Shown piece by piece: positions 1 through 64,000 of a stretch of 64,000 bases of DNA (position 1 is its first letter; every line of letters starts with the position of its first letter). This DNA comes from Rothia santali (GTDB lineage Bacteria; Actinomycetota; Actinomycetes; Actinomycetales; Micrococcaceae): contig NZ_JANAFB010000003.1 in assembly GCF_024199905.1 (NCBI RefSeq), positions 62,001 to 126,000 of the forward strand, given 5' to 3'. The translations under genes and the position numbers were made by a program. The notes beneath the pieces were generated by a model. The model was given only the letters and a program-made list of their open reading frames with translations, made no database searches and was not told the origin of the DNA.

Positions 1-1
1 G

Positions 2-1435
2 CAGATCATCGAGCTGAACCGGCGGGCCCGGGTCACGTACCTGACCCTGCGCGACGTCGACCAGGAGGTCTCCGTCCCGGTCACCCTCTTCGCCTCCGAG
101 ACCGCCCGGATGCAGACCGAGCTGGAGCGCGGGATGCGGGTCGTGGCCCGGCTGAACCCCGACTACTGGAAGAAGACCGGGCGGCTGTCGATGGTCGGCT
201 CGGGGATCCGGCAGGTCGGGCTGGGCGACATGCTCGAGCGCATCGAGCGCCTGCGCCGCAAGCTCCAGGAGGAGGGCCTGTTCGACCCCTCCCGCAAGCG
301 GCCGCTGCCGGTCCTGCCGCACCGCGTCGGCCTGATCACCGGGCGCGACTCCGACGCGGAGAAGGACGTGCTGCGCAACGCCCGGCTGCGCTGGCCCGGC
401 GTCGAGTTCGAGGTCCGCCAGGTCGCGGTCCAGGGCGTGCACGCGCTGTCCCAGGTGACCGCTGCGCTGGCCGAGCTCGACGCTGACCCGGCGGTCGACG
501 TCGTCGTGATCGCCCGCGGCGGCGGCGCGCTGGAGGACCTGCTGCCCTTCAGCGAGGAGGCCCTGGTCCGCGCGGTGGCCGCGGCCACGACGCCGGTGGT
601 CTCCGCGATCGGCCACGAGGCGGACCAGCCGCTGCTGGACCACGTCGCGGACGTGCGCGCCTCGACCCCCACCGACGCCGGCAAGCGCGTGGTGCCCGAC
701 GTCGAGGAGGAGCGCCTGCGGATCGCCCAGGCCCGGGCCGCGACCGAGCGCGCCGTGCGGATGCTCGTGGACCGCGAGGCGGGCGGGCTGGCCCAGTTCC
801 GCTCCCGGCCCGTGCTGGCCCATCCGGAGTCCATGCTGCTGGCCCGCGAGGAGGAGACCGACGCCGCCCGGCAGCGGGCCCAGCGCGCCGTGGCGGTGGC
901 GCTGGACCGGGGGCGCGAGCAGATCGCGAGCCTGCGCTCGCGGGTCGTCTCGCTCTCACCCCAGCGCACGCTGGACCGCGGCTACGCGGTGGTCCAGGAC
1001 GCGCGCGGCGCGGTGCTGCGCGACGCCGCCGACGCCGAGGCGGGCGCGAGCGTGACGGTGCGCCTGGCCTCGGGCTCGCTCGGCGCGACGGTCGAGGACG
1101 TCCGCCCCGCCGAGAACGCTCGCCCCACCGACGCCGCTGCCCGGCCCGCCGACGCTCCCCGGCCGCCGATCCCGCGGAGCCGACCGAGACCTGACCCGCC
1201 CGGCCTGACCCACCCAACCCGATCCGCCCGGCCCGACCCATGCAACCCGATCCGCCCGGCCCAACCCGTGCGGTCGGACCGCCGGCCGATCGGCTGGCGC
1301 GCCGACCGACCGGCCCGCCCCGCCCCAGACCACCTAGACGCACACCCCCGAACGAGGAGAACACCATGGCAGACCAGCACGAGACCGCGACCCCGGTGCA
1401 GGAGCTCAGCTACGAGCAGGCCCGGGAGGAGCTGA
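2..1435 (+). CDS. xseA: exodeoxyribonuclease VII large subunit, 5' partial
   Basis: Large subunit of exonuclease VII, which with XseB degrades single-stranded DNA into acid-soluble oligonucleotides. The gene enters from the left edge: the frame is open from base 2 and the first residues ([20 protein letters not shown]) belong to the N-terminal OB-fold. The catalytic domain follows, with [36 protein letters not shown] and the motif [27 protein letters not shown]. The last ~80 residues (from about base 1110) are Pro/Arg-rich, and as read they run 70 bases into xseB. One missing base in the C-run near 1155 would give a natural acidic end (ADPAEPTET) stopping at 1192-1194. I infer the true end is 1194 and the tail is a frameshift artefact. 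xseB follows in the same direction. Confidence 0.93.
1216..1262. repeat. 19-bp direct repeat, period 28
   Basis: AACCCGATCCGCCCGGCCC occurs exactly at 1216-1234 and 1244-1262, in the Pro/Arg-coding tail between the likely true end of xseA and xseB. It supports this stretch being non-coding rather than a conserved protein tail. Confidence 0.8.
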
Positions 1436-1596
1436 TGGGCATCGTCTCGCGGCTGGAGTCGGGCGCCTCGAGCCTCGAGCAGTCGCTGTCCCTGTGGGAG
1501 CGCGGCGAGGCCCTGGCCCAGCGCTGCGAGGAGTGGCTCGACGGCGCCCGCAAGCGCCTCGACGCCGCGAAGGAGCGCCGCGCCGAGGCCGAGTGA
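1366..1596 (+). CDS. xseB: exodeoxyribonuclease VII small subunit
   Basis: Small subunit of exonuclease VII; several copies bind the extended helical region of XseA. 76 residues, the normal size. The family core is visible as [44 protein letters not shown], a two-helix hairpin. The ATG at 1366 is chosen because GAGGAGA (1354-1360) lies at proper spacing before it; an upstream ATG at 1240 would add a low-complexity Pro/Arg leader that matches nothing in the family. It lies directly after xseA, the usual arrangement. Confidence 0.96.
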
Positions 1597-1701
1597 CCCG
1601 CCCGGCACGGCGTCCGCCGGGCACGGGACCGGCCGAGGCCATGCCCCATCGGCCCGCGCCCCGGCGGTCTACCGGCCCGCCGAGCCGCGGAACCCACCGG
1701 G

Positions 1702-1731
1702 CCCGCTAGCGCCGGACCCGCTAGCGCTGGA
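1702..1731. repeat. 15-bp tandem duplication over the alaA stop codon
   Basis: Units 1702-1716 and 1717-1731 differ at one of 15 positions. The second unit holds the alaA stop (TAG on the minus strand, 1721-1723); the first repeats it 15 bases downstream in the same frame, giving two in-frame stops. Confidence 0.85.
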
Positions 1732-2947
1732 CCTGCTGGTACCCGCTGAGGAACTCCCCCAGCCGGTCCAGCGCCTTGGACAGCGTCTCGGTGTCCGGCA
1801 GCGTGACGAGCCGGAAGTGGTCCGGCGCGACCCAGTTGAACGCCCGGCCGTGGCTGACCAGGATCTTCTGCTCCTTGAGCAGGTCGAGGACGAACTGCTC
1901 GTCGTCGACGATCCCGAACTTCTCGGTGTCCAGCTTGGGGAAGAGGTACAGCGCGCCCTCGGCCTGCTGGCAGGTGATGCCGTCGATCTCGTTGAGCTTG
2001 CGGTACGCGAGGTCCCGCTGCTCCTTGAGCCGGCCCCCGGGCAGGATCAGGTCGTTGATCGACTGGTAGCCGCCCAGCGCCGTCTGGATCGCGTGCTGGG
2101 CCGGGACGTTGGCGCACATGCGCATGTTGGCCAGCAGCTTGATGCCCTCGACGTAGCTCTCGGCCTTCCAGGTCGGGCCGGTGATGGCCAGCCAGCCCGA
2201 GCGGTACCCGGCGACCCGGTAGGCCTTGGACAGGCCGGAGAAGGTCAGGCACACGACGTCGTCGTCGGCCAGGCTCGCGGTGTGGACCATCTCCGCGCCG
2301 TCGTAGGTGATCTTCTCGTAGATCTCGTCGGAGAACAGGATCAGGTCGTGCTCCTTGGCGAGGTCCACGATCTGCTGCAGGGTCTCCCGCGAGTACACCG
2401 CCCCGGTGGGGTTGTTCGGGTTGATGATCACGATGCCCTTGGTGTTGGGTGTGATCTTCAGCCGCATGTCCTCGATGTCCGGGTTCCAGCCGTTCTGCTC
2501 GTCGCACAGGTAGTGCACGGGCGTGCCGCCGGACAGGGCCACGGAGGCGGTCCAGAGCGGGTAGTCGGGCGTGGGGATGAGGATCTCGTCACCCGGGTCG
2601 CAGAAGGCCTGCAGGGACAGGGTGATCATCTCGGAGACGCCGTTGCCGAGGTACACCTTGTCGGTGTCCAGGTTCATGATGCCCTGCGTCTGGTAGTACT
2701 GCACCACCGCGGTGCGCGCCGAGTAGATGCCGCGGGAGTCGGAGTAGCCCTGGGCGTGGTGCAGGTGGCGGACCATGTCCTTCATGATCGCGTCCGGTGC
2801 CTCGAAGCCGAAGGGCGCGGGGTTGCCGATGTTGAGGCGCAGGATGCTGTGGCCCCTGGCCTCCATGCGCTCCGCCTCTTCGAGGATCGGTCCCCTGATG
2901 TCGTAGAGGACGTTGTTCAGCTTCTTCGACTGCCGGAATTGTGCCAT
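1721..2947 (-). CDS. alaA: alanine aminotransferase (AlaA-type, PLP class I)
   Basis: Fold-type I PLP aminotransferase, 408 residues, of the AlaA/YfbQ type that interconverts pyruvate plus glutamate with alanine plus 2-oxoglutarate. Visible landmarks are the AlaA-like start (FRQSKKLNNVLYDIRGPILEEA), NPNNPTG at ~176-182, SDEIY at ~206-210, and the Schiff-base lysine K241 in FSGLSKAYRVAGYRSGW. It sits 27 bp after the binding-protein gene on the same strand. TATACC lies nine bases before the ATG, so it probably also has its own promoter with almost no leader. Substrate choice is inferred from the family; the class I assignment is secure. Confidence 0.9.
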   Translation of the reverse strand: MAQFRQSKKLNNVLYDIRGPILEEAERMEARGHSILRLNIGNPAPFGFEAPDAIMKDMVRHLHHAQGYSDSRGIYSARTAVVQYYQTQGIMNLDTDKVYLGNGVSEMITLSLQAFCDPGDEILIPTPDYPLWTASVALSGGTPVHYLCDEQNGWNPDIEDMRLKITPNTKGIVIINPNNPTGAVYSRETLQQIVDLAKEHDLILFSDEIYEKITYDGAEMVHTASLADDDVVCLTFSGLSKAYRVAGYRSGWLAITGPTWKAESYVEGIKLLANMRMCANVPAQHAIQTALGGYQSINDLILPGGRLKEQRDLAYRKLNEIDGITCQQAEGALYLFPKLDTEKFGIVDDEQFVLDLLKEQKILVSHGRAFNWVAPDHFRLVTLPDTETLSKALDRLGEFLSGYQQVQR

Positions 2948-2974
2948 GTGGACCAGGGTATACCGGCCGTTCGC

Positions 2975-3937
2975 TCAGCCGTCGCCTTCGCGGAGCCAGA
3001 AGTCGGCCGCGTCCGCCGCGGAGACGGCGTCATCCCCGGTCATGAGCCGGTTGAGGAAGACGAGGTCGGCCGTGTTGAGCCGGCCCGACGCGGAGTTCAC
3101 GGCGTCGCGGGCCGAGGCGGGCAGCTCGTCGGCCTGCACCACGGGCAGGACCTGCTGGGCGATGAAATTGACCTGCGGGTCCTCGAGGACCACCAGGTTG
3201 TTCTCCGGAATGGCGGCCGAGGCGGTGTAGACGTCCGCGACGTCGACCCCGCCCTCGGTCAGCCGGTCCACCAGCTCCTCCTGGTCGTCCACCGACTCGA
3301 AGCGCTGCGGGACGCAGTCGTAGAGGCTGCTCAGCCCGGCGGCGCCGTAGCTGCGCTGCTCGAAGCCGGAGGGCACGCCGAAGCTCAGCTCGCCGCAGTG
3401 CTCCGCGAGGTCGCGGATCGTCGAGAGGCCGTACTCGGCCGCCGTGACGCGAGTGACCGCCAGCGCGTCCTTGTTCTCCGCGGAGGCGGCGTTGAGGGTG
3501 CCGAGCCCCTCGGGCAGCACCCGGGGCAGGGTGCTCAGGATGTCCCCGCTGGACATGCCGGTCACGTTCAGCGCGGCGGCGCCGCCCTCCTGCGGGTTGA
3601 CCGTGCCGTCCTGGGTCACGTGCAGCAGCAGGTTGCCCGAGTAGTCCGGGGTGATCTGGATCGGGTCGCCGTCCGGGCTCAGCATCGCGTCCAGGTAGTC
3701 GTCGCGCGTGTCGCCGGTCGGGACGACCTCGGTCTCGTAGCCCGCCTGCTCCAGCACGCCCGCGTAGATGTTGGCCACCGCCTCGGTCTCCGCGTTGATG
3801 CCGGCGCCGATCCGCACCGTCCCGTAGTCCGAGGCCGAGGGGTCCTGGCTGACCTCCTGCTCCCCGCCACAGCCGGTCGCGGTCAGGAGTAGGGTCGTCG
3901 TCAGAAGGGCCAGCGGGGCGATGATCCTGCGCTTCAC
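2975..3937 (-). CDS. osmoprotectant/glycine betaine ABC substrate-binding lipoprotein
   Basis: 320-residue exported lipoprotein: signal peptide MKRRIIAPLALLTTTLLLTATGC with a lipobox ending at Cys23, then a Gly/Asp/Ser linker. The mature part resembles the OpuAC/ProX-like binding proteins for quaternary amines (VRIGAGINAETEAVANIYAGVLEQAGYETEVV, DYSGNLLLH, VTAAEYGLSTIRDLAEHCGELSFGVPSGFEQR). No ATPase or permease gene is nearby, so its transporter must be encoded elsewhere or it works alone. Ligand is inferred from the family, not read from binding residues. Confidence 0.82.
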   Translation of the reverse strand: MKRRIIAPLALLTTTLLLTATGCGGEQEVSQDPSASDYGTVRIGAGINAETEAVANIYAGVLEQAGYETEVVPTGDTRDDYLDAMLSPDGDPIQITPDYSGNLLLHVTQDGTVNPQEGGAAALNVTGMSSGDILSTLPRVLPEGLGTLNAASAENKDALAVTRVTAAEYGLSTIRDLAEHCGELSFGVPSGFEQRSYGAAGLSSLYDCVPQRFESVDDQEELVDRLTEGGVDVADVYTASAAIPENNLVVLEDPQVNFIAQQVLPVVQADELPASARDAVNSASGRLNTADLVFLNRLMTGDDAVSAADAADFWLREGDG

Positions 3938-4072
3938 GGTCGTTCTCCTCGGGGTGGTCGGCGGTCCCGGGCGGTCGAGGGGGCCGGGGGGTGCGGGGCG
4001 GGTCGGGGTGTCGGGGCGGGGAGGGGCGGGAGGGGCGGGCGATTCAGGAGACGACGGCGTCGGGGCGGGGCC

Positions 4073-4507
4073 TCAGAGGGGCAGCCCGTAGGCCCGGGCG
4101 GCCACGTCCACCAGGGAGACCCTGCGCAGGCCGGGCAGCTCCTCCAGCGGGACCCAGGCGACGTCGTCGGTCGAGTCGTCGAGCGCCGTGACCCCCAGGG
4201 CCCCGCCGGTGACGTAGGCGCGGTACAGGATCCGCAGGGCGTGGAAGACGCGTCCGGGACGGCCCTCGTCGGCGTACCTGCTGTCGAGGCAGAGCAGCCC
4301 GTCCAACGCCACGTGGTACCCGCTCTCCTCGTAGACCTCGCGGACTGCGGTCTGCTCGGGGGTCTCGCCCACCTCCATGCCGCCGCCCGGCAGGGTCCAG
4401 GCCGCCCGCTCGGGGGCGCGCTCCCCCGTCCAGTGGGTGAGCAGGATCTTCCCCTGCTCGATGATGACCGCGTAGGCGGCCGGGCGGGTGTCCATCACCA
4501 GGGCCAT
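4073..4507 (-). CDS. NUDIX hydrolase
   Basis: 144-residue single-domain NUDIX protein. The box G-x5-E-x7-REUxEExGU is complete in GGMEVGETPEQTAVREVYEESGY, so metal-dependent cleavage of a nucleoside-diphosphate-linked substrate is expected. The substrate cannot be read from sequence. I start at the ATG 4505-4507 (MALVMDTRPAAYAVIIEQGK); the open frame continues upstream to 4924 but only as Arg/Pro-rich sequence typical of non-coding GC-rich DNA. Confidence 0.88.
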   Translation of the reverse strand: MALVMDTRPAAYAVIIEQGKILLTHWTGERAPERAAWTLPGGGMEVGETPEQTAVREVYEESGYHVALDGLLCLDSRYADEGRPGRVFHALRILYRAYVTGGALGVTALDDSTDDVAWVPLEELPGLRRVSLVDVAARAYGLPL

Positions 4508-4905
4508 GTCGGGTCCTCGCCTCGCTCTCCTCGCCGGGGTCGGGTCGTCCGCGCCGGCGGCGCCCGACGTCGGGTGGTCGCGCCGCGTCCGGAGATCGCG
4601 ACGCCGCCCGCTCGCCCTCGCGCCGCGGCGCACCGCTGCGTCGCCGCGGGAGCACGGCGGGCCTCCGGCGGCCTTCCATGCTCGCCCGGACGGGCGGGCA
4701 GCATGTTCCGGGCGAGTGGGCGGCACGCTCCCGGGCCGGCTGGCGGCACGCTCCCGGGCGGGCGGGCGGCGCATTCGCGGAGGGGCGGCGCGGTCGGATC
4801 GGGCGGGCGGCCCTCGGCGGGCCGGCCCGTGGAGGCCGCCCCGGCGCCCTATAGTGGGAGGCGTACATCGCAGACCGCCTTCGATTCTCGCTGGAGGAGA
4901 CCCCC
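4508..4905. other. gene-free, very GC-rich spacer
   Basis: About 400 bases between the start of the NUDIX gene and a small membrane-protein gene. I see no RNA gene or credible open frame. A GCGGCACGCTCCCGGGC motif is repeated around 4720-4760. The promoters of the two flanking divergent genes must lie here, but I cannot place them with confidence. Confidence 0.5.
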
Positions 4906-5085
4906 ATGAGCAACGACCCCGCACCCGCCAAGAGCTCGATGACGTGGCTGTGGATCCTCGGGGGGATCATCCTGCTGGCCGTGCTGGTGTTCGGCGGGAT
5001 CGTGCTGTTCCTCGCCGGGCAGGAGTCGCTGTCCCTGCTGGCCTCGGGGACCCCGGAGGTGGCCGGCGCGCCCGCGCTGGCCTGA
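4906..5085 (+). CDS. small single-pass membrane protein
   Basis: A 59-residue open frame starting at ATG 4906 behind a strong GGAGGAG ribosome-binding site (4893-4899) and ending at TGA 5083-5085. The product has a short polar N-terminus (MSNDPAPAKSSMTW), one strongly hydrophobic helix from about residue 14 to 38, and an Ala/Pro-rich tail. I do not recognise a family. The good ribosome-binding site, codon pattern and the perfect terminator 14 bases after the stop support a real gene. Confidence 0.72.
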   Translation: MSNDPAPAKSSMTWLWILGGIILLAVLVFGGIVLFLAGQESLSLLASGTPEVAGAPALA

Positions 5086-5098
5086 GCCGCCGAAACCA

Positions 5099-5140
5099 CG
5101 AGAAGGGCCGCCCCGCGACGTCGCGGGGCGGCCCTTCTCG
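5099..5140. terminator. perfect 20-bp-arm hairpin terminator
   Basis: Arms 5099-5118 and 5121-5140 are exactly complementary with a CG centre. There is no T-run, as is common for actinobacterial terminators. It follows the small membrane-protein gene and precedes the MscS promoter. Confidence 0.85.
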
Positions 5141-5237
5141 CCTCCGGCTCGGGGTCCGACTGGGATGCGTCGCGAGGCCCGGTCGGAGCTTCCTCACATC
5201 CCGCCGCCATCCCGTGCCCCGGACCCGGGTGACCCGA

Positions 5238-5243
5238 TACCCT
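5238..5243 (+). promoter_or_regulatory. -10 element for a leaderless mscS-type mRNA
   Basis: TACCCT fits TANNNT and ends seven bases before the ATG at 5251. No Shine-Dalgarno precedes that ATG, so the transcript probably begins at or next to the start codon. Confidence 0.5.
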
Positions 5244-5250
5244 GGGGTCC

Positions 5251-6267
5251 ATGAATGTGCTAGCCGACGAATCTTCCCCCATGTCCGCACAGGCCGACGG
5301 GCTGATGCAGCAGGTCTCCAGCCTCGACTTCTGGCTCGACAGCCCGCTGCGGATCGTGCTCATCCTGGTCATCGCGGCGCTGCTGAACCTCGTGGCCAGG
5401 ACCGTGATCCACAAGATCACCGCGGGGGTGTCCAAGGGGACGCGCGCCCGGATCGTGACCAAGAAGACCGCGAAGGGCAGCCGTTGGGTCGAGGACACCC
5501 AGATCGCCAACGAGCGGCAGGCGCAGCGGGCCACCACCGTGGGCTCGGTCCTGCGCAGCGTGGCCACCATCGTCATCTGGGTCATGGCGACCCTGATGAT
5601 CATCTCGGAGCTGGGCTTCAACATCGCCCCGGTGATCGCGAGCGCCGGCATCGCCGGTGTCGCGCTGTCCTTCGGCGCGCAGTCGCTGGTCAAGGACTAC
5701 CTCGCGGGCATCTCGATGGTCGCGGAGGACCAGCTGGGGATCGGCGACGTCGTCGACCTCGGCGAGGCCAGCGGCACCGTGGAGTCGGTGGGCCTGCGCG
5801 TGACGCAGGTGCGCGACGTCGAGGGCACCCTCTGGCACGTCCGCAACGGCGAGGTCCTGCGCGTGGGCAACTCCTCGCAGGGCTGGGCCCGCACCGTGCT
5901 GGACGTCCCCGTGGCCTACAACAGCGACCTCGACGCCGTGACCCAGCTGCTGCTGAAGACCGCCGAGGAGGTCAAGCAGACCACCGAGAGCGGCAAGTCC
6001 ATCATGGGCAAGCCCGAGGTGTGGGGCGTGGAGCAGATGTCGGGCGAGTCCCTGACCCTGCGGCTCGCCGTGAAGACGGCGCCGCTGCAGCAGTGGGACG
6101 TCGCCCGGACCCTGCGCGCGCACATCAAGCGCGCCCTGGACCAGGAGGGCTTCCGGATGCCGCTGCTGAACCAGTCGATCATCCACCAGACCTCGAGCTT
6201 CCCGAGCGTCTCGGCGCGCGTCAGCCCCTCTTCCGGGGAGGGCGAGAGCGCGAGCCGCGGGAGCTAG
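5251..6267 (+). CDS. MscS-family mechanosensitive ion channel
   Basis: 338-residue inner-membrane channel of the small-conductance mechanosensitive type, expected to release solutes on osmotic downshock. Hydrophobic helices are at about 34-49, 100-116 and 124-141. The third carries the pore-lining Gly/Ala pattern (IASAGIAGVALSFGAQSLVKDYLAGI), followed by the MscS beta domain (DQLGIGDVVDLGEASGTVESVGLRVTQVRDVEGTLWHVRNGEV). The start at 5251 is favoured by the -10 motif seven bases upstream; a downstream ATG at 5281 is possible. The 3' end overlaps the convergent neighbour by 47 bp. Confidence 0.92.
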   Translation: MNVLADESSPMSAQADGLMQQVSSLDFWLDSPLRIVLILVIAALLNLVARTVIHKITAGVSKGTRARIVTKKTAKGSRWVEDTQIANERQAQRATTVGSVLRSVATIVIWVMATLMIISELGFNIAPVIASAGIAGVALSFGAQSLVKDYLAGISMVAEDQLGIGDVVDLGEASGTVESVGLRVTQVRDVEGTLWHVRNGEVLRVGNSSQGWARTVLDVPVAYNSDLDAVTQLLLKTAEEVKQTTESGKSIMGKPEVWGVEQMSGESLTLRLAVKTAPLQQWDVARTLRAHIKRALDQEGFRMPLLNQSIIHQTSSFPSVSARVSPSSGEGESASRGS

Positions 6268-7312
6268 CGCCCGGCTTCCCCGCCGACCCGGCGCCCGCCG
6301 AGGGGCCTCGTCGTCCGGTCTTGGACCGGGAGTCGGGGCCCTTTCCGCGTCCGGGGGCGGGGCGCTTCGGGGAGGCGCCGGAGCCCTTGGACCGCCCGGA
6401 TCCCTGCGCGGCGCCGGGCGCCTTGCCGGAGCCGGTGCCCCTTCTTGCGCCGGCCCCCTTCCCGGAGCCGGCACTCTTCCCTGCGCCAGCACCCTTCCCG
6501 GCGCCGGCACCCTGCGCCGGCGCCTTGGCCCCGGCCCGCCCGGCGACCTCGGCGATCTCTCCGCGCGAGCTGTCCTCGCGGCGTCCGCGGGCGATCCCCA
6601 CGAACTCCTGCAGGACCGCCTCGTCCGGTTCGGGGCGCTCCCCCAGCCCCAGCCGCGGCCAGACCACCAGCACGGGCCGCTCCCCGGCGTCGGCCAGGGG
6701 ACGATAGGTCAGGTCCTTGCGCCGGTGCAGGCGCGCGAGCGACATCGGGACGATCAGCAGCCCCAGCCCGGCCGCGACGAGCTCGACCGCGTCGCCCAGG
6801 TGCCGCATCTCGGGCAGCGGCCGCGGCGGGTGCGCGGCGCGGTGGGCGGCGCTGGCCTCGGCCCACTCGGGTGCGCTCCCCGGATCCTGGAGCATGCGCT
6901 CCTCGGCGAGCTCCTCCACGGGCACCTCGTCCAGCAGCGTCAGCACGTGCTCGGCGGGCAGGATGACCACCTGCCGCTCCCGGTACAGCTCGACGGCGTG
7001 GAAGGCCTCCCGGTCCAGAGCGGCCGGCTCCTCCTCGGGCCGCAGCAGGACCATGTGCGCGACGCCGTCCGCGAGCGCCCCGAGCCCGGTCTCCGCGTCC
7101 TCGAGGGGCAGGCGGGTCAGCGGCGCGGTGCGGCCGAGCCTGCGGTCCCACCGGTCGAACCACTTGCCGGGCATGATGCCGGGGACGAAGGCGACGGTCA
7201 GGCCCTCGGCGGCGGGGCCGACGGGGAGGCGCTCGGCAAGCTCGGCCGCGGGCTCGGCGGGCTCGGCCGCGGGCTCGGCGGGGTCCACGGGCGGCGTCTG
7301 GGAAGTCTCCAT
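6221..7312 (-). CDS. LysR-type substrate-binding domain protein without HTH
   Basis: 363 residues. After an Ala/Glu/Pro-repeat leader (~1-36), residues ~37-230 resemble the periplasmic-binding-like effector domain of LysR regulators (LTVAFVPGIMPGKWFDRWDRRL, VVILPAEHVLTLLDEVPVEELAEERML, AVELVAAGLGLLIVPMSLARLHRRKDLTYRPLADA). The DNA-binding winged helix is absent. The last ~110 residues are low-complexity Gly/Ala/Ser/Lys/Arg (GAGAGKGAGAGKSAGSGK...), a basic tail that may bind nucleic acid. It converges on and overlaps the MscS gene. Role unknown. Confidence 0.8.
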   Translation of the reverse strand: METSQTPPVDPAEPAAEPAEPAAELAERLPVGPAAEGLTVAFVPGIMPGKWFDRWDRRLGRTAPLTRLPLEDAETGLGALADGVAHMVLLRPEEEPAALDREAFHAVELYRERQVVILPAEHVLTLLDEVPVEELAEERMLQDPGSAPEWAEASAAHRAAHPPRPLPEMRHLGDAVELVAAGLGLLIVPMSLARLHRRKDLTYRPLADAGERPVLVVWPRLGLGERPEPDEAVLQEFVGIARGRREDSSRGEIAEVAGRAGAKAPAQGAGAGKGAGAGKSAGSGKGAGARRGTGSGKAPGAAQGSGRSKGSGASPKRPAPGRGKGPDSRSKTGRRGPSAGAGSAGKPGASSRGSRSRPPRKRG

Positions 7313-7376
7313 GGAGCAAACGTAGCAGTGAAGTTGAAACCGGGGCCTGGGACGGAGTATGTTGTAGAGGTTGCTC

Positions 7377-7449
7377 GGGGCTATAGCTCAGTTGGTAGAG
7401 CGCTTCGTTCGCAATGAAGAGGTCAGGGGTTCGAATCCCCTTAGCTCCA
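7377..7449 (+). tRNA. tRNA-Ala, anticodon CGC
   Basis: Cloverleaf read by hand: acceptor GGGGCTA/TAGCTCC, D-arm GCTC/GAGC, anticodon stem CTTCG/TGAAG with loop TTCGCAA (anticodon CGC, decoding GCG), T-arm AGGGG-TTCGAAT-CCCCT, discriminator A. CCA is not encoded. One G-T pair is present in each of the acceptor and anticodon stems. GCG is a frequent Ala codon in this genome. Confidence 0.96.
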
Positions 7450-7460
7450 CGAACACCGAG

Positions 7461-7500
7461 ACGCAGCAGGGCCCCGCCGGACGGCGGGGCCCTGCTGCGT
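7461..7500 (+). terminator. terminator after tRNA-Ala
   Basis: Perfect 18-bp stem, arms 7461-7478 and 7483-7500, loop GGAC, starting 12 bases after the tRNA. Confidence 0.9.
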
Positions 7501-7524
7501 TCCACCCCGCCCCCGGAGGCCGCC

Positions 7525-7653
7525 GTGCAGGAACCTCGTGAGGTCCGCGTCGAGGGCGACGTCGTCCGGCGCCCCCGCAAGCCCTGGACCCCGACCGTCC
7601 ACGCCCTGCTGCGCCACCTCCGCTCCCACGATCTGCCGGTCCCCCTCCCCTAG
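7525..7653 (+). pseudogene. N-terminal remnant of an aminoglycoside-phosphotransferase-like gene
   Basis: A GTG at 7525 behind GGAGG (7514-7518) opens 42 codons ending in TAG 7651-7653. The product (VQEPREVRVEGDVVRRPRKPWTPTVHALLRHLRSHDLP) has the look of the first strand and helix of actinobacterial APH-family phosphotransferases (VRRP-x-G-PWTP-x-VHALLRHL-x-x-x-G). Nothing after the stop in any frame continues that fold, so I read it as a truncated remnant rather than a resistance gene. Its start signals survive, so a short peptide could still be made. Confidence 0.6.
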
Positions 7654-7752
7654 ACCCGCTCCTCCCCCTTGCGAGACGATGAGGGGAATCGCCCGGCCCA
7701 CACGGCATTCGCGCCACGCACCGGGCCGCCCGCCCCCTCGCGACGGAGAGTC

Positions 7753-8709
7753 ATGCCCCAGGACAGCACCGACCACGCCTCTCCCGGTGACCCCGCATCC
7801 CCCGCCGTCCCCGTCCTCCCCGGCGCCCCCGCCTCCCCCGGCGTCCGCGTGGGCCACTGGACCGACGCCGAGGCCCGCACCGGCTGCACCGTCCTGACCT
7901 TCCCGGAGGGGACGGTCGCCTCGTGCGAGGTGCGCGGCGGCGCCCCGGCATCCCGGGAGCTGGACCTGCTCTCCCCCGAGAAGACCGTCTCCACGCTCGA
8001 CGCCGTGCTGCTGACCGGGGGCTCGGCCTTCGGGCTCGCGGCGGCCGACGGCGTCGTGCGTTGGTGCGAGGAACGGGGCCGCGGGGTGCCCACCCCGGCC
8101 GGGCGCGTGCCCATCGTCCCAGCCCTGGCCCTGTTCGACCTCGCCGCGGGCGACCCGAGGGTGCGGCCCGACGCCGACGCCGGTTACCTCGCCGCCCGCG
8201 CCACCGAGGGCGAGCAGGTCCTCCGGGGGCGGATCGGGGCCGGGACCGGCGCGCAGGTGAGCCAGTGGCGCGGCCCCGGCGGCCGCCGCCCGGGCGGGCT
8301 GGTCTACGCCGAGCGGCGGCTGGGCGAGCTCGTGGTGGGGTCGCTGTGCGCGGTCAACGCCTTCGGCGACGTCGACGACGGGACCGGGCCGGTCTCCCTG
8401 GACGCGGCAGCCGCCCTGGCCGCGCCGTCCTTCGCGGCCCCGCCGGACCGCACCCACACGACCATCGGCGTCGTGATGACCAATGCGCGCCTGGACAAGG
8501 TCGGCTGCCGGATCCTGGCCCAGGGGGCGCACGACGGCCTGGCGCGCGCGATCACCCCGCCCCACACCCGCTTCGACGGCGACGGCTTCGTCGCCGCCGC
8601 GACGGGCGCGGTCGAGGCGCAGGTCGACGCCGTCCGCCTCCTGGCCCTGGCCGCCACGGCGGACGCGATCCGCTCGCTGGCCGCGGCGCCGCCACCAGGG
8701 GAAGCGTGA
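7753..8709 (+). CDS. P1 family (S58, DmpA-like) peptidase
   Basis: 318-residue protein of the P1/S58 family, related to the self-processing DmpA aminopeptidase. Recognisable segments are GVRVGHWTDAEARTGCTVLTFPEG, LDAVLLTGGSAFGLAAADGVVRWCEERGRG, VGSLCAVNAFGD and HTTIGVVMTNARLDKVGCRILAQGAHDGLARAI. In the family, autocleavage exposes a Ser/Thr nucleophile; the HTTIGVV strand is the likely site, which I infer by position. The ATG at 7753 follows GGAGAG at correct spacing; an upstream in-frame ATG (7669) would add a non-conserved leader. The stop overlaps the next start (GTGA), so the two genes are translationally coupled. Confidence 0.9.
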   Translation: MPQDSTDHASPGDPASPAVPVLPGAPASPGVRVGHWTDAEARTGCTVLTFPEGTVASCEVRGGAPASRELDLLSPEKTVSTLDAVLLTGGSAFGLAAADGVVRWCEERGRGVPTPAGRVPIVPALALFDLAAGDPRVRPDADAGYLAARATEGEQVLRGRIGAGTGAQVSQWRGPGGRRPGGLVYAERRLGELVVGSLCAVNAFGDVDDGTGPVSLDAAAALAAPSFAAPPDRTHTTIGVVMTNARLDKVGCRILAQGAHDGLARAITPPHTRFDGDGFVAAATGAVEAQVDAVRLLALAATADAIRSLAAAPPPGEA

Positions 8710-9254
8710 GCATGGTCGCGCATCGACCCGACGCGCTGCCCCCTCCCCGGCTGGTCCGGCGCGAGGACGCCGTCGAGCTCGCCCGCCTCTACCGGCGCCA
8801 GCGCGCGTACCTGGCACCCTGGGAGCCCGACCGCGCGGACCGCTTCTTCACCGAGGAGGGGCAGCTCGCCGAGATCGACGGCGTCCTCTCCCGCCACGCC
8901 CGCGAGGAGGCGCTCCCCCTCGTCGTCGCGCATCCCGACGGCTCGCTCATCGGGCGCGTGACGCTGAGCGGCATCGTCCGCGGTGCGTTCCAATCGTGCA
9001 GCGTGGGCTATTGGATCGCGGAGGAGCACGCAGGACGGGGCCATGCCACGCGAGCGCTCCGGTGGGCCGTGACGATGGCCTTTGATGAGCTGGGCCTCCA
9101 CAGGGTGCAGGCCGAGGCGGTGCCCGAGAACCTCGCCTCCCACCGCGTCCTGACCAGGGCGGGGTTCCGGCGGATCGGCCTCGCGCCGCAGTACCTGCAC
9201 ATCGACGGTGCGTGGCGCGATCACGTGCTCTACCAGAGGCTGAGGGGCGGCTGA
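8706..9254 (+). CDS. GNAT acetyltransferase, RimJ/RimL type
   Basis: 182-residue acetyltransferase. The RimJ/L-type landmarks are present: LVRREDAVELARLYRRQRAYLAPWEP, the acetyl-CoA strand/loop YWIAEEHAGRGHATRALRWAVTMAFDELGLHRVQAEAVPENLASHRVLTRAGFRRIG, and a C-terminal DHVLYQRL. Family members acetylate protein N-termini or amino groups; the substrate here is not readable. I use the GTG at 8706, which overlaps the preceding stop by four bases; an ATG six bases on is the alternative. Confidence 0.88.
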   Translation: MSMVAHRPDALPPPRLVRREDAVELARLYRRQRAYLAPWEPDRADRFFTEEGQLAEIDGVLSRHAREEALPLVVAHPDGSLIGRVTLSGIVRGAFQSCSVGYWIAEEHAGRGHATRALRWAVTMAFDELGLHRVQAEAVPENLASHRVLTRAGFRRIGLAPQYLHIDGAWRDHVLYQRLRGG

Positions 9255-9336
9255 AGATCAGACCCGCAGCTCCGATCGATCCAGGGCGTGGACGACGCCG
9301 CCACGGCGTCGCCCCCGGCCTCCGCCCCGGCCCCGC

Positions 9337-10314
9337 TCAGGCCCCCTGGAGCACCTCCCGCTCCAGCCGGGCGTAGCTGTCCTCCATGCCGTCGACCATG
9401 CCCGTGCCCAGGATCTCCTCGCGGGTCGCCCGGTCCGGGTAGGTGATCACCAGGGACAGCAGGGTCCCGTTCTCGAGCGGGGTCAGCGTCATCTCGTTGA
9501 CGGTCTCGGTGGGCCCGGCGTCGATCATGCGCTCCGTGACCACCTCCCGCCGCGGAGACTCGAGGTGCAGGACCTCCCCCGTGAAGCCGAAGCGCTCCGA
9601 GCCGTCTTCGGCCTCCCACTCGTAGCGATACGACTGCCCCACCTCGTCGCCGATCTCGCAGACCGGCATGCGCCAGCCGTCCGGCCCGAGCATCCACCGC
9701 TTCATCAGGTCGGACTCGTGGTGGGCGCGCCACACCTGCTCGGTCTCGCCGCGCAGCACGCGGCTGATCCTGACCCGCCGGTCGTCGATCTCCTGGGAGA
9801 CCGTCCCCCGCGCCGGGTCGAGCGGCGTGCCGTCCTGCAGGACGTCGTCGATCTGGCCCATCGCCGCGGTCATGCCCTCGCGCATGCCCATCGCCAGCAG
9901 CTGCTCGAGCTGGTCCAGGGAGTCGAAGTACGTGGTGGTGGTCAGACGGGAGCCGTCCCCGGTCTCCTCGAACTCGAAGGTCATGCGCATGCTCGGCATC
10001 TCGGGGTTGGGCTCGCCGTCGGGCCCGGCGAAGCCGTCGCGCACCTCGAAGGAGCGGGGCGCGTCGACGTCGAGGAACTCCCAGTAGCCGCCGGAGGGCT
10101 CGCCCTCGGGACTGGTCATGTAGTAGTCGGATCGGCCGCCCGGGAACATGTCGTGGCGGGTGAAGGTGGCAGGCCACTCCGGCGGTCCCCAGAACCGCTC
10201 GATCTGGCGGGGGTCGGCGTAGGCGTCCCAGAGGCGGCGCACCGGCACGGGGAAGTCCGCGACGACGCGCATGGTCAGGGCATCGAGATCCTGGTCGACG
10301 GTGGTGATGGGCAT
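9337..10314 (-). CDS. tandem SRPBCC (AHSA1-like) domain protein
   Basis: 325 residues containing two consecutive SRPBCC ligand-binding folds of the Aha1-C-terminal-like family: first ~15-160 (VPVRRLWDAYADPRQIERFWGPPEWPATFTRHDMFPGG...YWEFLDVDAPRSFEVRD), second ~180-320 (GETEQVWRAHHESDLMKRWMLGPDGWRMPV). Such proteins bind hydrophobic ligands; no ligand is established here. It lies 22 bp downstream of an ArsR-type regulator on the same strand, the standard ArsR-SRPBCC pair, so it should be under that regulator. Confidence 0.9.
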   Translation of the reverse strand: MPITTVDQDLDALTMRVVADFPVPVRRLWDAYADPRQIERFWGPPEWPATFTRHDMFPGGRSDYYMTSPEGEPSGGYWEFLDVDAPRSFEVRDGFAGPDGEPNPEMPSMRMTFEFEETGDGSRLTTTTYFDSLDQLEQLLAMGMREGMTAAMGQIDDVLQDGTPLDPARGTVSQEIDDRRVRISRVLRGETEQVWRAHHESDLMKRWMLGPDGWRMPVCEIGDEVGQSYRYEWEAEDGSERFGFTGEVLHLESPRREVVTERMIDAGPTETVNEMTLTPLENGTLLSLVITYPDRATREEILGTGMVDGMEDSYARLEREVLQGA

Positions 10315-10336
10315 GGCGTGACCTTTCGGTGAGGGG

Positions 10337-10684
10337 CTACTCGGCGGCGAGCAGGTCCTCCAGGCGGCCCAGGCGGGCCCGCCACAGCTGCTCGTAGCCG
10401 TTCAGCAGGGCCTGCGCCCTGCCGAGCGTCTCCGGATTGCCGCGGACGAGGCGCTCGCGGCCACTCCGGTACTTGGACACGAGCCCCGCCCCTTCCAGGA
10501 CGGAGACGTGCTTCTGAACCGCCGCGAACGACATGTCGTAGGCGGCGGCGAGCTGCGAGATCGAGGCCTCACCGGTCAGGGTGCGGCGGACGATGTCGCG
10601 TCGGGTCGCGTCCGCGAGGGCCCGGAAGATGCGGTCCACCTGGTCCTCGTCGAGCGGGAGGCGCGGATTCTCATGTACAACCAT
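10337..10684 (-). CDS. ArsR-family winged-helix regulator
   Basis: 115-residue repressor of the ArsR/SdpR type. The helix-turn-helix is visible as LADATRRDIVRRTLTGEASISQLAAAYDMSFAAVQKHVSVLEGAGLVSKYRSGRERL. There is no metal-binding Cys motif, so a metal signal is unlikely. The start codon lies inside an inverted repeat that looks like its own operator, and the promoter upstream predicts a leaderless mRNA. It is co-directional with the SRPBCC gene it probably controls. Confidence 0.93.
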   Translation of the reverse strand: MVVHENPRLPLDEDQVDRIFRALADATRRDIVRRTLTGEASISQLAAAYDMSFAAVQKHVSVLEGAGLVSKYRSGRERLVRGNPETLGRAQALLNGYEQLWRARLGRLEDLLAAE

Positions 10685-10694
10685 TTGGTTGTAC
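10675..10694. promoter_or_regulatory. ArsR-type operator overlapping the start codon
   Basis: GTACAACCA-TT-TGGTTGTAC, a perfect 9-bp inverted repeat around a TT centre, covers the regulator's ATG (10682-10684) and part of its -10 element. This ACAACCA/TGGTTGT form is typical of the operators of ArsR regulators paired with SRPBCC genes. Repressor bound here would cover the transcription start. Confidence 0.82.
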
Positions 10695-10721
10695 TTTAGG
10701 CCTCACGCCGCCCCCGGTCAA
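10693..10721 (-). promoter_or_regulatory. sigma70-type promoter of the ArsR/SRPBCC operon
   Basis: TTGACC (10716-10721), 17-bp spacer, TAAAGT (10693-10698), ending eight bases before the ATG. Transcription would start at about the start codon. Confidence 0.8.
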
Positions 10722-10735
10722 GGGTTTTCCGTGCC

Positions 10736-11209
10736 CTATCTCACAGACGCGCGGCGGCCCCTGGAGCGGATCGCCCACCGCCAGATCGCGACGCCGACCG
10801 CCACGGCCGCGAGCACCACGGCCAGGATCCACGGCCTCTCGAGCCACGCCCAGACGACGGCCATCCCGACGGTCCCGTAGATCGTCCCCCAGATCAGCGT
10901 GCCCACGAGCATCGCGGGGATCCAGCGCATCAGGGGCATGCGGGTGAAGCCGGTGGTCATGATCACCGCGGTCTGGAAGCCCACGGTCAGGAAGCAGGCC
11001 GGGACGGCGAGCACGCCCCAGCGGTTCACGAACGCCTCGGCGCGGCGGTAGAGCGGGGTCTCCAGCAGGGCCAGGACGCGAGCCGAGCGGCGGCCGCCCG
11101 TCGAGGCGAGCCAGCCCAGCATGAAGACCAGGGAGGTGCGCAGGACGCCGACGCCCCAGAAGAAGAGGATGGCCAACCCCCAGTGCAGCCCCTCGATCCA
11201 GTCCTGCAT
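10736..11209 (-). CDS. small VTT/DedA-like membrane protein
   Basis: 157-residue integral membrane protein with four or five hydrophobic stretches. The central part, RWGVLAVPACFLTVGFQTAVIMTTGFTRMPLMRWIPAMLVGTLIWGTIYGTVGMAVV, has the Gly-rich re-entrant pattern and basic motif of VTT/DedA-type proteins, though it is shorter than full DedA. A role in membrane lipid or proton-linked transport is family-level inference only. It is not obviously co-transcribed with its neighbours. Confidence 0.72.
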   Translation of the reverse strand: MQDWIEGLHWGLAILFFWGVGVLRTSLVFMLGWLASTGGRRSARVLALLETPLYRRAEAFVNRWGVLAVPACFLTVGFQTAVIMTTGFTRMPLMRWIPAMLVGTLIWGTIYGTVGMAVVWAWLERPWILAVVLAAVAVGVAIWRWAIRSRGRRASVR

Positions 11210-11295
11210 GCCCCGAGTTTATCGAAGAGCGGCGCCGAGCCCCGTGACGGGGGTCACCCGGGAAGCGCTGGCCCGAGGCCCGCCTCCGCGGTCCG

Positions 11296-11511
11296 TCAGT
11301 CGCCCGAGCGGGCGCGCCGGTCCCTGATCCCGAAGTAGATCGTTACCAGCACTCCCAGCCCCGCGGCGATGCCCCACGGCCAGGAGGGCCTGATCGCGAA
11401 GACCCCCAGCCACACGACGGTCAGTCCCGCGTACATCCAGAACACGCTGCGGAACCGCATCGTCCGCAGGTCCCGCGGGTCGTTGCGGCCGGGTCCGTCC
11501 TCGGGCGCCAT
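11296..11511 (-). CDS. small two-helix membrane protein
   Basis: 71 residues from ATG 11509-11511: an acidic/basic N-terminus (MAPEDGPGRNDPRDLRTMRF), two transmembrane helices (~25-40 and ~45-60) with a short Pro/Trp turn, and a basic C-terminus (GIRDRRARSGD). It has the layout of small conserved actinobacterial membrane proteins but I cannot name a family. The open frame extends upstream to 11739 only as Arg/Pro-rich sequence, which I reject. Confidence 0.7.
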   Translation of the reverse strand: MAPEDGPGRNDPRDLRTMRFRSVFWMYAGLTVVWLGVFAIRPSWPWGIAAGLGVLVTIYFGIRDRRARSGD

Positions 11512-11781
11512 GCGGGTCCTCCCCTCGATCGTCCTCGCCGCGCGTCGTCGTGTGCTCGTCGCGCGGGCGCGTGCCGGTTCCGGCGCCTCACATTCTAGGC
11601 GCCCACGCGCGCAGACCCCGCCGGCACGGGACCGACGGGGCCTACGGGGAGCCGCCGCCCCGGGCGAGGCGGCCCGTGTGGGACGGCCGGGCGGTACGGC
11701 CCGAGTGGGACGGCCAGGTGGGCCAGCCGGGCGGGTCACCTCGGGGGCGGAGACCGGGTGGGGTCTCGCCTCGGCGGAAGG

Positions 11782-12399
11782 CTAGGACTCGCGCACCGCG
11801 CCCGGTTCGGCCTTCGCCAGCGGCGCGGTGTCCGTGTCCTGGCCGGAGCCCGGCGGGGCGTCGGGCCGGGCCTCGGGGTCGGGCTCCACGGCCTGCGCCT
11901 CGGAGCCCTTCCCGCGCCGCGGGGCGCGCCCGCCCAGGTAGACCAGCACGACCATGCCGATCAGGATCGCGATCATGAGCAGCGGACTGCCTTTGATCCA
12001 GTGGGCCAGGTACCCCAGGAGGGGGATGTGGGCCACGTTGAGCCCCACCCGGCTGACGTCGTAGGGGTTCGGGTCGGCGGCGTCGTTGGCGTCGCCCTTG
12101 AGGGTCATCCTGACCCCGCTGCCCCACGGCTCGACGCTGGTGACCCGGTGGGTGATGAGGCCGTCGATGTCCTGCCGGGCCACCGTCACGACGTCGTCGA
12201 CCGCGACGTCCTTCGCGTCGACCGAGCGCGTCAGGGCGAGCGACCCCACCGGCAGCGCGGGCTCCATGGAGCCGGAGACGACCACCACGGGCCGCAGTCC
12301 GAAGACGAGGCAGACCGCCACGACGATGAGCGTGATGGCCCCGGCCAGCGCACCCACGTTGAGCAGGACCGCGCGGATGATTCGGAGTGGTTTGTTCAT
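11782..12399 (-). CDS. SipW-type (ER/archaeal-type) signal peptidase I
   Basis: Membrane-bound signal peptidase, 205 residues from ATG 12397-12399. The nucleophile is in VVVSGSMEPALPVGSL and the general base is His in DGLITHRVTSV, not Lys, which places it in the SipW/SEC11-like subgroup that processes a restricted set of substrates. N- and C-terminal membrane helices (~16-36 and ~150-166) flank the catalytic domain; the tail is acidic and disordered. It is the last gene of a six-gene run whose products carry atypical signal regions, so it is probably their dedicated peptidase. A GTG at 12411, directly next to the preceding stop, is an alternative start. Confidence 0.92.
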   Translation of the reverse strand: MNKPLRIIRAVLLNVGALAGAITLIVVAVCLVFGLRPVVVVSGSMEPALPVGSLALTRSVDAKDVAVDDVVTVARQDIDGLITHRVTSVEPWGSGVRMTLKGDANDAADPNPYDVSRVGLNVAHIPLLGYLAHWIKGSPLLMIAILIGMVVLVYLGGRAPRRGKGSEAQAVEPDPEARPDAPPGSGQDTDTAPLAKAEPGAVRES

Positions 12400-12411
12400 G
12401 TGTTCTAGCAC

Positions 12412-13080
12412 CTATTCGATGACGGGGGTTCCACTGAGACGCATCCCCAGCCGGAATCCGCCGTGGTTCATTTCGCGATCTGGCACGGGCGTCAGAAGCC
12501 TGATCCACAAGCCGAGTCGGCGTTCCGATCCGGGCCGGCCCGGTACGTGGGGAACCTCGTCCTCCTGGGGCGGTCCTCCTCGCCCGATCAGGGTCCCGAG
12601 ATCGACGTCGTGGTCGATCTCCATCGGGGCCCCGTTGACTCCGTCCTCGGCTGTGTCGCCCAACAGAATCTCGCCGGTGTCCTGATCGAAGATGGTCACT
12701 CGCATCCACGGCACGTAGTCGGGCCTCGAAGGATCGGCGGGGGGCTTGGCCGTCACGGCGAGACGCATCGCCATCGGAAGATCGGGAGAGTTGTTGGCCA
12801 CCGTGAAGGTCGTCTTCGCGGTGCGCCCCGGGCGGACATTACGAACGAACTGTGGCCCTCCGATCTTCGCCTGCCCGGACGAGCGGATCAGGCCATTCTG
12901 ATCGACCACGCCGATCCCGTAGGCCGCCGTGCCCATCTCGCTGAACGACAGACGGGCCCGATCCGTGAAGGCCGCGGCCGCCCGGTCGGTCACGAAGAAC
13001 GTCGACCACCCCAGCACCACCACGGCGAACAACGCCAAGACCATTGGCAGCCGTCCTTTGACGGCCGATGCGACGTTCAT
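12412..13080 (-). CDS. exported protein with SipW-type signal region (TasA-like)
   Basis: 222 residues, beginning at ATG 13078-13080, which overlaps the RCC1 gene's stop (ATGA). The hydrophobic segment LPMVLALFAVVVLGWSTFFV runs into AAAAFTDRARLSFSEMG, resembling the A-F-T-D signature after the cleavage point of SipW-dependent proteins. The rest is beta-rich (PGRTAKTTFTVANNSPDLPMAMRLAVTAKPP), as in TasA/camelysin-like secreted proteins. No enzyme motif is seen. Function is inferred from context: a surface or matrix component processed by the adjacent peptidase. Confidence 0.75.
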   Translation of the reverse strand: MNVASAVKGRLPMVLALFAVVVLGWSTFFVTDRAAAAFTDRARLSFSEMGTAAYGIGVVDQNGLIRSSGQAKIGGPQFVRNVRPGRTAKTTFTVANNSPDLPMAMRLAVTAKPPADPSRPDYVPWMRVTIFDQDTGEILLGDTAEDGVNGAPMEIDHDVDLGTLIGRGGPPQEDEVPHVPGRPGSERRLGLWIRLLTPVPDREMNHGGFRLGMRLSGTPVIE

Positions 13081-14600
13081 CTCGATCTCTCCATTCGCGG
13101 CAACCGCATGTAGGTGGGCGGCTGCCTCTTCTTCGTCTCCGTGCTGGTCCACCAGTCGAAGCTGTTGCGCACCTGCGCGTGTCTGTTGTTGTTTGCCGCA
13201 TGAGTCGTCCCGTTCCAGGTCACGACGTCGCCTCCCGTCCGGAAGACCACCGGCGTGTACCCGGAACCGCCGAGACTCTCGATGTCCGCCCCGAGGAAGT
13301 CCAGGCGCATCGGCCATTTGAGAGGCGCCGCCGAGGCTGGGTACGAGGCGAGGAACCCGTCCGGCTCAACGGCCCCGTACTTGCGGGTCCCCCACTGGTA
13401 GACGCGTCCGTTGTCTCCCAGTGCGAATACCATGTCCGTGGTGGGGACGACGCGCGTAGCACGCACCCCGCGTTCGAGGTCGACCTCCGTAGGGGTGGCC
13501 GCTTCAGCCGCGCTCCGCGCACCCCAGGGGACGCCCCACGAGGTCGGGACCGCCGGTCCCACGCCCCAGGCGAGCAGTCGCCCGGAGTCGAGCAGGAAGG
13601 TGTTGCCGTGATAGTGACCCGACATGGAACGGATGCTGCAGTTGTCGGACTGCGCGCCGTTGGGTCCGGTGGGCGGCCCGCTGCACCCCTCCCGTGCGTA
13701 CGCGGAGAGCGTTTGCGAGCGCCGGGGGCTGACGGCAGTGAGAGCGTCCCCGTCGCCCCCCGGTGACGTCTGGTAGGTGTGCCGATTGGCCCAGCCCCAC
13801 CAGTACACGCCGCTGGTCGCGTCATCCGGACGGTGACCCCCGAGGATGACCCAGGAGCTCCAGGTGCCGGCCCCGATGGAATGCGCCGGACCCGGGAGCT
13901 GAACTCGCGTCGGGGCACGATCGGACACAGACTGTCGGATCCCCTGCCCCAGCAGCCCGCGAGAGCCCTGGTTGTTGCCCCAGGTGTAGACGTCGCCGTT
14001 CTCCAGCAGCGCCATGAATGCTCCGGATGACGAGGCGAGGTCGATGACCCGTCCGGGGAGGTGGACCTCTCCGGGCGCCCACCATGCCTGCTCGCCCGAC
14101 GCCGTGGCACCTCGGCCCATGACCGAGTTCCGCTGGTTCCCGCCCCAGGTGAACACCTTGCCGTCTTCGGAGAGAGCGGCCAGACCCGTGAAGTCTGGGT
14201 TGTCGGACCAGAATCCGTCCAGGCTGGTCCCCTGCACCTTGACCGCTCGACGGGCGTCAGCCCGGTCGGCCCCCTGGCCTGGAAGCGAGACCGTCGATAC
14301 CGGAGCAGCGGAATGCACCTCGCGGTGCCCCGTCCCGGAGAGCCCGTTGCCGCGATACCCCCAGATGGCGATGTCGCCATCTGGCCGGATGGCCACGGAC
14401 GTCCCGGCGAGGTACGTCTGCTGGGCTTTCCACGACGCGGTCGGCGTCACCGGAGCCTGAGCCGGATCGAGCCTGGCGACGACCTGGTCGGTGTGCACCG
14501 CGCTGGTGCTCCCCACGAATGCTGCGGCCACCATTCCGAGCGCACCGGTGGAGACCAGGGTGGAGATCATGGCCCGGATGAGCCTTCTCCCCCGCCTCAT
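13077..14600 (-). CDS. secreted RCC1 beta-propeller repeat protein
   Basis: 507 residues: an N-terminal signal (RLIRAMISTLVSTGALGMVAAAFVGSTSA) followed by VHTDQVVARL, similar to the other exported proteins of the cluster, then RCC1 blades. Repeats are visible as SVAIRPDGDIAIWGYRGNG, LAALSEDGKVFTWGGNQRNS, FMALLENGDVYTWGNNQGS, TFLLDSGRLLAWGVGP, VFALGDNGRVYQWGTRKYG and VFRTGGDVVTWNG, roughly six or seven blades. RCC1 propellers mediate protein binding; an extracellular adhesive or scaffold role is inferred. Start and stop both overlap neighbours by four bases, so it is part of a coupled operon. Confidence 0.88.
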   Translation of the reverse strand: MRRGRRLIRAMISTLVSTGALGMVAAAFVGSTSAVHTDQVVARLDPAQAPVTPTASWKAQQTYLAGTSVAIRPDGDIAIWGYRGNGLSGTGHREVHSAAPVSTVSLPGQGADRADARRAVKVQGTSLDGFWSDNPDFTGLAALSEDGKVFTWGGNQRNSVMGRGATASGEQAWWAPGEVHLPGRVIDLASSSGAFMALLENGDVYTWGNNQGSRGLLGQGIRQSVSDRAPTRVQLPGPAHSIGAGTWSSWVILGGHRPDDATSGVYWWGWANRHTYQTSPGGDGDALTAVSPRRSQTLSAYAREGCSGPPTGPNGAQSDNCSIRSMSGHYHGNTFLLDSGRLLAWGVGPAVPTSWGVPWGARSAAEAATPTEVDLERGVRATRVVPTTDMVFALGDNGRVYQWGTRKYGAVEPDGFLASYPASAAPLKWPMRLDFLGADIESLGGSGYTPVVFRTGGDVVTWNGTTHAANNNRHAQVRNSFDWWTSTETKKRQPPTYMRLPRMERSR

Positions 14601-15133
14601 CGATGAAGCCTCCGTCCCCGGGTAGCCCGCAGCGTGAACATCACACCCAGGCAGAGCAGAAGGAGAAAGACTCCGGCGCCGGTGGCAAGCGCGAGGCCGT
14701 GGAGAGCCCCTCCGCCAGAAGCGGGAGGCAGGGGGACGGGCTCCTCCCTCCCGGTCGCGACGACGTGGAGCGTGAACGTTCCGTTGGACTCGAGCGAGGG
14801 GTCCGACTCTGCCGGGTGGCGCAGCGACCCGCGCAGCCGGACCTGCCGCGGCGCCTCGAGGGTTCCCAGGGGAAAGTTCGTGGTCTTCATCTCCACCTCG
14901 TGGTCGAGGACGACCTGCCCCTGATCGTCCATGATGGACAGCTCGAGGGGGCGGTTCGGCCGCGGTGAGAACCCGTCGAATTCGATGGTGACGCTCAACG
15001 ACAGCGAGTGCGTACCGGGATTCGTGACGTCGATGGAGAAGTCGGTCGGGCTGCCGGGACTGGGTATGTGAAACGTGCGCACCTCAGCAACAGGAGGAAC
15101 TGAGGGGGTGCCACCGGAAGCACGCGGAATCAT
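14597..15133 (-). CDS. membrane-anchored beta-sandwich protein of the RCC1/SipW cluster
   Basis: 178 residues with no obvious signal peptide, a beta-rich domain (DFSIDVTNPGTHSLSLSVTIEFDGF, VVLDHEVEMKTTNFPLGTLEAPRQVRLRG) and a C-terminal anchor: PLPPASGGG, a ~20-residue hydrophobic helix and RATRGRRLHR. This resembles a sortase sorting signal in layout but lacks LPXTG or LAXTG. The ATG overlaps the preceding stop (ATGA) with AGGTG eight bases upstream. Because the upstream gene has a signal peptide but no anchor and this one the reverse, they could be halves of one protein. Family not recognised. Confidence 0.7.
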   Translation of the reverse strand: MIPRASGGTPSVPPVAEVRTFHIPSPGSPTDFSIDVTNPGTHSLSLSVTIEFDGFSPRPNRPLELSIMDDQGQVVLDHEVEMKTTNFPLGTLEAPRQVRLRGSLRHPAESDPSLESNGTFTLHVVATGREEPVPLPPASGGGALHGLALATGAGVFLLLLCLGVMFTLRATRGRRLHR

Positions 15134-15714
15134 GCCGTTTCACCTCGCAGGACGGTCGTGAACCCAATGGGTCGTCCGCCGGAGAGCGACGGATCGACGG
15201 AGTCCGAGGGTAGGGACAGCTCGATGCGGACGGTGCGGGCGACGGCCGTCTCCCATCCGTCGATGACGATGGGGTGAGCCTCGAGCCCTTCAAGAGTCTG
15301 ATGATCCGCAAGGGGTGAACCGTCGTCTACCCTCACTGTGTACAGAGCCTTCGCGGCCACGTCGTTGCCTTGCGGATCGATCGACAGTCGAACGGGACCG
15401 GTGTCGTCGGATGTCGTCACCACGTCGAATTCCGTGGTGGGCTCCGGCTCTCCGCTGCCGTGGAAAGGTATGACGGCGTTGCCTTCGGCGGAGAGCTCGT
15501 AGGCGCTTTCCTCGGTGGACGCCTGGACGAGCGATCCATCGGGGGCGACGATGGCCAGGTCGTAGTCGACGGAGACTTCCTCGTCGTCGAGGATGATGTC
15601 GATGGGCGGGGCCATGGGCGCGGCATTGGTCGCGGGGATGCTGCCCGCCGCGATGGCGCTCGCTGCCAGGACGGGGATGCCGAGGGCGCGCCAGTGACTG
15701 ATCTTGCGTGTCAT
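15130..15714 (-). CDS. small secreted protein of the RCC1/SipW cluster
   Basis: 194 residues with a Sec-type signal peptide (MTRKISHWRALGIPVLAASAIAAGSIPATNA, cleavage near 31) and an acidic, beta-rich mature part (IDIILDDEEVSVDYDLAIVAPDGSLVQAST..., ARTVRIELSLPSDSVDP). No cysteines and no known motif. It follows a strong hairpin that separates it from the upstream exported protein, and its stop overlaps the next gene's start. Family not recognised; an extracellular structural partner is the contextual guess. Confidence 0.72.
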   Translation of the reverse strand: MTRKISHWRALGIPVLAASAIAAGSIPATNAAPMAPPIDIILDDEEVSVDYDLAIVAPDGSLVQASTEESAYELSAEGNAVIPFHGSGEPEPTTEFDVVTTSDDTGPVRLSIDPQGNDVAAKALYTVRVDDGSPLADHQTLEGLEAHPIVIDGWETAVARTVRIELSLPSDSVDPSLSGGRPIGFTTVLRGETA

Positions 15715-15743
15715 GGGGGCGTGTTCTTCCTGTGGTCAGGGGC

Positions 15744-15774
15744 GGCACCCGCGGGGCAGGGCCCCGCGGGTGCC
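15744..15774 (-). terminator. intra-cluster hairpin (attenuator or partial terminator)
   Basis: Perfect 14-bp stem, arms 15744-15757 and 15761-15774, three-base loop, 15 bases after the stop of the first exported-protein gene and 30 bases before the next start. It would stop or reduce read-through, so the first gene would be made in excess over the rest. Confidence 0.78.
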
Positions 15775-15788
15775 GTGCCGGCGAGGGG

Positions 15789-16448
15789 TCAGCTCTGCTC
15801 GATGGAGGAACCGGAGACCTGCATCTGGAGGCGGGCACTCTGGCCGTTCAGCGCATTGTCGTTCTCGCTGGTGGGAAGCCACACGTCGAAGGTGATGGAG
15901 CTCTCCTCATAAGGAGCGAGCTCCGTCAGCTCCACGGCCTTCTGCAGCTGGGTGAAGGACAGGTTGTCGTGGACCCGGCCGTCCGGATCGCTGATCTTGA
16001 AGCGCAGCGTGTCGCGGAAGAGCTGGCTCTGGCTGCCGCGGTCGTTGAGGTTGACCCCCAGCGTCGAGCCGAACTTCGCGGAGTCGTTGCGGACCGGGAT
16101 GGTGACGGTCCGCGGCTCGCCGCCGGGCATGATCGAGTCGGCGCCGGGCAGGTTGACGGGAACACCCGCGGGGTCGTCGGCCTCCTGCCACCCCTCGATG
16201 AACTCGCCCTTCTCGTCCGTGGCCCCCACCTGGAGGTTGTAGGCCTTGGTCCCGTCCCCTGTCCCCGGACCGATCCCGCCGTCGCCGCTGGCGTAGTTGC
16301 CGATGTTCAGGTAGGCGTTGTCCAGGAATGCCGCGGCGGTGATCAGGGCGCCGACGCCGGCGAGGGAGCCCCAGGCCAGAATCGCCTTGCGGCGGTCCCG
16401 ACGCTTCGCGGCGCGGTCCTCGGGGGACATTGTCTCAGTAGTGGTCAT
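15789..16448 (-). CDS. alternate-signal (SipW-dependent, TasA-like) exported protein
   Basis: 219 residues. A charged cytoplasmic leader (MTTTETMSPEDRAAKRRDRRK) precedes the hydrophobic stretch AILAWGSLAGVGALITAAAF and the sequence LDNAYLNIGNY, the arrangement of alternate-type signal peptides cleaved by SipW-like peptidases. The mature part is beta-rich and acidic, without cysteines (EPRTVTIPVRNDSAKFGSTLGVNLNDRGSQ, LAPYEESSITFDVWLP). GGGAG lies before the ATG. It is first in the cluster, followed by a terminator-like hairpin, as expected for the major subunit of a surface structure. TasA-like function is inference. Confidence 0.8.
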   Translation of the reverse strand: MTTTETMSPEDRAAKRRDRRKAILAWGSLAGVGALITAAAFLDNAYLNIGNYASGDGGIGPGTGDGTKAYNLQVGATDEKGEFIEGWQEADDPAGVPVNLPGADSIMPGGEPRTVTIPVRNDSAKFGSTLGVNLNDRGSQSQLFRDTLRFKISDPDGRVHDNLSFTQLQKAVELTELAPYEESSITFDVWLPTSENDNALNGQSARLQMQVSGSSIEQS

Positions 16449-16555
16449 TCTTTTCTCCCATAGTGACTAACTCACGCTTTCGCCACCCCGCGGTTGAACG
16501 GGGCGGAAGCGATGATGCCAGGCTAGGAAAAAAGTCGAGGGGGTGATTTTAATGC

Positions 16556-16576
16556 CGTTCGTTGACATTTCGAACG
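16556..16576. promoter_or_regulatory. inverted repeat, candidate LuxR-type operator
   Basis: CGTTCG-N9-CGAACG in the 153-bp space between the LuxR-type regulator and the first exported-protein gene, about 110 bases before that gene's start. Placement suits autologous control, but the match to a known operator is untested. Confidence 0.4.
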
Positions 16577-16601
16577 CGAGGTGTCAGGGGTCATATCGCG
16601 C

Positions 16602-18077
16602 CTAGATGAAACCGATTCTCTCGGCCGCCAACCGAAGCTCGTCGCGGCTTCTGACACCGAGTTTTCGGTACAGCATCCGCTGGTGCGTCTTCAGGGTGTT
16701 GAAGGATATGTACAGGTCATCTGCGATGTCGCGGCGGTTCGTATCGCTGCACAGGGCGGGCAGCAGCTCCGCCCCCCGCCGCGTCAGCCGGGGCCTGACC
16801 GCCTCGGCGTCCTCGAACTGGGGCCACCCGGGCACCGAGACCTCCGCGAAGCGGCGCACGCGCTGGGTGAACGCCTCCATCTCACCCTCCCTCAGCCCGC
16901 CGGACCGCTCGAGCCCCTCCGCCAGCAGCGCGGCCGCGCCCTCCGGACGGCCGCACCGCAGCGCCGCCTCCGTGCCCAGGGCGCACCGCCGCAGCTCCGT
17001 GCGCCGCAGCAGGCGCGTGTCCCCGCGCAGGGCCACCGCGTCCCGGAACGCCTCCTCGGCGCGCCCGGCGGCCAGCGCCGCCCGGGTGCGCACCAGACGC
17101 GTCAGGAAGAACTGAGGGTCCGCCTCCTCCAGGATCGACTCCGCCTCCTCGACCCGGCCGTCTTGGAGGGCGAAGGACGCCAGCGCGACCGGGAAGGCGC
17201 TGCGCGGGAACCCGTCGCCCCGCCGCGCCTCCGGCACCTGCCGCTCCAGCTCGGTCAGCCGCGCGCGGAACAGCTCCTCTCCCCCGGTGCTCCGGCACGC
17301 CCGCCAGAGGGCGTAGACGTAGAAGGGCCACATCATGCCGAGCGAGGCGATGCGGGCGGTGGGCAGGCGCTCGACGAGGACCCCCGGGCGCTCCGCGTCG
17401 TCGAGGATGCTCCGGGTGAACCGCGTGTCCAGGTCGATCCGGTCCTCGACCCAGCTCTTGGTCCGCCCCGAGTACCCCGAGGCGTTCAGCTTGAGCCGGG
17501 CCAGCTCGTCGTCGCCGAAGAGCACGTGGATCAGCGCGGACTTGACCAGGGAGTCGCGGCCGTACATCGCCATGCGGCGCGGCGGCTCGGCGGCCTGCAC
17601 GGCCCCGAAGCACTCCAGCGCCGCGGACAGGTCACCGCCCAGCATGTTGGTGACGCCGGCCTCGTAGGAGCACGTCGCCTTCCAGACCGCGGGATCGATG
17701 CCCTCCGGCCGCCCCATGATCAGGTCCCGCGCCGCGCGCCCCTTCTCCATGGCCGCGCGCGGGTGGCTGCGGCGCTGGTCGATCAGCTCGCGGGCCTGGG
17801 CCCAGACGCCCCGGTCCAGCTGATCCTCCTCGAGCCGGGAGCAGCCGAAGGGACCCACGCCCCGCGAACCTCCCCCGCCCGAGACGCCGAACACGTACCG
17901 CACCACCTCGGAGGTGGCCGCCCGCTCCCGCGGCAGCGTCTCCAGCAGGCGGCGCATGCGCCAGGGCCGGATGGCGTGCCATGACTCCAGGGGACGCCGC
18001 TCCACCAGGTCGAGCAGCGCGTCCCCGTCCCCCGCCCAGATGGCCTTCTTCAGATCCAGCAATGTCGTCGCAACCAT
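16602..18077 (-). CDS. LuxR-type regulator with helical N-terminal domain
   Basis: 491 residues from ATG 18075-18077. The C-terminal ~65 residues are a LuxR/GerE helix-turn-helix (RLTRRGAELLPALCSDTNRRDIADDLYISFNTLKTHQRMLYRKLGVRSRDELRLAAERIGFI). The rest is Ala/Leu/Arg-rich and helical, like the TPR-type part of LAL regulators, but I find no Walker A, so an ATPase domain is absent. It is transcribed in the same direction as, and directly upstream of, the exported-protein/SipW cluster and is the best candidate for its regulator. No ribosome-binding site is clear; a GTG at 18111-18113 is an alternative start. Confidence 0.85.
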   Translation of the reverse strand: MVATTLLDLKKAIWAGDGDALLDLVERRPLESWHAIRPWRMRRLLETLPRERAATSEVVRYVFGVSGGGGSRGVGPFGCSRLEEDQLDRGVWAQARELIDQRRSHPRAAMEKGRAARDLIMGRPEGIDPAVWKATCSYEAGVTNMLGGDLSAALECFGAVQAAEPPRRMAMYGRDSLVKSALIHVLFGDDELARLKLNASGYSGRTKSWVEDRIDLDTRFTRSILDDAERPGVLVERLPTARIASLGMMWPFYVYALWRACRSTGGEELFRARLTELERQVPEARRGDGFPRSAFPVALASFALQDGRVEEAESILEEADPQFFLTRLVRTRAALAAGRAEEAFRDAVALRGDTRLLRRTELRRCALGTEAALRCGRPEGAAALLAEGLERSGGLREGEMEAFTQRVRRFAEVSVPGWPQFEDAEAVRPRLTRRGAELLPALCSDTNRRDIADDLYISFNTLKTHQRMLYRKLGVRSRDELRLAAERIGFI

Positions 18078-18397
18078 GAGCACATGATGTACCCGGACGC
18101 GGAAGGGGCCCACGAATTGTCAACCAGCGGCGCGTCCGCACCCCGCCAGCCGGCCAACGCCGGGTCACACTCGGGTCATTTCACAGAGGATTCGCTGATC
18201 AGAAACCACATGAAAGGTCCGCCACAGGGTATTCGGCCCGGGTGAGATCCCGGCGGCATTACGCTTCTCCGAGCGCATGCGGAGAGTAAATGTGCTATAA
18301 ATCACCACGATTTGACGCGTTCGGCGCTTAAATCCCCGATCGTGACGCGACGATGAACGCCACCGGAGCGGACCCGGCTGTGCGATCATCATGACTC

Positions 18398-18796
18398 ATG
18401 AACAGCGCATGGGACGTCGTCGGGGTGGTCGCGGAGACCCTCTCCTGGATCGGCCTCGGCATCGGGCTGCTGCTCGCCGTCGCCGCGCTCCTGCTGCGCC
18501 TCTACGACGGGAGCTGGAAGCCCGCGACCATCGTCATCCTCGAGGCGGAGCGGGGACCGGTGGCGCGGTGGATCCTCGACGACGGCATCCACGAGCGCCC
18601 CTTGACCGCCGCGGAGGCGCACGCGCTCGGCTCAGCGGAGGTGCACCACGCCTACGTGAGCACCCGCGACTCCGGGTGGATGCGCCTGCACCGCACCGCC
18701 TCGTCGCTGCACGTCATGCCCCGGCTCGCCCTGATCTTCCTGGGGGTCGGCGCGCTCGGGTGGCTGGTCTCGTTCGTCCAGACCCTGGCGGACTGA
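18398..18796 (+). CDS. two-helix membrane protein of unknown function
   Basis: 132 residues: an N-terminal helix (~10-33, VVAETLSWIGLGIGLLLAVAALLLRLY), a soluble middle (TIVILEAERGPVARWILDDGIHERPLTAAEAHAL...VHHAYVSTRDSGWMRLH) and a C-terminal helix (~110-127). The middle looks like a small beta domain, but I recognise no family. It starts at ATG 18398 without a strong ribosome-binding site. The ~280 bases upstream (18114-18397) have lower GC and hold the promoters of this gene and of the divergent LuxR gene. Confidence 0.75.
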   Translation: MNSAWDVVGVVAETLSWIGLGIGLLLAVAALLLRLYDGSWKPATIVILEAERGPVARWILDDGIHERPLTAAEAHALGSAEVHHAYVSTRDSGWMRLHRTASSLHVMPRLALIFLGVGALGWLVSFVQTLAD

Positions 18797-18987
18797 GCCG
18801 CCCGGGCGCGCGGACGTGCGCGCCTCCGGACGGCGTCTGCGGCCAGCCGTGCCGCGACATGCCCGGCGCCCCTGGCCGACGCGGTGCACCGCGGCCGACC
18901 AGGGCATCGCGCCGGGCCAGGCCACCGCGGCCGGGGCACGGGGCCCGACCAGGACGCCGCGGCCGGCCGGGGCGCGGGACCCTCGGC

Positions 18988-19819
18988 CTATTCGAAGGGT
19001 TGCCCCGAAGCCCCACTGGGACCCGAGCTCCCCGAGCTGCCCCAGGTCCGTGCCGCCGAGCAGCCCTCGGCGTCCACGCCCTCGGCGAGCTGCCCGACGT
19101 CGGCGATCTCCTCGGGGTCTCGAAGCCCTGGATGCCCTCCAGGAGCGGGCCGGCCGCCGCGCTCAGCACCGCGCCTCTGGCCACCGCCGCGAGCAGGCCG
19201 CCGCCCACCGCTCCGATCCCGACGCCGGCCGCGGCCGCCCCCAGCCCCCGGCCGCGTCCGCCGCCGGTCGAGCCCCCGCCCAGCACCCGCTGGATCAGCC
19301 CCGGCTTCATCACCTCGGCGCGCGTGGCCGAGCGGGCGAGGTCCTCCGGGCGGGAGGAGGCCGGCCGCTCGGAGGCGGGGAACTCCGCGTCGAACCGCGA
19401 GCGCACCTCGTCGCGCTGCTCGGGCGAGAGGCGACCGAAGGCGTCCCGGTTGACCTGCTCCAGCTGCTCCGGCGGGGCGGTGCGGGTCAGGTACTCGTAG
19501 CGGGCCACGGCCATCTCCTCCTCGGGTGTCCCCGCCGGCCGGAGCCCGCGCTGCCGGCGCGCCCCGCGCCCGATGCCGGGCGCTGATCCGGCCCGCGGCC
19601 GAAGCGCGCGTCGCCCGTCGGGACGGCCCGTCCGTTCGACGGACGCGCCCCTCCCTGGTCCGTGGGAGCCGTCTTCTCCTGGACCTTCTGCGCCACCGTG
19701 TGGGCGATCGCGCGCCAGTCCCGGCCGCCTCCGGAGGACGACCGGTTACTGTCGCCTCGGCCGGATCGGGACGACGCGGCGTCGGCGATGGTCTTGAAGA
19801 TCTTGGACATGCTGCTCAT
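18988..19819 (-). pseudogene. conserved actinobacterial Gly/Ala-rich protein, broken by frameshifts
   Basis: Reads as one conserved protein only across frames. It starts at ATG 19817-19819 (MSSMSKIFKTIADAASSRSGRGD...DWRAIAHTVAQKVQEKT), changes frame near 19530 to MAVARYEYLTRTAPPEQLEQVNRDAFGRLSPEQRDEVRSRFDAEFP, continues through GRGLGAAAAGVGIGAVGGGLLAAVARGAVLSAAAGPLLEGIQGFETP, changes near 19115 to EEIADVGQLAEGVDAEG, and again near 19070 to LLGGTDLGQLGELGSQWGFG. Each change equals one missing base. The AGGAGG before the internal ATG is only two bases away, too close to be a real start. I recall similar actinobacterial proteins (N-terminal MSK, central ARYDYLLRTA..QLEQVHREAF) but no known function. 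Confidence 0.68.
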
Positions 19820-20122
19820 GGGCGGAGCCTTTCCGTAGTAGAGCGGGCGAATACCTCCACTGTGTTCCGTGCCGCTGGGAAATGTCCGGGGGCGACCAGG
19901 GAAAACCGTTGGGGTTTCGCTGACCGCGTGAGGCCCTGTCAGCGCCCCGCGTTCGCTCACTAGGGTGGTGAGACACACCACCCCGCCCGCCTGGCGGACC
20001 CGGGCGCGGCCCACGGGAGCCGACGACGCCCCGGGCACGGCCCACGGGAACCGAGGGCACCTCGGGCGGGCGGTCCGGCACGGAGGGGAGCCTCCGCGCA
20101 TCACACCCAGGGAGGCAAGAGT
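19820..20122. other. spacer between divergent genes
   Basis: About 300 bases upstream of both flanking genes. Visible: TAGGGT at 19961-19966 (possible -10 for the hydrolase), and a perfect 7-bp inverted repeat GGTGGTG/CACCACC (19964-19970, 19976-19982) overlapping it, a possible operator. No gene seen. Confidence 0.45.
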
Positions 20123-20944
20123 ATGACGTACATCGCCACAGCCGACGGACACAACCTGCACGTCGAGGACCACGGTGGGGACGGCCGACCCGTCGTGCTC
20201 ATCCACGGCTGGCCCCTCTCCGGGGCGTCCTGGACGCACCAGGTCTCCCCGCTCCTCGCCGCGGGCCACCGCCCCATCACCTACGACCGCCGCGGCTTCG
20301 GCCACAGCGACAAGCCGGAGACCGGATACGACTACGACACCCTCGCCGAGGACCTCCGGGCCGTGCTCGAGGGCCTGGACCTGAGGGACGTCACGCTGGT
20401 CGGCTTCTCGATGGGCGGCGGCGAGGTCGCCCGGTACGTCGCGCGCCACGGCACCGAGCGGCTGCGCGGCGTCGTGTTCGCCGCGGCCGTGCCGCCCTAC
20501 CTGGAGCAGACGCCGGACAACCCGGACGGACCCCTCCCCCGCGAGCAGGCCCAGGAGATGGAGCGCGGGCTGCGGGAGGACCGCGAGGCCTTCTTCGACG
20601 ACTTCGCCACGGGGTTCTTCACCGCGGGCGAGGAGCTCGCGGTGGACGAGGAGACCCGGCAGGAGGCGATCGCGCTGGCACGGCAGTCGGGGCACGCGGC
20701 GGCCCTGGGCTGCCTCGAGGCCTTCGCGACCACCGACTTCCGCGGCGACCTCCCGGCGATCGACGTGCCGACCCTCGTCCTCCACGGGGACTCCGACGGC
20801 ACCGTGCCCTTCGAGGGATCCGGCCAGCGGACCCACGACGCCGTCCGCGGCAGCCGGCTGCACATCATCGAGGGCGGGCCGCACGGAATCAACGCGAGTC
20901 ACCCCGAGGAGTTCAACCGCGCGCTGCTGGATTTCCTGGGCTGA
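20123..20944 (+). CDS. alpha/beta hydrolase (non-haem haloperoxidase-like)
   Basis: 273-residue alpha/beta hydrolase. The oxyanion region VVLIHGWPLSGASW, nucleophile S96-centred GFSMGGGEVARYVARHG, acid in LVLHGDSDGTVPFE and histidine in IIEGGPHGINASHPEEFN complete the catalytic triad. The overall pattern matches the cofactor-free chloroperoxidase/esterase subgroup. Physiological substrate unknown. GGAGG precedes the ATG at good spacing. Confidence 0.93.
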   Translation: MTYIATADGHNLHVEDHGGDGRPVVLIHGWPLSGASWTHQVSPLLAAGHRPITYDRRGFGHSDKPETGYDYDTLAEDLRAVLEGLDLRDVTLVGFSMGGGEVARYVARHGTERLRGVVFAAAVPPYLEQTPDNPDGPLPREQAQEMERGLREDREAFFDDFATGFFTAGEELAVDEETRQEAIALARQSGHAAALGCLEAFATTDFRGDLPAIDVPTLVLHGDSDGTVPFEGSGQRTHDAVRGSRLHIIEGGPHGINASHPEEFNRALLDFLG

Positions 20945-20987
20945 TGGCCGCCGGCTGGCGCGCCGCGGCGCGGAGAGGGCGGGCGGG

Positions 20988-22407
20988 ATGACCGCGGTCG
21001 CCGTGGTGGGCTCCGGCCCCAACGGGCTGACGGCGGCCTGCCGGCTGGCCCGCGCCGGGCTGGACGTGACCGTCTACGAGCGGGCGGACCGGCCGGGCGG
21101 GGCGTGCCGCTCCGAGCCCGCGCTCGGCGAGGGACCGTGGTCGACCTCGGGGCCGCCGCGCACCCCTTCGGCGTCGCGAGCCCCGCGTTCGCCGCCCTGG
21201 GCTTGGAGGACCGCGGCCTGGAGTGGCTGCACCCCGAGCTCCCCTCGCCCACCCGCTGCCCGGCCGGCCGGCCGCCCTGCTGCGGCGCGACGCCGAGGCC
21301 ACGGCCCGCGGACTGGGCCCGGACGGCCGCGCCTGGAGGTCGGTGCACACGCCGCTGCTCGGCTCCCCCGCCGCCGTCCCGCGCAACGTCATGGGGCCGC
21401 TCCTGCGCTGGCCCCGCGACCCGGCGGTCATGGCCCGCTTCGGCGCCCGGGCCGTGTGGAGCGCCTCCGCGCTGGCCCGGGCGTGCTTCCGCGGGGACGA
21501 GGCGCGCGCGCTGTTCACCGGCTCCGCCCTCCACGCGGTGATGCCCCCCTCGCACCCGCTCACCGCCGCCTTCGGGACCGTCTTCGGGGCGCTGGGCATG
21601 ACCAGCGGGTGGCCCGTGGCCCGCGGCGGCTCGCAGGCGATCGTGGACGCCCTCGTGCGCGTCCTGACGGAGGCCGGGGGGAGGATCCGCTGCGGCGTCG
21701 AGGTCGCCGACTTGCGGGACCTCCCGGCGCACGACGTCGCGGTGCTCGACGTCGTACCCTCCGGCCTCCTGGCCCTGGGCGGCACCGACCTGCCCGAGGG
21801 GTACGCGCGGCGGCTCCGGAGGTGGCGCCACGGGCCCGCGGTGCACAAGGTCGACTTCCTGCTCGACGGCCCCGTGCCGTGGGCGGACCCCCGGGTGGGC
21901 ACGGCCGGCACGGTGCACGTGGGCGGCGGGCCGGAGGAGCTGGGCGCGGCCGAGGACGCCGTGCGGCGCGGCTCGCTGCCCCAGCGGCCCTTCGTGATGG
22001 TCACCCAGCAGCAGGCGGCCGACCCCTCCCGCTGCGCGCTGCCCGGCCGGCACGTGCTGTGGACCTACGCGCACGTGCCCCACGGCTGCTCCCGCGACGT
22101 CCGGCCGCTGATCGAGGCGCAGATCGAGCGCTTCGCCCCCGGGTTCCGCGACCGCGTCCTCACGGCCCGCGACGAGCCCCCCGCGGCCCTCGAGCGCTGG
22201 AACCCCAACCTGGTGGGCGGGGACATCGGCGGCGGCTCCCTCGGCGGCCTCCAGCAGGTCTTCCGGCCGACGCCGTCCCTGCAGCCCTACCGCGCCGGGC
22301 GCAGGGGACTGTACCTCTGCTCGTCCTCGACGCCGCCCGGGGGCGGTGCGCACGGGATGGGCGGGTGGAACGCGGCCGGGGTGGCGCTGCGCGACCTGGG
22401 GGCCTGA
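20988..22407 (+). pseudogene. FAD-dependent oxidoreductase (phytoene-desaturase-like), frameshifted
   Basis: Begins with the FAD-binding Rossmann motif MTAVAVVGSGPNGLTAACRLARAGLDVTVYERADRPGGACRSE. It continues in the next frame near 21135 (TVVDLGAAAHPFGVASPAFAALGLEDRGLEWLHPEL) and in the third frame from about 21250 to 22407 (SVHTPLLGSPAAVPRNVMGPLLRWPRDP...MPPSHPLTAAFGTVFGALGMTSGWPVARGGSQAIVDALVRVL...YLCSSSTPPGGGAHGMGGWNAAGVALRDLGA). Both shifts equal one missing base in G/C runs. Repaired, it is a ~473-residue NAD(P)/FAD amine-oxidase-like protein. Substrate not predictable; no carotenoid genes are nearby. Confidence 0.85.
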
Positions 22408-22540
22408 CGGTGGGCCAAAGGGTGATTTACCTCACCTTGTGAACAACTGGCAACACTAGAAGTGGATCTGACTAGGCCAAATAACATGCCGTCGAGCCCC
22501 GTGAGACCTTCTGGCAAGTTTTTTCGATGCGATCTCCACG

Positions 22541-22559
22541 TAAGGGTAGCCAAACCTCA
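22541..22559. promoter_or_regulatory. DtxR/IdeR-type iron box
   Basis: TAAGGGTAGCCAAACCTCA matches the 19-bp consensus TTAGGTTAGSCTAACCTAA at 15 positions by hand count, including the central TAGCC and the ACCT half-site. No iron-uptake gene is adjacent on either strand. Confidence 0.55.
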
Positions 22560-22691
22560 CGGCATTAGGTTATGTTTTTATTACCGAATAGCCGGGAGGC
22601 AGCTCGGGACGGATGCGGAAGGACTCTACCGCGACCGCCACGGGACGGCGCCTCCAGTGTGAAGATCTTCTTCCTGTGTGTGTGATGCAAA

Positions 22692-22721
22692 GGATGGGCC
22701 CCGGAAATCCGGGGCCCATCC
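22692..22721 (+). terminator. strong intrinsic terminator
   Basis: Perfect 14-bp stem (22692-22705, 22708-22721) with an AA loop, followed by GCCTTTAAG. It ends the AT-rich stretch and is about 285 bases beyond the oxidoreductase stop. Confidence 0.8.
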
Positions 22722-22790
22722 GCCTTTAAGCACACCGTCGTCCGGGGCGGCACCTCGGTCTCAGGTCCCCGACGGCGCGCAGCGCCGGAG

Positions 22791-22877
22791 CCAGGCCCGG
22801 CGGGCGCCTCAGCCCGGGGCCAGGCCCGGCAGGCGCCTCAGCCCGGGGCCAGGCCCCTCGGGCGCCTCAGCCTGGCT
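22791..22877. repeat. 29-bp tandem repeat, three copies
   Basis: Units 22791-22819, 22820-22848 and 22849-22877 share the pattern CCAGGCCC-N5-GGCGCCTCAGCC. The last copy reaches the stop codon of the CYTH-CHAD gene, so the array lies immediately downstream of that gene. Confidence 0.82.
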
Positions 22878-24513
22878 AGGCCCCCACGGCGCGCAGCCCG
22901 GCCTCCAGGCGCCGCTCGTGCGCCTCGACCGCGCGGCCCAGGAGGATCCCGACCGCGAGCCGGCCGGCGCCCCGCCGCTGGAGCACCCGGGCGGCGTGCT
23001 CGAGCCAGGCCTGCGCCGCGCCCGCGTCCATGAGCCGACCCAGGACCGACTGCGTCGAGGCTGCCTCCGCACGCAGCGCCGCCACGGCGGTCGCGCGCTT
23101 CTGGGACATGACGCCCGTGGCCTCGAGCGCCTCGGCGGCGTACCGCAGGCTCTTCGCGGCCTTCCGCACCTCGTGCAGGCGCCGCAGGACCTTGCGGCCC
23201 GCCGCGCCGTCGTCGCCGGCCCCGGAGTGCAGGCCGAGCGCCGCGACGGACCCCGCGGAGACCTCGTCTCCCCCCGCCTTCCGCCAGGCCGTGAGCGCCT
23301 TGCCGCGGCGGCGTCGCACCCTGCCCTCCAGCTCCTCCACCATGCGGCGGCCCAGCTTGCGCGGCGAGGCGTCGGCGACCGAGCGGCGCAGCCGGGCGCC
23401 CGCGCGAGCGACGAGGGCCTCCACCGTGCGCCGGTGCCCCGCGGAGTCGAGGTGCGCGACGGCGCGACGGTGGGCGGCCCGGATCTCCTCCGCCAGCAGC
23501 TCCTCGAGCTCGCGGCGCGCGGCGCGGGTCAGTCCCGGCCAGGCGGCCTGCTCCTCGAGCTGCTCGCGGATCACCTCGAGGTCGCGCTCCTCCCCCAGCG
23601 CGAGGCCCGCCGCGCGGAGGCCCGCCACGATCTCCTCGCACAGGGAGCGCGGCATCGAGCCGCGCAGGCCCCGCAGGATGCTGCGGACGGCGCGCAGGCG
23701 GATGCGGAGCTGGTGGACGGCGTCGACGGCGTCGGCCCGCACGGCCACATCCAGCACCGGCAGCTCCTCCAGGTGCGGGAGCAGTAGCGCCGTCACCAGG
23801 TCCGCGCCGCTGCGGGGGCGGGATGCCCGGCCCGTGGACGCGCCCGCGGACGGGACGGCGCCGCGGCCGCCCTGGATCCCGGCCGCCTCGTCGAAGTCCG
23901 CGTCCTGGCCCAGGGCGCGGGCGATCTTGGCGACTGAGGTCGACGGCGTCGCCCCGGCCGCCCTCAGCGCGTCGTCGAGCACCGAGAACGCGTGGTCGCC
24001 CACCTGGGCGCCGAGCTCCGCGTCGGCGAGCTCCACCTCCCACTCCCGCCACGCGCGTTCGATGCCGGTGGAGTGGTCGAGCGAGCGGACCCGGTCGTCG
24101 CACACCTCGACGACGTGCGTCCCGTGCGCGTCGGTCAGCAGCGTCCGACGCCGCTGCGTGGCCAGATGCGCCAGCGGCTCCAGCGGCGCGCCGAGGGTCA
24201 CCCCGCTCACCAGTGCGCGGACCGCGCTGGGCATGCCGGCCCGGTCCTTCAGGAGCGGCACGTGCACCTCGTGCCGGGCGCCGTTCCAGCTGAACTTCAC
24301 GTGCCAGCCCTCGTCGTGGCCGCCGCGGCGGCGGCGCAGGGCCACGCGGCGGCGCAGCAGGTCGCGCGCCTCGGTGTCGTAGTAGGTGGCGTCGAGCTCC
24401 TGGTCCTGGACCTCCGCGACGGTGAGGCCGGGGACGCCCTCGAGGTCGGGCGGCGCGGCGTCGGAGGCGGGCGCCTCGTACTTCGTCTCGATCTCCAGGT
24501 GGCTCTTGCTCAT
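22876..24513 (-). CDS. CYTH-CHAD domain protein
   Basis: 545 residues from ATG 24511-24513, behind GGAGGA. Residues ~5-205 form the CYTH triphosphate tunnel (EIETKYE at 7-13; YYDTEARDLLRRRVALRRRRGGHDEGWHVKF; WEVELADAELG). Residues ~245-530 form the CHAD helical bundle with its conserved histidines and basic residues (DAVHQLRIRLRAVRSILRGL, LHEVRKAAKSLRYAAEAL). CHAD domains bind polyphosphate, and CYTH domains hydrolyse triphosphate compounds, so a role in polyphosphate or nucleotide metabolism is expected. Length is normal. Confidence 0.93.
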   Translation of the reverse strand: MSKSHLEIETKYEAPASDAAPPDLEGVPGLTVAEVQDQELDATYYDTEARDLLRRRVALRRRRGGHDEGWHVKFSWNGARHEVHVPLLKDRAGMPSAVRALVSGVTLGAPLEPLAHLATQRRRTLLTDAHGTHVVEVCDDRVRSLDHSTGIERAWREWEVELADAELGAQVGDHAFSVLDDALRAAGATPSTSVAKIARALGQDADFDEAAGIQGGRGAVPSAGASTGRASRPRSGADLVTALLLPHLEELPVLDVAVRADAVDAVHQLRIRLRAVRSILRGLRGSMPRSLCEEIVAGLRAAGLALGEERDLEVIREQLEEQAAWPGLTRAARRELEELLAEEIRAAHRRAVAHLDSAGHRRTVEALVARAGARLRRSVADASPRKLGRRMVEELEGRVRRRRGKALTAWRKAGGDEVSAGSVAALGLHSGAGDDGAAGRKVLRRLHEVRKAAKSLRYAAEALEATGVMSQKRATAVAALRAEAASTQSVLGRLMDAGAAQAWLEHAARVLQRRGAGRLAVGILLGRAVEAHERRLEAGLRAVGA

Positions 24514-24556
24514 GGGTCCTCCGTGGGGCGGCGGGCTCGGTGGGGCGGGCGGCTGC

Positions 24557-25744
24557 TCAGGCGCGGCGGCGGGAGAGGACGTCGTCGAGGTCGAGGGGCC
24601 GCGCCGTGCCGCTGGCCTCCTCCAGGCTCTTGGAGTGCGCGGCGGGCTCTGCGGGCACCTCGAGGGGCTCGGGGCGCTCGTGGCGGGCCTCGGGGGCGTC
24701 GACGTAGGTGGGTTTGGGCACCGAGACCGGGTCCCAGGTGGCGCCGGCGGCGCGGAAGGCCTGCTCGGGCCGGTTCGCGATGCGCTTGGCCTGCTCCCGC
24801 AGCCGCTCCAGGCCGGCGCCGCGCGCCGGGGCCGCGGTCGCACCGGTGGACGCGCGCGAGGCGTCCTCGCGGGGGGCTCGGGCGCGAGGGCGCCGCGGGG
24901 CGCCGCGGCGCCGAGCGCTGGGCGGCGGAGCGGTGTGGCCGGCGGGGGCAGGCGCGGTCCGGTCGGCGGGAGCGGACGCCGCGCGGTCGGCGGCGGCGGC
25001 CGGGCGCCTGGGCGCCGAGCGGGGCGCGGCGGTGGACCCCGAGGGCGTTCCTCGGCGGCGGCCGGGACCGCGCCGGCGGCACGCGGCTTCACGGCGGAGG
25101 AGGGAAGAGCGCTCGAGGAGGGGCGAGCGTTCGAAGAGGGGCGGGTGACGGCGGCGCTCGCCGCGGGCCGAGAGCGCGTGGCCCCGTGCGGCGTCGTCGT
25201 CGCCCGGCGGGCCTCCTGGTCGCTCAGCGCGAGGTAGCGCAGCGAGGCCAGGGCCCCGACGCCCACGATCACCAGGAAGACGGGCAGGGGCCAGCCAATG
25301 GAGAAGAACGGGCTCAGCAGGGCCGTCACGGCCGAGGCCACGAGGGCCAGCAGCCCCACGAGGGCGATGCCGGCCCGGCCCCGGCGGATCCCCGGGGCCG
25401 AGGGCCCGGCGGGTGCCCGGCGGACGCGCGGGCGCGGCGTCGCGACGCCTCGCGGCGCCGGTCGGCGGGGTGGGGGCGTCGCCGCGGGCGGGTGCGCCGG
25501 CGGTGGGATCGCCCGTGCCTTCGGGCTCACCGGGAGACGAGGTGCTCATCATGTCGGTCCTTTGACACAGAGGGGCGTGGTCCCGGGGGAAGGCGGGGTC
25601 GGTCTCCTCCATGATATCCCGGGCCGAGACCTGGGCAACGACCACGGGATGGCGCCGGCGATCGATGCCGCGCACCAGGCGGGTCAGCAGGATGAAGACG
25701 ATGAGGAGCAGGATGCTCGACATCGAAACCCAGGAGAAAGACAC
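24557..25744 (-). pseudogene. SepX/GlpR-like divisome membrane protein, frameshifted
   Basis: Can be read as one protein only across frames. The N-terminal helix (MSSILLLIVFILLTRLVRGI, followed by RRRHPVVVAQ) is in one frame; two membrane helices (GIALVGLLALVASAVTALLSPFF, WPLPVFLVIVGVGALASLRYLAL) are in another; the C-terminus (LERLREQAKRIANRPEQAFRAAGATWDPVSVPKPTYV...PLDLDDVLSRRRA) is back in the first. The W-x-P-V-x-V-P-x-PTYV and DLDDVL-x-RRRA ends are ones I associate with the actinobacterial GlpR/SepX family, usually near galU and 5-FTHF cyclo-ligase as here. The linkers are low-complexity, so exact break points are not fixed. I use the GTG at 25742-25744; an ATG at 25723 is equally possible. 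Confidence 0.65.
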
Positions 25745-25985
25745 CCCCTCACTGTATCCGCTGGGGGTGCGGCCTTCACCCCCGATCGGCGATGCGTCGC
25801 CGCGTGTCTCGCGGCCCGGGGAGACACCCCGCCGTGACCTGCGGAAGCGCGCGGGCGACCGCGGGGTCGGGCGCGCGGAGGGGCGAGAGCGGCGCCGCGG
25901 CCGGACAGGGGAAAGGGCACCGGCGGCCCTTCGGCCTCCGATGCCCTTCCGTGCGTTCGCCCCCTTCCGCGGGGGCCGGCGCGGC

Positions 25986-26900
25986 CTATTCGGCCGGCAG
26001 CGTCTCCACGAACTCCTTGAGCCAGGAGCGCATGCCGGGCCCGAGGTCCTCGCGCTCGGCGGCCAGGATGACGTTGGCCTTCAGGTAGGAGAGCTTGTCC
26101 CCGGTGTCGAAGCGGCGGCCCTTGAAGACGACGCCGTAGACGCCCTCCCCCTCCCCGTCGCCCTGCGCGAGGGTCTCCAGCGCGTCGGTGAGCTGGATCT
26201 CGTTGCCGCGCCCCGGAGGGGTGTCCTCCAGGACGTCGAAGACGCGGGGGTGCAGGACGTAGCGGCCGATGATGGCCAGGTTGGACGGGGCGTCCTCCGG
26301 GGCAGGCTTCTCGACCATGCCGGTGACCTTGACGTAGTCCTCGCCCTCGACGGCCTCCACCGCCGCGCAGCCGTAGGCGCTGATCTGATCCCGCGGGACC
26401 TCCATGAGCGCGACGACGTTGGCGCCGGTGCTCCTCTGCGCCTCGATCATGCGGACGAGGAGGTCCTCCTTCTCGTCGATCAGGTCGTCGCCCAGGAGGA
26501 CCGCGAAGGGGTGCTCGCCGACGTGGGTCTTGGCGCGCAGCACCGCGTGCCCGAGGCCCCGGGGGTCGCCCTGACGGAGGTAGTGGAGCTCGCCGAGCGC
26601 CGTGGCCTGCTGCACGGACTCGAGGAGGTCGTCCTTGCCGGCCTCCTTGAGGGAGGCCTCGAGGTCGGGGATCCGGTCGAAGTGGTCCTCGAGCGCGCGC
26701 TTCGAGCGGCCGGTGATCATGAGGATGTCGTCCAGACCGGCGGAGACCGCCTCCTGGACCACGTACTGGATGGCGGGCCGATCGACGACCGGCAGCATTT
26801 CCTTGGGGCTCGCCTTCGTCGCCGGGAGGAATCGCGTTCCCATGCCCGCGGCGGGAATCACCGCTTTGGTGACGGGCTGTGCAGATGTATTTGCGGTCAT
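25986..26900 (-). CDS. galU: UTP--glucose-1-phosphate uridylyltransferase
   Basis: Makes UDP-glucose from UTP and glucose-1-phosphate for cell-envelope glycans. 304 residues. The nucleotide-binding signature VTKAVIPAAGMGTRFLPATKASPKEMLPVVDRPAIQYVVQEAV, then VLLGDDLID, GMVEKPAPEDAPSNLAIIGRYVL and GNEIQLTDALETL are all intact. I start at ATG 26898-26900 because TATGGT (26907-26912) ends six bases upstream and no ribosome-binding site exists; a GTG two codons earlier is the alternative. It is divergent from the 5-FTHF cyclo-ligase gene. Confidence 0.95.
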   Translation of the reverse strand: MTANTSAQPVTKAVIPAAGMGTRFLPATKASPKEMLPVVDRPAIQYVVQEAVSAGLDDILMITGRSKRALEDHFDRIPDLEASLKEAGKDDLLESVQQATALGELHYLRQGDPRGLGHAVLRAKTHVGEHPFAVLLGDDLIDEKEDLLVRMIEAQRSTGANVVALMEVPRDQISAYGCAAVEAVEGEDYVKVTGMVEKPAPEDAPSNLAIIGRYVLHPRVFDVLEDTPPGRGNEIQLTDALETLAQGDGEGEGVYGVVFKGRRFDTGDKLSYLKANVILAAEREDLGPGMRSWLKEFVETLPAE

Positions 26901-26906
26901 ATCCAC

Positions 26907-26912
26907 ACCATA
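26907..26912 (-). promoter_or_regulatory. -10 element of leaderless galU
   Basis: TATGGT on the minus strand, six bases before the galU ATG, with no Shine-Dalgarno between. Confidence 0.5.
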
Positions 26913-26990
26913 GCGGAGGAGCCGGCTTATTCCCCGACTACCCGTGAGTATGGCGCGCGCGGACTATACGGATGTCGGGCCCGGGTGCGT

Positions 26991-26996
26991 TACGGT
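26991..26996 (+). promoter_or_regulatory. -10 element of leaderless cyclo-ligase mRNA
   Basis: TACGGT ending seven bases before ATG 27004; no Shine-Dalgarno in between and no clear -35. Confidence 0.45.
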
Positions 26997-27003
26997 CGGC
27001 TGT

Positions 27004-27654
27004 ATGAGCATCGCACCCGGGCCGGGGGCCCCCGAGGAGAAGGCCCGACTGCGCGCCGCCCTGCTGGACCGGCGGGGCCAGCGGGCCCTGGACGACGACG
27101 CCGGGGCCGAGCGCTCGCGCGACGCCCGCGCCTTCGCCGAGCACCTGGGCGCCCTCGTGCTGGCGCGCTGCCCGGAGGGCGGGACGGTGGCGGCATTCAT
27201 GCCCACCCCCACCGAGCCGCCGCTGCTCTCCGCGATGGCGGCCTTCCACGCGGCCGGGCGCCGCGTCGTCGTGCCGGTCAGCCTTCCCGCGCGGCGCCTG
27301 GCGTGGGTCGAGTGGCGCCCCGGGGTGCCGGTCCGGGCCGCCGGGTTCGGCATCGACGAGCCGGAGGGCGAGCGCCTGGGCGAGGAGGAGTTCCTGCGCG
27401 CGGCCGTCCGGCTGGTCCCCGCGCTGGCCGTGGACGGCGCGGGGGTGCGCATGGGATACGGCGGCGGGTACTACGACACGGCGCTGGCGGCCGCGGGCAT
27501 CCGGGACGCGGTCGGGATCCTCTACGCCGAGGAGCTGCTGCCCCCGGGGACCGTGCCCGCCCAGCCCCACGACGCCCGGCTGCTCGAGGCCTGCACGGAG
27601 CGGGGGCCGGTGCGCTTCCCGCTCGTCGGGAGCCACCGGCCGGCAGGAGTATGA
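27004..27654 (+). CDS. 5-formyltetrahydrofolate cyclo-ligase
   Basis: 216 residues. ATP-dependent conversion of 5-formyl-THF to 5,10-methenyl-THF, the recycling step for folinic acid. Landmarks: EEKARLRAALLDRRGQRAL at the N-terminus, the substrate loop in TVAAFMPTPTEPP, and the C-terminal signature LAVDGAGVRMGYGGGYYDTAL. I start at ATG 27004, seven bases after TACGGT; the upstream ATG (26944) lies before that promoter element. It is divergent from galU. Confidence 0.93.
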   Translation: MSIAPGPGAPEEKARLRAALLDRRGQRALDDDAGAERSRDARAFAEHLGALVLARCPEGGTVAAFMPTPTEPPLLSAMAAFHAAGRRVVVPVSLPARRLAWVEWRPGVPVRAAGFGIDEPEGERLGEEEFLRAAVRLVPALAVDGAGVRMGYGGGYYDTALAAAGIRDAVGILYAEELLPPGTVPAQPHDARLLEACTERGPVRFPLVGSHRPAGV

Positions 27655-27691
27655 TGGTGCGCCGAACCTGACTTCATGAGGGAGGACCCGC

Positions 27692-27934
27692 GTGCCCGTC
27701 TACGCCTACCAGTGCAAGAGCTGCCAGCACCGCTTCGACATCCGCCAGTCGTTCGCCGACGCCGCCCTGACCGAGTGCCCCGAGTGCCACCGGGACGAGC
27801 TGCGCAAGAAGTTCAACACCGTGGGGGTCAGCTTCAAGGGCAGCGGCTTCTACAGCACCGATGCGAAGGCGTCGTCGTCCGCGGGGGCGTCGTCCGGCTC
27901 CTCGACCGGGTCCGGGAGCGGATCCGACTCCTGA
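27692..27934 (+). CDS. FmdB-family zinc-ribbon protein
   Basis: 80 residues from GTG 27692 behind GAGGGAGG. The zinc ribbon is MPVYAYQCKSCQHRFDIRQSF...LTECPECHRDELRKKFNTVGVSFKGSGFYSTD (C8/C11 and C29/C32), followed by a Ser/Gly tail. This is the standard small FmdB-type regulator-like protein found after the cyclo-ligase gene in actinobacteria; its biochemical role is not established. Confidence 0.93.
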   Translation: MPVYAYQCKSCQHRFDIRQSFADAALTECPECHRDELRKKFNTVGVSFKGSGFYSTDAKASSSAGASSGSSTGSGSGSDS

Positions 27935-27961
27935 TCCGGCGTCCCCGCGGGCGGTCCGGAC

Positions 27962-28019
27962 GGGCCCGCTGACCGAGCGTCTTCACGGCTGGCCTCGGAG
28001 GGCCCGCTGACCGAGCGTC
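27962..28019. repeat. 20-bp exact direct repeat
   Basis: GGGCCCGCTGACCGAGCGTC at 27962-27981 and again at 28000-28019, in the 190-bp space between the FmdB and SAF genes. No function assigned. Confidence 0.85.
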
Positions 28020-28126
28020 CCCAAGGCTGACCCGAAGGGTTCCGTCGGCGCGGTCGTCCACCGGCGTGCTCGCTCACGCGCTGATCGAGTGGCCGCTCGG
28101 CCCGCCGCGGTGACAGGCTGGGCGGC

Positions 28127-28984
28127 ATGACCCCACGATCCTCGCCACCGCAGTCCGTCGCCCCCGAGCCGTCCCCGGATCGCCGGTCAAGGCCGGCTCC
28201 GCCGCGCGCCCCGGCTTCTTCACGCGTTCGATTCTCCCAGCGCGCCCGGCCCGCTCTTCGCGCCCGGCCCGATCCGCACGCCCCATCCCCTTCGCAGGCC
28301 CGCCCCTCCCGTCGCGCGCGCCGTTCGGTGCCATTGCGGGTGCGCTGGCGCTCGCTGGTGAGTCGGCGGGCCCGCACGGCCGGGACGGTCCTGCTGGTCC
28401 TCGCGGCGGTCGGCTCGGTGCTCTGGCCCCGACCCTCGCCCGCCCTCCCCTCGCGGCTCGTCGTCGCCGAGCGCGACCTGCCCGCGGGCCACGTCCTGGC
28501 TCCCGGGGACCTCGCCGTGCTCGAGGTCGCCGGCGAGGGCCTGCCTCGCCCGGAGGAGGCCGAGGACCTCCGCGCCGACCTGCTCGACTCCCAGCTGGCC
28601 CTGTCCGTCCGCGCGGGCGAGCCCCTGACCCGGTCGGCGTCCTCCGGCGGAAGCGTGGCGCGCGAGCTGCCCGAGGACCTGGTGGCCGTCAGCGTGCGCG
28701 CCCGTGATCCGGCGTCGTCGGAGCTGGTGCGGCCCGGGGATCGGGCGACGCTGCTGACCTCCACGGCCGCGGGGGAACCCGTGGAGGCCGAGGCGATCGT
28801 CCTGCGGCGGGCGGAGGTCCCGGCCGACGGCGGCGGCTCAAGCGGCTCCGGAGGGGGCGGTCCGGGGTGGGGCGGTCCGGTGAGGGGCGGCGGGGAATCT
28901 CCCGTGCTGGTCGGCGTGGCCCCCGAGGACGCCCGCCGGCTCGCCGCGGCCGAGCCGAGCGTGAGCTTCGCGCTGCACCGGTGA
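28127..28984 (+). CDS. SAF-domain membrane protein (CpaB/RcpC-like)
   Basis: 285 residues: a basic, disordered N-terminus (~1-80), one membrane helix (~84-100, TAGTVLLVLAAVGSVLWP), a SAF domain (~107-170, SRLVVAERDLPAGHVLAPGDLAVLEVAGEGLP...LALSVRAGEPLTRS) and a second beta domain (ELPEDLVAVSVRARDPASSELVRPGDRATLLT) interrupted by a Gly/Ser loop. The fold is that of Flp-pilus assembly proteins CpaB/RcpC, but no other pilus gene is in the window. The stop codon is duplicated in a 15-bp tandem repeat. Confidence 0.85.
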   Translation: MTPRSSPPQSVAPEPSPDRRSRPAPPRAPASSRVRFSQRARPALRARPDPHAPSPSQARPSRRARRSVPLRVRWRSLVSRRARTAGTVLLVLAAVGSVLWPRPSPALPSRLVVAERDLPAGHVLAPGDLAVLEVAGEGLPRPEEAEDLRADLLDSQLALSVRAGEPLTRSASSGGSVARELPEDLVAVSVRARDPASSELVRPGDRATLLTSTAAGEPVEAEAIVLRRAEVPADGGGSSGSGGGGPGWGGPVRGGGESPVLVGVAPEDARRLAAAEPSVSFALHR

Positions 28985-29004
28985 CGCTAGCACCGGTGAC
29001 GCTA
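28975..29004. repeat. exact 15-bp tandem duplication over the SAF-gene stop
   Basis: GCACCGGTGACGCTA occurs at 28975-28989 and 28990-29004. It repeats the TGA stop in frame, and the second copy also supplies CTA at 29002-29004, the probable true stop of the convergent helicase-like gene. Confidence 0.9.
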
Positions 29005-29122
29005 ACCCCAGTGCGGCGGGCGCTCCTCCAGCAGCCAGCGGCCGCGCTCGTCGAGGGGCGCGCCCGCCTCGTGATCCGGCGCGCCGGCGTCCCGGCTCGG
29101 CGCGGCGGGGGCCGTCCCGGCG

Positions 29123-32100
29123 TCATCGTGCGCCGGCTCCTCGCGGGGCCCCGCCGAGGCAGGCTCCTCTCCTCGCCCGGGGCGGGGTCCAGGTCCCGCC
29201 GGTCGCCCGGCGCGCGCCCCGGTGGCGGTACCGGCGCGGGGCGGCCTCCGTCACCGGGGCCGCCCGTCGAGGCGACCGTGGTCGCCCGAACCGACGGGGC
29301 GTCCGAGCCGCCGTGCGCGCCTGTACTGGCGGGGCCGCCGTGCGAGCCGTGCCGGCCGGAACGTCGGGCTTCCCGCCCGCCTGCTCGAGGCCCAAGGTGC
29401 GCAGGATGCCGTCGGCCACGCTCTGGGGGTCCGAGAAGACGTCCACCGTCCAGACCGGGGCGTGGTTCCACCCGGTGCCCATGAGCATCTCGGGCAGCAG
29501 GCGGGAGCGCTCGCGCACCGTCATGCGCGCGTACTCCTCGGTGCCGTCGGAGGTCACCGCCACGGGGAAGCGCAGGGTCTCCGCGCTCCCCCGGAGGCCC
29601 CGCGTGCCGTGGCCCGAGGTCCGCGCCCGAGGGCTGGGGACGGCGCCGGAGGAGAGCGACTCGCCCGCGGCGGTGGCCACGGCGTCGACCTCCAGGCCGG
29701 TGCTCAGGCCCACCTGGGCGCCGCGGATGCGCAGGCGCCGGGCGAGGTCCGCCAGGAGCCAGTCGGCCTGCTGCTCGCGCTCGTCCGGGTCGTAGACGGA
29801 GAGGAAGCGGCTGGCCGGGCGGGCGCCCGGCAGCCCGCCCTCGGCCCCGGCGCCCTGCCCCGGCTCGGGCGCCCCCGCGGTCGCCTCGGACTCCCGCGCC
29901 GCGTCGTGGCGCTCCAGCAGGGCCACGAGGTCGCCCATGCCCTCCCGCAGGTCGGCCCCCCGCAGCTGCTCGAGCGTGAGGGAGGAGACGATGCGCGTGT
30001 GGAAGCGGGCGGCCGTGACCGCCATGACGAAGCGCTGGCGCCCCCTGGCCTCGGCGAGCTGCCCGAAGTGCGCGGCGCGCCCGCCCGCCTCCGGCGAGAC
30101 GCCGAGGGAGAGGATCACCCGGTCGCGGCGGATCCCGCGGGCCCGGGCGAGGTCGAGCACGCGGAAGGGCTCCGCGCGGGCCTCGAAGAACTCGGCGAGC
30201 TCCGGGTGGCGCCCGATGCCGTACCGGACCCCCTCCGCGATCCGCGCGGCGTGGCGCGGCCCGGAGGTCAGCACGGCCAGCGACTGCCGCGGGTTGCGGG
30301 CCGCGTGGTCGAAGATCATGCCGACGACGGCGCGCACCTCCGCCGCGGGCGACTCCACCACGGGCGCGCCCAGGTGGTCGTCCGGCTGCTCGGCGTGCAG
30401 GTAGTCCACCCGCAGCGAGCGCACCGGGCCGACGGCCTCCTCGCCGTAGGGCATCGAGCGCAGCTCGCCGTCGTAGAAGGTCTCGTTCAGGTACTCCAGG
30501 ACGGACCGGTCCCGGCAGTCGCCGACCCTGCGCAGCGTCCGGGAGGGGTAGACCCGCCCGAGCACCTCGAGCGCCGACTCCACCGGGGCCGTGCTGGCGT
30601 CGCGGTCCCCGCCCAGGACCGGCGAGACGATGAAGGGCTGGGGGTAGCCGGAGACGTCGTCGCCGACGGCGATCACCTGGTCGGTGCGGGCGAAGGCGGC
30701 GAGGCAGGCGCCCAGCGGCGTCGAGTCGGCGTCGAGGACCACCACCGCGTCGGTCCGCGCCCCGGCCGGCAGGGACCGGCCGACCGCGAAGGGGCTGGCC
30801 AGCCACAGCGGCTTCAGGGCGGCGAGCACCCGCGGCGCGTGCTGCAGGTACTCGCCCAGCGGGGCGGGCGCCCCCTTGAGCAGCTTGCGCAGCTCGCGGG
30901 ACTGCAGCGGCTTGAGGTTCACGGCCCGGCTCCACCCCTGCGCGACGCCGTGGCGCACCCGGGCGGGGCCCGAGGCGACGTGCGCGGCGTCGGCCCGCCG
31001 GAACGCGGTCTCCCAGTCGGCGAGGCGGGCGCCGTCGACGAGGTTGACCTCCGAGCGGGTCAGCATGATCTCGAAGGCCGACTGCCACCAGGCGAGGTCC
31101 AGCTCGTCCGCGACGCCGTGCTGCGGGACCTCCCGCCGCTCGAGGTCGGCCAGCAGCTCGCCGAGCCCCTTGCCGCGCAGGATGCCCAGCAGCCGCTCCC
31201 GCTCCGGGAGGGTGTCCAGGAGGAAGGGGTCCCCGGCCATGGTCTCCAGGAAGCGCTGCAGCTCGCGGATCGGCGTCGCGAAGTAGTCGCGGCGAGCCGG
31301 GCTGTCCTCCATGACGATCGCCAGCCCGGAGACCTCCGCGGCGAGCCGGTCGTAGGTGCCCCGGAGCTCGGCCAGCCCCTCGGGGACCGCCGCGGGACGC
31401 CCGTCCACGACCCACTCCTGGCGCGCCTCGCGCTGCTCCTGGACCGTGACCAGGCAGCGGTGGACGTCGGAGAGGTGGACCTGCGGCCGGATGTACTCCT
31501 TGGCCGCGCGGCGCAGCTTGGAGCGCTGCAGCGCGGACATGTCGATCCCCCGCTCCCGCCGCCAGGCCGAGGAGGCGGTCGCGGCGATGAGGTCGGTGAC
31601 CGGGCCGTCGAAGACCTCGGGGGTGAAGCGCTCGAGCGTCTCGGCCATGCCCTCCAGCAGGGAGATCTGCTCGTCCCAGCCGCCCAGGGTCTCGGCGCGC
31701 TCCAGGCCCACCGCGTCCAGGGCGCCCTCGAGGCGCGTGCCGAGCTCCCGGACGGTCTTCAGGATGTCGCGCACCAGCTCCCGGGCGCGCCCGGTCTCCT
31801 CGGTGTTGACCAGCCTCGCCCCGAACCAGGCGGATTCGCGGGTCGCGGCGTGGAAGGCGCGCAGCTCGGCCGCGCGCTCGAGCTGGGCGACGGTCTCGGC
31901 GCGGTCGACGGTCGCATCCAGGACGGCCCGCTTGAACCGCACCCGGGTGGAGGGCGCCGGGTTCTTGGCCGTGAGCTCGGCGAGGGTCTGCATGGCCCGG
32001 TACGGGGTGACGCCCCAGCGCTCCTCGTGCCAGTGCAGGGACTCGACGTGCTCGGCCAGCCGCGTCCGGGCCTGCTCCAGGTCCCGGTGCAGCGCGTCCA

Positions 32101-33538
32101 GCTGCGGCGCCTCGGAGCGCTCGTGCTCCACGATCGAGGCAATGAGCGAGCGGGAGAGGTCCTCCGGGTCGTTCTCCTCCCCCGGCTCGAGCACGAGCTC
32201 GCCGAGGCCCAGCTCCTCCAGCCGGCGCTTGGCCTCGGTCAGGGTCGCCCGGCGCTCGGCCAGGATCATGACGGACTTCCCCTGCTCGGCCAGCCCGGCG
32301 ACGACGTTGAGCGCGGCTCGCAGCGGCTGCGTCCCGGCGGGCGCCCGCACGGTCATCGACTCGCCGGCGCGGGCCAGCTGCACGATCTCGGAGACGGCCG
32401 AGTCGGCGTCGTAGACCAGGGTCTCCTCGGCGGGGGCCAGAGAGTCGGGGTGGGTCGCGGCGCGGGTGGGCCCCGGGCGCTCGCGGGGGGCGCCCACCTC
32501 GGCCGTCTCCAGGTCGGAGAGGTCCCGCAGGATGCCGGCGGCGGAGCGGCGGGGCAGCTCGCCCACGGTGTCGGAGAGGTCCGCGAAGGTCGAGACGACG
32601 GTGGTCGCCTCGACGTGCATCCCCAGCACCCCGGAGCAGACGGTGCGCACGGCCTCGAGCACGGGGTCGGGGGTCAGCCGCGAGCCCGAGACCGCCTTGC
32701 GGGCCACGCCCTGGGCCACCAGGTCGATCCCGTACTCGTGGCGCAGCTGGCGGACCATTCCCGGGTTGAGGCGGGCCGGGCCGGTGAGCTTGAGCTCGTA
32801 GTCGTCCCCGCCGGGGTGCGGGGTGATGCTGATGGGTGCCAGCAGGATCGGGGCGATGAACCGCTTCTCGACGCCGCGGCGCTGGCCGGGTGCCGCCGCC
32901 GCGCGCTGCTCGCGGGAGATCCACGACGCCGTCCCCGCGGCGAAGAAGCCGGCGGACAGGCCGTGGTCGGCGTCGAGCTCGAAGGTCTTGGCGCGGATCG
33001 CCTGCGCCGAGCGCATCCCGGCGTTGAGCACCGAGCGGTCCCGGAGGATCGTCGACAGGCGGGTCTTGCGGCCCGAGAGCAGCTGGGCGTAGCCGGAGGG
33101 GTTGGACTCGGTCAGGTCGATGTGGACGTTGTCGACGCGGTTGAAGTCCAGCAGCGCGTCCGGTCCCGTGTAGACCTCGACCTGCTGGAGCCACCGGCCG
33201 AGGCGCAGCTCGCCGGTCTCCTCGGGCGGCTGGGGATCCCCCGCCCGCTCGGACCGAGACGAGCCCTCGGCGCGCTCGGACGGGGAGGACTCCTCCGCCC
33301 GCTGGGACGGGGAGGACCCCTCGGCGCGCTCGGACCGGGAGGCCCCCTCCGCCTGCCCAGCCGGGAAGGAGCCCCCGGCCTGCCCTGCCGGGGAGGCTCC
33401 GGCCGGCGCCTCGCCCGCCCCGGGATCGGCGCTCGGGCGCGCGGGGCCCCACGGGGCGCCGGAGGGGGCGGAGGGCCCGCTGGCGGCCGGGTCCCCCGCC
33501 GTGGAGGTGCCGGTTCCTACGGAGTGCGAGTCGCTCAC
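29123..33538 (-). CDS. SF1 (Upf1-like) helicase-related protein with degenerate ATPase motifs
   Basis: 1471 residues as read. Order: six 9-residue Ser/Glu/Arg repeats (~46-100), a DUF4011-like N-terminal region (LLDFNRVDNVHIDLTES...LSTILRDRSVLNAGMRSAQAI), a helicase core, and a REase_MTES_1575-like endonuclease fold (FPVAVTSDGTEEYARMTVRERSRLLPEMLMGTGWNHAPVWTVDVFSDP). The Walker A site is APAGTQPLRA (~399-408) without Lys, motif II is DADS instead of DEAS, and motif III is VGDDVSGYP, so ATP hydrolysis is unlikely. The last ~85 residues are frame noise: reading on through two one-base deletions gives ...APLDERGRWLLEERPPHWG ending at 29002. Similar large proteins occur in Micrococcales; function unknown. 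Confidence 0.82.
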   Translation of the reverse strand: MSDSHSVGTGTSTAGDPAASGPSAPSGAPWGPARPSADPGAGEAPAGASPAGQAGGSFPAGQAEGASRSERAEGSSPSQRAEESSPSERAEGSSRSERAGDPQPPEETGELRLGRWLQQVEVYTGPDALLDFNRVDNVHIDLTESNPSGYAQLLSGRKTRLSTILRDRSVLNAGMRSAQAIRAKTFELDADHGLSAGFFAAGTASWISREQRAAAAPGQRRGVEKRFIAPILLAPISITPHPGGDDYELKLTGPARLNPGMVRQLRHEYGIDLVAQGVARKAVSGSRLTPDPVLEAVRTVCSGVLGMHVEATTVVSTFADLSDTVGELPRRSAAGILRDLSDLETAEVGAPRERPGPTRAATHPDSLAPAEETLVYDADSAVSEIVQLARAGESMTVRAPAGTQPLRAALNVVAGLAEQGKSVMILAERRATLTEAKRRLEELGLGELVLEPGEENDPEDLSRSLIASIVEHERSEAPQLDALHRDLEQARTRLAEHVESLHWHEERWGVTPYRAMQTLAELTAKNPAPSTRVRFKRAVLDATVDRAETVAQLERAAELRAFHAATRESAWFGARLVNTEETGRARELVRDILKTVRELGTRLEGALDAVGLERAETLGGWDEQISLLEGMAETLERFTPEVFDGPVTDLIAATASSAWRRERGIDMSALQRSKLRRAAKEYIRPQVHLSDVHRCLVTVQEQREARQEWVVDGRPAAVPEGLAELRGTYDRLAAEVSGLAIVMEDSPARRDYFATPIRELQRFLETMAGDPFLLDTLPERERLLGILRGKGLGELLADLERREVPQHGVADELDLAWWQSAFEIMLTRSEVNLVDGARLADWETAFRRADAAHVASGPARVRHGVAQGWSRAVNLKPLQSRELRKLLKGAPAPLGEYLQHAPRVLAALKPLWLASPFAVGRSLPAGARTDAVVVLDADSTPLGACLAAFARTDQVIAVGDDVSGYPQPFIVSPVLGGDRDASTAPVESALEVLGRVYPSRTLRRVGDCRDRSVLEYLNETFYDGELRSMPYGEEAVGPVRSLRVDYLHAEQPDDHLGAPVVESPAAEVRAVVGMIFDHAARNPRQSLAVLTSGPRHAARIAEGVRYGIGRHPELAEFFEARAEPFRVLDLARARGIRRDRVILSLGVSPEAGGRAAHFGQLAEARGRQRFVMAVTAARFHTRIVSSLTLEQLRGADLREGMGDLVALLERHDAARESEATAGAPEPGQGAGAEGGLPGARPASRFLSVYDPDEREQQADWLLADLARRLRIRGAQVGLSTGLEVDAVATAAGESLSSGAVPSPRARTSGHGTRGLRGSAETLRFPVAVTSDGTEEYARMTVRERSRLLPEMLMGTGWNHAPVWTVDVFSDPQSVADGILRTLGLEQAGGKPDVPAGTARTAAPPVQARTAARTPRRFGRPRSPRRAAPVTEAAPRRYRHRGARRATGGTWTPPRARRGACLGGAPRGAGAR

Positions 33539-33672
33539 AGTGCCTCAACTTCTCGTCTCTGGTGATAGTGTGCCCGCGACGGCGCGCACCCCTCCATTCT
33601 AGGAGTTCCCGCCCCGCGTTCGCGCATCCGCGGCGGAGGGCCCTGCCCGTGCGGCGAGCCCCGCCCGTCCCC

Positions 33673-34446
33673 TCAGCGCCGCGCCAGCCCCCGCCTCTCC
33701 CGCAGATGCATCACGTACCGCCTGACCAGGTAGTCCAGGACCACGTTGAGGCCGATCCACGAGTAGTAGGATTCGGAGCCCCCGACCCGCCCGAGCGGGC
33801 TCGCGCAGTAGTGCAGCATCCACTCCGGGTTGTAGCTGCGCTCCCGGTCCCCCAGGCGCGTGATCGCGAGCGTCTGCAGGGAGCGCAGGAGGAACAGCTC
33901 CGCGAGCTCGGCCTGGGCGGGCATGCCGTCCCCGCCGGAGATCAGGACCAGCAGGTCCTCCGGGTCCATGGCGGGGAGGCTCGCCTTGAGCTCCTTGACG
34001 CCGGGGACCATGACGGTCGAGGTGCCGTTGATCAGCAGCGCCTTGGACAGCTCCTGCGCGGCCGTGCGCGAGGAGAAGTCGGTGCCGTAGCAGTAGACGG
34101 TCCGCGCCCGCTGCATCCGGTGCAGCACGGGACCGAGGTCCGCCCGCTCCAGCTGCGCCAGCGTGCCCTCGACGTCGCGCCGCTGCGCCGCGACCAGGTC
34201 CGCGACCTCGCTCGTGGGCGCCGAGCGGGAGTGCCGCAGGAAGTACTTCAGCTCGGAGAAGCCGCTGAAGCCGAGCTTCTTCGTCAGCCGCATGACGGAG
34301 GAGGGCGAGGTGAAGGTGCTGTGGGCGACCGCCTGCACCGACGACTCGACCACCCGGTCCTGGTTGGCCAGGACGTAGCTCATGATGGCGCGCTCGGTGT
34401 CGTTCCATTTCTCGTGGCGCGAGGCGACCACGCTCTCCAGGTTCAT
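33673..34446 (-). CDS. MurR/RpiR-family sugar-responsive regulator
   Basis: 257 residues from ATG 34444-34446 behind GGAGGA. An N-terminal RpiR helix-turn-helix (NDTERAIMSYVLANQDRVVESSVQAVAHSTFTSPSSVMRLTKKLGFSGFSELKYFLRH) is followed by a SIS domain (~105-240: ARTVYCYGTDFSSRTAAQELSKALLINGTSTVMV, LVLISGGDGMPAQAELAEL) that binds phosphosugars. The target is unknown; no sugar operon is adjacent, but amino-sugar (glmS) and mannitol genes lie 26-30 kb away in the same window. Confidence 0.92.
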   Translation of the reverse strand: MNLESVVASRHEKWNDTERAIMSYVLANQDRVVESSVQAVAHSTFTSPSSVMRLTKKLGFSGFSELKYFLRHSRSAPTSEVADLVAAQRRDVEGTLAQLERADLGPVLHRMQRARTVYCYGTDFSSRTAAQELSKALLINGTSTVMVPGVKELKASLPAMDPEDLLVLISGGDGMPAQAELAELFLLRSLQTLAITRLGDRERSYNPEWMLHYCASPLGRVGGSESYYSWIGLNVVLDYLVRRYVMHLRERRGLARR

Positions 34447-34878
34447 GCATTCCTCCCCCGCCCCGCGCGAGGTGTCCCGCGGGGCCACCGTCAGACAGAT
34501 TCTTCCATTCGGAATCCCTCGGGCGGCCCGCGGCGGCGCGCGATCCCCGTGCGCTGTGGACCGAGGGGCGCCCCGGCCCCGCCGCCGGACCGTTGGGGGC
34601 GTCGGGCGGTGCGGCTCGGCCGCGACCCCGCGTGCCGAGGCGCGTCGCCGCGCCGCCTCGCCCTCCCCCGCAGCGATCCGGGCTGCCTCGAAGGTTCACT
34701 GCCGAGATTAGGTGGGGGCGGGGCGGAAATCCGCAGAAAGCGGCGGCGTGGAACGTATGCCGGAGATGCGGTACAAACCGGGCACGGACGCGGAACGGCC
34801 CGCCGCCTCCCCGGAGCGGGGACGACGACGGGCCGTCGGTCGGCCCGGCCGCTCACGCGGGGGCCGGGCCGGGGAGTC
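34447..34878. other. upstream region of the RpiR gene
   Basis: 430 bases with no credible gene. Must contain the RpiR-gene promoter. A less GC-rich patch at 34690-34790 could hold regulatory sites, but I see no clear palindrome there. The guaA terminator hairpin is at its right end. Confidence 0.45.
34842..34870 (-). terminator. hairpin downstream of guaA
   Basis: Perfect 9-bp GC stem (34842-34850, 34862-34870) with an 11-base loop, ending nine bases after the guaA stop; no T-run. Confidence 0.55.
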
Positions 34879-36483
34879 CTACTCCCACTCGATGGTTCCC
34901 GGGGGCTTGGAGGTCACGTCCAGGACCACCCGGTTGACCTCCTGGACCTCGTTGGTGATGCGGTTGGAGATCCGCGCCAGCAGGTCGTAGGGCAGACGGG
35001 ACCAGTCGGCGGTCATCGCGTCCTCGGAGGAGACCGGGCGCAGCACGATCGGGTGGCCGTAGGTGCGGCCGTCGCCCTGGACGCCCACCGAGCGTACCTG
35101 CGAGAGCAGGACCACCGGCATCTGCCAGACCTCCTCGTCCAGGCCGGCACGGGTCAGCTCGGCGCGGGCGATCGCGTCGGCCGCGCGCAGCACCTCGAGG
35201 TTCTCGCGGGTGACCTCGCCGATCACGCGGATGCCGAGGCCCGGGCCCGGGAAGGGCTGGCGGGCCACGATCTTCTCCGGCACGCCCAGCTGGCGGCCGA
35301 TCGCCCGGACTTCGTCCTTGAACAGGGTGCGCAGCGGCTCGACCAGGTCGAACTTCAGGTCCTCGGGCAGCCCGCCCACGTTGTGGTGCGACTTGATGTT
35401 CGCCGCGCCCTCGCCGCCGCCGGACTCGACGACGTCGGGGTAGAGCGTGCCCTGGACCAGGAACTTGATGTCCTCGCCCGAGCCGCCCAGCTCGGCGATC
35501 AGGGTGCGCTGCGCGTCCTCGAAGGAGCGGATGAACTCGCGGCCGATCGCCTTGCGCTTGAGCTCGGGGTCGGTCAGGCCCTCGAGGGCGCCCAGGAACC
35601 GGTCCGACTCGTCGATGGTCACCACGCGGATGCCCATGGTCTCGGCGTAGTCCTGCTCGACCTGCTCCCGCTCGCCCTGGCGCAGCAGCCCGTGGTCGAT
35701 GAAGAAGCAGGTCAGCTGGTCGCCGACCGCCTCGTGGACCAGCGCGGCCGCGACCGAGGAGTCGACGCCGCCGGACAGCGCGCAGATGACCTGCGCGTCC
35801 CCGACCTGCTCGCGGATCCTCTCGACCTGCTCCTCGATGACGTTGCCCGTGGTCCAGGTCGGCTCGAGCCCGGCCACGTTGAACAGGAAGTTCTCCAGGG
35901 CCTGCTGGCCGAAGTTGGAGTGCCGGACCTCGGGGTGCCACTGCACGCCGCCCAGCTTGCGCTCCTCGTGGACGAAGGCGGCGACCGGGGTCGCCTCGGT
36001 GGTCGCGAGGACCTCGAAGCCGGCGGGCGCCTCGGTCACGGAGTCGCCGTGGCTCATCCACACGTTCTGCATCACGGGGGTGCCGCCCAGGAAGGAGACG
36101 CCGCCGCCGGTCAGGGTCGCGTCGGTCGCGCCGTACTCGCGCAGGCCGGTGTGGGACACCGTGCCCCCGAGGGCCTGGGCCATCGCCTGGAAGCCGTAGC
36201 AGATGCCGAACACGGGCACGCCGGCCTCGACCAGGGCCGGGTCGAGCGAGGGGGCGCCGTCGTCGTAGACGCTGGACGGGCCGCCGGACAGGACCAGGGC
36301 CGCGGGGTTCTTGGCCAGGATCTTCTCGACCGGCATGTTGTGCGGCACGATCTCGGAGTAGACGTTGGCGTCGCGCACGCGCCGCGCGATGAGCTGGGCG
36401 TACTGCGCGCCGAAGTCGACGACGAGTACCGGTCGGTCCTCCAGCTCGGTGGAGACCGGGTCAACGGTGTGGGTCACTGACAT
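34879..36483 (-). CDS. guaA: GMP synthase (glutamine-hydrolysing)
   Basis: Converts XMP to GMP. 534 residues, the family norm. Glutaminase domain: [30 protein letters not shown], nucleophile C95 in GICYGFQ, H183/E185 in QWHPEV. ATP-pyrophosphatase P-loop SGGVDSS at ~237-243. Dimerisation domain ends in [24 protein letters not shown], the typical C-terminus. It heads a minus-strand block that also includes guaB and guaB3 about 2-5 kb upstream, so the late GMP pathway is clustered. Confidence 0.98.
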
Positions 36484-36582
36484 TCCTCGGGGTTGGTGAG
36501 CAGAGGGGTGAGGTGCGCCCGGGGGCGGAACTGCACCAGTCTAGGATACTCCCCCGCGCCGGGAGGAATCAGGCCCCCTGCG

Positions 36583-37146
36583 CTAGTACCGCTTGGCGGA
36601 GGTGGGGTTCTCCCGCAGCTGCGAGAGGGTCTCCCGGTGGATGCGCCGCTCGACGATGAAGGAGAGGAAGGGCACGACGCCGCCCAGCGCCATCACGATG
36701 AACTGCGGGAAGGGCCAGCGCATCAGGAACCAGACGCGGAAGCAGGCGACGAGGTAGACCACGTAGAACCAGCCGTGGATGATCAGCACCCACGTGGAGA
36801 GGTTCAGCCCGCCCACGAGGTTGCCGGTCTCCAGGTTGAGCCAGCCGACCGGGACCGTCGCGCCCGTGGCGGCGTCGCGGCCGCCGGCGATGAGGTCGTG
36901 GCCGAAGACGTAGCGGGAGATCATCTCCGCGACCAGCAGCAGCAGGAACGTCCCGGAGATCCAGGCGCAGTACTTGTAGAAGGTCAGCGAGCCCCGGATC
37001 TGCGACGGGGTGCCGGCGAACTTCCGGCGCGCGATGCGCACGTGGGACGCCTTCTGCGGGCTCGCGTCCGCGGGGAGCGGCACCTTCTTGCCGTCGGTGC
37101 GCTCCACGGGGCGCGGGGTCCCCTGGGGGCCGGTGTTCTCGGACAC
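36583..37146 (-). CDS. DUF3817 integral membrane protein
   Basis: 187 residues from GTG 37144-37146. A ~55-residue basic cytoplasmic lead is followed by the DUF3817 core: SLTFYKYCAWISGTFLLLLVAEMISRYVFGHDL, NLVGGLNLSTWVLIIHGWFYVVYLVACFRVWFLMRWPFPQFIVMALGGVVPFLSFIVERRIHRE, with three to four membrane helices. The gene sits seven bases after SURF1 and before guaA, the common actinobacterial order. Function not established. Confidence 0.93.
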   Translation of the reverse strand: MSENTGPQGTPRPVERTDGKKVPLPADASPQKASHVRIARRKFAGTPSQIRGSLTFYKYCAWISGTFLLLLVAEMISRYVFGHDLIAGGRDAATGATVPVGWLNLETGNLVGGLNLSTWVLIIHGWFYVVYLVACFRVWFLMRWPFPQFIVMALGGVVPFLSFIVERRIHRETLSQLRENPTSAKRY

Positions 37147-37153
37147 GGTGCGG

Positions 37154-38245
37154 TCACTTCCGTTCTGGGGTCGGTGGCTGCTCGGAGCGCGCCTGGGCGG
37201 TGTCGGCCGGCGGGATGGGGCCGGCCGGGCCGGACGGGTCCGGCTCGTCGAAGTAGAAGTACTGGGCGGCGTCGGCGTCGTAGTAGAAGTACCGCCCCGT
37301 CTCCTCCTCGTAGAAGAAGCGGCCCTCGCGGGCGGGGAGGAACTCGTAGAACCTCTCCGGGTCGACCCGGCGCTGGTGCGCGTCGGCCAGCATCCGCCAC
37401 CAGAGGTACAGGGCGAAGCCGGCGAAGACGACCCACTCGATCGCGTAGAAGACGTTCAGCCAGTCCAGCGAGTCGTCGGTCACCTGGTCGGTCCGGATGA
37501 CCTCGAGGCCGTCCGCGGGGGCGGCCAGGGCGGCGGCGTCGGTCAGGCGGCCCTCGGCGTCGAGGGGCAGCGGGGAGCCCGCGGGGACCTCGGCGTTGGC
37601 GGTGACCAGGCCCGAGTACAGGGGCGCGTCCCACACGTTGGTCAGCTGCGCGGTGGCGGCGGCGCCCAGCACGGTCCCGGGGCCGGCGGCGTCGGTGGCC
37701 TCGTCCACGAGGTCGCTGGCCACGGGTGCCTCGTTGGCGATCAGCCGGCCGGCGAGGGTGACGTCCCCGGCGGGCTCGTCGTAGGCGGCCGCGGACCCCG
37801 GGTCGGTCACGAACCCCCGGGCGACGCCGACCGAGTAGACGGCCTCGGGGTCCTCGATCCCGGACTCCACGGGAGCCACCGGCGCCTGGACGTCCGGGAC
37901 GAACCGGGTCACGACCCAGTAGCCGGGCACGCCGTCGTTGACCCGGTTGGCCACCAGCACGGTGCTGTCCGGGACGTAGGTGCCGGTGGTCTCGACCATG
38001 GAGTCCGCCTGGGAGGCGAAGACCGGCTCGAGCGCGCGGACCGTGTCCTCCAGGGGCTCCACGACCTCCTTGGCGGGGTCCTCGTGGATCTGCCCCGAGG
38101 ACGCCGAGCCCAGCTGCCACTGGCTCAGCAGCATGAAGCCGGTGGCCAGCAGCAGGGCGAACAGGAGTCCGGCCAGCCAGCGCGGGGTCAGGGCGAGTTT
38201 GAGCACGTCTTCCAGCGTATCGAACCAACCTGGGAGAGCGCTCAT
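37154..38245 (-). CDS. SURF1-family cytochrome oxidase assembly protein
   Basis: 363 residues from ATG 38243-38245. The SURF1 frame is two membrane helices (~20-40 LTPRWLAGLLFALLLATGFMLLSQWQLG; ~275-295 WLNVFYAIEWVVFAGFALYLWWRM) bracketing a periplasmic-side domain (GYWVVTRFVPD, VARGFV). SURF1 helps insert haem into terminal oxidase. Unusual is a C-terminal aromatic-rich extension (GRFFYEEETGRYFYYDADAAQYFYFDEPDP), about 60 residues beyond the last helix. Translation start is uncertain because no clear ribosome-binding site is seen. Confidence 0.88.
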   Translation of the reverse strand: MSALPGWFDTLEDVLKLALTPRWLAGLLFALLLATGFMLLSQWQLGSASSGQIHEDPAKEVVEPLEDTVRALEPVFASQADSMVETTGTYVPDSTVLVANRVNDGVPGYWVVTRFVPDVQAPVAPVESGIEDPEAVYSVGVARGFVTDPGSAAAYDEPAGDVTLAGRLIANEAPVASDLVDEATDAAGPGTVLGAAATAQLTNVWDAPLYSGLVTANAEVPAGSPLPLDAEGRLTDAAALAAPADGLEVIRTDQVTDDSLDWLNVFYAIEWVVFAGFALYLWWRMLADAHQRRVDPERFYEFLPAREGRFFYEEETGRYFYYDADAAQYFYFDEPDPSGPAGPIPPADTAQARSEQPPTPERK

Positions 38246-38268
38246 CGCGCCCGTGGCCGAGTCGCACG

Positions 38269-38307
38269 GGACCGCGGATCGCACCGGCCCGGGGCGATCC
38301 GCGGTCC
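38269..38307. terminator. 13-bp inverted repeat between guaB3 and SURF1
   Basis: GGACCGCGGATCG (38269-38281) pairs perfectly with CGATCCGCGGTCC (38295-38307), 13-base loop. It may act as a terminator for the guaB-guaB3 transcript before the SURF1 gene. Its right arm is also part of the tandem repeat. Confidence 0.55.
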
Positions 38308-38362
38308 GGACGCCGGGGCGATCTGCGGTCCGGACGCCGGGGCGATCCGCGGTCCGGACGCC
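38291..38362. repeat. 24-bp tandem repeat, three copies
   Basis: GGGGCGATCCGCGGTCCGGACGCC at 38291-38314, 38315-38338 (one substitution) and 38339-38362, then a partial fourth copy. No spacers, so not CRISPR. It lies between the guaB3 stop and the SURF1 start. Confidence 0.9.
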
Positions 38363-38399
38363 GGGGCGAGGCGGGCCCGGGGCCCCGGCCGCCCCCGCC

Positions 38400-39527
38400 T
38401 CAGGAGCGCTGGGTGATGACGACCTCGGAGCGCTGGAACTCCTTGAGCGTGGAGTACCCGGTGGTCGCCATGGCCCGGCGCAGCGCGCCCACCAGGTTGG
38501 AGGTCCCGTCCACGTGGTTGGACGGGCCGTTGAGCACCGTCTCCAGCGTCCCGACCTGGCTCATCTGCGTGCGGGCGCCGCGCGGGTACTCGTGGTGGTG
38601 GGCCTCGGGGCCCCAGTGGTAGCCGCGGCCCGGCGCGTCCGTGGCGCGGGCCAGCGGGGCGCCGATCATCACGGCGTCGGCCCCCATGGCCATGGCCTTG
38701 ACCATGTCGCCGGAGACGCCCAGGCCGCCGTCGGCGATCACGTGGACGTAGCGGCCGCCCGACTCGTCGAGGTAGTCGCGGCGGGCCGCGGCGACGTCGG
38801 AGATGGCCGAGGCCATCGCGGCGTGGATGCCCAGCGCGCGGCGGGTGGTCGACGTCGCGCCCCCGCCGAAGCCGACCAGCACGCCTGCCGCGCCGGTGCG
38901 CATGAGGTGCAGGGCCGGGGTGTAGCCGGCCGCGCCGCCCACGATCACCGGCACGTCGAGCTCGTAGATGAACTCCTTGAGGTCCAGCGGCTCCTGGTTC
39001 TGCGAGACGTGCTCGGCCGAGACCGTGGTCCCGCGGATCACGAACAGGTCCACCCCGGCGTTGACCACGGCCCGGGAGAACTCCTGGGTGCGCTGCGGGG
39101 TCAGGGACCCGGCCACGACGACGCCGGCCTCCCGGATCTCCGCGAGCCGCGCGGTGATCAGCTCCGCCTTGATGGGCTCGGCGTAGATCTCCTGCATGCG
39201 CGAGGTCACCCGCGGCATGTCGTCGCCGGGCAGCAGCGAGATCTCGTCGAGGTAGGGCTGCGGGTCCTCGTAGCGGGTCCACAGGCCCTCGAGGTTCAGC
39301 ACGCCCAGGCCGCCCAGGCGGCCCAGCTCGATCGCCGAGGCCGGGGACATCACGGAGTCCATCGGCGCGCCGACGATCGGCGTCGGGAAGGTGAAGGCGT
39401 CGATCTGCCAGTCGGTCGAGACGTCGCGGGGGTCCCGGGTGCGGCGGGCCGGGACCAGGGCGATGTCGTCGAGCGAGTAGGTGCGGCGGGCCCGCTTGGA
39501 GCGACCGATTTCGATGTCGTAACTCAC
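38400..39527 (-). CDS. GuaB3 family IMP dehydrogenase-related protein
   Basis: 375 residues with the IMPDH TIM barrel but no CBS domains. Landmarks: YSLDDIALVPARRTRDP, PIVGAPMDSVMSPASAIELGRLGGLGVLNLEG, VIADGGLGVSGDMVKAMAMGADAVMIGAPLA. The catalytic Cys loop of GuaB (GSICTTR) is GATSTTR here, so the nucleophile is missing, as is usual for GuaB3. Whether it acts on purine nucleotides is unsettled. It lies 37 bp after guaB on the same strand and is probably co-transcribed. Confidence 0.94.
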   Translation of the reverse strand: MSYDIEIGRSKRARRTYSLDDIALVPARRTRDPRDVSTDWQIDAFTFPTPIVGAPMDSVMSPASAIELGRLGGLGVLNLEGLWTRYEDPQPYLDEISLLPGDDMPRVTSRMQEIYAEPIKAELITARLAEIREAGVVVAGSLTPQRTQEFSRAVVNAGVDLFVIRGTTVSAEHVSQNQEPLDLKEFIYELDVPVIVGGAAGYTPALHLMRTGAAGVLVGFGGGATSTTRRALGIHAAMASAISDVAAARRDYLDESGGRYVHVIADGGLGVSGDMVKAMAMGADAVMIGAPLARATDAPGRGYHWGPEAHHHEYPRGARTQMSQVGTLETVLNGPSNHVDGTSNLVGALRRAMATTGYSTLKEFQRSEVVITQRS

Positions 39528-39564
39528 GTGTTCCTTTCGCGGGCCGGGGAGGCCCGGGTGCGGA

Positions 39565-41097
<1,533 letters not shown>

Positions 41098-41198
41098 TCA
41101 CGTTGCGCGTGCCTCACTCCGCGGCGCGCGGCGCGGCGGCTCGACGGCGGCGGGGCCGGGACGCGGCGGGGCGAGGGGAGGTGGGCTTGTCGTAGTTC

Positions 41199-41204
41199 AT
41201 CATA
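41199..41204 (-). promoter_or_regulatory. guaB -10 element
   Basis: TATGAT on the minus strand, near-consensus, predicting a ~110-base GC-rich 5' leader before the TTG start. No good -35 is seen at 17-18 bases. Confidence 0.5.
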
Positions 41205-41284
41205 AACGCGCCGGAGCGCTCATTTCTTCCCCCGGTGCTTCTCCACGGGGCGGGGCACGGCCCCGGGAGGCGGCCTGGCCGGCC

Positions 41285-41326
41285 GGGTCACGACCCGGGG
41301 GGCCCGGGTCACGACCCCGGCGGCCC
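41285..41326. repeat. 21-bp tandem duplication over the acyltransferase stop
   Basis: Units 41285-41305 and 41306-41326 match at 19 of 21 positions. The second holds the gene's TGA (41309-41311 on the minus strand), the first repeats it in frame 21 bases on. Confidence 0.82.
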
Positions 41327-43726
41327 GGCCGGGCCCCGGCTACGGGACGGCGGCCGGGTCCGGCGCCGCGGCGCGCCGGGCAGCGTCTCGCCCGGCGTCC
41401 ACGCGGCGTCGCCCTCGCCCGGGGCGGAGCCGTCCTCGCCGGACGCGGCCCCGGCGGCCCCCTCCTCCGCCGCCTGGTCCCCGGCCTGCTGGTCCCCGGT
41501 GCCGAGGTCGGGGACGGCGTCGTCGGGGTAGATCGGCTGGCCGAGCTCGTCGTAGCCGATCGGCTCGGGGTCCGCCGGGGGCTCGCCGAAGCCGCGGGCG
41601 CCGTCGGCCTCCCGCCACTGCGGGTCCACCAGGGCGTCGCCGAAGCGCTGGTCGAAGAAGACCCGGGTGGAGCGGACGAAGGTGGCCGTGAGGTGGTTGT
41701 CGTCGATGTAGGTGTAGACGTTGCCCACCGCGGGCGGGCACGCGCCGTCGGGGCAGATCAGGTCGTTCATGTCCATCGAGCCGTACCCGGGGATCTCGTC
41801 CCGCCAGGCGAGCGTGGGATCCGGGGTATAGGCGGAGACGTGATCGAAGGCGCAGTCGTCGAAGGAGCCGTCCTCCTCGCAGTCCCAGTGGGACTCCGCG
41901 AACCGGGGGTTGTCCCGGATCCCGACGACGTTGACCCCGCGGGCGGTCCAGTCCCGGACCTGCTCCTCGGTGCCGTCGCGGATGATCTCGGCCACGCCGT
42001 CGTAGGTGGACTGCGTGGACTGGATGACCAGCGTGTCCGGGTCCCGCTCGTCGATGAACGACTCCGCGTTGGCCAGCCAGTCCTGGCACTCCGCGGCGAA
42101 CGCGTTGTCCTCGGTCGTGGTGAAGAAGCAGCCCGGGTGCCGGACGAAGGTCAGGTCCCAGTTCTCCGCCTCGGCCGTCTGGCGCAGCGCGGACATCCAC
42201 TGCTCGGTGTGGCTGTTGCCCACGGCCACGACCGTCCGCTCCGGCTCGGGGTTGTCCACCACGTGGTAGCACTGGTCGCCGACCAGCCCGTGCAGGTCGA
42301 CGTCCGGCTCGTCCGAGCACCAGCTGCCCAGGCCGCCGTCCTGCCACGACCAGTCGTCGGCGCGGTCCAGCACGGTGGGGATCAGGCCCGGGTCGGGGTC
42401 CCCGACGTAGGTGTACCCGGGGTCGAGGATCTCGGCCCCGGGGTTGTTCTTCCAGGCGTTGGCCTGGATCTGGTGGTTGACGTAGACGATCCGGCCCTGC
42501 CAGGCCCCGACCGCGCCGAGGCCCACCGCGAGGCAGCCGACGACCACGAGCGCGGAGCGCCACCGCTTGGCCTCGGACCACTTCCACTTGCGCAGCGGCG
42601 TGTCCACCCACCGGGTCAGCAGCACCGAGCCCGCGAGCGCGACGCCGAGGATCCCGACGCCGGCGAAGAAGTCGGCCTTCTCCCGCCCGACGAAGTCGAG
42701 GTAGATGACCAGCAGCGGCCAGTGCAGCAGGTACAGGGCGTAGGAGTACGCACCGAGGGAGACCAGGGGCTTCCAGGACAGGATGCGGTCGGCGCCCCAG
42801 CGGGTCCCGGTCTGGCCCGCGACGATCACCAGGCTCGCGGCGAGGGTCGGCCAGAGCGCGATGTAGCCGGGGAACGCGCCCTCGACGTCGAGCACCGCCC
42901 CGCAGATCAGGATCGCCACGACCCCGACCCAGGTCATGATCCCCCGGAACCCGCCGGGCAGCTTGATCCACGGCAGCACGATGGCCACCAGCGAGCCCAG
43001 GGCGAACTCCCACAGGCGCGTGAAGGTGTTGAAGTACGCCTCCTGCTGGTTGGCCGCGGTCTCCACGACCGAGTACGTCAGCGAGGCCACGAACACGCAG
43101 CCGAAGACCAGGGCGAGCGTGGCCCGCACCGGCAGCCGCAGCACCTTGGCGACGATCCCGCCGAGCGCGAAGAGCAGGGGCCAGACGAGGAAGATCTGCC
43201 CCTGGATGGACAGCGACCAGAAGTGCCGCAGGGGCGAGGCCGCGCTGGTGTCGGCCGCGTAGTAGTCCACCGCGTTGGCGATCGAGTACCAGTTGTCCCA
43301 GTAGGTCACCACCGAGACGGCCTCCTGCATCGTCGGCAGCCAGCGCTCGGCGCCGAGGAAGAGGCGGGTGGCGATCAGCACGCCCACGACCGTGAGGATC
43401 GCCAGCGGCAGGATCCGCTTGAAGACGTGCACCCAGTACGTGCTCAGCTCGCGCCAGCGGATGGGCGTCCCGCGCTCGAGCTTGCCGGTGAAGGACAGCG
43501 TCATGAGGAAGGCGGAGATGAACAGGAAGACGTCGACGCCGCCGGAGACCCGGCCGAACCAGATGTGGTAGGCGGCGACCAGCAGCACCGCCATCGCCCG
43601 CAGCCCCTGGATCTCCGGGCGGAAGGCGCGCTTGGGCTTGGCCGGGGAGGCGGTCGCCGTCGATCGCGCGGCCCAGGGCGCCTCCCCCTGTCCGATCGGC
43701 GCGCCGCGGTCGTTGGTCTGTGTCAT
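41309..43726 (-). CDS. acyltransferase 3 (OafA/YrhL-type) fused to SGNH domain
   Basis: 805 residues. Residues ~35-400 form a multi-helix acyltransferase-3 membrane domain (RPEIQGLRAMAVLLVAAYHIWFGRVSGGVDVFLFISAFLMTLSF; H in AAYHIWF). Residues ~500-730 form an exported SGNH esterase/transferase (VVAVGNSHTEQWMSALRQTAEAE; catalytic Asp/His in TYIDDNHLTATFVRST). The tail is acidic and disordered. Such proteins O-acylate cell-surface polymers; the acceptor is unknown. A paralogue of the same architecture lies 70 bp upstream on the same strand. Confidence 0.93.
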   Translation of the reverse strand: MTQTNDRGAPIGQGEAPWAARSTATASPAKPKRAFRPEIQGLRAMAVLLVAAYHIWFGRVSGGVDVFLFISAFLMTLSFTGKLERGTPIRWRELSTYWVHVFKRILPLAILTVVGVLIATRLFLGAERWLPTMQEAVSVVTYWDNWYSIANAVDYYAADTSAASPLRHFWSLSIQGQIFLVWPLLFALGGIVAKVLRLPVRATLALVFGCVFVASLTYSVVETAANQQEAYFNTFTRLWEFALGSLVAIVLPWIKLPGGFRGIMTWVGVVAILICGAVLDVEGAFPGYIALWPTLAASLVIVAGQTGTRWGADRILSWKPLVSLGAYSYALYLLHWPLLVIYLDFVGREKADFFAGVGILGVALAGSVLLTRWVDTPLRKWKWSEAKRWRSALVVVGCLAVGLGAVGAWQGRIVYVNHQIQANAWKNNPGAEILDPGYTYVGDPDPGLIPTVLDRADDWSWQDGGLGSWCSDEPDVDLHGLVGDQCYHVVDNPEPERTVVAVGNSHTEQWMSALRQTAEAENWDLTFVRHPGCFFTTTEDNAFAAECQDWLANAESFIDERDPDTLVIQSTQSTYDGVAEIIRDGTEEQVRDWTARGVNVVGIRDNPRFAESHWDCEEDGSFDDCAFDHVSAYTPDPTLAWRDEIPGYGSMDMNDLICPDGACPPAVGNVYTYIDDNHLTATFVRSTRVFFDQRFGDALVDPQWREADGARGFGEPPADPEPIGYDELGQPIYPDDAVPDLGTGDQQAGDQAAEEGAAGAASGEDGSAPGEGDAAWTPGETLPGAPRRRTRPPSRSRGPAGPPGS

Positions 43727-43796
43727 CTATCGATCCTGTACGTGGTGTGGTGGCCGGCGGCAGCGTGGTCCTGCCCCGGTCCGGACGGGCGGGCGT

Positions 43797-45890
43797 TCAG
43801 CGTCGCGAGGACTCCGCCTGCCGGAGCGCGTCGTCGAGCCGCGCGTCGAAGAACTCCTGCGTCGACCTGACGAAGGTGGCGGTCAGGTGATTGTCGTCCA
43901 CGAAGGTGTAGACGTTGCCGACCGTGGGCGAGCATACCCCCTCCGGGCAGACGAGGTCGTTCATCTCCATCGTCCCGAAGCCGGGGGTCCGCGGCCCGAC
44001 CCACTCGTCGAGCGGGTTGGCGGCCTCCAGCATTGGGGAGGTGTAGTCACAATCACCCCCGAGCCGCTGGCACTCCTCGTGCGAGACCTCGAAGCGCGGG
44101 TTGTCCCGGAACGCCACGACGTCGCTGCCGGCGGCGGTCACCTTCCGGACCATCTCCTCGGTCCCGGGGCGGACGTACTCCCCCTCCGCGCGGTCCTTCT
44201 CGAACGTGGAGGCGGTCCCCTGCAGGAAGACGACGTCGGCGCCGTAGTCCAGGACGAATCGCTCGGCGCGGGGCACCCAGTCGGCGCACGCGGCGTCGAA
44301 CGCGTTGTCCTCCGGCGTGGTGAAGTGGCAGCCGTGGCGGATGACGACGACGAGGTCCCAGCCCCGCTCCTCGGCGGTCCGGGTCAGCGCGGTCAGCCAC
44401 TGCTCGGTGTGGCTGTTGCCCACGGCCAGCACGCGCTGGGTCGGCTCGGCGTTGGGGACCGGATGGGCGCAGACGCCCTCCTCCATCCCGTAGGTCTCGA
44501 TGCCCTCCTCCGAGCACGGGCGGGTCTCGGTGAACAGGTCCGTGGCGCGGGCCGGGGCGTAGGGCAGGCTGACCCCGGTGGTCTCCGCCTCGGTCGTGGC
44601 GGCGGCGCCGGGGTCCTGCGATGCGGCGCCGGGGTTCTGCGACGCGGCGTTCTGGGTCACGTAGGCGCCGGTCATGTACGCGATCCGCCCCTGCCAGGCG
44701 CCGACCGCGCCCAGCACGAGGACGCCGCAGGCGCCGCAGACCGCGAGCGCGCGCCGTCGGCTGGCCGCGGGCCAGGCCCAGCCGCGCAGCGGCGCGTCGA
44801 CGTGCCGGGTGAGGAGGATCGAGAGCAGGATCGAGACCGCGATGATCGCCAGGCCCGCGACCGGCCCGGCCCGCTCCCCGCCGTCGAAGACGAGGTAGAA
44901 GACCAGGATCGGCCAGTGCACGAGGTACAGGGCGTAGGCCCGCCCGCCCAGGTAGACCATCGGCCGGGAGGCGAGGAGGCGGTCGACGCCGTACCGGCTC
45001 CCGGTGTCCCCGGCGACGATCACCAGCGCCGCGGCGAGGGTCGGCAGGAGCGCCGCGTAGCCGGGGAACGCGCCCTCGACCTCCACGACGACGCCGCACA
45101 GCACGATCGCGATGACGCCCAGCCACCCCAGCGCCACCCGCAGCCGCGCGGACAGCCGGAGCGAGGGCAGCGCGAGCGCCACGAGCGAACCCAGGGCGAA
45201 CTCCCACAGGCGGGCGAAGGTGTTGAAGTAGGCGGCCTGCTGGTTCGCCGCGGTGAACCAGACCGAGAAGGCCAGCGAGCCGGCGAGGACGATCCCGAAG
45301 AGCAGGGCGAGGGCCGGGCGGACGCCCCAGCCGCGGCGTCGGGCCCAGAGCCCGCCCAGGGCGATGAGCACGGGCCAGAGGAGGAAGACCTGGCCCTGCA
45401 TGGACAGCGACCAGAAGTGCCGCAGCGGCGAGGCGAGGGAGGCGTCGGTGGCGTAGTAGTCGACGTGGTGCGCCGCGGAGAACCAGTTGGAGGCGTACGT
45501 GACGACCGCGAGGGACTCCCCCATGATCTCGTGCCACCGGCCCGCGGGGTACCAGAGCCGGGTCGCCAGCAGGACGCCGAGCACGGTCAGCACCGCGAGC
45601 GGCAGGATCCGCTTGAACACGTGGGTCCAGTACCCGCTGATCTGGCGGATCCCCAGCGGCTTGCCGGCCTCGAGCTTGCGGGCGAAGCTGCCCGTGAGGA
45701 GGAAGGCCGAGATGAGCAGGAACACGTCGACGCCGCCGGAGACCCGGCCGAGCCAGATGTGGAAGACCACCACGAGCAGGATCGCCACGGTGCGCAGGCC
45801 GTCGACCTCCGGGCGGTAGCGGCGCTGCCCGTCGTGCTGCTCGGGAGCCGCCGGCGCGGAGGGGGCCGGGTGCGTGGTGGAGGATCGCAT
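43797..45890 (-). CDS. second acyltransferase 3-SGNH protein
   Basis: 697 residues from ATG 45888-45890. Same architecture as its neighbour: RPEVDGLRTVAILLVVVFHIWLGRVSGGVDVFLLISAFLL, HVFKRILPLAVLTVLGVLLATRL, SPLRHFWSLSMQGQVFLLWPV; C-terminal SGNH part VLAVGNSHTEQWLTALTRTAEERG and TFVDDNHLTATFVRSTQEFFD. The two are tandem paralogues, diverging mainly in the periplasmic linker. No ribosome-binding site is obvious before the ATG, and the open frame continues upstream as Arg/Pro-rich sequence, so the start is uncertain. A TAGTAT motif about 260 bases upstream may be the promoter. Confidence 0.9.
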   Translation of the reverse strand: MRSSTTHPAPSAPAAPEQHDGQRRYRPEVDGLRTVAILLVVVFHIWLGRVSGGVDVFLLISAFLLTGSFARKLEAGKPLGIRQISGYWTHVFKRILPLAVLTVLGVLLATRLWYPAGRWHEIMGESLAVVTYASNWFSAAHHVDYYATDASLASPLRHFWSLSMQGQVFLLWPVLIALGGLWARRRGWGVRPALALLFGIVLAGSLAFSVWFTAANQQAAYFNTFARLWEFALGSLVALALPSLRLSARLRVALGWLGVIAIVLCGVVVEVEGAFPGYAALLPTLAAALVIVAGDTGSRYGVDRLLASRPMVYLGGRAYALYLVHWPILVFYLVFDGGERAGPVAGLAIIAVSILLSILLTRHVDAPLRGWAWPAASRRRALAVCGACGVLVLGAVGAWQGRIAYMTGAYVTQNAASQNPGAASQDPGAAATTEAETTGVSLPYAPARATDLFTETRPCSEEGIETYGMEEGVCAHPVPNAEPTQRVLAVGNSHTEQWLTALTRTAEERGWDLVVVIRHGCHFTTPEDNAFDAACADWVPRAERFVLDYGADVVFLQGTASTFEKDRAEGEYVRPGTEEMVRKVTAAGSDVVAFRDNPRFEVSHEECQRLGGDCDYTSPMLEAANPLDEWVGPRTPGFGTMEMNDLVCPEGVCSPTVGNVYTFVDDNHLTATFVRSTQEFFDARLDDALRQAESSRR

Positions 45891-46353
45891 GCGTGGTGGT
45901 GGCCGCGCCGGTCGCGGAGCGCGGCGGTGACGGCTCCGGGATCCGGGCCTCGCGGGCGTGCGGGCGGCCGGGAGTTCCCTTCTGCTCGGCCGGAAGCGGG
46001 GCGCCGGGCGGGACGCGGGGTCCGGTGCGCGGCGGTCGGGCGCGCGGGCGACCGGCTTCGGGCTGACGGGCGGTTTCACCTGCGCTGGCGGCGGCGCCGG
46101 GGCAGGGGGCCGGAGGGACGCTCCCGACGACGGGGCTCGCCGACCGTCCTCGATACTACCGGGTCGGGGGGTTCCGGGAAAAGCGACGTGGGTCACCGGA
46201 GCACCCGCCCACGCCGGGCTGACCGGGGACCATGTCCGCCGCGGGGCCGGCCGGGCCTGCGCCCCGGGGACGCGGAAGGGCCCCGCGACAGCAGTCGCGG
46301 GGCCCTTCCTGCGGAGCCGAGCCGGCCACTGGGCCGGCGCCTCGGGGAGAGGG
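45891..46353. other. spacer between groEL and the acyltransferase gene
   Basis: 460 bases. Contains the groEL terminator (46274-46309) and a possible minus-strand promoter: TAGTAT near 46153-46158 with TTTTCC 18 bases upstream. The rest is GC-rich without recognisable genes, though it could encode an N-terminal extension of the acyltransferase. Confidence 0.45.
46274..46309 (-). terminator. groEL terminator
   Basis: Perfect 16-bp stem (46274-46289, 46294-46309), loop AGCA, ~45 bases downstream of the groEL stop. Confidence 0.85.
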
Positions 46354-47991
<1,638 letters not shown>

Positions 47992-48288
47992 CTACTTCTC
48001 GACGACGGCCAGCACGTCGCGGGCGGAGAGCACCAGGAAGTCCTGGCCCGAGTACTTGACCTCGGTCCCGCCGTACTTGGAGTAGATGACGATGTCGCCC
48101 TCGGCGACGTCGACGGGGATGCGGTTGCCCTTCTCGTCCACGCGGCCGGGGCCGACGGCGACGACCTTGCCCTCCTGGGGCTTCTCCTTGGCGGTCTCGG
48201 GGATGACCAGGCCGGAGGCGGTGGTCTGCTCGGCCTCGACGGGCTGAACGACGATGCGGTCTTCGAGGGGCTTGATGGAGACGGACAT
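47992..48288 (-). CDS. groES: co-chaperonin GroES
   Basis: 98 residues, normal length. [47 protein letters not shown] contains the mobile loop; the C-terminus is [25 protein letters not shown]. It caps GroEL during folding. First gene of the groES-groEL operon, with a CIRCE operator ~95 bases upstream. Confidence 0.98.
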
Positions 48289-48382
48289 GGGTGACCTTCT
48301 TCCGTAGATGGATCAGTATCAAGGCGTGAGCCGCGGGGGCGTGCCAACCGTCGTCGCGGTGCCGATTGAGCGCCGGGCCCAG

Positions 48383-48409
48383 TTAGCACCCTGAGTGCCA
48401 GAGTGCTAA
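48383..48409. promoter_or_regulatory. CIRCE element (HrcA operator)
   Basis: TTAGCACCC-N9-GAGTGCTAA, one mismatch from the CIRCE consensus TTAGCACTC-N9-GAGTGCTAA. It lies directly downstream of the groES -10, the usual position for HrcA repression relieved by heat. Confidence 0.95.
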
Positions 48410-48413
48410 CACG

Positions 48414-48443
48414 ACTCTATTCCGGGGATTAGCAGAGGGTCAA
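48414..48443 (-). promoter_or_regulatory. groES-groEL promoter
   Basis: TTGACC (48438-48443), 18-bp spacer, TAGAGT (48414-48419) on the minus strand, immediately upstream of CIRCE. Confidence 0.75.
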
Positions 48444-48498
48444 GGCGAGTGCCAGCCCGCGTCGTCCGCCCGGCCGCCGCCCGGCGCGCGCGACGCGC

Positions 48499-48504
48499 TA
48501 GGGT
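48499..48504 (+). promoter_or_regulatory. -10 element of leaderless methyltransferase mRNA
   Basis: TAGGGT ending six bases before ATG 48511, without a Shine-Dalgarno. Confidence 0.5.
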
Positions 48505-48510
48505 GAACCC

Positions 48511-49791
48511 ATGCCTGCCGAGTACACCGCCGACGAACTGGCCCTCCTGGACGGGATCGAGTACCGGGAGGGCGACGTCCTGGCCCTGTCCGCCCGCCTG
48601 CGGGACCGGGGCCTGGGCCCCGAGCGGACCGCGGACCTGCTGACCCAGGCCAGGCTGCGGGGCGAGGCCGCGGCCAAGTTCGGCGCGGCCGAGGCCGCCC
48701 GGATGCTGCTGACCCGCGACGGCCTGGAGCAGGCCACCCGCCGCGCCGTGGCCCGGCTGCACGCGCGGCGGTTCCGCGAGGCCGGGATCGGCTCGGTCGC
48801 CGACCTGGGCTGCGGGCTCGGCGGGGACTCGGCGGCCTTCGCCCGCGAGGGCCTGCGGGTGCTCGCGGTCGAGCGGGACCCGCGCACCGCCGCCTTCGCC
48901 GCCCACAACCTCGCCCCGCACCCCGCGGCCGAGGTGCGGCGCGCCGACGTCGCCGAGCTGGACCTGGGCGCCCTGGCCGACGCCGCGGGCCGCCCGGTCG
49001 AGGCCCTCTGGCTCGACCCCGCCCGCCGCGAGGAGCCCGGGTCCCGCCGCTCCCCCGGCGGGCAGGCCCGGCGGATCTTCGACCCGGAGGCCTTCTCTCC
49101 GCCGTTCTCCCTCATCGAGGCGCTCGCGCGCACCGGCCTGCCCCTGGGCGTGAAGATGGGCCCCGGTATGGACCGCGCGGCGATCCCAGCCGGGGCCGAG
49201 GCCGAGTGGGTCAGCCACCGCGGCGAGGTCGTGGAGCTGGTCCTGTGGTTCAACGCGCTGCGCTCCCCCGGCGTCCGCCGGCGCGCCACGGTGCTGGGCC
49301 CCGACCCCCTGGAGCCCGAGGTCCTCGCGAGCCTGGCCTCCGGGGACGACTTCGGGCGCGGCCCCGAGGCGCCGGTCGGCGAGCCCGGCGCGTTCCTCTA
49401 CGAGCCCGACGGCGCCGTCATCCGGGCCGAGCTGGTGGACCGGCTGGCCGGGGCGACCGGCGGCCGCCTGGTGGACCCGCGCATCGCCTACGTCTTCTCG
49501 GACGAGGAGCACCGGCTCGACTGGGCCACCGGGTGGCGGGTGCTCGAGGCCCTGCCGCTGCACGCGAAGCCGCTCAAGCGCTGGGTGCGCGAGCACGGCG
49601 TGACGGACCTGACGATCAAGAAGCGCGGGGTCGACGTCGTGCCCGAGGCCCTGCGGAGGCAGCTGCTGGCCGGTGCGAAGCGCGGCGGGGGCCGGGGGCG
49701 GCGGGGCCCGCTGGTGCTGACCCGCTGGGACGCGGCCGAGGGCGAGCGGCGGGGGGCCTTCGCCGTCGAACCGCTCGGGCCCGCCGACTGA
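48511..49791 (+). CDS. class I SAM methyltransferase, THUMP-like domain
   Basis: 426 residues. SAM motif I VADLGCGLGGDSAAFAREGLRVLAVERDPRTAAFAAHNL, then WLDPARREEPGSRRSPGGQARRIFDPEAFSPPFSLIEALA; the C-terminal THUMP-like region includes VLEALPLHAKPLKRWVREHGVTDLTIKKRGVDVVPEALRRQLL. The architecture suggests RNA methylation, but the target is not known. TAGGGT six bases before the ATG indicates a leaderless mRNA. It is divergent from the groES operon, ~100 bases from CIRCE. Confidence 0.92.
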   Translation: MPAEYTADELALLDGIEYREGDVLALSARLRDRGLGPERTADLLTQARLRGEAAAKFGAAEAARMLLTRDGLEQATRRAVARLHARRFREAGIGSVADLGCGLGGDSAAFAREGLRVLAVERDPRTAAFAAHNLAPHPAAEVRRADVAELDLGALADAAGRPVEALWLDPARREEPGSRRSPGGQARRIFDPEAFSPPFSLIEALARTGLPLGVKMGPGMDRAAIPAGAEAEWVSHRGEVVELVLWFNALRSPGVRRRATVLGPDPLEPEVLASLASGDDFGRGPEAPVGEPGAFLYEPDGAVIRAELVDRLAGATGGRLVDPRIAYVFSDEEHRLDWATGWRVLEALPLHAKPLKRWVREHGVTDLTIKKRGVDVVPEALRRQLLAGAKRGGGRGRRGPLVLTRWDAAEGERRGAFAVEPLGPAD

Positions 49792-49900
49792 GACCGGGCC
49801 CCTCCCCGGGACGGGCGCCGCGTGTCCGCCGGCCGGACCGGGTGGGGCCGGGGCCCCTCGCGCGGTTAGGATGGATCGACCCTAATTGGAGGCCCGCCCC

Positions 49901-51052
49901 ATGATCGAGTTCTCTCGCTCCGCCCCGTCCACGCTCGGCGTGGAGTGGGAGGTCGCGCTGGTGGACCGGAAGACCGGTGCCACCCGGCCCGCGGCCGAGG
50001 AGGTCTTCGACGCCATCGAGGCGACGGAGCCGAGCCTGGCCCACCCCGACGGCCAGGCACCGCACATCGCGCGCGAGTTCCTCGCGAACACCGTGGAGAT
50101 GGTCACCGGCGTCGCGAGCAGCGTCGCCGAGGCCACCGACCAGCTGCAGGACCTCACCGAGAAGCTGCACGCCCTCACGGACCCGCTGGGCATCGACCTG
50201 TTCTCCGCGGGCACCCACCCCCTGGCCGAGTGGCGGACCGAGCAGATCTCCGCCAAGGAGCGCTACCAGAAGGTCCTGGACCGCACGCAGTACTGGGGCC
50301 ACCAGATGCTCATGTACGGCATCCACGTCCACGTGGGCCTCGACTCCCGGGACAAGGCCCTGCCCGCGGTCAACCAGCTGGTCAACTACTACCCGCACCT
50401 GCTGGCGCTCTCCGCCAACTCCCCCTACTGGGGCGGGCACGACACCGGCTACGCATCCCAGCGCGCCATGATCTTCCAGCAGATCCCCACGGCCGGGCTG
50501 CCCTTCGGCTTCGAGGAGTGGCACGAGTTCGAGGACTACACCCGGGACCTGCTGCAGACCGGCGTCATCGACGAGCCCTCGGAGAACCGCTGGGACGTCC
50601 GCCCGGTGGCCCAGTACGGCACCGTGGAGATGCGGGTGTGCGACGGCGTCTCGACGCTGGAGGAGATCGGGGCCCTGACCGCGCTCACCCAGTGCCTGGT
50701 GGAGGAGACCTCGCGGCGGGTCGACGCCGGGGAGCGCATCCCCGTGATGCCCCGCTGGCACGCCGAGGAGAACAAGTGGCGCGCGGCCCGCTACGGCATC
50801 GAGGCGATCATCATCCAGGACGCCCAGAACAACGAGCGCCTGGTCACCGACGACACGATCGACCTGCTGAACCGGCTGGAGCCCATCGCCCGCCAGCTCG
50901 GCTGCTCGGAGGAGCTGACCGGGATCGAGCGGATCATCGAGCGCGGCCCGGGGTACCTGCGGCAGCGCCGGGTCGCGAAGGACGCCGGGGGCGACCTCCG
51001 TGCCGTGGTGCAGGACATCACCGACCTGACCCGCCACGGCTTCCGGGACTAG
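49901..51052 (+). CDS. GCS2-family carboxylate-amine ligase (glutamate--cysteine ligase type)
   Basis: 383 residues from ATG 49901 behind TTGGAGG. Family landmarks: STLGVEWEVALVD, EFLANTVEMVTG, AGTHPLAEW, YWGHQMLMYGIHVHVGLDSRDKALPAVNQL, QYGTVEMRVCDG, ENKWRAARYGIEAIII. GCS2 proteins ligate glutamate to an amine or thiol. In an organism with mycothiol (mshA is nearby) the true substrate is uncertain, so the name should stay at family level. Confidence 0.92.
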   Translation: MIEFSRSAPSTLGVEWEVALVDRKTGATRPAAEEVFDAIEATEPSLAHPDGQAPHIAREFLANTVEMVTGVASSVAEATDQLQDLTEKLHALTDPLGIDLFSAGTHPLAEWRTEQISAKERYQKVLDRTQYWGHQMLMYGIHVHVGLDSRDKALPAVNQLVNYYPHLLALSANSPYWGGHDTGYASQRAMIFQQIPTAGLPFGFEEWHEFEDYTRDLLQTGVIDEPSENRWDVRPVAQYGTVEMRVCDGVSTLEEIGALTALTQCLVEETSRRVDAGERIPVMPRWHAEENKWRAARYGIEAIIIQDAQNNERLVTDDTIDLLNRLEPIARQLGCSEELTGIERIIERGPGYLRQRRVAKDAGGDLRAVVQDITDLTRHGFRD

Positions 51053-51092
51053 GGGCACGACGCCGGGGCGGTCCGCCCCAGCGGCCGTCCGC

Positions 51093-52367
51093 TCAGGCGG
51101 GGACGCTGACCGTGGTCACCGGCAGCGACGGGTCCGCGGTGAAGCCGAGCCCGGTCGGCGGGACCCTGGCCGCCACGAGCCGGGCCCCCAGCGCCGCGAC
51201 CATCGCCCCGTTGTCCGTGCAGAGCGAGAGCCGCGGGACCACCAGGCGGATCCCGTGCCGCTCGCAGCGCTCGGCGGTGAGCGCCCGCAGCCGCGAGTTC
51301 GCCGCGACGCCCCCGCCCAGCAGCAGCGTGTCGATGCCGTTCTCGGTGCAGGCCAGCATCGCCTTGGCGGTGATGACGTCCGCGACCGCCTCCTGGAAGG
51401 ACGCCGCGACGTCGGCCGCCGGGACCTCCTCCCCGCGGGCCTCGCAGCCCTCGACGACGCGCGCGACCGCGGTCTTCAGCCCCGAGAACGAGAAGTCGTA
51501 CCGGTGGCTGCCGGGCGCCTCGGCGCTGCCCATGTACTTGCCGGCGGTCAGGCCGCGCGGGAAGCGGAAGGCCTCGGGGTCGCCCTCGGCGGCGGCGCGG
51601 TCGATCGCGGGCCCGCCCGGGTAGCCGAGGCCCAGCAGGCGGGCCACCTTGTCGTAGGCCTCGCCCGCGGCGTCGTCGAGGGTCGCGCCGAGCAGCCGGA
51701 CCGAGCCGGCGATGTCCGCGACCTTGAGGATCTCGGTGTGCCCCCCGGAGACCAGCAGCGCGCCGAGGCCCTCCGGCAGCGCGCCGCCGGACTCGGCCTC
51801 GGGCAGCCCGCCGCCGGCCAGCAGGCCCACCCCCACGTGGGCGACCAGGTGGTTCACGGCGTAGAGCGGCTTGCCGGTGGCCACCGCGAGCGCCTTGGCC
51901 GCGCTGACCCCGACCATCAGGGCGCCCGCGAGGCCCGGGCCGCTGGTCACGGCCAGGGCGTCGACGTCGTCCAGGGTCAGCCCGGCGTCGGCCAGGGCGG
52001 CGTCGAGCGCGGGGATCATGGCCTCGAGGTGGGCGCGGGAGGCGATCTCGGGGATGACGCCGCCGAAGCGCTCGTGCTCCTCCATCGAGGAGGAGACGGT
52101 GTTGGTCAGCAGCGTGCTCCCGGCGACGATGCCGATGCCCGTCTCGTCGCAGGAGGACTCGATGCCGAGCACGATGGGGCCGCGGCGGGACGCGGCCGGG
52201 GCGGCGTCGGCCTGGGCAGCTTCGGTCGGGGCTGCGGTGGCCGCCGGCGCGGCGTCGGGAGCCGGAACGGCGTCCGGAGCCGGGGCGGCGTCCGGAGCCG
52301 GTACGGCCTCGACGGGGGCGGACGCGGCGTCGGCCGGGCGCGGTGCGGTGGTCTCGGGCTGGTTCAC
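51093..52367 (-). CDS. tsaD: tRNA N6-adenosine threonylcarbamoyltransferase
   Basis: Transfers the threonylcarbamoyl group to A37 of ANN-decoding tRNAs. 424 residues; core [47 protein letters not shown] (metal histidines), [52 protein letters not shown]. It has an extra ~62-residue Ala/Pro-rich N-terminus ([20 protein letters not shown]) encoded by direct repeats. The GTG start (52365-52367) overlaps the rimI stop. If the leader is not translated, a downstream start near GPIVLG is possible. Confidence 0.96.
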
Positions 52368-52867
52368 GGTCGGGGATCGCCTTCCGGGGTCAGGGTCTTG
52401 CGCATGATCACGGCGTCGGCGCCGTCGGGGTAGTAGCGGCGGCGCACGTGGATCCGCTCGTAGCCGAGGGAGGAGTAGAGGCCCTCCGCGCGCGGGTTGT
52501 CCGCGCGGACCTCGAGCATCATGGTCGCCGCGCCGGCCTCGCGGGCCTGCCGGTGCATGCGCTCCATGAGCCAGCGGCCCACGCCGCGGCCCTCGTGCTC
52601 GGGGACCACGGCGATGGTCTGCACGTCGCCGGTGTCCCCCACGGCCATCATGCCCGCGTAGGCCACGACGACGCCGGCCCCGTCCTGGACCACCGTGTAC
52701 CGCCGGGTGGGGTGCCCGACCTCGGCGAGGAGCATCTCCAGCGGCCAGGCGTCGGCGGGGAACAGGCGCACCTCGAGGCGGTGCACGGCCTCGACGTCGG
52801 CGAGCTCCAGCGGGCGGGCGGAGTAGCCCGCGGGCGGGGGCGCGGGCGCCGGCGTCTCCGGGCTCAT
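52364..52867 (-). CDS. rimI: ribosomal protein S18-alanine N-acetyltransferase
   Basis: 167-residue [43 protein letters not shown], acetyl-CoA loop [69 protein letters not shown]: the RimI pattern ending in YY. It lies between tsaB and tsaD with ATGA and GTGA overlaps on both sides, the classic arrangement. Confidence 0.95.
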
Positions 52868-53643
52868 CGGAGGGCCCGCTTCCGCGGGGCGGGGACGCGG
52901 GCGTCGGAGCCGCGCAGGTACAGCGGGGAGGTGCCGGTCGAGGCGGCGTCGAGGCCGGCGCGCAGCGCGGCCCGGACCAGGTCCTCGGCGGTGGGCTGCA
53001 CGGCGTCGTGCCCGGGCAGCGCGGTCAGCGACTCGGGGTACAGCAAGGCTCCGCGGCCGGCGACCGGGGGCTCGGCCGAGGGCGCGGCCGGTGCCGGCTC
53101 GGCGTCCTCGGCCGGCTCGCCGTCCGCGGCCGCCGGGTAGAGGGCTGCGCCGATCTCCGCCGCCGGTCCCACCGCCGGGCCGGCCGCGCGGCGGTAGCCC
53201 TCCTCGAGGATCTCGTAGTCGGCCGCGTAGACCTCGCGGCGCCGGGCGTCCGTGACCACCCGCAGGATGCGGTGCCCGGCCGCGCGGGCGGCGTCGTGGG
53301 CGGCCTCCGCCACGGCGTCGAGGCTCACGACGCCGCGCACCTGCGTCCCCCAGGCCCAGGCCAGGGTCCGGGCGGTCACGATCCCGGCGCGCAGGCCGGT
53401 GAAGGGGCCCGGGCCCACGCCGGTCAGGACCATCCCCAGCTCGGGGCCCTCGACGCCCGCGGCGCGGAGCAGTTCCTCCACGCCCGGGGCCATGACCTCC
53501 GCGTGGGACCGGGTGTCCTCGGTCCGGAAGGCGCCGAGCACCTCGACCGGGCCCGCGTAGGGCCGGCCCGAGGCGGCGGCGTCCTCCACGCGGATCAGGG
53601 CGCCGCTGGCGATGGACGAAGTATCACAACCGAGTATCAGCAC
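52864..53643 (-). CDS. tsaB: tRNA threonylcarbamoyladenosine biosynthesis protein TsaB
   Basis: 259-residue partner of TsaD and Tsa[85 protein letters not shown] are typical. The GTG start (53641-53643) lies six bases after TAGACT (53650-53655), which overlaps the tsaE stop, so a second, internal, leaderless promoter is likely. Overlaps rimI by four bases. An acidic Ala/Glu/Pro insertion lies at ~160-195. Confidence 0.95.
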
Positions 53644-53649
53644 CCGATC

Positions 53650-53655
53650 AGTCTA
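53650..53655 (-). promoter_or_regulatory. internal -10 element before tsaB
   Basis: TAGACT, six bases before the tsaB GTG and overlapping the tsaE stop codon. Confidence 0.45.
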
Positions 53656-54216
53656 ATGCCGCGCCGCCTCGAGCAGCTTCAGCGTGAGCGGGCCGGTCAG
53701 CTCCTCGCGCCACCGGGGGCCGTGGAAGCTCATGCGCAGGATCCGCGGGTCGGAGTCCTCCTCCGAGCCCTCGACCGTCGGGGCGCCGGTGCCCACGGCG
53801 CGCTCCAACTCCACCTCGACCCGGGACTCGGCGAGGTGCTCCACGAGGCCCCTGCCCCACTCGACCACGGTCACGGCGCCGTCCATCGAGTACTCGAGGT
53901 CCAGGTCGTCGACCTCCTCGGCGCTCCCGAGGCGGTAGGCGTCCACGTGCACCAGGGAGGGGCCGCCGGGGCGGGCGCCCTCCGGGTCGTTGCGATGCAC
54001 CCGGGAGAGCACGAACGTCGGCGAGATCACGCTCCCGGAGATCCCCAGCCCGGCGCCGAGGGCCCGGGTGAAGGTGGTCTTCCCGGCCCCGAGCTCCCCG
54101 GTCAGGATCAGGAGGTCCCCGGCCCTCAGGCTCCCCGCGAGCACGTGGGCCACGCGCTGGGTGGCCTCGGTCCCGTGCAGCTCCAGCACCGCGGTGCCCC
54201 GTGCCTCAGCAGTCAT
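53653..54216 (-). CDS. tsaE: tRNA threonylcarbamoyladenosine biosynthesis ATPase TsaE
   Basis: 187 residues. Walker A LTGELGAGKTTFTRALGAGLGISGSVISPTFVLSRVH and Walker B-like VHVDAYRLGSAEEVDDLDLEYSMDGAVTVVEWG are complete. It powers the TsaBD complex. The start overlaps the 3' end of alr by 11 bases. Confidence 0.96.
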   Translation of the reverse strand: MTAEARGTAVLELHGTEATQRVAHVLAGSLRAGDLLILTGELGAGKTTFTRALGAGLGISGSVISPTFVLSRVHRNDPEGARPGGPSLVHVDAYRLGSAEEVDDLDLEYSMDGAVTVVEWGRGLVEHLAESRVEVELERAVGTGAPTVEGSEEDSDPRILRMSFHGPRWREELTGPLTLKLLEAARH

Positions 54217-55623
54217 CGATCGACTCGTCCTTCCGCGCCGACCCGCCCACCGTCACGCGGTCCACGCGTGCGGAGATGCGGGTGACGATCTCGTAGTTGA
54301 TGGTTCCGGCCGCGCGGGCCCACTCGTCGGCGGAGGGCTCCTCGCCGCCGCCGAACAGGACCGCGGGCGCGTGGAGGTAGCCCAGGGCGGGGTCGCTCAG
54401 GCCCGGCCGGCCGAGGTCGACGACGAGCTGGTCCATCGCGATCCGCCCGACCACGGGGTACGTGCCCGCCGGCGCCCCCGCCGGGTGGATCCGCACGGGC
54501 CCGCCGGTGCCGACCCGCGGGACGCCGTCGGCGTACCCCAGCGGGATCAGGGCCAGGGTCGTGGGGCGCTCCGTGCGGTAGGCGAGGCCGTAGGAGACCC
54601 CCTGGCCCGCCGGGACCTCCTTGACGGCGTCGACCACCGTGCGCAGCGTCATGACCGGCCGCAGGCCGAGGTCCGCGGCGCTCGTCCCCTCGAAGGGCGA
54701 GAGGCCGTAGAGGGCTAGGCCGACCCGGACGGCGTCGTAGTACGGGCGCTCGACGCCGTCCGCGGGGGCGGCCCCGGCGGGGGCGACCCGGCCGCCGTCA
54801 CCGGGGGCTCCGGCGGTGAGGACCCGGGCGCCGTCACCGGGAGCTCCGGCGGGGGCCGCGTGGGCGCCTCGGCCGCCGGGGTCCCGGTCCCCGGCGTCCC
54901 GGGTCAGCAGCGGGGCCAGCGTGGCCGGGGAGTTCGCGACGTGGAGCAGCTCCGGGCGGAGGCCGGCGGCGCGGGCGCGGGCGACGGCGTCGTCGAACCG
55001 GGCCAGCTGCTCGCGCGTCTCGGGGCGCTCGGGCTCGTCGGCCACGGCGAGGTGGGTGAAGACGCCGGTGACCCGGACCAGCCCCGCTCCTCGAGCGCCC
55101 GGGCGCGGGCCACCAGGTCCGGCCACTGCCGGGCGGTCGCGCCGTTGCGGCCCAGGCCCGTGTCGATCTTCAGGTGCAGGCGGGCGGTGCGGCCGGACCG
55201 CTCCGCCGCCTCGGCGATCGGCTCCAGCTCCCAGCCGGAGACGCCGAGCTCGACGTCGTGCGCCAGCGCCGCCGGGAAGTCGGTCGAGGCGGTGTGCAGC
55301 CAGGCCAGCAGCCTCCCGCCGACGCCCCGCTCGCGCAGCCGCAGCGCCTCGCGCACGTGCGCGACCCCGAGCATGTCGGCGCCCGCGGCCAGCGCGGTGC
55401 GGGCCACCGCCTCGGCCCCGTGCCCGTAGGCGTCCGCCTTGACCACGGCGATCAGCAGGGACGGCGCCACGAGCGCGCGCAGGCGCCGGACGTTGTGGGC
55501 CAGGGCGTCCAGGTCGATGACCGCGGCGCGCTCGCACGGCGGGCCGAGGGGCGCCGGGCCGGGAGACGCCGGGCCCGGGGACGCCGGGACGCGGACGGCC
55601 TGGGGATGTTCGGGGGTGGTCAT
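54206..55623 (-). pseudogene. alr: alanine racemase, interrupted by one frameshift
   Basis: PLP enzyme making D-alanine for peptidoglycan. N-terminal part from ATG 55621-55623: RAAVIDLDALAHNVRRLRALVAPSLLIAVVKADAYGHGAEAVARTAL (PLP lysine in VVKADAYGHG), LHTASTDFPAALAHDVELGVSG, RLHLKIDTGLGRNG...ALEERG. The frame then changes near 55085 to LVRVTGVFTHLAVADEPE...LLHVANSPATLAPLL and runs to YDAVRVGLALYGLSPFEG, VSYGLAYRTERPTTLALIPLGYADGVPR, RIAMDQLVVDLG and the stop at 54206. Adding one G in the run at 55081-55085 restores a complete ~472-residue Alr. Since alr is usually essential, a base-call error is the likely cause. A Gly/Ala/Pro insertion lies at ~55-60% of the length. Confidence 0.93.
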
Positions 55624-55667
55624 GGGCCCATTCTCTCATCAGCGGCGGGCGCCGGCGGCGGCTCGCG

Positions 55668-55673
55668 TAGACT
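55668..55673 (+). promoter_or_regulatory. -10 element of leaderless mshA
   Basis: TAGACT ending six bases before the mshA GTG (55680), in the 56-bp divergent space with alr. Confidence 0.5.
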
Positions 55674-55679
55674 CGTGGG

Positions 55680-56921
55680 GTGAGTTCCTCGGAGTCAGGA
55701 CGCGGCCGGGTCGTCCACGTGATCAGCATGCACACCTCTCCCCTCGCCCAGCCGGGCCACGGCGACGCCGGAGGCATGAACGTCTACATCGGCCAGCTCT
55801 CCCGCGCCCTGGCCCGCGCCGGCGTCGGCGTCGAGGCCTTCACCCTCCTGACCTCCGCCCCCGAGGGCTCCGATGCAGCGCGGGCCGCGCACCGCACGGT
55901 CGAGGTCTCCCCCGGCTACCGCGTGCACGAGCTGTACCTGCCCGAGGCCGAGGGGGCCGGCAAGGAGGCCATGGCGGACCTCACGGAGGCCTTCGGCCGC
56001 GCGTGCGCGGGCCACGCCCGGCGGCTGCCCCCTCCCGACGTCGTCCACGCCCACTACTGGCTCTCCGGCCGCGCGGCCGAGGCCTACCTCGCCGCGCGGG
56101 GAGGCCGGGTCCCGCTCGTCTCCGTGCTGCACACCAGCGCCCTGGTCAAGAACCTGGGAGCCGGTCCCCGGGAGCGGCCGGAGCCCGAGGCCCGCGTCCG
56201 AGGCGAGCGCGAGGTCATCGCGGCCTCGGCCGCCCTGATCGTGAACACCGAGGCCGAGGCCGAGCAGATGGTCCGCCTCTACGGGGCCCGTCCCGAGCGC
56301 ACCCGGGTGGTCCCGCCCGGCGTCGACGCCTCGGTGTTCCGCCCCGGCCCGCGCCGCCCCGCGGACGGCCGCTTCCGCGTCCTCTTCGCCGGCCGCCCCC
56401 AGCCGCTCAAGGGCCCGGAGATCCTGCTGCGCGCCGTCGCCCTCGCCCGCCCCGAGGTCCCGGGGATCGAGCTGGAGGTCCGCGGCAGCGCCGGCGCCGG
56501 CTACCTCGCGGAGCTCCGGGAGCTGGCCCGCTCGCTGGAGGTCGACGACGTCGTGCGCTTCTACCCCGCGACCACGAGCGCCGACCTGGCCGCCGCCTTC
56601 CGGGACGCCGACGCCGTCGCCTGCCCCTCCTCCTCCGAGACCTTCGGACTGGTCGCGCTGGAGGCCCAGGCCTGCGGCGCCGTGGTCCTGGGATCCGACG
56701 TCAGCGGGCTGCGCGCCGCGCTGGACGAGGGGCGCTCCGGGATCCTGGTGGAGCACCGGGAGCCGGAAGCCTGGGCGCGCGCGCTGGCAGCCGTCGCCGC
56801 GGACCCCGGCCGGCGGGAGCGGCTCAGCGCCGCGGCGATCGCCCACGCCCACGGCCTGACCTGGGACGACGCCGCGCGTCGGACCCTCGCGGTCTACGCC
56901 GGCCTGCTCGAGGGCCGATGA
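55680..56921 (+). CDS. mshA: D-inositol-3-phosphate glycosyltransferase
   Basis: First step of mycothiol synthesis: adds GlcNAc to inositol-3-phosphate. 413 residues, GT4 family. N-terminal RVVHVISMHTSPLAQPGHGDAGGMNVYIGQLSRALARAGVGVEAFT is characteristic; also DVVHAHYWLSG, VSVLHTSALVKN, VVPPGVDASVFRP, FAGRPQPLKGPEILLRAV and the donor motif CPSSSETFGLVALEAQACGAVVLGSDVSGL. GTG start, leaderless. Its presence fits an actinobacterium using mycothiol. Confidence 0.94.
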   Translation: MSSSESGRGRVVHVISMHTSPLAQPGHGDAGGMNVYIGQLSRALARAGVGVEAFTLLTSAPEGSDAARAAHRTVEVSPGYRVHELYLPEAEGAGKEAMADLTEAFGRACAGHARRLPPPDVVHAHYWLSGRAAEAYLAARGGRVPLVSVLHTSALVKNLGAGPRERPEPEARVRGEREVIAASAALIVNTEAEAEQMVRLYGARPERTRVVPPGVDASVFRPGPRRPADGRFRVLFAGRPQPLKGPEILLRAVALARPEVPGIELEVRGSAGAGYLAELRELARSLEVDDVVRFYPATTSADLAAAFRDADAVACPSSSETFGLVALEAQACGAVVLGSDVSGLRAALDEGRSGILVEHREPEAWARALAAVAADPGRRERLSAAAIAHAHGLTWDDAARRTLAVYAGLLEGR

Positions 56922-56990
56922 TCTCGCGGCCGGGAACCCCGACGAACGCCACGACCCCGACGACCCCCACGACCCACGAATGAGGAGACG

Positions 56991-57785
56991 ATGAGCACCA
57001 CGGACATCCACGACGAGGAGGCCTTCGCGGCCTACCTGGACGAGGCCCGCATCACCGGCGAGGTCGGCACCCCGCGCCAGGACAACCTGGCCCACATCGA
57101 GAAGTTCCTGGCCGGGGACGAGCACCTCGAGTTCGGCGTCGAGCTGACCCGGGAGTGGACCCGGCAGGAGGTCTTCGACCTCATGGTGGACCGCGCGGGC
57201 CTGGACCCCGACCCCCGGCACACGCACGGCCAAGACACCATCAGCGCCGAGCGCTGCGTCGCCGCGCTAACCCGCTACGCCCGCCACTTCGGCGACGCCG
57301 TCCGGCGGGGCGCGGGGATCCTCTTCGCCACGGGGCACCCGGCGGGCCTGTTCCCGGTCTACCAGCACCTCGCCGACGCCGCCCGGCGCGGCGGGGCGCG
57401 CGTGATCGGCATCGAGGAGGGCATCCACTTCGACGGCGGCGACCTCCGGCAGATCAACGACGTCGTGATGTACCAGCGGTACGGCTCCCTCGCCCACACC
57501 CACTACCCGGAGCCGATGCGGCTGGTGCTGCGGCAGCTCCGGGAGGCGGGGACGCCGGTGGACTTCGTGGTCGCCGACCACGGCTGGGCCGGGGCCGCAG
57601 CGAGCGCGGGCCTGCCGACCCTCGGCATCGCCGACTGCAACGACCCCGGCCTGTTCGTCGCCGAGGCCCAGGGGCAGCTCCTGACCGCGGTGCCCATGGA
57701 CGACAACGTCCTGCCGCACCTCTACGACCCGGTCACGGAGTTCGTCCTGGACCGGGCGGGGCTCGCGGTGCGCAGCGCCGTCTGA
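56991..57785 (+). CDS. conserved actinobacterial putative phosphatase
   Basis: 264 residues from ATG 56991 behind GAGGAGACG. Conserved-looking stretches are LDEARITGEVGTPRQDNLAHIEKFLAGDEHLEFGVEL, GAGILFATGHPAGLFPVYQHLADAARRGGARVI, LRQINDVVMYQRYGSLAHTHYPEPMRLVL, FVVADHGWAGAAASAGLPTLGIADCNDPGLFVAEAQG. Proteins of this kind are commonly annotated simply as phosphatases in actinobacteria and occur beside mshA-like genes. I do not see a HAD or PHP motif set that would fix the mechanism. Confidence 0.75.
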   Translation: MSTTDIHDEEAFAAYLDEARITGEVGTPRQDNLAHIEKFLAGDEHLEFGVELTREWTRQEVFDLMVDRAGLDPDPRHTHGQDTISAERCVAALTRYARHFGDAVRRGAGILFATGHPAGLFPVYQHLADAARRGGARVIGIEEGIHFDGGDLRQINDVVMYQRYGSLAHTHYPEPMRLVLRQLREAGTPVDFVVADHGWAGAAASAGLPTLGIADCNDPGLFVAEAQGQLLTAVPMDDNVLPHLYDPVTEFVLDRAGLAVRSAV

Positions 57786-57863
57786 CCCTCGGCTCAGTGT
57801 CCGAGCAGCGGCCCTCGGCTCAGTGTCCGCGCAGCGACCCTCGGCTCAGCGTCCGAGCAGCCG
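57786..57863. repeat. 26-bp tandem repeat, three copies, over the nnr stop
   Basis: Units 57786-57811, 57812-57837, 57838-57863 of CCCTCGGCTCAG-(C/T)GTCCG-x-GCAGC. The third contains the last codons and TGA of nnr (57846-57848); the others are downstream copies of that gene end. Confidence 0.9.
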
Positions 57864-59454
57864 CCCGAGCTGCCCCGGGATGCGGGAGGCGGCGAGCGTG
57901 GGCGGGAGGGGCCCGGGCTCCGCGGTGCTGATCGCGCGCTGCAGCAGCAGCGCCCCGGCCGCGACCCGGGCCCACGCGGCGTCGTCGTCCGGCGCGACGC
58001 CGTGCTCGACCCGCGCCTGATGACAGGCCACGGCCGCGCCCAGCATGCCCGTGAGCGTGTCCCCGAGCCGGCCGTGGCCAGCCACGGGCTGCCCCCGGTG
58101 TGCGCGAGCACGACGCCGGGGCCCGCCACCACGGTGGTCCCGCCCTTGAGCAGCAGCGTGCCGCCGAGCACCTCGCGGGCCGCGCGGGCCCACGGCAGCG
58201 GCGCCGCCTCGATCCCGGAGCGGTCGGGGAAGCCGTCCTCCGGCAGGTCCTCCTCGGCCAGGCCGGCCTCCAGGGCGGCGGCGCGCAGCCGTTCCCCGCC
58301 GCCGGGCTCAGCCGCACCGCCCACTCCAGGGCCGAGGCGAGCTCTCCGGCGTGCGGGGTCATCACCACCGAGGCACGGGCCCGCTCGCCCTCCCCGGCCG
58401 CCCCGGCGAGGATCTGGATCGCGGCGGCGTCGGCCACGACCGGCAGGCCCGAGTCCAGCGCGGCCCGGATCTCCCGCTCGGCCGCCCCGCCCGTGGCGCC
58501 CGAGCCCACGGCCCACGCCTGCACGCGGTCCGCTCCCACGTGCTCGCTGCGGACCGCCTCGGGGCACTCCAGCGCCATCAGCCCGGCCAGGGCGGCCCCG
58601 CCGGTGTACCGGACCATCCCGGCGCCCGCGTTGATCGCGGCCCGGACGCACATCAGGCCCGCACCGGGGAAGGCGTCGCTGCCCGCGACGGTGCCCACGA
58701 CCCCGCGGGTGTACTTGTGGTCGCCCTCCCCGGGGGCGGGCCAGACGCCGGGCAGGTCCGCGTCCTCCAGGACCAAGGCGGACGGTTCGGGGAGGTCGTC
58801 CTCGATGCCGATCGGCACCGTCTCGATCCGGCCGACCGCGCTCGCCGAGGCGGGCGCGACGAGGCCCGTGGTGGGGGCGGCGAAGGTCACCGTCAGGTCC
58901 GCGGGCAGCACGGGGCCCGAGAGCCGGCCGGTGGTCGCGTCCAGGCCGGAGGGGACGTCGCAGGCGATGACCGCCGGCGTCCGGCGGGCGTCGTCCCGGC
59001 CCGCGAGCAGCCCGCGCACCAGCCCGGCCGCCGGCTCCCGCAGCCCGCCCGAGCCGCCGGTGCCCAGGATGCCGTCCACGAGGAGGTCGGCCGCCGCGGC
59101 GGCCTCGAGGCAGGCCGCCTCGCCGTCCTCCGCGAGGTCCAGCACCGCGCCGCCCGCCCCGCGCAGGGCCGCCATCCCCTCGGAGTGGTGCCTCGGGGCA
59201 GTCAGGACGGCGGTGACCCGCGCGCCCCGGGAGCTCAGCGCGGCACCCGCGTGGAGGGCGTCGCCCCCGTTGTTCCCGGAGCCGACCAGCAGGACGACGT
59301 CGGCGCCCCCGACGCCGCCGGCCCGCTCCCTCAGCAGGCGGACGGCCGCCTCGGCGAGGCCGCGCGCCGCGACGTCCATGAGCGGCTCCCCGGCGTCGAG
59401 GTGGGGCTTCTCCGCGTCCCGGATCTGCCGGGCCGTGTACGCGTTCAGGACCAT
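57846..59454 (-). pseudogene. nnr: bifunctional NAD(P)H-hydrate epimerase/dehydratase, frameshifted
   Basis: Repairs hydrated NAD(P)H. From ATG 59452-59454: epimerase domain MVLNAYTARQIRDAEKPHLDAGEPLMDVAARGLAEA, VVLLVGSGNNGGDALHAGAALSSRGARV, VDGILGTGGSGGL, ACDVPSGLDATTG; then the dehydratase DHKYTRGVVGTVAGSDAFPGAGLM, ASVVMTPHAGELASALEWAV. The frame changes near 58305 (to ERLRAAALEAGLAEEDLPEDG...TLLLKGGTTVVAGPGVVLAHTGGSPWLATAGSG) and near 58075 (to DTLTGMLGAAVACHQARVEHG...GQLGRLLGR). Both equal one missing base. Restored, it is ~537 residues and complete, so sequencing error is likely. The start overlaps acpS by ten bases. Confidence 0.9.
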
Positions 59455-59849
59455 GCCGCCTCCTCCAGGGCCTGGGCCGCGGCGAGCTCGTCCTCGCCGA
59501 GGCGCTCGGCGATCGCGGTCGCGACCGCGGTCCCGCCGTCGTGGGTGATGCTGACGTGCCAGCGGTTGATGCCGAGCCGGTCGGCGGTCTCCCGGACGGT
59601 CCCGGTGACCACGAGCTGGGGCGCGCCGTAGCGGTTCTTCTCGATCAGGCAGTGGTGCCAGATCATGCCCGGCGGGGCGTGCAGGGCCTTGGCCACGGCC
59701 TCGCGCACCGCGAAGCGGCCCGCGAGGGAGTAGACGGGAAGCTCCTGCTCGTCCTCGGTGAACAGCCGCGACCTCAGCCGGGGGGTGCGCTCCAGGATGG
59801 ACTCGAAGCGGGCGATGTCGACGACGTCGACTCCGGTTCCCATGATCAC
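59445..59849 (-). CDS. acpS: holo-[acyl-carrier-protein] synthase
   Basis: Transfers 4'-phosphopantetheine from CoA to ACP. 134 residues. MGTGVDVVDIARFESILERTPRLRSRLFTEDEQ (Mg-binding Asp) and GRFAVREAVAKALHAPPG (catalytic Glu/Lys) are intact, ending in HVSITHDGGTAVATAIAE. I use the GTG 59847-59849 with GGGGAG ten bases upstream; ATG 59841-59843 is the alternative. nnr follows with a ten-base overlap, a common pairing. Confidence 0.95.
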   Translation of the reverse strand: MIMGTGVDVVDIARFESILERTPRLRSRLFTEDEQELPVYSLAGRFAVREAVAKALHAPPGMIWHHCLIEKNRYGAPQLVVTGTVRETADRLGINRWHVSITHDGGTAVATAIAERLGEDELAAAQALEEAAWS

Positions 59850-59965
59850 GGTGCGGGTGCTCCCCTCGCTCGGCCGGAGGACCGGCTGGTCGGTGTGCCG
59901 TCAGCCTACGACCGGGACGGCCGCAGGGGCGGGGCGACGCGCCGCGCGCGCCGCCCCCGTGAACG

Positions 59966-60000
59966 CGCAACGCCCGCCGCGGGAGGCGACGGGCGTTGCG
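59966..60000 (-). terminator. glmS terminator
   Basis: 11-bp perfect stem CGCAACGCCCG/CGGGCGTTGCG (59966-59976, 59990-60000), 18 bases after the glmS stop. Confidence 0.8.
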
Positions 60001-60017
60001 GTGGTGCGGGGGCCGTA

Positions 60018-61892
60018 CTACTCGACGGTCACCGACTTGGCCAGGTTGCGCGGCTGGTCGACGTCGTACCCCTTGGCCCCGGCCAGGGCGCAGGCGAAGA
60101 CCTGGAGCGGCACGGTGGCCAGCAGCGGCTGGAGCAGCGTCGGCGCCTGCGGCACGGTGATGACGTGGTTGGCGTAGTCCGAGACGGACTCGTCGCCCTC
60201 CTCGGCGATCACGATGGTGATGGCGCCGCGGGCCCGGATCTCCTGGATGTTGGAGACGACCTTGGAGTGCAGCGAGTCCCGCCCGCGCGGGGAGGGGACG
60301 ACCACGAAGACCGGCTGGCCCTCCTCGATCAGCGCGATCGGGCCGTGCTTGAGCTCGCCGGCGGCGAAGCCCTCGGCGTGGATGTAGGCGATCTCCTTGA
60401 GCTTCAGCGCGCCCTCCAGGGCCACGGGGAAGCCCACGTGGCGGCCGAGGAACAGCACCGAGGAGGAGTCGACCATGTCCGTGCCGAGCTTCTTGACCTG
60501 CTCCTCGGCGTCGATGACCTCCTGGATCTTCTCCGGCATCTTCTGCAGCTCGTCCACGACGTCGACGATCTCGTCGGCGTACATGTTCCCGCGCAGCTGG
60601 GCGAGGTAGAGGCCCAGGAGGTAGGCCGCGGTGATCTGGGCCAGGAACGCCTTGGTCGAGGCGACGGCGATCTCGGGGCCGGCGTGGGTGTACAGCGAGG
60701 CGTCGGACTCGCGCGGGATCGAGGAGCCGTTGGTGTTGCAGATCGCCACGACCTTGGCGCCCTGCTCCCGGGCGTGCCGGATGGCCATGAGCGTGTCCAT
60801 GGTCTCCCCGGACTGGGAGAGCGCGACGACGAGGGTCTTCTCGTTCACGATGGGGTCCCGGTAGCGGAACTCGTGGGCGAGCTCGACCTCGGTGGGGATC
60901 CGGCACCAGTGCTCGATCGCGTAGCGGGCGACCTGGCCGGCGTAGGCGGCGGTGCCGCAGGCGATGACGACGATCTTGTCGACCGAGCGCAGCACGGCCT
61001 CGTCGATGTGCAGCTCGTCCAGGCTCAGGCGGCCGCGCTCGTCGAGGCGGCCCAGGAGGGTGTCGCGCACGGCGGCGGGCTGGTCGTGGATCTCCTTGTC
61101 CATGAAGGAGGAGAACCCGCCCTTCTCGGCCGCGGCGGCGTCCCACTTGACCTCGAAGGGCTTGCCCTCCGCGCGGTTGCCCTCGAAGTCGGTGATCTCG
61201 TAGTCCTCGGCGGTGATGGTCACGATCTGGTCGTTGCCCATCTCCACGGCCTGCTTGGTGTAGTCGATGAAGCCGGAGACGTCCGAGCCGAGGAAGTTCT
61301 CGTGCTCGCCCAGGCCGATGACCAGCGGGGAGTTGCGGCGGGCCGCGACGATGCGGTCCTCGTGGTCCGCGTGGACGGCCAGCAGGGTGAAGGCGCCCTC
61401 GAGCCGCCGGCAGGTCAGGCGCATGGCCGCGGTGAGGTCCCGGGCGGCGTCCTTGTTGTAGTAGTCGGCCAGCAGCGTGGCGGCGACCTCGGTGTCGGTG
61501 TCCGAGACGAAGTTGTAGCCCTTGCCGGCCAGCTCGTTCCGCAGCTCGGAGAAGTTCTCGATGATGCCGTTGTGGACCACGGCCATGCGGCCGTTGTCGA
61601 CGACGTGCGGGTGAGCGTTCGGGTCGGTCGGGCCGCCGTGGGTGGCCCAGCGGGTGTGCCCGATCCCCAGGATCGAGTTCGGCAGCGGGCTGGCCGCCAG
61701 CTCGGCGTCGAGCGCCGCCACCTTGCCGGCCTTCTTGCGGTGGTCCACCGCGCCCTCCGAGACCACCGCGACGCCCGCGGAGTCGTACCCGCGGTACTCG
61801 AGGCGGCGCAGGCCCTCGAGGACCACGTCGAGGGCATAGTAATCACGGTCGACGGCACCGGGCTGTCCTACGTATCCAACGATTCCACACAT
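60018..61892 (-). CDS. glmS: glutamine--fructose-6-phosphate aminotransferase
   Basis: Makes glucosamine-6-phosphate for peptidoglycan and mycothiol. 624 residues from ATG 61890-61892, so the N-terminal nucleophile Cys2 is exposed after Met removal (MCGIVGYVGQ). Glutaminase: GHTRWATHGGPTDPNAHPH, VVHNGIIENFSELR. Two SIS domains: IACGTAAYAGQVARYAIEHW, VVALSQSGETMDTLMAI; VLFLGRHVGFPVALEGALKLKEIAYIHAEGFAAGELKHGPIALIEE; ends QPRNLAKSVTVE. TAAGCT seven bases before the ATG predicts a leaderless mRNA, which leaves no room for a glmS ribozyme. Confidence 0.98.
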   Translation of the reverse strand: MCGIVGYVGQPGAVDRDYYALDVVLEGLRRLEYRGYDSAGVAVVSEGAVDHRKKAGKVAALDAELAASPLPNSILGIGHTRWATHGGPTDPNAHPHVVDNGRMAVVHNGIIENFSELRNELAGKGYNFVSDTDTEVAATLLADYYNKDAARDLTAAMRLTCRRLEGAFTLLAVHADHEDRIVAARRNSPLVIGLGEHENFLGSDVSGFIDYTKQAVEMGNDQIVTITAEDYEITDFEGNRAEGKPFEVKWDAAAAEKGGFSSFMDKEIHDQPAAVRDTLLGRLDERGRLSLDELHIDEAVLRSVDKIVVIACGTAAYAGQVARYAIEHWCRIPTEVELAHEFRYRDPIVNEKTLVVALSQSGETMDTLMAIRHAREQGAKVVAICNTNGSSIPRESDASLYTHAGPEIAVASTKAFLAQITAAYLLGLYLAQLRGNMYADEIVDVVDELQKMPEKIQEVIDAEEQVKKLGTDMVDSSSVLFLGRHVGFPVALEGALKLKEIAYIHAEGFAAGELKHGPIALIEEGQPVFVVVPSPRGRDSLHSKVVSNIQEIRARGAITIVIAEEGDESVSDYANHVITVPQAPTLLQPLLATVPLQVFACALAGAKGYDVDQPRNLAKSVTVE

Positions 61893-61899
61893 GCGCCCC

Positions 61900-61905
61900 A
61901 GCTTA
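61900..61905 (-). promoter_or_regulatory. -10 element of leaderless glmS
   Basis: TAAGCT on the minus strand, seven bases before the glmS ATG. Confidence 0.5.
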
Positions 61906-61988
61906 GCCCACGGCGAGGCCCCTCCCGCGTCATAGTGGACTCGCGAGTATGTGATGTTCGCACGCACCCCGCCAGCGTGCCGGAACGC

Positions 61989-62025
61989 CGCGTCGCCGGC
62001 CCGAATGTGACGGGCCGGCGACGCG
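61989..62025 (-). terminator. mannitol operon terminator
   Basis: Perfect 15-bp stem (61989-62003, 62011-62025), loop AATGTGA, ~80 bases downstream of the mtlD stop and upstream of the glmS promoter. Confidence 0.85.
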
Positions 62026-62106
62026 GGTTCGAAGAACGGCGAGGCGCCGCGCGGGGCTGGGACGAAGCGGAGCACCGCACCGGGACGCGAGGCGCGCCCC
62101 GGCGGA

Positions 62107-63246
62107 TCAGGCGGCGGCGAAGACCTCGGCCAGCTGCTCGTGCAGCGGGTGCTGGGGTCCGACGCCGGTCAGCCGCTCCACGAGCTCCCCGCGGTCCCCC
62201 GCGGACTCCTCCAGCAGCCGGCGCAGCTCCTCCGCCTCCGGGTCGCCCTCGGCGTCGAAGGCGAGCGCGGCCCCGACCGCGGCCACCAGCGCCTCGGGCC
62301 GGTGGCCGTGCTCGGCGAGCTCGGCCGCGGGGCCGACGAAGCGCTCCCCCGCCGAGATCTTGCGCAGCGGCGCCCGCCCGACCCGCTCGACCGTGTCCGG
62401 CAGGTGCGGGTTGGCGAACCGGGTCAGGATCTTCTCGATGTACTCCTGCTGGGTCTCCGGGGCGAAGCCGAACTTCTCGACCAGCAGCTGCTTGGTCTCG
62501 GCCAGGACCGTCTCGACCCGGGCGCGCACGCCGGGATCGGCGAGCGCGTCCGAGATCTTGTGCAGCCCCGCGAGGCGCCCGAAGTAGGCGGTCGCCGCGT
62601 GGCCGGTGTTGACCGTGTACAGCTTGCGGGTGATGTAGGGCGCGAGGTCCTCGACCCACGTGATGCCGGGGACGTCCGGGACATCGTCGCCGAACGGCGT
62701 CGACTCCACCGCCCACTCGTAGTAGGTCTCCACCGTGACGTCCAGGCCGGCGCCCTGCTCCTGCTGGGGCACGATCCGGTCGACCGCCGTGTTGGCGAAG
62801 ATCGCGACGTCGTCGGCCTCGGGGTAGGCCTCGCGGATCGCGGCCGCGAGGCCGTCGGTCGCGTTGATCGCGTTCTCGCACGCCATCACCGCGACCTTGC
62901 CCAGGGTCCCGGCCTCGGCGCGGGCCCGCAGGCCCTCGGCGATGGCCGGGGCGATGATCTTCAGGACGGTCGGCCCCACCGCGGTGGTGACGACGTCGGC
63001 CTCGACGATCTGTCGGCGCAGCCCCTCGGGGTCGCTCGCCGAGTTGACGCCGCTGAACCCGGTGACCCGGATGTCGCGCGGCGCGGCGCCGACCTCGTGG
63101 ACCGTGTAGGAGTCCTGCTCGTTGAGCGCGTCGATCAGGGGCGCGGCGACGTCGGCGAAGACGAGCTCGTACCCGGCCTCGTGGAGGAGGACCCCCACGA
63201 AGCCGCGGCCGATGTTCCCCGCCCCGAAGTGGAGGGCCTTCTTCAT
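62107..63246 (-). CDS. mtlD: mannitol-1-phosphate 5-dehydrogenase
   Basis: Oxidises mannitol-1-phosphate, the PTS product, to fructose-6-phosphate with NAD. 379 residues. N-terminal Rossmann motif ALHFGAGNIGRGFVGVLLHEAGYELVFADV, conserved ACENAINATD, and the catalytic stretch ITRKLYTVNTGHAATAYFGRL. The start overlaps the end of the PTS gene by four bases (ATGA), so the two are translated together. Confidence 0.97.
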   Translation of the reverse strand: MKKALHFGAGNIGRGFVGVLLHEAGYELVFADVAAPLIDALNEQDSYTVHEVGAAPRDIRVTGFSGVNSASDPEGLRRQIVEADVVTTAVGPTVLKIIAPAIAEGLRARAEAGTLGKVAVMACENAINATDGLAAAIREAYPEADDVAIFANTAVDRIVPQQEQGAGLDVTVETYYEWAVESTPFGDDVPDVPGITWVEDLAPYITRKLYTVNTGHAATAYFGRLAGLHKISDALADPGVRARVETVLAETKQLLVEKFGFAPETQQEYIEKILTRFANPHLPDTVERVGRAPLRKISAGERFVGPAAELAEHGHRPEALVAAVGAALAFDAEGDPEAEELRRLLEESAGDRGELVERLTGVGPQHPLHEQLAEVFAAA

Positions 63247-64000
63247 GCGTTCACCTTCCCGAAGATCCCGAGGACCTCCTCGGCGGAGCCGGCCTCTTCC
63301 AGCCGGGCCACCGCCTCCTTGTCGGAGAAGACCTTGGCGATCTTCTGCAGCAGTTCCAGATGCTCCCCGCCCGCGCCGGCGATGCCGATCACGAACCGGA
63401 CGGGCTTGCCGTTCCAGTCGATCTCCTCGTCGTAGCGGACGAAGGAGACGGCCGAGGAGTGGATGGCCGACTTGGCCTCGTTGGTCCCGTGCGGGATCGC
63501 CAGGCCGTTGCCCATGAACGTCGAGACCGAGGACTCGCGCTCGTGCATCGCGGCCAGGTAGGCGTCCTCGACCTTGCCGGTGCCGATCAGCAGGCCGCCG
63601 GCCTCGTCGATGGCCGCGTCGCGGCTCGTGGCCCGGCCGCCCAGGACGATCGAGTCGGCGGTGAGGATCTCGTCGGTCGAGCCGGCGCGCTCCTCCTCGT
63701 CGGCGGAGGCCGCGGCGGGCGTCCCGGCGGCAGCGGCGGCCGGTGCGGCGTCGGCCGCCTCGGCGTCCCCGCCCTCGCGCTGGCGGCGGATGGTCTCCAC
63801 GATCTCGTCGTAGCGCGGCGAGCCCATGAAGTTGTCCACCGTGACGTGGGCAGCCGACGGCGTCGGGCCCTTCGCCCGGTCGTAGAGGTCCTCGTGGACC
63901 ACCACCAGGTCGAACTCGTCCGTCAGGTTGTTGATCGCCGAGTTGACGACGCTGACCTGCTCGCCGTAGCCGGCCTTCTTGATCTTGTTGCGCAGCACCG
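63243..64000 (-). CDS. mtlA: mannitol PTS transporter, IIB end and IIA domain, 5' partial
   Basis: C-terminal part of a mannitol-specific PTS protein that runs off the right edge. The first ~80 visible residues are the end of a IIB domain (LRNKIKKAGYGEQVSVVNSAINNLTDEFDLVVVHEDLYDRA...HVTVDNFMGSPRYDEIVE). A Glu/Ala linker follows, then the IIA domain from ~110 (EILTADSIVLGGRATSRDAAIDEAGGLLIGTGKVEDAYLAAMHERESSVSTFMGNGLAIPHGTNEAK) with the phospho-accepting His in AIPHGT. IIB and IIA in one chain suggests a full IICBA protein. It forms an operon with mtlD. Confidence 0.93.
   Translation of the reverse strand, partial: VLRNKIKKAGYGEQVSVVNSAINNLTDEFDLVVVHEDLYDRAKGPTPSAAHVTVDNFMGSPRYDEIVETIRRQREGGDAEAADAAPAAAAAGTPAAASADEEERAGSTDEILTADSIVLGGRATSRDAAIDEAGGLLIGTGKVEDAYLAAMHERESSVSTFMGNGLAIPHGTNEAKSAIHSSAVSFVRYDEEIDWNGKPVRFVIGIAGAGGEHLELLQKIAKVFSDKEAVARLEEAGSAEEVLGIFGKVNA

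Follow-up and report, generated by a model that had tools for sequence, protein, structure and literature searches.

The tapA-sipW-tasA operon of Bacillus subtilis combines a dedicated SipW signal peptidase with small, beta-rich exported subunits whose signals carry an aromatic P2' residue (PMC9674648, PMC10151520). The available parts of these papers describe assembly of TasA via a donor strand (PMC9674648) and TapA as a complete fold that donates its own N-terminus (PMC10151520); the relation between an aromatic P2' residue and ordinary signal peptidase is treated in PMC10269814. Several SipW substrates occur together in the TasA-CalY-CapP system of B. cereus, which is reported as sortase-independent (PMC13082335), and in Clostridium perfringens the sipW-bsaABCRSD operon includes a regulator pair, has a terminator predicted downstream of the gene for its major subunit and is reported to be unaffected by loss of srtB (PMC7395162). 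The available portions of these two reports make no mention of a propeller protein, and we found no report of an RCC1 propeller as part of Bacillus TasA-type fibres. In NCBIfam, the alternate-signal proteins TIGR04089 and TIGR04088 are likewise described with SipW-type signals beside a SipW peptidase.

Here, we report the gene content, co-occurrence, cleavage motifs and subunit homology of a seven-gene cassette of Rothia santali, located in a window (the whole stretch of DNA analysed) of 64,000 nucleotides, and infer from them cleavage, fibre, cap, polarity, adhesion and regulation. We consider it fairly probable that the operon encodes a surface fibre of the TasA/camelysin kind with a donor-only RCC1 propeller as initiator, cap or tip, which would be anchored to the wall in some relatives. 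The cassette resembles the B. subtilis operon in its dedicated peptidase and its subunits, and we propose for it, too, a completely folded partner whose N-terminus is donated. Unlike in B. subtilis, as far as the accessible text of PMC9674648 and PMC10151520 describes it, the cassettes hold an RCC1 propeller in TapA's place, up to five paralogous subunits, a sortase-type anchor in some relatives and often a LuxR regulator.

All seven open reading frames are intact and lie on the (-) strand (18113-11782), which bears out the consecutive same-strand genes of an earlier sequence-only reading and forms a coherent cassette (Table 1). Four-base overlaps, which that reading had assigned to most junctions, join only three of six (gene 3/gene 4, gene 4/RCC1 and RCC1/gene 6). 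Gaps of 153 nt and 74 nt follow the regulator gene and gene 2, respectively, and the peptidase gene abuts gene 6 if its start is the GTG at 12411. The start given earlier for gene 6 probably has to be moved to 13080, which yields a protein of 222 aa. The sigma-70-like site in the leader (16573-16546) is a consensus match only, the single one in 11400-18500 versus 0.3 expected by shuffles. The hairpin past gene 2 has a perfect 15-bp stem (MFE -44.4; z -5.2 and -5.4), and a hairpin 3' of gene 2 is common to the window cassette and four relatives (L009, L010, L011, L058).

Table 1. Features of the cassette, with positions in the window
Feature	Position	Strand	Evidence
LuxR-type regulator, 503 aa, C-terminal GerE HTH, sub-threshold TPR	16602..18113	-	PF00196, E 1.7e-8
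Leader, 153 nt, regulator to gene 2, one sigma-70-like site	16449..16601	-	Consensus match
Gene 2, proposed major TasA-like fibre subunit, signal TAAAFLD	15789..16448	-	Profile A1/A12, Foldseek, motif
Intercistronic hairpin after gene 2	15715..15788	-	MFE, z
Gene 3, exported minor subunit, ordinary AxA-like signal	15130..15714	-	Profile matches to gene 6 and gene 2 families
Gene 4, beta-sandwich protein, C-terminal TM, no signal peptide in window copy	14597..15133	-	
RCC1 beta-propeller protein, SipW-like N-terminus TSAVHTD	13077..14600	-	PF25390, PF13540, PF00415
Gene 6, second SipW-type TasA-like subunit, AAAAFTD	12412..13080	-	hhalign, motif
SipW/archaeal-type signal peptidase I, start GTG 12411 or ATG 12399	11782..12411	-	TIGR02228, Ser48/His88

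The proposed His-type (SipW/archaeal) nature of the peptidase holds, with a match to the curated model TIGR02228 at E 1.8e-19 (70.1 bits versus a cut-off of 51.85). Ser48 and His88, which we take from family knowledge to be the catalytic pair, are invariant across seven aligned peptidase sequences, and this Ser/His rather than Ser/Lys pair together with TIGR02228 places the enzyme in S26B. On the Bacillus SipW equivalog NF046067 it scores 64.3 of 190 bits, below the cut-off.

The core genes do not scatter independently, as the sequence-only reading had expected of a genuine system: the genes for the peptidase, the RCC1 protein and the SipW-type subunits remain linked in several families, at 16 loci from 15 genomes in all. 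The anchor gene and the LuxR gene, each at 7/16 loci, are less constant. Among 347 genomes of the order, at least 11 RCC1 loci reached E<1e-20; nine have a SipW gene within 5 kb, at the tenth SipW is cut by the contig end and the eleventh stops at a contig break. The RCC1-profile scan across the class found the cassette in at least one of 394 genomes, the own genome; this count is a lower bound like that for the order, with no more than three or four candidates scored in each genome. A scan of named genomes with the RCC1 profile returned 18 loci, of which L035 (Brevibacterium) is the sole cassette. Weaker RCC1 matches (1e-6 to 1e-20) occurred in 32 further genomes, and among the eight that were read (G245, G120, G071, G271, G303, G253, G216, G239) only G245 holds a cassette. 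The cassette count leaves out weak matches to the gene 2 profile (E 1.4e-8 to 1e-3); 14 such places that were read are ordinary SipW loci. The distribution of the cassette is patchy. In contrast to the cassettes, none of the 14 ordinary SipW loci (L013-L026) has an RCC1 gene, and 13 of their peptidases form a separate clade with that of L052; conversely, 24 of 25 ordinary RCC1 loci are without a SipW-like match, and one has it. The GerE domain (PF00196) of the predicted LuxR regulator scores above cut-off, and GerE genes stand beside 7/16 cassettes versus some GerE gene at 4/14 ordinary SipW loci, a modest association.

The RCC1 propeller was likewise recognized correctly, as PF13540 and PF00415 exceed their cut-offs and PF25390 matches at E 2.5e-25 with 90 bits, short of the 150-bit cut-off. 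Repeats and a hydrophobic N-terminal export signal together identify a secreted RCC1 propeller. Of the 14 RCC1 proteins examined from cassettes, 12 carry a SipW-type cleavage motif, against none of the 23 controls (Fisher 4.9e-8; shuffles predict 0.4), a comparison of related sequences with a pattern that was generalised after the family had been seen. The window protein is one of the two misses, with the variant AVHTD and His where relatives have F, Y or W; the RCC1 protein of L058, outside the 14 counted, carries AAGFRD. A 42-residue position matrix of SipW signals, trained on 15 ordinary-locus proteins, could not tell the RCC1 proteins of cassettes from the controls, whereas the shorter motif could. 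The motif suggests that the RCC1 protein is itself probably a SipW substrate, and an RCC1 protein with such a predicted cleavage site is the new element of the cassette. This role had not been counted in the sequence-only reading. At L059, an RCC1 propeller is fused to a TIGR04089-like region, which at 34.6 bits stays below the cut-off of 60; SipW and a TIGR04089 protein over the cut-off (166.8/60 bits) lie beside it.

Among the exported proteins, genes 2 and 6 have the SipW-type signal expected of TasA/camelysin subunits, in which an aromatic P2' precedes an Asp (AAFLD and AAFTD). The signal of gene 3, contrary to the sequence-only reading, is of the ordinary AxA-like kind, and its homologues in L009 and L011 carry AAFTD/AGFTD. 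Across the cassettes, 27/43 subunits have the strict motif and 16/43 do not, and most cassettes read hold several paralogous subunits. Genes 2, 3 and 6 are mutual relatives: profile comparison relates gene 6 to the gene 2 family (hhalign, 98.4%, E 6e-15) and gene 3 to the gene 6 (97.2%) and gene 2 (73.1%) families. No Pfam or NCBIfam family was matched above cut-off by genes 2, 3, 4 and 6, neither PF12389 (camelysin/TasA), in which the window subunits differ from those of B. subtilis, nor the NCBIfam SipW-substrate models; a PF12389 scan of the own genome and searches of the gene 2 homologues of L008 and L009 with PF12389 and SipW-substrate families were negative as well. Divergent cassettes do match: an L049 subunit hits PF12389 (26.5 bits versus a cut-off of 22.5) and the flanking L059 protein TIGR04089. 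Of the ordinary SipW loci, L013 and L019 match TIGR04088 over the cut-off. In a Foldseek search against 350,542 PDB chains, the first match of the low-confidence gene 2 model (pLDDT 53.3) was TasA 5OF2 (E 2e-3, missing the 0.001 level; TM 0.39/0.44). The earlier guess at a fibre, matrix or adhesive layer gains from the family matches of relatives, this first match and the homology of genes 2, 3 and 6, but not from any family match of a window protein. Viral contigs scanned with the gene 2 profile yielded no relative, and the viral structure library no informative match.

The gene 4 product had been called an anchored partner. Its C-terminal TM and the sortase-anchor likeness of relatives agree with this, but the window copy has neither a signal peptide nor a clean sortase motif, and an in-frame stop lies just upstream of its ATG. 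Homologues were found at 7/16 loci and in neither of the complete cassettes L004 and L058, so that wall anchoring is not general; where present, gene 4 looks like a wall anchor. Among aligned cassette proteins, C-terminal LPRTG, LPFTG, LAVTG, LAITG or LAATG motifs are confined to gene 4 homologues, none of seven anchors has the SipW motif, and no relation of gene 4 to gene 2 was found. The best folds for gene 4 are GOLD domains, with no TasA among the 50 matches listed. Sortases are encoded in all eight genomes tested (30 matches) and near the cassette in 1/9 (G344, C84:65302, ~4.4 kb beyond SipW). A sortase-assembled (SpaA-type) pilus, with LPXTG on shaft subunits and a dedicated sortase in the cluster, does not describe this pattern and was rated low. 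The putative anchors also set the cassette apart from the B. cereus and C. perfringens systems, going by the accessible accounts of their sortase independence.

In the proposed mechanism, SipW would cut alternate signals with aromatic P2' (A-A-F-x-D type) on genes 2 and 6, the RCC1 protein and gene 3 of some relatives, and each cut would free an N-terminal strand to fill the groove of the next subunit by donor-strand assembly, as for TasA. The RCC1 propeller, being a closed fold, would donate a strand and accept none; this predicts a terminal position like that at which TapA works in Bacillus, with a role as initiator, cap or tip adhesin. Gene 4 of those relatives that have it would be the reverse, i.e., a beta-sandwich with an ordinary signal, a sortase motif and no donor strand, and would thus receive the final strand and tie the fibre base to the wall. 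Gene 2 would be the major subunit, the hairpin behind it may keep the downstream parts scarce, and the LuxR-family protein would control expression. As the window anchor lacks a signal, fibres of this strain may be released or held otherwise. An extended version is a Gram-positive donor-strand pilus of fixed polarity, with an RCC1 tip adhesin, a paralogous TasA-like shaft and, where present, a sortase-linked, strand-accepting sandwich base, whose tip/minor block (genes 3-4-RCC1-6) would be exchanged horizontally between a resident major subunit and peptidase; the presence of the anchor at only 7/16 loci lowered its probability, and we put it forward tentatively, as rather unlikely.

The exported proteins might instead coat the wall singly or as a complex that does not polymerise, with the RCC1 protein a surface lectin or binding protein delivered alongside. 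SipW implies processing alone, and the gene 4 sandwich resembles a generic binding domain; however, such a coat is unlikely in view of the camelysin/TasA-family and SipW-export-family matches in divergent relatives, the multiple paralogous subunits, and the hairpin after the best conserved subunit, comparable to the one predicted after bsaA in the available part of PMC7395162.

BLIP-II of Streptomyces is a secreted RCC1-like propeller, and inhibitor roles of such proteins are known in actinobacteria, which would allow an inhibitor of this kind or an antibacterial/competition factor carried by the TasA-like proteins. This is highly improbable, given that RCC1 is linked at 16 loci with SipW and subunits of SipW type and that its N-terminus is of SipW type, unlike those of the 23 control RCC1 proteins; no beta-lactamase gene was noticed next to the cassettes. 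The window cassette itself could be partly decayed, since gene 4 has no signal and an in-frame stop upstream, the motifs of gene 3 and RCC1 are altered, the 'X' gene of related cassettes is absent and the GC3 of genes 3-4-RCC1-6 looks foreign in a compositional comparison. That the system is real in relatives and idle in this strain is nevertheless a possibility we doubt, as all seven reading frames are intact with tight overlaps and the same genome holds a second cassette.

Bacillus is the best-known source of TasA-like fibres, of which neither tip nor base is well defined. The cassette described here suggests that in some actinobacteria a large propeller caps fibres of this kind, and that in some relatives their base is bound to the wall. 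One class of secreted RCC1 proteins, together with uncharacterised 'alternate signal' proteins, would thereby gain a role that can be tested.

A locus combining an RCC1 propeller gene, a SipW-type peptidase gene and at least one SipW-type subunit gene, here called a cassette, is a recurring unit. The sequence-only reading had proposed looking for such co-occurrence in other genomes, and we find the three together at 16 loci in 15 genomes, a count in which contig-split copies and genome G228 are known from partial sequences. The window has seven intact genes on the minus strand between 18113 and 11782, headed by the regulator and closed by the peptidase. Their common strand had been correctly noted, but four-base overlaps join three of the six junctions and not most of them. 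Among the seven window proteins scanned, the regulator, the RCC1 protein and the peptidase alone scored over cut-off in Pfam/NCBIfam. The peptidase belongs to the archaeal/SipW type; in an alignment of seven sequences its Ser48 and His88 do not vary.

Positions of the window genes and of other located features (L, locus read; G, genome; C, contig)
Feature	Position	Strand	Length (aa)	Remark
LuxR-type regulator	16602..18113	-		first gene
Gene 2	15789..16448	-	219	proposed major TasA-like subunit
Gene 3	15130..15714	-	194	
Gene 4	14597..15133	-	178	
RCC1 propeller protein	13077..14600	-	507	
Gene 6	12412..13080	-	222	counted from likely start 13080
SipW-type signal peptidase	11782..12411	-		last gene
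Genes 3, 4, RCC1 and 6	12412-15714	-		low-GC3 block
tRNA-Ala gene	7377-7450			anticodon cgc; ~4.3 kb past downstream end of cassette
RCC1 fusion protein	L059:8619-11309			
RCC1 protein with LPTTG end	L060:2111-5758			
Sortase of G344	L009:302-679 (G344:C84:65302-65679)			~4.4 kb past the cassette's SipW gene

When 59 relatives were searched with gene 2, one further copy turned up in the window genome itself and one in a same-genus genome (2/59 genomes; 2/35 within the genus). Across 347 genomes of the order, the gene 2 profile matched 48 at E<=1e-3, and all five additional loci below 1e-10 (G285, G135, G344, G324:C13 and G306) carry RCC1 and SipW. Next in rank were G228 (1.1e-8), a cassette whose cut RCC1 protein shares 85% identity with its L048 counterpart, and G094 (1.4e-8), the ordinary SipW locus L013, which has no RCC1. 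A separate RCC1 profile search of the same genomes matched at least 42 at E<=1e-6 and, at E<1e-20, at least 11 loci in at least 10 genomes. SipW lies within 5 kb at nine of these 11; the tenth (G285) has a partial SipW gene inside the first 204 bases of its contig, and the eleventh is the second copy of the window genome, which runs to a contig end, a fitting remainder that includes SipW and a LuxR gene being present on contig C47. Four of the 11 (G283, G147, G091 and G119) were absent from both search alignments, and G245, later also G808 and G782, were added from outside the 11. The second copy (L005, G000:C38, and L050, G000:C47), apparently one cassette split across two contig ends, differs from that of the window and is closer to that of G019.

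The distribution is patchy. By RCC1 profile, cassettes were found in 2/57 Brevibacterium genomes, in 5/150 genomes of family f8 (a sixth match, G842, is an ordinary RCC1 locus), in 4/18 genomes of family f20 at E<=1e-15, where G216 and G239 are ordinary matches and the G228 cassette is missed, and in at least 1/394 genomes of a class-wide draw, the match being the window's own genome.

None of 14 ordinary SipW loci (L013-L026; 13-20 kb read each, SipW in all) contains RCC1, and one of 25 ordinary RCC1 loci (L027-L034, L036-L044, L053-L057, L060-L062; some short) has a SipW-like match (L056, weak, ~4 kb off). In a tree of 29 peptidases, 14 from loci lacking RCC1 group together with support (99/99), and outside this clade fall all 13 cassette peptidases and likewise the non-cassette peptidases of L015 and L056; the RCC1 label changes three times versus 9.8 in shuffles.

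BLIP-II is a secreted RCC1-like propeller. In TasA, the Bacillus matrix fibre protein, the P2' residue is Phe, and such sites are poorly cut by E. coli signal peptidase I (PMC10269814). The motif small-x-[FWY]-x-D, searched directly after the hydrophobic core of the signal, is present in 12/14 cassette RCC1 proteins versus 0/23 controls, from which four proteins without recognisable signal were left out and of which three share one N-terminus. The motif is missing from the window protein (AVHTD) and from a second RCC1 protein of L049; the L058 protein, read after this count, has AAGFRD. The motif also occurs in 27/43 subunits (three read from cut starts) versus 0/7 gene 4 homologues, and a longer position matrix did not separate cassette RCC1 proteins from controls. 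At L059, a TIGR04089-like region (34.6 bits, cut-off 60) is fused to an RCC1 propeller in a single protein, adjoined by a protein that matches TIGR04089 itself (166.8 bits) and by a peptidase. By its N-terminus, the cassette RCC1 protein thus looks like a SipW substrate. The L060 protein with the LPTTG end lies amid LPXTG-bearing genes and may mark a second type of surface structure with a propeller.

In profile comparisons, gene 2 is linked to gene 6 (98.4%) and to gene 3 (73.1%), and gene 6 to gene 3 (97.2%); genes 2 and 4 show no link (0.5%). In the divergent cassette L049, one subunit scores over the cut-off of PF12389, the camelysin/TasA family (26.5 bits, cut-off 22.5); the closer homologues of gene 2, in L008 and L009, match no relevant family. 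The model of gene 2 has low confidence (pLDDT 53.3), yet its first match among 350,542 PDB chains is TasA (5OF2, E 2e-3). The gene 4 model (pLDDT 70.1) shows a sandwich of eight strands and a helix at the C-terminus, best matched by GOLD domains.

Gene 4 homologues occur at seven of the 16 loci (window, L007-L011 and L049) and are absent from the complete cassettes L004 and L058. Those of L007-L011 have LPRTG, LPFTG, LAVTG, LAITG or LAATG near the C-terminus, with a membrane helix behind it, and that of L009 gives a sub-threshold match to an LAVTG sortase-surface model. Sortases, present in all eight cassette genomes tested, with one of them near the cassette in G344 and the others distant, lend weak support to sortase anchoring of these homologues. 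In the window, gene 4 lacks a signal peptide and a clean sortase motif, has an in-frame stop just upstream and keeps the four-base overlap with gene 3 seen in L009; its state may reflect an assembly error or a real loss.

Because GC3 is low in genes 3, 4, RCC1 and 6 (0.785-0.833 versus a mean of 0.948; four of the five lowest values among 51 called genes), composition suggests that this middle block was imported. Gene 2 is lowish too (0.914), and the peptidase has 0.961. The entire cassette of L008 and parts of that of L058 are low for their surroundings; those of L004, L009, L010 and L011 are not.

A hairpin with a 15-bp stem (z about -5) follows gene 2 in the window. Hairpins at this position in L009, L011 and L058 have z of -3.5 to -5.6, that of L010 has a 14-bp stem and z of only about -2, the gap in L008 contains none, and L004 and L007 lack a proper gap there. 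A stem of 11 bp or more was seen in 10 of 118 tested intergenic gaps, four of them behind gene 2. A GerE gene adjoins seven of the 16 cassettes (window, L004, L008, L010, L011, L050 and L051), with none in the stretches read around the other nine, and 4/14 ordinary SipW loci have some GerE gene. Five of the seven cassette-side proteins are large with GerE over cut-off, and an AAA domain exceeds its cut-off in L008 only.

A search of PMC found no paper naming both SipW and RCC1, or both RCC1 and TasA. TasA subunits polymerise via an N-terminal strand (PMC9674648), and the partner of TasA, TapA, whose fold is complete, donates its N-terminus and probably does not lie within the filament (PMC10151520). 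By analogy with TapA, a propeller with a SipW-type N-terminus would act as strand donor only, and a conventionally exported, sortase-anchored sandwich as strand acceptor only; the two would therefore give the cassette's proposed surface structure a tip and a base.
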